23,474 bases of DNA from a virus. Each line of letters opens with the position of its first letter. The first letter of the stretch is position 1. A program made the position numbers and the translations under genes. Under the pieces are notes generated by a model, which was given only the letters and a program-made list of their open reading frames with translations, did not search any database and was not told the DNA's origin. Shown in pieces: positions 1 through 23,474 of the stretch. The stretch covers positions 1-23,474 of the IMG/VR virus record IMGVR_UViG_3300031857_001432; one strand, written 5' to 3'.

Positions 1-16
1 CTTGACCGCCCCTCCC

Positions 17-1231
17 TTAGCGTCCACGCTTGGCTGCGCGGCGCTCAGCGCGGTTGGCTGGCTGCGGTGCGCGCCGTCGCGCGGTCATCATCTCGATCAA
101 CGGTTTCCAACTCGCATTGTAGAGAGCGGTCTGATCGTAGCGCTTCATCTCCGCAGCAACAGCCCCCCTATCCACCTTGCCTGCTTTTGTTTCTTCGTAG
201 ACTTCCTGCAGGGCAGTGACGATCGCGGCCACGTTCGGGATCGCAAAGAACGAACCCTGGAACTCATCCCATACGCGCTGCACTGGAACCTTCTTGCCGT
301 GCGCGCCCACAAGTTCAGGCTGCGCGCTGAAGTCAGACACGATGACTGGCGTGCCGCACGCTTGGCTCTCTACTGCAGGGATGCCGAAGCCTTCGCCCAT
401 CGAGGTGAGTAGCTGCACGTCAGCCGCTGAGTAGAGCGAGGCGATCGCATCCTGAGGGATGCCGTTGCGGAACTGGATTGGATGCGGGTATCGCACGCGC
501 TGGCTGTCTACGCCGGTTGCCTGCATCAAGCGCGGGAGGTTGACCCCTTCGCTCAGTCCTTGTGGCTCGGTGTGGATCATCCAATAGACATCAGGTCGGT
601 CACGCATAAAGGTTGCCATTGCGTCTGCCATCTCACCGAACGCCTTGCGGATCGGGATGCGTCCACGGTTCGCAGCATTGGTCACGACAAGGAAGCAATC
701 CTCAGGCAAGCCCATCGCCGAGCGTGCGCCCTTCCCTCTGTCGTTAAACACGGTCAGGTCAATGCCGTGTGGGATGTAGGTGACTTCTTCTCTTGGCACG
801 CCAGCCTTCAGCAGTTCTTGTTCACCGAAGCGGCTCATTGCAATGGCGTGATGACCACCTTCTGCAAGGAAGCGTGCGACGAGTGGTGGTAGAGGCTGGT
901 GATCTACTGGCGTCCAGCACGCAAGGTTCAAGTCCTTGAAGCCGTCAACGCCGACTAAAGGCCACAAATCAAACAATAAAACCGAGAAGCCTGGCTGATC
1001 GCCGATCCAACTCTTGATGTTCTCTGGTGCAGCGTCAATCGAGTAACGCATCAAGCCTTCAGGAAGGATGGGGTGACCGTGTGTGCAGTTCATTAGGAAC
1101 TGTGCGCCGTGGTTGGCGACAATGGCAGGCTCGTGTCCGTCCTTCACCATCTGATGGACAACCTGTGCCGACTGCATCCCATAGCCACTTGGGATTGCAC
1201 AGCTGTTGGAGTACCAAGCGATGCGGCTCAT
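17..1231 (-). CDS. GT4-family glycosyltransferase
   Basis: This 404-residue protein has the GT-B fold signature of family GT4 retaining glycosyltransferases, which move a sugar from a nucleotide-sugar donor to an acceptor. A glycine-containing N-terminal loop (SGYGMQSAQ, about residues 15-23) is followed by IPHGID (153-158) and the C-terminal EX7E motif, E280 to E288, in MGEGFGIPAVESQACGTPVI. The ATG is preceded by AGGAGG, which overlaps the TAG stop of the HNH gene, so the two are coupled. The length is normal for GT4. The acceptor is unknown. With a methyltransferase three genes upstream, modification of a virion glycoprotein, phage DNA or host surface glycan is possible, but that is inference. 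The family call is firm; the role is not. Confidence 0.88.
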   Translation of the reverse strand: MSRIAWYSNSCAIPSGYGMQSAQVVHQMVKDGHEPAIVANHGAQFLMNCTHGHPILPEGLMRYSIDAAPENIKSWIGDQPGFSVLLFDLWPLVGVDGFKDLNLACWTPVDHQPLPPLVARFLAEGGHHAIAMSRFGEQELLKAGVPREEVTYIPHGIDLTVFNDRGKGARSAMGLPEDCFLVVTNAANRGRIPIRKAFGEMADAMATFMRDRPDVYWMIHTEPQGLSEGVNLPRLMQATGVDSQRVRYPHPIQFRNGIPQDAIASLYSAADVQLLTSMGEGFGIPAVESQACGTPVIVSDFSAQPELVGAHGKKVPVQRVWDEFQGSFFAIPNVAAIVTALQEVYEETKAGKVDRGAVAAEMKRYDQTALYNASWKPLIEMMTARRRAPQPANRAERRAAKRGR

Positions 1232-1243
1232 TGTCCTCTCCTC

Positions 1244-1555
1244 CTATTTGTGCCTGGTCAGGCGACCGTGGCACTGTCTACATAGTACCCGAAGGCGATG
1301 CTCAGGTGCAAGGAGCGGACCGCCTTTGCTGAGCGGATCAAGATGGTCAACGGTCAGGTTGCTGGTCTTGCCGCACACCTCACACCACGGACGCTTGCTC
1401 CGTATCTGGCTGCTGAGCTTCTTCCACGCAGGGTCAAGGTATGGGTTTGGCTTCCCCTGCTGCCATCGGTAGGTTGCAGCGCGCTTGTGCATCGCGCATC
1501 TGTTGCCGTTCGGCGTAAGGATGCCGCAGTCAAGGCAGGGTCGTTGGAAGGTCAC
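1244..1555 (-). CDS. HNH endonuclease with zinc-binding cysteines
   Basis: This 103-residue protein has a typical phage HNH core: C58xxC61, then D70-H71 (TVDHLDPLSKGG), H86, and C92xxC95-H96 (LCRQCHGRLT). A second cysteine/histidine group lies at the N-terminus (C7, C10, C20, H23). HNH enzymes cut DNA with one metal ion. In phages they may act as homing nucleases or assist packaging. The start is GTG at 1555, sharing GTGA with the stop of the upstream metallopeptidase gene. No terminase gene is visible nearby, so a packaging role cannot be argued from context within this window. Confidence 0.85.
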   Translation of the reverse strand: MTFQRPCLDCGILTPNGNRCAMHKRAATYRWQQGKPNPYLDPAWKKLSSQIRSKRPWCEVCGKTSNLTVDHLDPLSKGGPLLAPEHRLRVLCRQCHGRLTRHK

Positions 1556-1965
1556 GCCTTCGGGAACTCAGGCAGAGGTAGCCCAGGCGCGATCACCTTT
1601 GCCAAGTGATCCACCACGCGCTCGGTTGCATCCTCGTAGAGCGGGTCATAGATAGCCCACGCAATCTTGCCAAACGCTTCCTCCATCGCCTCAACGGTCT
1701 GATCGAGTCTGGCTGTCACGACGTGCAGCATCTCGTGCGTTAGCACCTCGCGCTGGAGTTCTGGCGTCTGCTTCCAGAAGTCGTGGCTCACGCGCAGTTC
1801 GGCTGTCTCAGCCTGTGCGTGCGGGTTGATGTCTGCCCACGCCTCAACGTCTGAGGCATCACGAGCCACTGTGATCTTCCAGTAGGTGACATTCATTGCA
1901 GCTTGCAACTCAGCGACATACGCATCCAGCGCGTCGTATTTGTCCGGCTGTTGCTTCGCTGCCAT
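1552..1965 (-). CDS. putative HExxH zinc metallopeptidase
   Basis: This 137-residue protein carries HEMLH at residues 77-81 in a helical context (LTHEMLHVV), the zinc-binding and catalytic HExxH signature. A downstream glutamate, E115 in ATERVVDHLAK, could be the third ligand, as in other small phage proteins with a HExxH motif followed by an E-rich helix. There is no signal peptide, so it probably acts inside the cell or in the virion. The ATG is preceded by GGAGGAC, and the gene follows a 97-base gap containing two hairpins, one of whose loops is complementary to this ribosome binding site. The substrate is unknown. The motif is clear, but peptidase activity is inferred. Confidence 0.65.
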   Translation of the reverse strand: MAAKQQPDKYDALDAYVAELQAAMNVTYWKITVARDASDVEAWADINPHAQAETAELRVSHDFWKQTPELQREVLTHEMLHVVTARLDQTVEAMEEAFGKIAWAIYDPLYEDATERVVDHLAKVIAPGLPLPEFPKA

Positions 1966-1991
1966 CCGTCCTCCAGTCCTCAGGAAAGTAA

Positions 1992-2022
1992 GCCTGCCAG
2001 CGGGAGGACACCACTGGCAGGC
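1992..2022 (-). terminator. Hairpin upstream of the metallopeptidase gene
   Basis: A perfect 9-bp inverted repeat (GCCTGCCAG at 1992-2000, CTGGCAGGC at 2014-2022) encloses a 13-base loop. On the transcribed strand it is followed by TTACTTTCC rather than a run of T, so it is a weak intrinsic terminator at best. The transcribed loop contains GTCCTCC, the exact complement of GGAGGAC in the ribosome binding site of the gene that follows. It may instead be an RNA regulatory element. Confidence 0.5.
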
Positions 2023-2025
2023 GTT

Positions 2026-2045
2026 GGGCGGCTCTCAGGCCGCTC
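2026..2045 (-). other. Second small hairpin in the 1966-2062 gap
   Basis: GGGCGGC at 2026-2032 can pair with GCCGCTC at 2039-2045 (7 bp with one G-U pair, six-base loop). It lies just downstream of the methyltransferase stop at 2063 and before the 1992-2022 hairpin. No T-run follows. It may be part of a tandem attenuator or processing site. Apart from the two hairpins and the ribosome binding site, I see no gene and no -35/-10 promoter in this gap. Confidence 0.35.
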
Positions 2046-2062
2046 GTTCTCAGTCTAGCCGT

Positions 2063-2632
2063 TCAAGGCTTGCGCCAAATCGTGACATAGGAGGTCTGAA
2101 TCGGCTTTACGCCGAGGCTTGCAAGCCAGTCCCGCACGAAGCGATGCTTGCCGTGCTGTTCATTCACACAGTCGTCCACCGCAATCAGGCAGCCTGACTT
2201 CAAGCGCGGGTAGATGCTCGCCAGCTCAGCGAGGTGATGCGTTGGTGACTCAATGCCGCTCGTGAGGTCAAAGGAGTCTAGATAGAGGAAGTCCAACTGC
2301 TCAGGGTTCTGCAACTTTCGCAGCCCCTGCACTGAGTCAATGCACTGCACGTCAGCCAGAGGCGCGACGCTCTTGGCATAGGCGACCGCTTTCTCGTTGA
2401 TGTCAAAGGACACAATGCTGCCGCCAGTGCGCTCGACAATCCAGTTCCAGACCTGCGTGCTTTGCCCATCGCCAGACCAGTTGTACGCCTCACGAGCGCA
2501 GCCAGTCTCTGCAATGTGAACCTGATCCTGCTTTGCCAAGAGGTAGTAGGCAATCGTCTTGAAGGCGGGCCAGCGATGACCCTCGCCAAGTTTGCCCTTG
2601 AATGCGTAGTCAAAGTCGCTGAGGCTCATCAC
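2063..2632 (-). CDS. class I SAM-dependent methyltransferase
   Basis: This 189-residue protein looks like a Rossmann-fold methyltransferase of the methyltransferase_24 type. It has an ETGC segment and an early glycine-containing stretch, an acidic strand end at IVSFDINEKAV, then DFLYLDSFD and LIAVDDC in the positions of later strands. The methyl acceptor cannot be told; these proteins are often linked to glycan modification, which fits the GT4 gene downstream. The start is GTG 2632 (GTGA overlap with the upstream stop) or the immediately following ATG at 2629; both are in frame. It is the last gene before the hairpin-bearing gap at 1966-2062. Confidence 0.7.
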   Translation of the reverse strand: MMSLSDFDYAFKGKLGEGHRWPAFKTIAYYLLAKQDQVHIAETGCAREAYNWSGDGQSTQVWNWIVERTGGSIVSFDINEKAVAYAKSVAPLADVQCIDSVQGLRKLQNPEQLDFLYLDSFDLTSGIESPTHHLAELASIYPRLKSGCLIAVDDCVNEQHGKHRFVRDWLASLGVKPIQTSYVTIWRKP

Positions 2633-3261
2633 TGCACCCTGTACGAATCAGACCTACAGGTCACTCGGAAGACCAGCCCATTGACCTCGCGTGCTGAGTC
2701 GTCCACTGCGCCGATCAGCCCACAGGATTTACAGATCGCAACCCAGTCTTCACTCATTGCCAGCGTGTCAAAGTTGTGCGGATACTTGGCACGAGCCTCC
2801 TGCTCGTCCAGTGACTCCTCAAGCATTGCCGTCTGACCGATCGTCAGTTGATTCTGCTCCCACTCAAGCGCGTGTCCCAGCCCGTCTTCGGACAACTTGC
2901 CGCTCAGGGTTCGCAGGCTGATGCTCAGCTCCTCGCGCTTTGCTGCTGCCATCTCTTTGGTGATGCCTCGCAGTCTGCGTGTCTCCTCCATCTTCCTGCG
3001 CTTCTTTGGCTTTCGTGGCCGCTGCAACTCAACGGTGCGCCACGCATCGTCCGTAGGCTCGCCGAAGAGCGCGATGAAGCGTCGCTCGACGTCCTCTGGC
3101 ACGCGGCGTTCCTCTGCAACATAGGCGTAGCAACTGCGCCGGCTTATCTGTAGGGTTGTAGCCAGCGACTCAATGCGCCCGCGCGGTGATCGCTCTGGGA
3201 AGGCGTGCTTGGCGATGACCTTCATCCACGCGCCGCTGATAGAACGAACGGTCGTTGCCAT
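2629..3261 (-). CDS. hypothetical protein with N-terminal helix-turn-helix
   Basis: This 210-residue protein has an N-terminal segment (about residues 10-65) that reads as an XRE/YdaS-like DNA-binding fold, with GRIESLATTLQISRRSCYAY resembling a helix-turn-helix. A highly charged linker (PRKPKKRRKMEETRR) and a helical middle follow. The C-terminal part has CKSCG and a later cysteine, with no complete zinc site evident. It may be a phage regulator. The ATG has GGGAGGACT upstream. The product overlaps the methyltransferase gene by GTGA. I do not recognise the full-length family. Confidence 0.6.
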   Translation of the reverse strand: MATTVRSISGAWMKVIAKHAFPERSPRGRIESLATTLQISRRSCYAYVAEERRVPEDVERRFIALFGEPTDDAWRTVELQRPRKPKKRRKMEETRRLRGITKEMAAAKREELSISLRTLSGKLSEDGLGHALEWEQNQLTIGQTAMLEESLDEQEARAKYPHNFDTLAMSEDWVAICKSCGLIGAVDDSAREVNGLVFRVTCRSDSYRVQ

Positions 3262-3271
3262 AGTCCTCCCT

Positions 3272-3670
3272 CTAGTTGCCTGGCTGAATCTCCTCGATTA
3301 TGACGCGGACGACGCCAAGATGCAAGGAGCGCAAGGCGGCGAAGGCGTGCGGCGACAGGTCAATGCTGCGGCTGCGCCTTGTCCACGTGCGCTTCAGGTC
3401 CTTGTGGCATCTGCCGCAGTAGTCGGCGACGATCACGATGACGCACCTGCTGCGGTCATCTGCTCGGCAGACCTTGATCGGGTACGGATCATCACCCCAG
3501 CGGAAGGTTCCGACTGCTGCGTAGTAGCGCGTGCCGTTGCGCGTGTACCAGGCGTTGTTCTTGGTGGCGTCGTACCACGATGCGACGCCGCGCACAGGGA
3601 TGCCGTGTTCTGTTCTGGCTGGCACACTTGGATGGACGGTCAAGATGACCGCCATCAAGAGTGCAATCAC
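3272..3670 (-). CDS. RlpA-like double-psi beta-barrel protein, secreted
   Basis: The GTG start at 3670 shares GTGA with the upstream nuclease stop and gives a 132-residue protein. It opens with a short hydrophobic signal-like segment (MIALLMAVILTVHPSVPA), followed by features of the RlpA/expansin double-psi barrel: GVASWYD, VADYCGRC (the position of the conserved acidic residue), and SIDLSPHAFAAL near the end. Bacterial RlpA acts on glycan strands in the cell wall, and related barrels bind polysaccharide. Here it may assist lysis or wall remodelling, although it is far from the holin and endolysin. The cysteines could form disulfides outside the cell. The fold call is good; enzymatic activity is unproven. 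Confidence 0.75.
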   Translation of the reverse strand: MIALLMAVILTVHPSVPARTEHGIPVRGVASWYDATKNNAWYTRNGTRYYAAVGTFRWGDDPYPIKVCRADDRSRCVIVIVADYCGRCHKDLKRTWTRRSRSIDLSPHAFAALRSLHLGVVRVIIEEIQPGN

Positions 3671-4041
3671 TCAGGCGGCTCCGCTGCTACGAACCAGTCG
3701 CAGAAGTCGTCAAGGTCAAGAATGATCACGGCGCGACGACGGCCGCCGCCAACGCCAGGACTGTCACCAATCACCAAGCCACGCAACTGGTCGCTCTTGA
3801 CCGGCACGGTCTGCAACCAGTCCCACTGGCGTTCGCTGAAGCTGCCGCCCACCTTGCACTGCACGGCGAGCCAATCATTCGCAACATCTTGCTTGCCGCC
3901 GAACTGCCCGACGCGCTGACCGAGCAGGCGCTTGGCAACCTCGCGCTCGAATGCGTTGCCACGAGCGCGGCTGTTCTTCCCCTTGCGGCTCTTGGCTGGG
4001 TCAATCATCTTCTTGGTGGCTTCGTCCTTGAAGTAGCCCAT
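3667..4041 (-). CDS. PD-(D/E)xK nuclease, Hjc-type resolvase-like
   Basis: This 124-residue protein matches the archaeal Hjc/phage resolvase pattern: basic N-terminus, RGNAFEREVAKRL (E32/E34), G-x-G-G-KQD with D52, then WLAVQCK with Q61-C-K63 as the (E/Q)xK element. Such enzymes cut branched DNA during recombination or before packaging. Start ATG 4041 overlaps the preceding TGA by one base (TGATG). A glycine/arginine turn (GVGGGRRRA) precedes the C-terminal strand. The window has several other recombination genes upstream, which supports a role in processing replicating phage DNA. Specificity for Holliday junctions is inferred. Confidence 0.72.
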   Translation of the reverse strand: MGYFKDEATKKMIDPAKSRKGKNSRARGNAFEREVAKRLLGQRVGQFGGKQDVANDWLAVQCKVGGSFSERQWDWLQTVPVKSDQLRGLVIGDSPGVGGGRRRAVIILDLDDFCDWFVAAEPPE

Positions 4042-4328
4042 CAGATGAGTCTCGCCAAGACTGCAGAGCCACCGTCGCTAAGCGTGAAGCGTGCGACTTG
4101 AATCTCCATCACGCCGTGCTTGATCAGGTCGGCGTTCGTCTTGCGGTTGCCGATCCCTTCGTACAAAAAGAACCAGCCGTCAGGCGCGATAGCGTCGGCG
4201 TAGCGCATTGAGAGGTTGCACCAGACGCGGCCAGAGAAGCCAGGCTCCTCGCACCACGCATCGGCGCCCTCTTGAACCGCGACCACCTTGTCGTCAAGGA
4301 ATGGCGCGGCGCGCTCGATGCGGGTCAT
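4041..4328 (-). CDS. hypothetical protein, 95 aa
   Basis: I do not recognise this 95-residue protein. A longer in-frame extension exists, but the start MTRIERAAPF at 4328 is preferred because ATGA is shared with the stop of the small zinc-finger gene upstream, matching the junction style of this genome. It is a mixed alpha/beta sequence with no obvious membrane segment; visible pieces are ADAWCEEPG and GWFFLYEGIGNRKTNAD. It is coupled to the resolvase-like gene by a TGATG junction. Confidence 0.7.
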   Translation of the reverse strand: MTRIERAAPFLDDKVVAVQEGADAWCEEPGFSGRVWCNLSMRYADAIAPDGWFFLYEGIGNRKTNADLIKHGVMEIQVARFTLSDGGSAVLARLI

Positions 4329-4510
4329 TTCACGCAGGCTCGGTGATACCAGGCGAAGCGGGTGTTGCGCTTGTTGGCGACGAAGGTGATCACCTTCACG
4401 CGCCACGACTCCTTCAGCGTGTTCAGGTCGCCGCTGCACGCGCCGCAGCTCGTTGCTGCGAAGACAGGCTCCTTACGAGGTCCGCCTCGCTGCGCCTTTA
4501 CTGCTGCCAT
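4325..4510 (-). CDS. small CCHC zinc-finger-like protein
   Basis: This 61-residue basic protein has C22xxC25 (SCGACS) and H56xxC59 (YHRAC) 30 residues later, a spacing that suits a treble-clef or zinc-ribbon knuckle. AAGGAG lies seven bases before its ATG. The start overlaps the end of the upstream membrane protein by 13 bases. It may bind nucleic acid, but nothing in the sequence fixes a function. Confidence 0.65.
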   Translation of the reverse strand: MAAVKAQRGGPRKEPVFAATSCGACSGDLNTLKESWRVKVITFVANKRNTRFAWYHRACVK

Positions 4511-4674
4511 AGCACGCTCCTTACGATCCAGATGACCGTGGCAAACGCCAAGATCAGGAAGATGGTACCCGCTGCCGCACCGCCACGTCTAGCAGCCACC
4601 GGCAGCGACAACCCGACGATCAGCGCAAAGAAGAGTTGCAGCCCTGCGATCACGAGACCAACGCTATCCCACAC
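4498..4674 (-). CDS. small two-helix membrane protein, 58 aa
   Basis: With the GTG at 4674, one base after the TGA of the upstream gene, this reads as 58 residues with two hydrophobic helices (about 5-26 and 33-55), separated by a short polar turn containing RRGG. A TTG start twelve bases earlier is also possible; a longer ATG-initiated version would overlap the 64-residue gene heavily and is rejected. No clear ribosome binding site precedes either start, so translation may depend on coupling. The function is unknown. Two-helix proteins of this size in phages include holin-like and superinfection-exclusion proteins, but I cannot choose between these. Confidence 0.55.
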   Translation of the reverse strand: MWDSVGLVIAGLQLFFALIVGLSLPVAARRGGAAAGTIFLILAFATVIWIVRSVLWQQ

Positions 4675-4675
4675 G

Positions 4676-4870
4676 TCAGTGACCAATGGTGCTAAGGCTG
4701 CGGACGAGTTGCTCCGTCGCCCGCTCGACCGCCTCTTGGACGGTTGCGCCAGTGAAGGTGATCTCGCCGTCCTCATCGTCAAGGATGACGTGCCACTTGT
4801 CGCCGTCCTTCACGGCCTCGGCGAATCGGTAGCCTGCCTGCGCTGCAAGAATCTCCAACTCCTTGAACAT
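4676..4870 (-). CDS. hypothetical protein, 64 aa
   Basis: This is a small acidic protein with a predicted beta-beta-alpha layout: KWHVILDDEDG followed by EITFTGATVQEAVERATEQL. Its ATG at 4870 overlaps the TAA of the dNMP kinase by one base (TAATG), and AGGAGG precedes it. The gene belongs to the kinase transcription unit. I do not recognise a family. Confidence 0.7.
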   Translation of the reverse strand: MFKELEILAAQAGYRFAEAVKDGDKWHVILDDEDGEITFTGATVQEAVERATEQLVRSLSTIGH

Positions 4871-5427
4871 TAGACCTCCTCCATCTTGTCGGTGATGACG
4901 CGGTAGGCGTCCTCAGGCGACAGGCTTGTCGTGTCCACCGTAAGGTCTGCCCTGCTGTCTGTCCAGCCCCTTTCCGTGATGTCAGCGGCTCCGTACAGGT
5001 TGCCGCCCACCCTCTCGCGCCTGACCTCCTCCGAGGCTGTCAGCCGAACGATGAAGATGTCTGGGTCAATGGCTCGCAGGTACTGCACCTCGGCATCCAG
5101 CCGCACGTCATCCACGACCACGCCAAAGCCGATCCGCTTCAGCTCAAAGTAGTCCTTGCGCCAAACCCTGAGCCAGAAGTGCGTGTCCACGCCCCGCATT
5201 GCCGCACCAATGTCCTGCAGCAGTTCTCTGCCGGTCAGGGTGCTATCACCAAAGTTGCGGCTCACGGTCAGCATCTCGCTCTTGCCGAGGTCGTTGTACG
5301 CCATCGCAGCGATGTGCTTGATGGCGTCCGCGATGCCGTGCCGACGGTACTCACGATGCTCGACAAAGAGCGACGCGATGGTGGACTTGCCGCTCCCCTG
5401 CGGCCCAAGAATCGCCAGCGACCTCAT
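4870..5427 (-). CDS. deoxynucleoside monophosphate kinase-like P-loop protein
   Basis: This 185-residue protein starts MRSLAILGPQGSGKST, with a Walker A motif GPQGSGKS at residues 8-15. It continues with features seen in phage dNMP kinases: HGIADAIKHIA, GRELLQDIG, DTHFWLRVW, then VVVDDVRLDAEV and an IFIVRLTAS strand with arginines after it (EEVRRERVGG) in the lid position. It would phosphorylate dNMPs to dNDPs for phage DNA synthesis in the cytoplasm. The start at 5427 is chosen over an upstream in-frame ATG because it gives an ATGA overlap with the preceding gene. A general AAA/adenylate kinase-like P-loop role is the alternative. Confidence 0.82.
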   Translation of the reverse strand: MRSLAILGPQGSGKSTIASLFVEHREYRRHGIADAIKHIAAMAYNDLGKSEMLTVSRNFGDSTLTGRELLQDIGAAMRGVDTHFWLRVWRKDYFELKRIGFGVVVDDVRLDAEVQYLRAIDPDIFIVRLTASEEVRRERVGGNLYGAADITERGWTDSRADLTVDTTSLSPEDAYRVITDKMEEV

Positions 5428-6125
5428 ACCGGCACCACTGAACTGATGGCTAGTTCCCGAAGCCCGTTCTCGATCCGAGACCACGGTCCAACGATCTTCT
5501 GAATGTCAGCGTCTGAGTATGTTGACCCGACGTTCAGAGCAATGGACTTGATCTGACCCCAGTCCATTGGCTGCAGCTCAAACTCGCGGACAATCTCTCC
5601 AATCGCTGGCCCGAAGTTGGCAAGCGCAAGTTGCTTCAACTCGATAAAGAATGCCGCTGGCGTGTTGGGTCGGAACTGCCGTGATTCCCACTCCAACACC
5701 GTAGCCATTGGGATTCGCCGTCCAACAGCGACCATTGCAGAGCCTTGCTGCATTAGCACCGGCACAATCGCCGTGATGCCTTTGTCGGCCGCCGCTGCTG
5801 CAGCCCTTGCGTCAACGATCAGGCACTTGCGGCTGGGATCAAGAGCAACAGCCTTAGCGTCTAAGCCCTTATCGTCAATGAATAGGTCTGCCTCCTTGAC
5901 TGGACCGCTCGTGTCAAAGAAGCGGTGCTTTGGTCGCAATCCTGCGACCTCAGCCGTGTGAATCGCTGCCCACTCGCCAATAACCCCTGCTAGGTCGTTC
6001 ACGATGTTCTGATCAGAGCCTCGGTCTTGCTGGCTATTTCTAAATGCGTTTCCTCTGCTTGTCCTAGCTCCTGCCAGAATCGCAAGTCCGACTGCTATCT
6101 CCTGCTCCATTCTCAGCCTGATCAT
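5424..6125 (-). CDS. putative PD-(D/E)xK nuclease-fold protein
   Basis: I do not recognise a named family for this 233-residue protein, but its first half has a plausible restriction-endonuclease core: GVIGEWAAIHTAEVAGL (E51), KEADLFIDD (D80) and GLDAKAV with D89-A-K91, followed by a strand CLIVDARA. The rest is helical with a tryptophan-rich WGQIKSIAL stretch. The start ATG at 6125 overlaps the upstream stop (ATGA). It lies between a winged-helix replication protein and the dNMP kinase, consistent with a DNA-metabolism role. The nuclease call is inference from residue spacing. Confidence 0.55.
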   Translation of the reverse strand: MIRLRMEQEIAVGLAILAGARTSRGNAFRNSQQDRGSDQNIVNDLAGVIGEWAAIHTAEVAGLRPKHRFFDTSGPVKEADLFIDDKGLDAKAVALDPSRKCLIVDARAAAAAADKGITAIVPVLMQQGSAMVAVGRRIPMATVLEWESRQFRPNTPAAFFIELKQLALANFGPAIGEIVREFELQPMDWGQIKSIALNVGSTYSDADIQKIVGPWSRIENGLRELAISSVVPV

Positions 6126-6562
6126 CGTCGTCCTCCCTTCGCAATAATCTCGCCAATACTCATCACGCCGTTAGTAAGAGTCTTCTCTTCTCTAGTTCTG
6201 TTCTCGTTCTTCTCTAGTTCTATAGCGTGACTAAACCGTGACACAGGCTCTTTTCCCGCACGAGCGCGCTGTTGCCGAATGGTCGACGTGGCGTCGACTT
6301 GCCATCGAGACCAGTTCGAGACCTTGACGAGACCATCTCCAGATGCCTCCAGCAAGCCCTCGGCGACCAGTCGGGGTACGCACCTTGAGAGGCGCGGCCC
6401 GATCACCGTGGCGAGGTGCCGACGGTCACGGAACTCGCCGCCCTTCCGCATCTCCTTCGCCACTTCAAGGATCGTGACGAACGCACGAAACTCGATGTCG
6501 CTCAGGCTGCTGATGATTGCGTCCTTGTGTGCTTGTGCTGACCACTTGATCCAAAGTGCCAT
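6122..6562 (-). CDS. winged-helix replication protein (replisome organiser-like)
   Basis: This 146-residue protein resembles the N-terminal domain of phage replisome organisers and initiators. It begins ALWIKWSAQ, has a helical DNA-binding unit with EFRAFVTILEVAKEM and FRDRRHLATVIGP, then VPRLVAEGLLEASGDG and a VSNWSRWQ wing, followed by RQQRARAGKEP. The usual C-terminal partner-binding domain is short, so it may recruit host or phage helicase from a compact protein. A strong GGAGGAGG lies before ATG 6562. A plain transcription factor is the alternative. Confidence 0.65.
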   Translation of the reverse strand: MALWIKWSAQAHKDAIISSLSDIEFRAFVTILEVAKEMRKGGEFRDRRHLATVIGPRLSRCVPRLVAEGLLEASGDGLVKVSNWSRWQVDATSTIRQQRARAGKEPVSRFSHAIELEKNENRTREEKTLTNGVMSIGEIIAKGGRR

Positions 6563-6589
6563 TTGAGTCCTCCTCCGACTTTCTCTTGC

Positions 6590-7312
6590 TTAGAACGGCA
6601 AGTCTTCTAGTTTCTGAGTGTCTTCTGGCACGAGCTTCGGCTTCGCCGGTGCAGGCGCCTGCGACGCGATGAACTTCTGGCTCGGCTTGTCCTTGCAGTA
6701 CGAGCCGTCTGGGGTCTTGTGGCTCGCCGCCCAGAATGCGTTGTACGGCTTGCCGCTCGCCTTGCTGATCCCGCCTGGCTTCAGCGTCCAGAGTTCGCCG
6801 TGGCTGCACGTCTCGTCGCCGACGTTCTCGGCAAAGAGCATTGCTGCCTTTGCAGCGAGGATTGCGTCGCTGGTAGCGTCGTCAGAATCAACGGAGAGGG
6901 GTGTAGGAGCCACGGAGAGGCGCGGAACCCTCGCAAGTGGTACTGGGACACCCTTTTCTGGCGAATAGAGGCTCCTGCCCACTCCTAGCTGCGCGGCGCA
7001 CCTGCGGAGCGCATCACTGGCCGCTGACTTCAGAGGCTCGTCATCCTGTGCCGAGTTCGGGTAGCCGAAGTCCTGTCGGATCGTGGTCTTTCCACCGATC
7101 ACGACGGCGAGTGAGCCGTGGACGACGTTGCGTGCGCCGTCTGCGACCTTCACCTCAAACTGCCAACCCTCAATACCTAGCGTGTCATCAAGCCGCTGCG
7201 CAACTGCTCGCGCGTCGGCGTATGTAAACGTCATCCCACCGCGCCCTGGTCGGTGCTTCAGGTCCTTCTCCTCGAATGGCGCGCAGAGCGCCTTGCTGAT
7301 CTCGTTGCTCAT
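6590..7312 (-). CDS. Rad52-family single-strand annealing protein with SSB-like C-terminal tip
   Basis: The first 117 residues match Rad52/DdrA-type annealing proteins: GGMTFTYADARAVAQRL, a beta segment WQFEVKV, then KSAASDALRRCAAQLG and GRSLY, the conserved helix that carries the DNA-binding groove. These proteins coat and anneal single-stranded DNA during phage recombination. Residues 165-213 form a second small domain with C169-x-H171, SKASGKPYNAFW and SYCKDKP (C206), a possible zinc knuckle. The last six residues are LEDLPF, close to the DDxPF tip of bacterial SSB that recruits repair proteins. ATGA is shared with the YqaJ gene, its likely partner exonuclease. Confidence 0.82.
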   Translation of the reverse strand: MSNEISKALCAPFEEKDLKHRPGRGGMTFTYADARAVAQRLDDTLGIEGWQFEVKVADGARNVVHGSLAVVIGGKTTIRQDFGYPNSAQDDEPLKSAASDALRRCAAQLGVGRSLYSPEKGVPVPLARVPRLSVAPTPLSVDSDDATSDAILAAKAAMLFAENVGDETCSHGELWTLKPGGISKASGKPYNAFWAASHKTPDGSYCKDKPSQKFIASQAPAPAKPKLVPEDTQKLEDLPF

Positions 7313-8244
7313 AGTCCCTCCTCGTTCTTGAATCGGAAGACTCGCGCGCCTGGAACTTCCCGCGTCGCGGCTTCAATGATCTTCGGGTCCACTTTCGTTG
7401 CGACCTCCTTCCAATCTGTCTTGAGTGACGATTTATTGGCTTTCCACGATGCCTGCCACCCGTTGCCGACGATCCCTGCCTTCTCGCCAATCGCTTCCTT
7501 CAGCGAGATGGCAAGGTTCTGCAACTCCTCGTCCAGCAACTTGGATTCGTACTGCTTTTCCGAATACAGCGCCGCCACGCGGTCAATGCCGTCCGTTGCG
7601 TTTGCGTACTCTTCGCTCGCCTGCGGCACCACCTGAGCCAGCGCGTCAGAGTCCTGACCCTGCAAGGCTGGAGGCGTCTGGGTTGCGAGAGAGTTCCTAA
7701 ACTCAACTGCCTTGCGGTACAACTCCGTCTGGTAGTCAATGCTCGCAGCCACCCGCTCGATGCGGAAAACCAGACCACCGAGCAGGACTGCCACGTCGCA
7801 CCACGGTGCGCCGGTGACGAACATCTGCCACTGCACCTGCGCCACCACCTCTGGCGGCACTGGGTGCAGGCTCCAGCGCGGTGAGGTGCTGGTCTTGATT
7901 TCCACCAAGCCTTCCTCGCCGACGATGGTGCGATCGAGTGATGCCATCACCCACGGCAGTTCCTTGAGTCGGACAATGCCGTTGCTGCGGCGCAACTCGC
8001 GGCCAGTCTCCATCTCGTAGAACTCTGCCACCGTGTTCTCCAACAGGATGCCGCGCACCGCTGCCGGTCCAACTGGGTCAGGCGTGTATTTGCCCAACTT
8101 CTCAGCCCAGAGCTGGTACGGCGTCTTGTATGGATTCAGCCCTGCGATGACTGATACGTCGGTCGCCGTGATGCCGTCCTTTCTAAGCGCGTGCCAGACC
8201 TCGGACCTTTGCTCAGCGCGGACGAACTCGTACTGCTTGCTCAC
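7309..8244 (-). CDS. YqaJ-type viral recombinase / exonuclease
   Basis: This 311-residue protein has the YqaJ/lambda-exonuclease active site: E69 (RGILLEN), D104 (MASLDRT), E115-I-K117 (LVEIKTS) and Q136/Q138 (AQVQWQM). It degrades one strand of double-stranded DNA ends, giving 3' overhangs for the Rad52-type annealing protein encoded immediately downstream. Starts further upstream in frame would overlap the zinc-ribbon gene. GTG at 8244 is chosen because it shares GTGA with that gene's stop and has AAGGAGG eight bases before it. The C-terminal third is helical and rich in charged residues. Confidence 0.87.
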   Translation of the reverse strand: MSKQYEFVRAEQRSEVWHALRKDGITATDVSVIAGLNPYKTPYQLWAEKLGKYTPDPVGPAAVRGILLENTVAEFYEMETGRELRRSNGIVRLKELPWVMASLDRTIVGEEGLVEIKTSTSPRWSLHPVPPEVVAQVQWQMFVTGAPWCDVAVLLGGLVFRIERVAASIDYQTELYRKAVEFRNSLATQTPPALQGQDSDALAQVVPQASEEYANATDGIDRVAALYSEKQYESKLLDEELQNLAISLKEAIGEKAGIVGNGWQASWKANKSSLKTDWKEVATKVDPKIIEAATREVPGARVFRFKNEEGL

Positions 8245-8429
8245 TTGCCCTCCTTCTTTCTGTCCTTCTTGGCGAAGCCTTCGCCCTTGTAAACCACCGC
8301 CGCCGGCGAATAGACCATCCGCATCCAGCGGCCGCACTTCTCGCAGCGCGGGTTGTACGTGTTCAAGATTGAGTGCGTGTGTTCCTCCCGATGCGCACAC
8401 GAGCCGCAACGGTAGAGATACGTCGGCAT
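8241..8429 (-). CDS. FmdB-type zinc ribbon protein
   Basis: The 62 residues begin MPTYLYRCGSC and hold two CxxC pairs (C8/C11, C29/C32), the classic short zinc-ribbon of FmdB-family regulatory proteins. The tail after residue 45 is strongly basic (KKDRKKEGK). It sits between a small membrane protein (TAATG junction) and the YqaJ gene (GTGA junction). It could bind nucleic acid or regulate the recombination genes, but its partner is unknown. Confidence 0.75.
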   Translation of the reverse strand: MPTYLYRCGSCAHREEHTHSILNTYNPRCEKCGRWMRMVYSPAAVVYKGEGFAKKDRKKEGK

Positions 8430-8587
8430 TAGCCAAGCACCACGAAGATCATCACCAGAAGCGTCGCTCCGAGAATGCCAATAACAATGTCAAGTTGCTG
8501 ATCGCTGCGCCGCTGTTGATCTAGCAGCGTCGTGCGGATTGCCACTCGCGTGTAGACCAGTGGCTGCGTCTTTCGGTTGAGTCTCAC
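8429..8587 (-). CDS. small single-pass membrane protein, 52 aa
   Basis: A GTG start at 8587 with AGGAGGTGACGAA before it opens a 52-residue frame: MRLNRKTQPLVYTRVAIRTT, then a polar QQRRSDQQ stretch, then a hydrophobic helix IVIGILGATLLVMIFVVLG at the extreme C-terminus. GTGA is shared with the upstream gene and TAATG with the zinc-ribbon gene, which together strongly support it as a real gene. The topology would be N-terminus in the cytoplasm with a tail anchor. The function is unknown. Confidence 0.75.
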   Translation of the reverse strand: MRLNRKTQPLVYTRVAIRTTLLDQQRRSDQQLDIVIGILGATLLVMIFVVLG

Positions 8588-8844
8588 TTCGTCACCTCCT
8601 CTTTCGTTTCTCGTCCAGCCTCAATCGCAAGCGCGTTATCGCATCCGATAAAATCACGCGCGCCCTTCGTGTCGTACGGACCAACCTCGGCACCGTATCG
8701 CGAGCGGAACGCTTGCCCACATCGCTTGCAGGCTGCAATGATGAACGAGCGCTCAAAGGTGAACTTCTCTGGCATCTCGTGACCTTTGGCGTTCAGCATC
8801 TGAATCTCGTTGAAATAGAAATGCCAGTTCTGCGCCTTGCTCAT
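8584..8844 (-). CDS. hypothetical protein with CxxC, 86 aa
   Basis: This 86-residue protein contains C39xxC42 (CKRCGQAF) and a further C68 (FIGCDNA), with histidines at 8 and 22 that could complete a metal site. Its ATG shares ATGA with the 28-residue membrane peptide upstream and its TGA shares GTGA with the next gene. It is among the first genes after the promoter at 8982-9011, so it is probably early. I recognise no family. Confidence 0.7.
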   Translation of the reverse strand: MSKAQNWHFYFNEIQMLNAKGHEMPEKFTFERSFIIAACKRCGQAFRSRYGAEVGPYDTKGARDFIGCDNALAIEAGRETKEEVTK

Positions 8845-8927
8845 CGCATTGACCCCAGTGCCAAGAGCAGCACCATTGCTGCGATGAAGGTGATGACCGT
8901 TGCGATCTCCTGCAGTATCCGAATCAT
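8841..8927 (-). CDS. 28-residue membrane peptide, first gene after the promoter
   Basis: ATG at 8927 is preceded by GAGGAG at a six-base spacing, and the frame MIRILQEIATVITFIAAMVL continues to a TGA overlapping the next start (ATGA, 8841-8844). Almost the whole peptide is one hydrophobic helix, with charges only near the ends. A strong ribosome binding site plus the coupled junction argue it is translated. It may be a leader peptide, a host-membrane effector or just a coupling device. Confidence 0.65.
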   Translation of the reverse strand: MIRILQEIATVITFIAAMVLLLALGSMR

Positions 8928-8975
8928 CTTTATCTCCTCAGCAGCCCCGCCAACTTGGTCAGGTTCCTCGCTGCT

Positions 8976-9002
8976 GTCACGATCCTAGAGCGTGATGTCA
9001 CG
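8976..9002. promoter_or_regulatory. Candidate operator: CGTGA/TCACG repeats overlapping the promoter
   Basis: An inverted repeat CGTGA-TG-TCACG (8991-9002) sits between the -35 and -10 elements. GTCACG recurs at 8976-8981, exactly 21 bases (two helical turns) away from GTCACG at 8997-9002, so the -10 is flanked by inverted copies. The arrangement suits a dimeric repressor or activator. The regulator is unknown. Confidence 0.5.
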
Positions 9003-9011
9003 GCTTGTCAA
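8982..9011 (-). promoter_or_regulatory. Sigma70-like promoter for the replication cluster
   Basis: On the transcribed strand TTGACA (9006-9011) is followed after 18 bases by TAGGAT (8982-8987). The -35 is a perfect consensus and the -10 matches four of six. It lies in the largest intergenic gap in the window, directly after the hairpin at 9019-9050 and 55 bases before the first start codon at 8927. It should drive the run of genes from 8927 leftward. Confidence 0.7.
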
Positions 9012-9018
9012 GGGGTAG

Positions 9019-9050
9019 CCTCCCAGACTGGAGGAGGTCAGTCTGGGAGG
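9019..9050 (-). terminator. 12-bp perfect hairpin at the end of the late unit
   Basis: CCTCCCAGACTG (9019-9030) and CAGTCTGGGAGG (9039-9050) are perfect inverted repeats around an eight-base loop. The stem includes the last codons and stop of the C4 zinc-finger gene. On the transcribed strand it is followed by CTACCCCTTGACA, not a T-run, so termination may need a factor or the hairpin may protect an mRNA end. The promoter follows at once, supporting a unit boundary. Confidence 0.65.
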
Positions 9051-9268
9051 TCGCTGGCATAGCCAGCGGCGTCATCGTCCTCATCGAGCAGCTCTAGAAC
9101 CACCTCTAGGCACGCTCGGCAGATAGCGTAGGACAGGACTGCAGAATAGCCGACCGTGAGGCTGACTTCCTGTTCGGCAAACCTCCACACCCTGCGAGTC
9201 TCCCCGCACGGCGTGCAGGCTCCTATGTCCTGCGGCCTCGGTGCCGGCGGACCTGCAAGGAACGGCAC
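9038..9268 (-). CDS. C4 zinc-finger protein, 76 aa
   Basis: GTG at 9268 overlaps the upstream TAG by one base (TAGTG). The 76-residue product has C18xxC21 (CTPCGETR) and C50xxC53 (CRAC), a four-cysteine zinc site with a 28-residue loop, then an acidic tail (ELLDEDDDAAG). Its final codons and stop lie inside the hairpin at 9019-9050. No strong ribosome binding site is visible, so translation probably depends on coupling with the metallophosphoesterase gene. The function is unknown. Confidence 0.65.
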   Translation of the reverse strand: MPFLAGPPAPRPQDIGACTPCGETRRVWRFAEQEVSLTVGYSAVLSYAICRACLEVVLELLDEDDDAAGYASDLPD

Positions 9269-10296
9269 TAGCGCAAGCGGATTAGGTACTCGGCTGAGAC
9301 CTCTCCATCGCCGTCAAAGAACATTAGCCACTGCCCTGGCTCGCCAGACGCGCCGACGACCTCCTGAGCGAAGCGGTTGCTGCTCTCAAGCGACGGACTG
9401 CACCACGTCGTGATCTTGCCGTCGGCAAGGACGAGTCGTGCAGGCTGATGCCAGTGGCCAAACCAAAGATAGTCAAACGGCGCGACGCTCAAGCGCCAGC
9501 CGCTCGCCTTCTTTGCGACGCCGTACCACGGCATCCCAAGTCCACCTCTGAACTGATCGCCGTGGACGATCATCCCGATCTTGCCGCCTGGCAAGTCGAG
9601 CGTGTCGTACCAGTGCCGACCGCCAACGGTGAGGCTTTCTTTCCAGCTCACGCGCTTCTCGCTCTGCACGAGTGACCGCGCAATGTTGTAAAGAATCGCA
9701 TCGCTGTTGCTTTCTGGCGAGTGATCCGAGTAGCGCCCCAAGCGCCCGTGATTGCCGATTGCGCCGTAGACCTCCACCTGCGGGAAGAGTGCGGCCATCG
9801 CCCTGACGAACTGCGCCAGCATCTCCGCGCCGCGGAAGATTTGGACGTACAGACCGCCAGCCTCAACTTCGTAGGCTTGCCCTGGGAAGATGTTGCCGTC
9901 TGACTCCACGAGGTCGCCAGTGAGCAGAATCTTCACCGTGTCCACAGGGTGATCCTTGCGCTGAATCTCTACGACGCGCTTGACCTTTTCGGCGAGTAGC
10001 TGCAGCCGCTTGGCTGCCGTGTCAATGTCGTAGTCCACGCTCTTCTTGCCAAGTTGCCAGTCGCTCAGCTGCACGACGGCAACCTCGCGCTTGCCCTTGC
10101 GCTTGTCTGGTTTCGGTGCAGGCACGGCTGGAATCTTCATCCCGACCGCCGCATCCTTCGCGGCGCGGTAGACCGCCTCCACGAGTTCTTCGGTCTGCTG
10201 CTCCTTCTTGGCAAGTGCGCGCAACGCACGCCTGTGCGCCGACTTCAGTTCGTTGAGTTCGTCCTCACGCTGAAACTCGATCAGATCTTCTGGCAC
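9268..10296 (-). CDS. metallophosphoesterase (calcineurin-like)
   Basis: This 342-residue protein has the calcineurin-like two-metal site: D79 in LSDWQLGK, G127-D128 (LLTGDLVESDG), N182-H183 (AIGNHGRLG), H245-G-D (MIVHGDQF) and G280-H281-W-H283 (WFGHWHQP). The first motif has DxQ instead of the common DxH. Phage members of this superfamily include SbcD/Mre11-like nucleases; the 70-residue charged helical N-terminus here is extra. GTG at 10296 is chosen because GAGGAG precedes it at good spacing and it limits overlap with the upstream gene to 16 bases. The target (DNA or another phosphoester) is not determined. Confidence 0.85.
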   Translation of the reverse strand: MPEDLIEFQREDELNELKSAHRRALRALAKKEQQTEELVEAVYRAAKDAAVGMKIPAVPAPKPDKRKGKREVAVVQLSDWQLGKKSVDYDIDTAAKRLQLLAEKVKRVVEIQRKDHPVDTVKILLTGDLVESDGNIFPGQAYEVEAGGLYVQIFRGAEMLAQFVRAMAALFPQVEVYGAIGNHGRLGRYSDHSPESNSDAILYNIARSLVQSEKRVSWKESLTVGGRHWYDTLDLPGGKIGMIVHGDQFRGGLGMPWYGVAKKASGWRLSVAPFDYLWFGHWHQPARLVLADGKITTWCSPSLESSNRFAQEVVGASGEPGQWLMFFDGDGEVSAEYLIRLR

Positions 10297-10514
10297 TTGC
10301 AGTCTCCTCTCCTGTGTCGCTGGATGTTCTGCTGCGCCCAGTGCTGGTTGCGAATCTCGCACCACTTCTGGATTGCCTTTGCCGTGATCTTCGCGGCTGC
10401 GAGCGCCTTGTCCAGCGATTGCCGGTCAGCGTCGCTTATCTCAAGCAACTGATAGCCGCAGAGTGGCCCTTTGTAGCCACCCTGCAGCGTCAGGAACTCG
10501 TCTAACTCCTCCAT
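10281..10514 (-). CDS. small putative DNA-binding protein, 77 aa
   Basis: This 77-residue protein is mostly helical: DADRQSLDKALAAAKITAKA followed by IQKWCEIRNQHWAQQNIQRH and a basic cysteine-containing end (RRGDCKCQKI). The IQRHRRGDCKC ending resembles small helix-turn-helix proteins of actinobacterial phages, where the last helix reads DNA; that is recall, not a search. AGGAGG precedes ATG 10514. It follows the holin candidate after a 45-base gap and overlaps the metallophosphoesterase start. Confidence 0.5.
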   Translation of the reverse strand: MEELDEFLTLQGGYKGPLCGYQLLEISDADRQSLDKALAAAKITAKAIQKWCEIRNQHWAQQNIQRHRRGDCKCQKI

Positions 10515-10529
10515 TGCAACCTCCTACTT

Positions 10530-10549
10530 TCGGCGCGACTACACGCCGA
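10530..10549 (-). other. Small hairpin between holin candidate and next gene
   Basis: TCGGCG (10530-10535) and CGCCGA (10544-10549) form a 6-bp stem with an eight-base loop, just before the ribosome binding site of the 77-residue gene. No T-run follows. It may tune read-through or mRNA processing after the lysis genes, or be chance. Confidence 0.35.
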
Positions 10550-10559
10550 TTGTCAGAGC

Positions 10560-10853
10560 CTAGATGTCGTATTGCTTTTCCGCAAGAGCCTTTTCTTCAG
10601 CCGACTTCTCCTTGATCCCGAACGCGCTGTTCTTTGGGTCAAGGAACTTGATCAGCACCTGCAGCCCTGAGGCCAGCCCTGCGGACAGCACTGTGCGGAA
10701 GTCACCGCCAGAGATGTCGAGGAGCGGGATGCCCAAGCCGAGTGCGACCGAGATAGACACGGTGATGAAGGTTCGGAAGAACTCAATCAGCGCCTCGTCT
10801 ACGCCTGTGTTGTCAATGATCCAGCGGATGCCTGCCTTGATGTCGCTATACAT
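10560..10853 (-). CDS. putative holin
   Basis: This 97-residue protein has two hydrophobic segments (about 24-46, with FRTFITVSISVALGLGIPLL, and about 53-70, AGLASGLQVLIKFL), a short charged N-terminus and a strongly charged C-terminus (KEKSAEEKALAEK). That layout, plus its position ten bases after the endolysin stop, fits a class II-type holin that forms the membrane lesion at lysis. AAGGAG precedes ATG 10853. No family was confirmed; another small membrane protein upstream (12934-13122) could share the role. Confidence 0.65.
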   Translation of the reverse strand: MYSDIKAGIRWIIDNTGVDEALIEFFRTFITVSISVALGLGIPLLDISGGDFRTVLSAGLASGLQVLIKFLDPKNSAFGIKEKSAEEKALAEKQYDI

Positions 10854-10862
10854 TCTGACTCC

Positions 10863-11471
10863 TTACTTCCACTCAACGATGACGACGTGCTTGAACGCTG
10901 CGCCGCCCGTCTGCTTCTTTTTGCTCGCAGCAATCTGCTTGAGCTGCTCTTCGGTCACGACGACCCCGAACTTCTCTTTGCCCTTGCCTGACCGTGTGGG
11001 ACACGCCCACTGCCAGCCGTCAACGGCATCCCACGCGGCTGCGGTCATATGGCCGTAGCCGAGAGCAATGTGCTTGCGATCTTTCTTTGTCCAGTATGAC
11101 TCCCAGCGCTTATGCCACTCGCTGATCTCCACGGCTGGGTAGTCCACCGCTTGCTGCACCCAGATGATGAGTCCAGCCCCGCGGTGCGCCGAAATCACGA
11201 CGTCATCCCACGACTTGGCGTAGCGCGCCTTCGCGCCCATCTGCTTTGCCGTCTTGATCAGGTCGCCGAGAGACGAGCCGTTGTCCGACACGCCCTCTTT
11301 CTCTACGAAGCCGGTGGCAGCGGCTTTCGCCTTGATGCCGTCTCCAGCCGTCGGGTCAACCGCGTACTTAGATGCCCACGCAACGGCAGCAGCCGTGCTG
11401 GACGGTCCGCAGTCGTCAAGGATGCCGCCCTTCTCAACGTGATCGAGCTGTGACTTGACCTTGAACTTCAT
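10863..11471 (-). CDS. cysteine peptidase (C39-like), probable endolysin
   Basis: The start MKFKVKSQLD at 11471 gives 202 residues and an ATGA overlap with the upstream gene; a longer in-frame start would run over that gene. LDDCGPSSTAAAVAWA carries the catalytic cysteine C21, and GYGHMTAAAWDAVDGW carries H141 with D148 nearby, the pattern of papain-fold C39-like peptidases. Placed right before a holin, it most likely cuts peptidoglycan cross-links at lysis. There is no signal peptide, so it needs a holin for export. A protease role in virion maturation is less likely from context. Confidence 0.75.
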   Translation of the reverse strand: MKFKVKSQLDHVEKGGILDDCGPSSTAAAVAWASKYAVDPTAGDGIKAKAAATGFVEKEGVSDNGSSLGDLIKTAKQMGAKARYAKSWDDVVISAHRGAGLIIWVQQAVDYPAVEISEWHKRWESYWTKKDRKHIALGYGHMTAAAWDAVDGWQWACPTRSGKGKEKFGVVVTEEQLKQIAASKKKQTGGAAFKHVVIVEWK

Positions 11472-11722
11472 TCGCCGATGTCTTCCTTGATGTGCGCGGC
11501 GAGTGCAAGACCAGCCTTCTGGTAGTCGAGTGCCGCGCTGATCGGATGACCAGCGGTGCAGCCCTCGCTGTAGTCGTTGCCGTTGTCGCCACGCTTCCAG
11601 AGCGTGCCGCCGAACGCGCTTGCATCTTCGCTTGGCACGAGTGCCACCCACTCGCCTGGCGCGGTGTCAATGCGCGTCCAGCCCTGCTCCTTGAGTTCCC
11701 TGCGGTGATCTTCGGTTGTCAT
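11468..11722 (-). CDS. hypothetical protein, 84 aa
   Basis: The start [10 protein letters not shown] at 11722 shares ATGA with the upstream membrane protein stop. The 84 residues include EQGWTRIDTAPGEWVALVPS and WKRGDNGNDYSEG, then a helical end. No membrane or metal motif is evident. The position within the lysis region suggests a late protein. I do not recognise it. Confidence 0.65.
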   Translation of the reverse strand: MTTEDHRRELKEQGWTRIDTAPGEWVALVPSEDASAFGGTLWKRGDNGNDYSEGCTAGHPISAALDYQKAGLALAAHIKEDIGE

Positions 11723-11922
11723 TCTTTCCACCTCAAGTATCCTGTTGCGATCCAGACGATTGTCATCAGGATGAACAGCGTTGCCATTGTGCTTTGCGTC
11801 TGACCCTCTGGCAGTACGACCACCGCGAAGAGCAGACCGAGGATCGTCCACGAGCCTCCGACGAGATCGTTGATGATGTTCCTAAGCACGGCGACCACCC
11901 TTTCGGCTTGGCGTATTTCCAT
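11719..11922 (-). CDS. small two-helix membrane protein, 67 aa
   Basis: [11 protein letters not shown] start at 11922 gives 67 residues: a short amphipathic N-terminus, then two hydrophobic helices (about 20-35, [13 protein letters not shown], and 42-60, [18 protein letters not shown]) and a basic RWKE end. The ATG has AGGAGG only two bases before it and overlaps the upstream gene by 41 bases; GTG codons at 11898 or 11889 would cut the overlap. It may be a holin or antiholin candidate given the lysis context, but no family is recognised. Confidence 0.55.
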
Positions 11923-12937
11923 TGCCTCCTGCTGGTCCGCCGCCGCCAATGTTAGCAGCCGCTCGTGCGGCATTTGACGCTGCGGCAGCCACACTTGCAA
12001 CTTGGCTGGCAATGACTGCGACGGCAACCGGCTGCGCTTCTTCCTTCTCGATCGGGTCAAGGTCTTTGCCGATCTCGGTGATGGCCGCGATGTTGGCGAA
12101 CACTTCGCCGACCGCCTCAACCGCAGCTCCTACAACTGGCAGAGCGGGTTCGGGTTCAGGAGTAGGTAAAGGAGTGGGATCAGGAGATACGGAAGGAGAT
12201 GGCGGAACTTCTGTTGGTGTAGGCGTTGGCTCTGGTGTTGGTTCTGGTGTCGGTGCATTTGTCACCTCAGGACTTGGCTCCTCCGTTGGTGTTGGGGTTG
12301 GTTCAGGTGTGGGTTCTGGAGTTGGCTCAGGGGTCGGCTGAGGAGTTGGCTCAGGCGTAGGCTCAGGCGTGGGCGTCGGCGTCGGCTCTACAGAAGGCTC
12401 TGGCGTAGGGGTAGGAGCCACGCTAGGGCTGGGTTCTGGCGTCTGAGTAGGGGTTGGCTCAGGAGTCGGCTCTGGGGACGGCGTAGGGCTGCCTACGGCG
12501 ATTGTGAGGAAGCCGATGCCGCAGCACGAGTCGGTGGACAGCACGCGGAAGCCAAACAGATCGCCTGCGGCCAGCACCACCTCGATGTAGCCAGTGGCTG
12601 ATTGCGTGTTGCCTTCTGCAAGCGTGAGCCATTCGCCGCCCACGAGATACTGCGGCTTGTCGTAGAACGCGCCGTCGGTCGTCAGGTACGACCAGAGGTA
12701 CTGCGCCGTCTCAGCTTCTAGTGCGGTTGTGGTCAGGCTGGTCAGCGCGTTCCAGCGCGGCTGCTCAGGGAGCGGATTGTTCGCGCCGCCAAGCGTGACG
12801 GAGCCGTCTTCGTTCGTGACGACCGTGCCGTTGGAATCGGTGTTGAACTCCCACTCGTCAAGATCGTCAAGTGCGTAGACAGGCTGAACGAATGGCAAAA
12901 CGATTGCCAAAGCGAGCAGGAGTGCGCGCAACCTCAC
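11882..12937 (-). CDS. secreted protein with Pro-Thr-Glu repeat stalk
   Basis: GTG at 12937 (GTGA overlap) opens with [20 protein letters not shown] then YA, a signal peptide of about 22 residues. Residues 23-148 form a domain that ends [13 protein letters not shown]...[20 protein letters not shown], which from memory resembles bacterial extracellular domains with a GDxFGFRVxSxDN signature. Residues 151-264 are a Pro-Thr-Glu repeat (PEPTPEPT) that would be an extended rod. After it comes an Ala-rich region with many Val/Ala/Glu residues and a basic glycine-rich end (PSRKGGRRA). It lies between the second tail fibre and the lysis genes. Phage proteins with signal peptides usually act on the host envelope. 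A virion-associated role is the alternative. Confidence 0.7.
12146..12487 (-). repeat. Degenerate tandem repeat coding for PEPT units
   Basis: About 340 bases consist of six-base units varying around GGTTCTGGT/GGCTCAGGA on the plus strand, coding for Pro-Glu-Pro-Thr on the minus strand. The units use mixed synonymous codons, so the repeat is old at DNA level or selected at protein level. Length variation by slippage or recombination is expected between relatives. Confidence 0.85.
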
Positions 12938-13122
12938 TTGCCTGATTGAGATTGCAACCACGCCAGAAGCGTGCCGATTCCTCCTACGCCAAGTAGGGCG
13001 CCAAGCCCCTTCAGGACGGCAAGGCCGCCCTTCATTTGGTCAATCTCCGCCTTCAGACTGTCAATCTTTGCGGACTGCGCGTCCAGCCGGTCAATGATTG
13101 CGTCTACTTGGGAGCGCGTCAT
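12934..13122 (-). CDS. coiled-coil plus membrane-anchor protein, 62 aa
   Basis: The first 33 residues are a heptad-type coiled coil ([20 protein letters not shown]), followed by a glycine-rich hydrophobic segment (about 36-55, [20 protein letters not shown]). This layout resembles XhlA-type haemolysin/holin helper proteins of phages. ATGA is shared with the S74 fibre gene upstream and GTGA with the secreted protein. It may aid lysis, but no family match was confirmed. Confidence 0.65.
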
Positions 13123-14672
13123 TCAGCCTCCAGTGCCTTCAGTCGCTCCTCTAGATCATTGACTCGATGCCAGAGCGCTGCGATCAACGCAACACTGTCA
13201 ATGGATTCTGGCTGTCCTTCGGCATTGTACGCGATTGCGTGTGTCAATCCTGCGTCGTGGATTTCTTCTGCAATAAATCCGAGGCGCGTCTGTCCAAGTT
13301 CTTCTGGGTTGTCAATCGTTGACTCAAAATGCTTTGGCACAATCTTGCGCGCAGCCTCAAGCACGGCTGCATCCGCAGGCACGATGTTGGTCTTGTAGCG
13401 CGACGATGAGGTATAGCGGCGAATCTGATACTCGGTTCCGCTGAGCAGCACGAAGACGCACTCGTTAGTGGTTGCCGTTGTGGTGCTGGGACCATCCGCA
13501 TTGAAGTTTCCGTTGCCTGCGCTCACGCTTAGCGTTGCAGATAGGAAGTCAGCAGCAAAGGCATCGTCTGTCCGCAGCGTCGTTGACGACGAGCGGTAGA
13601 GGTTGACGTCGCCCGAACTGCCAGTGCCGTCGCCCCACTCAATCGTACCGTCTGCCTCAATGCGGATGCGATCCCCAGCGTCCCCACTGATTGCTCCCGT
13701 GAAGACTGCATTCCCAGCCGTGCCGCGCAATGCGCGCATAAAGCCATTAGATGCAACGATGTTGCCGTTGGTGACGCCGATTGCCGTTGAGCCAGCCGTC
13801 CCGCTGACCGTCAAGCTGCTAAACGTCGTTGCCCCTAAGTTCAGCGTGCCGTCAATGACGACAGTCCCTGAGCCACCGAGGTTTGGCGTGATCGTCAGTT
13901 CACCGTTGACTTGACGAAGCCGCGCAGGACCATAGGTGGCTGGGCTGCTGTTCTCGGCGATGTAAAGGTCGGAGCCGCCTGAGATGAGGCGCAACTCGGC
14001 AATGGAGACGTCGCTCTGCGACGAGACGGTGCCAGTCGTCTCAACCTTGACTGACACAAGGATGAAGGCCGCGTCGGACGGGATGGCGAGCCGCGTGTAG
14101 TTGCTGGCGATGCGGAGCGTGTCAGCGCTGCCGATTTCTGCCAGCGTGCGCTCGCGTGTGTCGCCAGTCCCCGTCGCGGTCTCCGCGTCAATCTCGTAAT
14201 ACTGGTACGACAGCACAACCTTTGCGTTGGAGGTTGACGTCGCGTTGATGCAGTAAACCTCTGGCGTGAAGATGAACGATCGGTTGCGCGTACCAGGCAC
14301 CGGCACAAAGCGCTTGATGGTCAGGCTATTGCCGCTGCTCGTGCCACCTGCGATGCGGAAGCGCAGGACATTGCCAGAGCCAGCCGAGGCGTCCTCGATC
14401 ACGCGCGCGGTGATCGCACCGCCGCTGTTGTCCTCAGCCGTGAAGTACGGCAGCGGATTCTCGTCGTTGATGTCGGCATCTGGCTCGTCAGGCGCCGAGG
14501 CAAAGTCGCCATTGGCAACGCCAGCCTGAATCTCGCGCAGCGCAGCAGGACCGAAGAGGAGCGCGGTAGCGCCGTCCGAGTCGCTGCCGATCAGGGTCTC
14601 GCCGCCGTCTGCGGTGACGTCGCCCTCGTAGCCGGTTAGCCCTGGAAGATTCGTGCCGTACTGCTCAGCCAT
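13119..14672 (-). CDS. tail fibre with S74 intramolecular chaperone
   Basis: This 517-residue protein ends in an S74 peptidase/chaperone domain beginning near residue 423: SSRYKTNI (the Ser-Lys dyad of the auto-cleavage site), GFIAEEIHDAG, SIDSVALIAALWHRVNDLEE and a coiled-coil tail. In known fibres this domain drives trimerisation and then cuts itself off. The middle (about 250-420) is low-complexity beta-rich with repeats such as TLNLGATTF and SGDAGDRIRIEADGT, typical of a triple-beta shaft. The N-terminal part (about 80-230) looks like an Ig- or carbohydrate-module-like domain with alternating strands. Its ATG overlaps the upstream TAA by one base (TAATG). It is a likely receptor-binding fibre. 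Confidence 0.85.
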   Translation of the reverse strand: MAEQYGTNLPGLTGYEGDVTADGGETLIGSDSDGATALLFGPAALREIQAGVANGDFASAPDEPDADINDENPLPYFTAEDNSGGAITARVIEDASAGSGNVLRFRIAGGTSSGNSLTIKRFVPVPGTRNRSFIFTPEVYCINATSTSNAKVVLSYQYYEIDAETATGTGDTRERTLAEIGSADTLRIASNYTRLAIPSDAAFILVSVKVETTGTVSSQSDVSIAELRLISGGSDLYIAENSSPATYGPARLRQVNGELTITPNLGGSGTVVIDGTLNLGATTFSSLTVSGTAGSTAIGVTNGNIVASNGFMRALRGTAGNAVFTGAISGDAGDRIRIEADGTIEWGDGTGSSGDVNLYRSSSTTLRTDDAFAADFLSATLSVSAGNGNFNADGPSTTTATTNECVFVLLSGTEYQIRRYTSSSRYKTNIVPADAAVLEAARKIVPKHFESTIDNPEELGQTRLGFIAEEIHDAGLTHAIAYNAEGQPESIDSVALIAALWHRVNDLEERLKALEAE

Positions 14673-16087
14673 TATTCCCCTACCAAGATGCGCTTCAGCG
14701 CCTTGCCTAGTTGCTTGCGTCGGTACTCAGCCTCAATGTCGTAGCGCACCTGATAGGTGCTGTCCGACTCAAAGCTCATTGTGACGGATGCGATCCTGAG
14801 AATCGTGCCTGATAGGTCAAGTGCAGAACTTGTGAGCTTGACGTACTGGTTCGGCAGCCACGCCTTCACAAGCGTCCACGTGCTTGCCCCAGTCTGTGCG
14901 TAGCCCTGCGTGTAGCCGTATGTCCAGTCTGGCGATGCGGTCTGGCTCAAGTCAGAGCCAGCCAGCGTGAAGTTGACCGTGCGGACTGGCAAGGCACGCG
15001 CTTGGAAGGTCGCCTTTGTAAGTCGCTGAATCCTTGTCGTGCGGCTGGCTGCGCCTTTGATCTTTGGCGCGCTGAACACTCCGTGCGGCTCAGGGCCGTT
15101 GCGCGTGGACAAGCCAGAGCCAAAGTATGGCGTCCCGCCGTTGTAGGTTCGGAAATAAGGATCGTTGGTCGGCGGAGTCGCGTTCTTGTCCCATCGAGCG
15201 CGTGTGTTTGCCGCCTGCACAAAGATGCCCTTCACCATCTGGTCGTGGTCAACGTCAACGGTGAACGCGCGTGGCAGCATCTTGCTGGCAGCGCTTGCCG
15301 ATCCAACCGCGACAGAGGCGGGGTCAGTGACAATCTCCAGCGGCGCGTTGGCGTATGAAGGTGCAGCATCCACTGGCCCGTAGTTCAGACGCCCATCCCC
15401 GTCCACCCAATAGCGGAACACCTTGCCCGAAGCGCCTGACGCTTCCTCTGCGATCTGGTCAAGAATACTGACTAGGCTGGCTGGCTTGAAGGTCTGGCGC
15501 CCAATCGTGACTGCAGCGCCCGTGTAGACGGCGCGCGTGCTGCCGCTGATGACGGATGTGTCCAAGAGTTGCCGCGTTGTGGCGTCATCCACCTGGCTGT
15601 AAATCTTCCCCAAGATTGCGTTGATGAGCGCTTGATCGGTTGAGCTGGCATTGCCGCGCGAGAACGGTCCGACCATCTGCTTGATGTTCGTTCCGACAAA
15701 GCCTTTGCGGACGATCGTCTTCTCAAGCCACGCATCGGCATCCGCCACGCTGACCGTGCATCGCGTGCCTAGCCCATTCGGGAGCAGGCTGGCTGAGACG
15801 TTTGTGATGAAGCCGAGGAAGAGCGGCGTGCCAGCGCTGTAGCGGGAATCAAAGAACTGCACCCGCGCGTTGTCATAGACGCCGCCTGAGCGCCACCACG
15901 GTCCCCCGCCTGGTGTGACTGGCTGGATGACGTCAAAGGTCATCTGCCCGCCGCCATCCCCTGAGAGCGTCAGGGAGAAGGTCGCAAGGTCAACGTATGG
16001 CGTCGTCGTTGCGGACGGCGTTGGTAGGTCAAGAAGGTTTGCGCCGCCGTCTACGCCTGCGACGATAAGGCTGAATGGGTTGGCCAC
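14672..16087 (-). CDS. minor tail / tail-tip hub protein
   Basis: This 471-residue protein follows the tape measure at a four-base spacing. It begins with a distal-tail-like beta domain (PFSLIVAGVDGG, VDLATFSLTLSGDGGGQMTF) that in siphophages sits under the tail tube. It has RVQFFDSRYSAGTPLFLGF, a beta-rich core, and ends with SVTMSFESDSTYQVRYDIEA and a basic helix. The position and architecture suit a tail-tip or hub protein joining the tape measure to the fibre. No enzyme motif was seen. A family name would need a profile search. Confidence 0.7.
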   Translation of the reverse strand: MANPFSLIVAGVDGGANLLDLPTPSATTTPYVDLATFSLTLSGDGGGQMTFDVIQPVTPGGGPWWRSGGVYDNARVQFFDSRYSAGTPLFLGFITNVSASLLPNGLGTRCTVSVADADAWLEKTIVRKGFVGTNIKQMVGPFSRGNASSTDQALINAILGKIYSQVDDATTRQLLDTSVISGSTRAVYTGAAVTIGRQTFKPASLVSILDQIAEEASGASGKVFRYWVDGDGRLNYGPVDAAPSYANAPLEIVTDPASVAVGSASAASKMLPRAFTVDVDHDQMVKGIFVQAANTRARWDKNATPPTNDPYFRTYNGGTPYFGSGLSTRNGPEPHGVFSAPKIKGAASRTTRIQRLTKATFQARALPVRTVNFTLAGSDLSQTASPDWTYGYTQGYAQTGASTWTLVKAWLPNQYVKLTSSALDLSGTILRIASVTMSFESDSTYQVRYDIEAEYRRKQLGKALKRILVGE

Positions 16088-16090
16088 GGC

Positions 16091-17245
16091 TTAGTAGCCT
16101 CCGCGCCGACCGGTGCCTTGCCGAATCAGGGAATCCGATACCAGCTTGTCCTGCTTCTGCGTGCCGATGCTGAAGTCAATGCTTGTCTGTAGGTATGACG
16201 AGGTGCCGCCCATCGGCGAAGCCGTGCCGAGGTTGCCGCCGCTCAGGTACTGCGTGCGTGCGTTGCCAGAAAGCAGCGCGCCCGTCTTGCTGCTTGCAAG
16301 GCCGTTGAAAATGCGGAAGGCTTCGTTGATTCCGTCAAGCAGCCCCTTGATGAGCGAAAGTGCAACTTTCAACGGAGTAAGTGCAACCTCAATCGCTCCA
16401 ATCAAAAACCCGAATCCGTCCTCAAAGCCCATCGTCTTGGCAAGTTCATCAAACGAAGTCACCAGCGGTCCGATGTAGTTGTTCGCCAAGTCGTCAATCA
16501 CTGGACCGAGGTCACTGAGGAACCTCTCGACCTGAGGCAGGATGTCATTCGTGAACGTCGTGAGCGCGTCGTTGACGACTGGGAGGAAGCGATAGCCGAA
16601 TGCCTCAAACGCCTCGTTCAACTTGATTTGAGCGGCGGCGAATCGCCCGCTCGTTGACTGCGCGATCTCCTGCGCTGCCCCGCCATACTTCTCCGTGGCA
16701 ATACGGAGAATGTCCTGCAACTTGGCGCCCTTCTCAACCTGGATACCAAAGCCGAGAAGACCACGCGTGCTGCCCTTCGCACCCTTTGCAATCGCCGTGA
16801 TAACCGTGGAAAGGTCCTTGCCAGTGACCGCCGCAATGTTGGCAGCCACGGAGTTGACCTTCAGAATGTTTGCTTGGCTCTTGAAGAATCGTGAGCTTGT
16901 CTCGATGCCAGCCCGAACGTCGTCATCGGTGAAGCCGAGTTCGGCCATCGCCGTGATCTGCTCGTCAATCTTCTTGGTCAGGTCCTCTGTGAGTAGCCCT
17001 CGCGCGCGAAGCGCAGCGTTGAGGCGGAAGGTGGCTCGCTCGTCATCAGCGGCTGACTTGACCGCTGCAATACCAAAACCCACGAGTGCCGTGGCTGCTG
17101 CAATAGAAGCCGTGGCGATCCCCCTGAGCGCGGCGATCCCATTGCGCTTCAGGCTGCCGAAGCTCTTGCCGACGCCGTTGAGCGTCTTGGTGGCGGCGTC
17201 CTTTGCGACGACTGCGAATACTGCCTGACCTGTTGAGGTGACCAT
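16091..17245 (-). CDS. tape measure protein (short)
   Basis: This 384-residue protein has the composition of a tape measure: a long helical start with SLKRNGIAALRGIATASIAA, a hydrophobic Ala/Val segment, then FRLNAALRARGLL and SGRFAAAQIKLNEAFEAFG, which recurs in phage tape measures. Another hydrophobic block (TPLKVALSLIKGLLDGI) lies near residue 300. At about 0.15 nm per residue the tail would be roughly 58 nm, short for a siphovirus. It is preceded by the gp10-like gene, with GGAGAGGG before the ATG. No lysozyme or peptidase domain is fused to it. Confidence 0.82.
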   Translation of the reverse strand: MVTSTGQAVFAVVAKDAATKTLNGVGKSFGSLKRNGIAALRGIATASIAAATALVGFGIAAVKSAADDERATFRLNAALRARGLLTEDLTKKIDEQITAMAELGFTDDDVRAGIETSSRFFKSQANILKVNSVAANIAAVTGKDLSTVITAIAKGAKGSTRGLLGFGIQVEKGAKLQDILRIATEKYGGAAQEIAQSTSGRFAAAQIKLNEAFEAFGYRFLPVVNDALTTFTNDILPQVERFLSDLGPVIDDLANNYIGPLVTSFDELAKTMGFEDGFGFLIGAIEVALTPLKVALSLIKGLLDGINEAFRIFNGLASSKTGALLSGNARTQYLSGGNLGTASPMGGTSSYLQTSIDFSIGTQKQDKLVSDSLIRQGTGRRGGY

Positions 17246-17248
17246 TTA

Positions 17249-17764
17249 TTACCCTCTCCGCTTGAACTTCGTGATGCGATCACGGAAGAGCTTGTCGTCA
17301 AAGAACTTTGCGATTGTATCCCAGTAAGAGTTCAGCGCCGTCTTTCGCACGTCGCTGCGGTTGGCAACCTGCGTCACGAACGGACGCCCCTTGACGCCCT
17401 TGACTGCCTTCGGTCCGTTCTTGGTTTCGCGCACCGGCTTGATGCCTGTGGTGACGAACCAGCGGTACCAACCGCCGTTCAGGTCGCCTCGGCTCTTGCC
17501 TGGGCGCGGACCCACGGTGGCGGACGGTCGGGAATATTGACCACGCTTGGCGTTGATCGAGTTCCGCAGGCGCCCTGTGCGGACTGGCGCCTCTGCCTTC
17601 ATCGGCTTGACCATCGTGCGCGAGGCGTTGATAGCGGCAAGCGTCAGCAAGCGGCTAAACGCCTTTGGGTTCGACCCCTGCAAGAAGCCAAGCTGGAACT
17701 GGTTGTAGGACTCCTCAAACCTCAACTCAAACTCTGCGACGGATTTGGCTGGCGTTGAAGGCAC
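17249..17764 (-). CDS. HK97 gp10-like head-tail/tail completion protein
   Basis: This 171-residue basic protein has the gp10-like signature: helices ending in MKAEAPVRTGRLRNSI, then a beta part with WYRWFVTTG and KGRPFVTQVAN, and a helical C-terminus. In HK97-like phages such proteins join head and tail, but here the gene lies between the chaperone frames and the tape measure. The start is GTG 17764, one base overlapping the TAG upstream (TAGTG), with AAGGAG before it. A role in tail completion is likely. Confidence 0.7.
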   Translation of the reverse strand: MPSTPAKSVAEFELRFEESYNQFQLGFLQGSNPKAFSRLLTLAAINASRTMVKPMKAEAPVRTGRLRNSINAKRGQYSRPSATVGPRPGKSRGDLNGGWYRWFVTTGIKPVRETKNGPKAVKGVKGRPFVTQVANRSDVRKTALNSYWDTIAKFFDDKLFRDRITKFKRRG

Positions 17765-17976
17765 TACTTCCGCTCCTTTGGTTGCATCTCAGCGTGGAGT
17801 TGCCACGCCTGAATCACCTGTTCAACTGGCAGGCTCGCCACCTCGTCTGGCCACATCCCGAACTTAGCACCCAGAAGGTGAAAGATTATCTCTGGCGGCG
17901 GCACGACTGGTTGCCCAATCGCCAGCCGCCTAGCAGCGAGCCTTACTTGGGGTCCAGGCTGTTCCCCGAAGCCCAC
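17764..17976 (-). CDS. tail assembly chaperone, T-like downstream frame
   Basis: This frame reads as a 70-residue unit from a GTG at 17976 and overlaps the end of the 87-residue frame by 34 bases. Its body (PPPEIIFHLLGAKFGMWPDE, then SLPVEQVIQAWQLHAEMQ) has the content of the T part of lambda G/GT-type chaperones. No strong ribosome binding site precedes the GTG, so it is probably made mainly as the C-terminal part of a frameshift fusion rather than alone. Confidence 0.65.
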   Translation of the reverse strand: MGFGEQPGPQVRLAARRLAIGQPVVPPPEIIFHLLGAKFGMWPDEVASLPVEQVIQAWQLHAEMQPKERK

Positions 17977-18206
17977 TTCTCAATCGTTGCGGTGAGTGCC
18001 TCAATCGGCGCGTCCATCACGTCAGTGATCGCCTCGCCGTTGATTCCCTTGAAGTTGTGGGACACGACGATCTGCGCGAACGCTGCAAGCGCTCGTGACG
18101 GAACACCGCTCTCCAACTCCAACAAGATGCGTGCCGAGACCTGCGGTCGCAGCTCGCACTGCCAGCCGGCGAACTCGCCGTCTAGCGTGACAACCTTATT
18201 TGCCAT
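17943..18206 (-). CDS. tail assembly chaperone, G-like upstream frame
   Basis: This 87-residue protein follows the major tail protein gene after a 19-base gap. It begins with a beta segment (VVTLDGEFAGWQCELRPQVS), has helical parts (ARILLELESG, ALAAFAQIVVSHNF), and ends NSLDPK just past the possible slip sites. This is the place and size of the G protein in phage lambda-type tail assembly, which coats the tape measure during tail building. The family is inferred from position and length. Confidence 0.7.
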   Translation of the reverse strand: MANKVVTLDGEFAGWQCELRPQVSARILLELESGVPSRALAAFAQIVVSHNFKGINGEAITDVMDAPIEALTATIEKWASGNSLDPK

Positions 18207-18225
18207 TCACTCCTCCTCTGCCCGA

Positions 18226-19236
18226 TTAGGGCGCTACGCTCAATGGTGAATCCACAATCACTTCAAGCGACTTGCCTGAAGTTGCGTCATACGCGAGTCG
18301 CAGGGTCACCTCGTTCACGATCAGCCCGTCCTGCTCAGCCGAGAGCGGAACGACTGACTCGATCACCCACGAGCCAAGAATCCACACACCGTAGTTATCG
18401 GTTGTGGTGCCGTAGATGCGGAGGAAGCGCTGCTCTGCCTGCTCAGTGATGCCCCACGCGCCGTTGGCGATTGCGTCGCTGTTGCTTGCAACCGTGATCG
18501 TGAGCGTTGCATCAAGCGCCTGCGTGAAGGCTGCGGTTGCCGCCGAGAGGGTGGCATCCAGTGCGTTCACCATCGCCATTCCCGTCGTGATTGACAGGCT
18601 GAACGAAAGCAGATGGTCGTAGTCCGTTGCGCCAGTTCCTGACTTGTCAGGGAAGTTTGTGTCGCTTGCCAACTTGAGCAGGCGGCCAGCCAGCACCGGC
18701 TGCGCTGGAACTGCGGTTGGGAAGTCAAGCGCAGAACTCGCCACGCTCGTTGCGCCAAAGGTCGCGCCAGCCTGCAGCAGCCCTGAGGCGTCTGCAGAGA
18801 GCGTGATCTCCGTTGGGATCGCATCCGTGACGCGGTACTTCTGCACGCCGTCCGTGACGAGCATCGAGTAGAAGATTGGTGTGTCTACGTCGCTCTGGTT
18901 CGGACTCCACGTCCACGAGTACGGCGCAGCCGTCCCTGAAGTCGTGGCGCCGATGGCGTCAAAGAAGAGTGGAAGTGTGCGGAGTGAAGCTGCTGACTCA
19001 GCCAGCGTGATGACTGGATTCTTGCCAGTGATGGCGACGCGCCCAGCCTGAATCGGCGTGCGCTTGCCAACGCTCGTGTCTTCGCCGAGGTCCACCGTGA
19101 CGCCGAGGTCAATCGTGCCAACGGCATCTGCGAACAGGATTTCGCCGGTTGCGGTTCCGATGCTTGCGGCCGTGCCGAAGCCAGTCTGCGAGGCTGCTGC
19201 GATTCGCGTCAGAGCCTTCGCGCCGTAGGTTGCCAT
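18226..19236 (-). CDS. major tail protein
   Basis: This 336-residue protein, rich in Ala, Thr, Ser and Asp, has alternating strands typical of tail tube subunits: GEILFADAVGTIDLGVTVDL near the start, VGKRTPIQAGRVAITGKNPV, DYDHLLSFSLSITTGMAMVN and EVTLRLAYDATSGKSLEVIV near the end. It sits two genes upstream of the tape measure and directly before the chaperone frames, the standard place of the tube protein. The start is ATG 19236 with AAGGAG before it. It probably has an extra C-terminal domain, as it is longer than a minimal tube protein. Confidence 0.78.
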   Translation of the reverse strand: MATYGAKALTRIAAASQTGFGTAASIGTATGEILFADAVGTIDLGVTVDLGEDTSVGKRTPIQAGRVAITGKNPVITLAESAASLRTLPLFFDAIGATTSGTAAPYSWTWSPNQSDVDTPIFYSMLVTDGVQKYRVTDAIPTEITLSADASGLLQAGATFGATSVASSALDFPTAVPAQPVLAGRLLKLASDTNFPDKSGTGATDYDHLLSFSLSITTGMAMVNALDATLSAATAAFTQALDATLTITVASNSDAIANGAWGITEQAEQRFLRIYGTTTDNYGVWILGSWVIESVVPLSAEQDGLIVNEVTLRLAYDATSGKSLEVIVDSPLSVAP

Positions 19237-19251
19237 CTTGCTCTCCTTGCT

Positions 19252-19683
19252 CTACGCGGTGTAGGCGATGGTCTCGTAGACCGTCACCTCAGCCGTTGCT
19301 GAGACCGTCAGGTAGTCCTGATCGGCGTATGTATCGGTTCCCATTGTCGTGCTTGTCACGGCAACCTGGACCGCTTCACCTGAGATTGTCACCGCGCCGT
19401 TGAAGGCGTCGCGGAGCCAACTTCGGAAAGTATAAAGGTCGCGGTACTTCTGCTCCATTCGTGGGATCGGGAGCAGGTACGCCACGACGTTGACGCTTAG
19501 CACAACCGTGCGGTTGCCTGAGCCGACGCTGATCGAGTCGTCCGCTGGGAGCAGCACGATGGCTGGCACGACGGCGAGAGACTCTGGCGGGGTGGCGTGG
19601 ACGGCACGGATGGCGTAGCCGATTGGCGGCTCCACTGAGAGCAGCCGCTCCTTCATTGCGTCAAGAATGGTGAGGTCGTTCAT
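19252..19683 (-). CDS. tail terminator / head-tail joining candidate
   Basis: This 143-residue protein is placed just before the major tail protein, where tail terminators usually lie. It starts with a helix (LTILDAMKERLLSVEP) and then carries beta strands (VVPAIVLLPADDSISVGSGN, RTVVLSVNVVAYLLPI), a helix with RDLYTFRSWLRDAF and a C-terminal strand (ATAEVTVYETIAY). This layout fits gpU-like terminators. The start ATG is shared with the stop of the TTG-start gene (ATGA). The function is inferred from position. Confidence 0.65.
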   Translation of the reverse strand: MNDLTILDAMKERLLSVEPPIGYAIRAVHATPPESLAVVPAIVLLPADDSISVGSGNRTVVLSVNVVAYLLPIPRMEQKYRDLYTFRSWLRDAFNGAVTISGEAVQVAVTSTTMGTDTYADQDYLTVSATAEVTVYETIAYTA

Positions 19684-19859
19684 TCAGGCAGAGAAGCAAC
19701 GAATGAGTTGGCCCAAGATTCTGCCTCAGCACGATCTGCCCACGGTCGCCCATCTGGGTGAACGTCCTGCAATAAAAAAGGCGCCCCAGTTGAGGTTGGC
19801 TGGACCTCATCCCAGATTCTGATTGTATTGGCATTGTCAATTTCAACGCGGTATCGCAA
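19680..19859 (-). CDS. small TTG-start protein, 59 aa, after the fibre
   Basis: A TTG at 19859 preceded by AGGAGGTTCAC opens a 59-residue frame whose TGA overlaps the next ATG (ATGA at 19680-19683). The AGGAGG overlaps the TAG stop of the fibre gene. The product has VEIDNANTIRIWDEVQP near its start and DVHPDGRPWADRAEAESWAN toward its end. The W-x5-EAxxWA pattern resembles small proteins and C-terminal segments found next to phage fibres. It may be a fibre assembly helper. Standard ATG-based gene calling would miss it. Confidence 0.75.
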   Translation of the reverse strand: MRYRVEIDNANTIRIWDEVQPTSTGAPFLLQDVHPDGRPWADRAEAESWANSFVASLPE

Positions 19860-19868
19860 GTGAACCTC

Positions 19869-22800
19869 CTATGGCTTTGTGCTATATGTGATTGGACTGA
19901 ATGTCGCTGAAAGAACTCCTGCCGGCGCTGATTGTAAAGTCGTATTTGTTGCATTCGCTCCACCGCCAGTGACAAATAGTCCTTTGCCGTATGCAACTGC
20001 TCGCAATTCTACTGTTCCAGCGCTAGTTCTGCTTGTCCAACTAGTCCCATTTGTTGATGTGTAAATTGCTGCACCTACACCAACGACGCACCAAGTCTTG
20101 CCGTCCCAATCAACGTCATAAAATGCGGACGTTCCAACTGCAGTATTGTGCGTCCACGCAGTCCCCGTAGTTGATGTGGCTGTTTTCCCTGCGCCGCCGA
20201 CAACGACCCAAGTTCCTCCACCATAGGAAACCCCGCCAACAAATGAGGTGTCAAAACCAGAAGTTCTTGACGTCCAAGTTGTGCCATTGCTTGACGTGAC
20301 CATTCCGCCACCTTGCCCAGTTGCAACAAATAAGCCATTTGCGTAGGTAATGTTGTAAATGACTCCAGCATTTAGGAAGTTTGACGTTCTTACCGTCCAC
20401 GTTACGGTGTCTGGCGAAGTCGTTATTTTCCCTCCGTCGCCGACACACACCCAAAGACCGCCACCATAGGCAGCTGCCCTCACTTCATCTGTGCCGAAGC
20501 CTGCGTTTTGTGAAGTCCAAGTCACCCCGTCAGTTGATGTTGCAACTCTTGATTGTTCTCCTGCTATGAAATATATTTCGTCGTTCACTGCTGCCGCGTT
20601 GACCGCATATGATGGCGTGAACCCAGTTGCAGTTCGAGCCGTCCAAGTGATTCCATCGGCTGATGTGGCGAGCGAGGCATTGCGCCCGCCAATAATCCAA
20701 AGGTTTCGTCCGTAGGCAACCGCAAGAACATTGTTCGTTGAGCTGAACGTTGAGGTCCTAGCAGTCCACGTCACACCAGAATCCCGGTGAATGCTGGTAA
20801 TGTCGCCAGTCGCCGTGATGCGTTTATGCTCTCCAACAGAAAAAGTTTCTGCAGTGCCTGAAATTGAAATCGTGCTGTCAAAATCCCCTGCATTCTCAAC
20901 GTCATATGCTGCGCTCGTCAGACCTAAAGCAGTACCAGCAACGGAAGCGGAAATGTCAATCCAGTATCCGCCGCCGGAACTTGGCGTCGTCCACGCAGGC
21001 ACGGTGCCAGACACCGAAAGCACTTGATTCGCTGTTCCGATCCCCAAGCGCGTGACCGTGGCCGAGCCAGAGGCGTACAGAATGTCGCCTGCCGTCGTGA
21101 CCGTGTTCTTCGGGATTGCCGTGCCAGCCAAGTCATAGGCTGACTTCACGCTGTTCGGCGTGGCCGCCGTTGTGGTCGAGGTGGACGAGGTTGAGTCGGT
21201 GAGCGTCGTGACGCCGTAGACCGAGGTTGAGGCGGTGCCAACAGAGACGGCAGCCGTTCCAGTCGTTGTCGTGACTGAAATTGGCGATGTCCCAGTGACC
21301 GCCGAGACTTTGCCGTCAGCGAGGTCATATGCAGACTTGACGCTATTTGGAGTCGCAGCTGTCGTTATAGAAGTTGAATTGGTGGCATCGGTCAGAGTCG
21401 TGACGCCATATACGCCACCAGTTGCAGCCGTCCCTGGCGCAGCGGTAGGAGTTGTCCATTCGGGAACGCCGCCTGCAGAAACGCTAAGAACCTGTGCGGC
21501 CGTACCAATGCCAAGTCGCGTGACCGTGGCTGAGCCTGAGGCGTAAATCAAGTCACCGGCTGCCGTGACGGTTGCCTTCGGAATTGCAGTGCCTGCCGTC
21601 GTATTTGCCGTATTCGCAAGGTCATACGCCGACTTGACTGAGTTAGGAACCGCAGCGGTCGTTGTGCTTGTGCTGCTTGTTGAATCCTCAAGCTGCACCG
21701 CGCCCTTGACAGTGGTGCTGCCGTCCGCAACAGAAATTACTGGAGCCGTGCCGCCTGTAGATGAGATTGCGCCAGTCCCTGCAACCGACGCGACTTTGCC
21801 AGCCGCGAGATCGTAGGCAGACTTGACGCTGTTCGGCACCGCTGCAGTGGTCGTGCTTGTGCTTGACGTGCTGTCCTCAAGTTGCACGGCTCCGCGTACT
21901 GAAGTCGTTGCGTCGGCGACTGAGATGACTGGAGCCGTGCCGCCAGTTGATGCAATTGCGCCAGTGCCGGCGACAGACGCAACCTTGCCTGCAGCCAAAT
22001 CGTAGGCGGATTTGACGGAGTTAGGTGTTGCCGCTGTCGTTGTGCTTGTCGAGTTTGTCGCATCTGTCAGCGTGGTGACGCCGTACACGCCGCCAGTTGC
22101 GGCAGTGCCGACGGCGGCAGGAGGTGTCACCCACTCAGGAATTCCGCCTACGCTTACTTGCAGCAGTTGCGCTGCGGTTCCAATGCCGAGTCGCGTGACC
22201 GTTGCCGATCCGCTTGCGTAGAGCAGATCGCCTGTTGCGGTGACGGTGTTCTTTGGAATCGCCGTCCCAGCGGTTGTGTTGGCAGTGCTTGCGAGATCGT
22301 ATGCCGACTTCACCGAGTTCGGTGTTGCAGCCTTCGTCGTAGAGGTGCTGCTCGTGGAGTCTTCAAGTTGAACGGCACCGCTCTGCGTCGTGCTTGCAGC
22401 GTCAATGGAAACCGTTGCAGTCCCGCTTACGGTTGATGCGTTGATCGGACTTGTGCCGACGACTACGGTCGCGGAGCCACCTCCGCCAGTTTGGTTGACC
22501 CACTGCGTGTTGTAGTCGGTCGAGTCAATCTTGGCGAGAACCTGACCAGCAGTTCCCCCGACTGGCACGCCAGTGCCAGCAGGTCCAGTCGCGCCCGTGG
22601 CGCCAGTATTTCCAGTTTCGCCCTTGTCGCCGCGTGGAATTGAGAAGTCAAAGATTGCTGCGCCAGAAGTCCCAACGTTGACCACAGTGGCGTTTGAGCC
22701 AGCGGTGCCGGTCGTGACCGTGCCAACAGTAATCGTAGCGGCAGATCCTGTGGCGCCTGTCGGCCCAGTGTCGCCAGTGTTTCCCTTATCTCCCTTATCT

Positions 22801-23051
22801 CCCTTGACGAGTGTGAAGTCAAAGACGGCAGCCGAGGATGAGCCGCTGTTGGTGACTGCAAATGCCGTGCCTTGCGTGACGGTGCCGACCGCAATCGTTG
22901 CGGCAGAGCCAGCAGGACCAGCGGTGCCAGCAGGACCAGTAGGTCCAGTCGGACCCTGCGCCCCTGCGGGTCCAGGTGCCTGAACGACAATCTCAGTTCG
23001 CGTGTCGTTGATCGAGATGATCTGCTGCGTCAGATCAACTTCTACGCTCAT
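19869..23051 (-). CDS. long tail fibre: collagen-like repeats, six-fold linker repeats, beta-propeller tip
   Basis: This 1060-residue protein starts MSVEVDLTQQIISINDTRTE, then has three Gly-X-Y collagen-like stretches (residues 27-48, 84-102, 141-161) split by two copies of a beta module ending in FDFTLVK or FDFSIPR. Residues about 190-690 hold linker repeats: NSVKSAYDLA six times and GSATVTRLGIGTA three times. From about 750 the chain carries seven copies of an S/T-x-D/N-G-x-T/S-W-T unit (TSADGITWTAR, TSTDGVTWTSQ, and others), about 40-45 residues apart, that suit a seven-bladed Asp-box-like beta-propeller. Such a tip is likely to bind a host glycan or protein. The start has ATGA overlap with the BppU-like gene. 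Neuraminidase residues were not seen. Confidence 0.85.
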   Translation of the reverse strand: MSVEVDLTQQIISINDTRTEIVVQAPGPAGAQGPTGPTGPAGTAGPAGSAATIAVGTVTQGTAFAVTNSGSSSAAVFDFTLVKGDKGDKGNTGDTGPTGATGSAATITVGTVTTGTAGSNATVVNVGTSGAAIFDFSIPRGDKGETGNTGATGATGPAGTGVPVGGTAGQVLAKIDSTDYNTQWVNQTGGGGSATVVVGTSPINASTVSGTATVSIDAASTTQSGAVQLEDSTSSTSTTKAATPNSVKSAYDLASTANTTAGTAIPKNTVTATGDLLYASGSATVTRLGIGTAAQLLQVSVGGIPEWVTPPAAVGTAATGGVYGVTTLTDATNSTSTTTAATPNSVKSAYDLAAGKVASVAGTGAIASTGGTAPVISVADATTSVRGAVQLEDSTSSTSTTTAAVPNSVKSAYDLAAGKVASVAGTGAISSTGGTAPVISVADGSTTVKGAVQLEDSTSSTSTTTAAVPNSVKSAYDLANTANTTAGTAIPKATVTAAGDLIYASGSATVTRLGIGTAAQVLSVSAGGVPEWTTPTAAPGTAATGGVYGVTTLTDATNSTSITTAATPNSVKSAYDLADGKVSAVTGTSPISVTTTTGTAAVSVGTASTSVYGVTTLTDSTSSTSTTTAATPNSVKSAYDLAGTAIPKNTVTTAGDILYASGSATVTRLGIGTANQVLSVSGTVPAWTTPSSGGGYWIDISASVAGTALGLTSAAYDVENAGDFDSTISISGTAETFSVGEHKRITATGDITSIHRDSGVTWTARTSTFSSTNNVLAVAYGRNLWIIGGRNASLATSADGITWTARTATGFTPSYAVNAAAVNDEIYFIAGEQSRVATSTDGVTWTSQNAGFGTDEVRAAAYGGGLWVCVGDGGKITTSPDTVTWTVRTSNFLNAGVIYNITYANGLFVATGQGGGMVTSSNGTTWTSRTSGFDTSFVGGVSYGGGTWVVVGGAGKTATSTTGTAWTHNTAVGTSAFYDVDWDGKTWCVVGVGAAIYTSTNGTSWTSRTSAGTVELRAVAYGKGLFVTGGGANATNTTLQSAPAGVLSATFSPITYSTKP
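21121..22440 (-). repeat. Imperfect repeats coding for fibre linker modules
   Basis: Six copies of a block coding for NSVKSAYDLA occur in this stretch, in two alternating contexts (followed by TANTTAGTAIPK or by a GKVASVAGTGAI-like segment). Three longer blocks contain SATVTRLGIGTA. Copies differ mostly at synonymous positions. The region is a likely site for length change by recombination. Confidence 0.85.
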
Positions 23052-23401
23052 CGCGTCACCTCAGGTGAAACCGTCGCCGCTCCTTGCAAGAGGCGCGTCA
23101 CCACGCCACCCGCGCTCACGAGTTCAAGGTCATAGACGCCGCTGAATGGCGCGGTCAGCGCAGCCGTGGTCGTTGCCGAGATAAGAATGGCAATCGTTCC
23201 AGCAGCTCCGCCGAGTGTGATCCCTGAGCCTGAAGTGAGGCTCACGATGGTCGAGGTGGACGAGTAGGTCTCGCGCACCTGCATCCGTGCCGTGTAGCCG
23301 GTCAGGTTGATTGCGGTGCCAGCCGAGTCCTTCCAGGTGATCGTCAGCTCAAAGGTTGCGCCCTGGTTGATGGTGATGTTGAAGGTATTGCCAAGTGCCA
23401 T
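23048..23401 (-). CDS. BppU N-terminal-like Ig-fold protein
   Basis: This 117-residue protein starts NTFNITINQGATFELTITWK and contains GTAINLTGYTARMQVRETYS, then two beta pairs ending in SGVYDLELVSAGGVVTRLLQ. This is the pattern of phage baseplate upper protein (BppU)-like or Ig-fold domains that hold fibres. It is joined to the 1060-residue fibre gene by ATGA, so the product may link the fibre to the tail. The gene starts at TAATG after the upstream partial gene. Confidence 0.7.
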   Translation of the reverse strand: MALGNTFNITINQGATFELTITWKDSAGTAINLTGYTARMQVRETYSSTSTIVSLTSGSGITLGGAAGTIAILISATTTAALTAPFSGVYDLELVSAGGVVTRLLQGAATVSPEVTR

Positions 23402-23474
23402 TAGCGAGCCAGCCCTTCGCGCTTGCGGTATGCCTCAAGCAACACTTGAGATTCAGGGTGCAGTGCGCGTGTCT
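23401..23474 (-). CDS. partial gene, C-terminal end of unknown protein
   Basis: The window edge cuts this gene. The visible frame reads TRALHPESQVLLEAYRKREG then LAR and stops with TAA, overlapping the next ATG by one base (TAATG). The 23 residues are a basic helix. Nothing more can be said; it is probably a structural gene given its position. Confidence 0.6.
   Translation of the reverse strand, partial: TRALHPESQVLLEAYRKREGLAR

Follow-up and report, generated by a model that had tools for sequence, protein, structure and literature searches.

The fibre gene and its surroundings

The window, the whole stretch of viral DNA analysed here, covers the 23,474 bases of its source record, and a search of the phage genome collection with this DNA gave no match. 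Its minus strand carries a fibre gene (19869-23051) encoding 1060 amino acids, in which a short peptide, three Gly-X-Y blocks and a shaft of six Phage_fiber_2 repeats precede a head that starts at about residue 693 (Table 1). A preliminary description of this DNA had read the fibre as a collagen-like base, a repetitive linker and a propeller head. The base is borne out by the three Gly-X-Y blocks, with the Pfam Collagen model itself scoring 18.6 bits, below its cut-off of 27.2, and the linker by PF03406, which matches the shaft in six stretches (E 5e-61). The propeller does lie at the C-terminal end as proposed, but a start at position 20800 does not hold, as homology among the relatives begins at about residue 693 (20975). 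NCBIfam matches to Lcl, SclA, SclB and BamI fell far under their cut-offs and were set aside as collagen-repeat or propeller-repeat resemblance.

Table 1. Features of the fibre gene and of two further genes in the window. Relatives are denoted by L numbers.
Feature	Position	Strand	Fibre residues	Basis or remark
117-aa protein just upstream of fibre	23048..23401	-		Overlaps fibre start
Anchor peptide	22974..23051	-	1-26	N-terminus near-identical in L011, L012, L014 and L015, including relatives with other heads
Collagen-like block 1	22902..22973	-	27-50	8 Gly-X-Y triplets
Collagen-like block 2	22740..22802	-	84-104	7 triplets
Collagen-like block 3	22569..22631	-	141-161	7 triplets
Shaft, six Phage_fiber_2 repeats	21117..22421	-		PF03406
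Neck sub-domain of head	20781..20975	-	693-757	Conserved among propeller heads; monomer-model confidence low
Strand D of blade 7, from N-terminal side (ring closure)	20757..20765	-	763-765	Model DSSP and split HMM match; assignment to blade 7 inferred
Blade 1	20634..20729	-	775-806	Model and blade HMM
Blade 2	20505..20603	-	817-849	Model and blade HMM; conservation lowest of the blades
Blade 3	20388..20483	-	857-888	Model and blade HMM
Blade 4	20262..20360	-	898-930	Model and blade HMM
Blade 5	20148..20243	-	937-968	Model and blade HMM
Blade 6	20031..20123	-	977-1007	Model and blade HMM; weakest full repeat
Blade 7, strands A-C	19923..20006	-	1016-1043	Model and blade HMM
C-terminal tail and stop	19869..19916	-	1046-1060	Ends FSPITYSTKP; PITYS stretch conserved among propeller heads
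Fibre-like protein with S74 chaperone	13119-14672			Behind tape measure

The 117-aa protein matches phrog_1084 (E 1.2e-31) and phrog_3304, 'L-shaped tail fiber protein assembly' (E 3.2e-13), and Methylophilales phage Melnitz-1 has a homologue within a set of annotated tail fibre genes, with neck genes following. It is likely to be an adaptor or partner of the fibre. In relatives the gene order runs from the major head protein through a small gene, a head-tail adaptor (phrog_442) and the 117-aa protein to the fibre. Past the fibre, the window continues with unnamed genes, a tail completion/Neck1-like protein, the tape measure and later the Peptidase_S74 protein. A family search with the 336-aa (18226-19236) and 471-aa (14672-16087) neighbours returned no match, and the 143-aa neighbour (19252-19683) gave a sub-threshold Pfam row only; roles as tail tube or tail terminator for genes near the fibre are guesses from gene order.

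A predicted seven-bladed propeller at the fibre tip

The preliminary description had rested its propeller on seven evenly spaced units of the form S/T-x-D/N-G-x-T/S-W-T. The seven units and their regularity stand: the tryptophans of the W-T motifs fall at residues 762, 803, 845, 885, 926, 966 and 1005, with spacings of 41, 42, 40, 41, 40 and 39 residues (range 39-42). The strict pattern, by contrast, is matched by only four of the seven. A relaxed form of the motif occurs six times in the head and at most twice in any of 20,000 shuffled heads, and the evenness of spacing was equalled in none of 200,000 random placements, so that the array is far beyond chance. Seven evenly spaced motifs are also present in relatives L017, L022 and L064, of which L064 is approximately 94% like L017. 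The published Asp-box consensus (PMC2716378) reads (S/t)-X-(D/n)-X-G-X-(T/s)-(W/f/y), and matching this consensus to the head yielded no canonical Asp-box. The form seen instead, S-x-D-G-x-T-W, lacks one residue before the glycine and recurs five or six times in L017, L022 and L003. Because the motif is one residue short of the consensus, the label 'Asp-box-like' is the right one, whereas plain 'Asp-box' would be wrong.

To count blades independently of the preliminary description, we used a blade HMM made from 22 units of six relatives, with the window excluded and only W-to-W segments of 34-46 residues admitted. It found six full units in the head, scoring from 46.0 down to 11.2 bits; the weakest of these, blade 6, compares with 9.4 bits for the best of 200 shuffles. 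The seventh unit was split, with HMM positions 2-27 matching residues 1009-1033 (16.0 bits) and positions 34-40 matching residues 758-764 (1.9 bits), the latter fragment lying before blade 1 and being weak if taken alone. Such a division, with parts of one unit at either end of the domain, is what closure as a ring would show. Profile and model together thus support a head that would form a closed seven-bladed ring of six whole blades and a split seventh.

The model in question was calculated with AlphaFold2 for the monomer, one of the checks that had been proposed, from five aligned heads, four of which form two close pairs; an alignment with distant rows (A2) was left out. The result was a propeller with regular blades and an overall pLDDT of 70.5. 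Ten-residue means were 78-94 over model residues 81-310 and 66-81 over 311-340, and pLDDT fell below 50 in the model neck (1-68) and C-terminal tail (352-368). In prediction, then, the head adopts a seven-bladed beta-propeller fold, and the closed propeller anticipated from the motifs is upheld at the level of the model and the relatives-only HMM.

Structural comparison pointed in the same direction. Among the 977 chains aligned by VIA, the best match was 7big (v13WRAP-T, a designed seven-bladed propeller; Z 31.6, rmsd 2.4, 272 of 286 residues aligned). Another repetitive propeller also stood at the top and many WD40-type chains tied, which we take to have seven blades except where their titles say so. 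The top solved match in Foldseek was YCF48 (E 8e-11), which is presumably seven-bladed, and WD40-type binders were again among the best. By sequence the head matched Ycf48-like chains at E 4.3e-4 to 1e-3; the alignment profile gave a weaker match to Ycf48 (E 0.003) than the single sequence did. Rotavirus VP4 rows in the sequence search had E 0.009 and weaker and covered a short part. With DUF6242 (PF19755, gathering cut-off 29 bits), L017 (42.1) and L003 (40.0) scored above the cut-off, and the window head (28.1) and L022 (26.3) below it; no mention of this family was found in the literature searched. We rejected the photosystem II assembly role of YCF48 as unlikely for the head, because the propeller here is fused to a phage fibre shaft. 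Papers retrieved for YCF48 together with phage and propeller in the literature searched dealt with photosystems only.

The D-A loops of propellers, which join one blade to the next, and the B-C loops lie on one shared face. Across the propeller heads, which represent only three lineages, conservation was 0.33 for the D-A loops, 0.31 for B-C, 0.39 for A-B and 0.66 for C-D, with 0.59 for the neck sub-domain. For this small sample, the variable D-A and B-C loops and the conserved neck would fit a variable binding face on a constant docking part.

Head exchange among relatives

With the 336-aa gene that follows the fibre as query, we gathered 135 relatives, of which 80 were kept. The fibre place holds a fibre with a propeller head in six of the 80 and one that differs in head or organisation in a further six. 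In 59 of the 80 the head-tail connector lies directly upstream and the fibre is absent. The other nine were not judged: eight have fewer than 700 bases upstream, and L021, with 746 bases, was left unclassified.

The window and L015 (which is one contig with L002) share a head on unlike shafts. Head and stop codon are identical over 1107 bases, yet the window shaft has three Gly-X-Y blocks and six Phage_fiber_2 copies, against seven blocks and one copy in L015. The identical run comprises 2005 bases (18983-20987), and its upstream end at 20987 corresponds to residue 689, adjoining the head. Elsewhere the two sequences are approximately 3% apart (317 mismatches in 10,045 columns), and outside the run the difference amounts to at least a few per cent. 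A run of 2005 bases without a difference therefore indicates a recent exchange in which the head and the downstream genes moved together. Taken alone, this pair could reflect one recent general recombination, since the run extends into the neighbouring genes to 18983.

The converse arrangement, one shaft with different heads, was seen between L015 and L012/L014. The seven Gly-X-Y blocks agree in length in all of them, and up to locus base 1766 their DNA is 90% identical (1774 columns). Through the head they are unmatched, save for one 53-base piece of shaft repeat that matches elsewhere, and from locus base 3234 they are again 95% alike. No propeller was found in the partial contigs of L011-L014 and L016. 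Upstream of the 336-aa gene, L011, L012, L013, L014 and L016 carry a second fibre gene that is shorter and that the window lacks; it starts with M/VANIPKVWNG and contains one Phage_fiber_2 repeat. Head kinds ending in FYLYGVS or rich in glycine occur in either fibre gene of these relatives. The model of an alternative head (that of L014, L011 and L013) is all-beta, with a mean pLDDT of only 57.3, and VIA aligned it at Z 7.0-8.3, a level that VIA calls common, with galectins and GH32 C-terminal sandwiches and, further down, with a phage Dit carbohydrate module. The model thus offers no more than a hint that this head might be lectin-like.

In these comparisons the anchor is conserved and the distal domain that it carries is exchangeable. 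Because the heads are swapped near the shaft/head junction, the fibre behaves as a receptor-binding protein would. We tentatively propose, while regarding it as somewhat doubtful, that the one fibre position, together with the second fibre gene of the relatives, serves as a docking site for rotating unrelated heads in a lineage for which the phage genome collection gave no match at DNA level. The heads would comprise a glycine-rich tip, a beta-sandwich that may be lectin-like and the seven-bladed propeller, swapped near the shaft/head junction, with the two non-propeller kinds occurring in both genes. The natural pairs, one head on different shafts and one shaft with different heads, allow direct tests of head function.

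Propellers of the same family were also observed outside fibres of this type. In L003 (ORF 3851-5434) one stands behind a Sipho_tail (Dit-like) domain, and in L004/L005 the propeller lies inside 2475-aa proteins. Judged from sequence, the family is mobile among virion proteins.

Function and place on the virion

We consider it probable that the gene encodes a virion fibre in a tailed phage, and that this fibre is a homotrimer whose three-propeller tip is an interchangeable receptor-binding head. This reading rests on the sequence repeats, the predicted fold and the exchange of heads; the trimer, adhesion, the glycan and the place on the virion we infer. The fibre would be anchored to the particle through its short N-terminal peptide, with the 117-aa neighbour probably taking part, and the shaft would consist of a collagen-like triple helix and the Phage_fiber_2 repeats. 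Collagen helices are established as trimeric, and as the shaft repeats imply a trimer, the tip would bear three propellers. Each chain would end in a closed seven-bladed propeller whose seventh blade takes its last strand from the N-terminal side. Recombination near the shaft/head junction would then alter what phages of this group grip, and by precedent a surface glycan would be the most likely ligand. The suggestion of the preliminary description that the head binds a receptor is supported at sequence level, being strongly indicated by head exchange between close relatives; terminal position and exchange together make host binding the best reading.

Where on the particle such a fibre would sit is a closer matter. 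The gene lies among head-tail joining genes and not behind the tape measure, so a neck fibre is possible. We give somewhat less than even weight to a neck (collar) fibre that aids cell capture or surface holding and leaves specific receptor binding to the S74 fibre. The head-tail adaptor and 117-aa protein that precede the fibre in relatives, and the Neck1-like protein and tape measure downstream in the window, agree with this, as does the separate Peptidase_S74 protein behind the tape measure. However, gene place does not settle virion place, the exchange of heads resembles that in adsorption proteins, and a homologue of the 117-aa partner is located in a group of genes annotated as tail fibre. 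On gene order and homology the fibre may be mounted at the neck as readily as at the tail tip, and the evidence from the 117-aa protein fits both. At the neck, the fibre would be a neck-mounted, head-swapping adhesin.

Two other roles for the propeller compete with host binding by the fibre tip. It is improbable that the head, instead of only binding, is an enzyme of the endosialidase or GH74 type that cuts capsule or slime. Most propellers of the Asp-box type are glycosidases (PMC2716378), and phage endosialidases are described as using propellers, but Pfam and NCBIfam searches of the head, at the limits applied, reported no family of sialidases or glycosidases, and the best Foldseek matches were YCF48 and WD40-type binders. 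We also think it unlikely that the head is a ligand-free spacer or a decoration of capsid or fibre. The related propellers within other virion proteins (behind the Sipho_tail domain of L003 and in the 2475-aa proteins) would suit such a part, but the fibre head is terminal and exchanged for unrelated heads, and in the three lineages its D-A and B-C loops are the least conserved, in contrast to C-D.

Host binding by a propeller tip has precedents. Among them are Staphylococcus phage phi11 gp45 and 80alpha gp61, propeller receptor-binding proteins. According to PMC4901313, phi11 gp45 is trimeric with one five-bladed propeller per chain, the last blade of which is closed by an N-terminal strand alongside three C-terminal strands. 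Those proteins have five blades, a coiled-coil stem and C-terminal tower domains, whereas the window fibre has seven predicted blades at its very C-terminus and a collagen/Phage_fiber_2 shaft. The phi11, PRD1 and phiKZ propellers also appear in PMC6115969; phiKZ gp131C, with seven blades, and PRD1 P2 can be likened by description only, as propellers in putative receptor-binding virion proteins. Likewise by description, the eBAP3 fibres of eCIS combine a collagen-like triple-helix shaft with a beta-propeller lectin, but they belong to contractile injection systems and include a TNFR-like domain (PMC12923769). In the accessible text of PMC10253068 the term 'propeller' is absent. Propeller receptor-binding proteins of phages have been published already, and so have, in contractile injection systems, collagen and propeller fibres (PMC12923769); the window fibre is a clear further case and a concrete phage example of a collagen-like shaft with a propeller tip.

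Other resemblances concern the fold or the gene arrangement. YCF48, the cyanobacterial photosystem II assembly factor, combines the best solved Foldseek match with a weak sequence match; it is a free-standing factor, unlike the fibre-fused propeller of the window, and its function is not carried over. Hokovirus is presumably a virus of a protist. The collagen triple helix repeat motif-containing protein of Hokovirus HKV1 (BFVD A0A1V0SF56) was the top viral structure match (E 2.3e-18, 31% identity), so that a propeller is again met in a protein whose name refers to collagen repeats. In Actinomycetia phage DSL-LC01 (L008, locus 1850-4807) the propeller relative WJZ48562.1 lies between collagen-like genes. 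It is unfused, in contrast to the window head, being a gene of its own with 290 codons that closely follows a collagen-like gene; the two share a frame and are separated by a stop codon.

Some further observations were made in passing. In Synechococcus phage B23 (L010, MN695335.1) a propeller frame is open on the plus strand at locus 3900-4750, where the deposited record instead annotates a pair of hypothetical genes on the other strand, probably a misannotation. Elsewhere in the window, positions 11882-12961 encode a protein of 359 aa that contains a long PTPEPTPE repeat and several tandem-repeat arrays and has no PHROG match, and positions 17-1231 carry a glycosyltransferase gene (PF00534, E 2.2e-14; phrog_2170).
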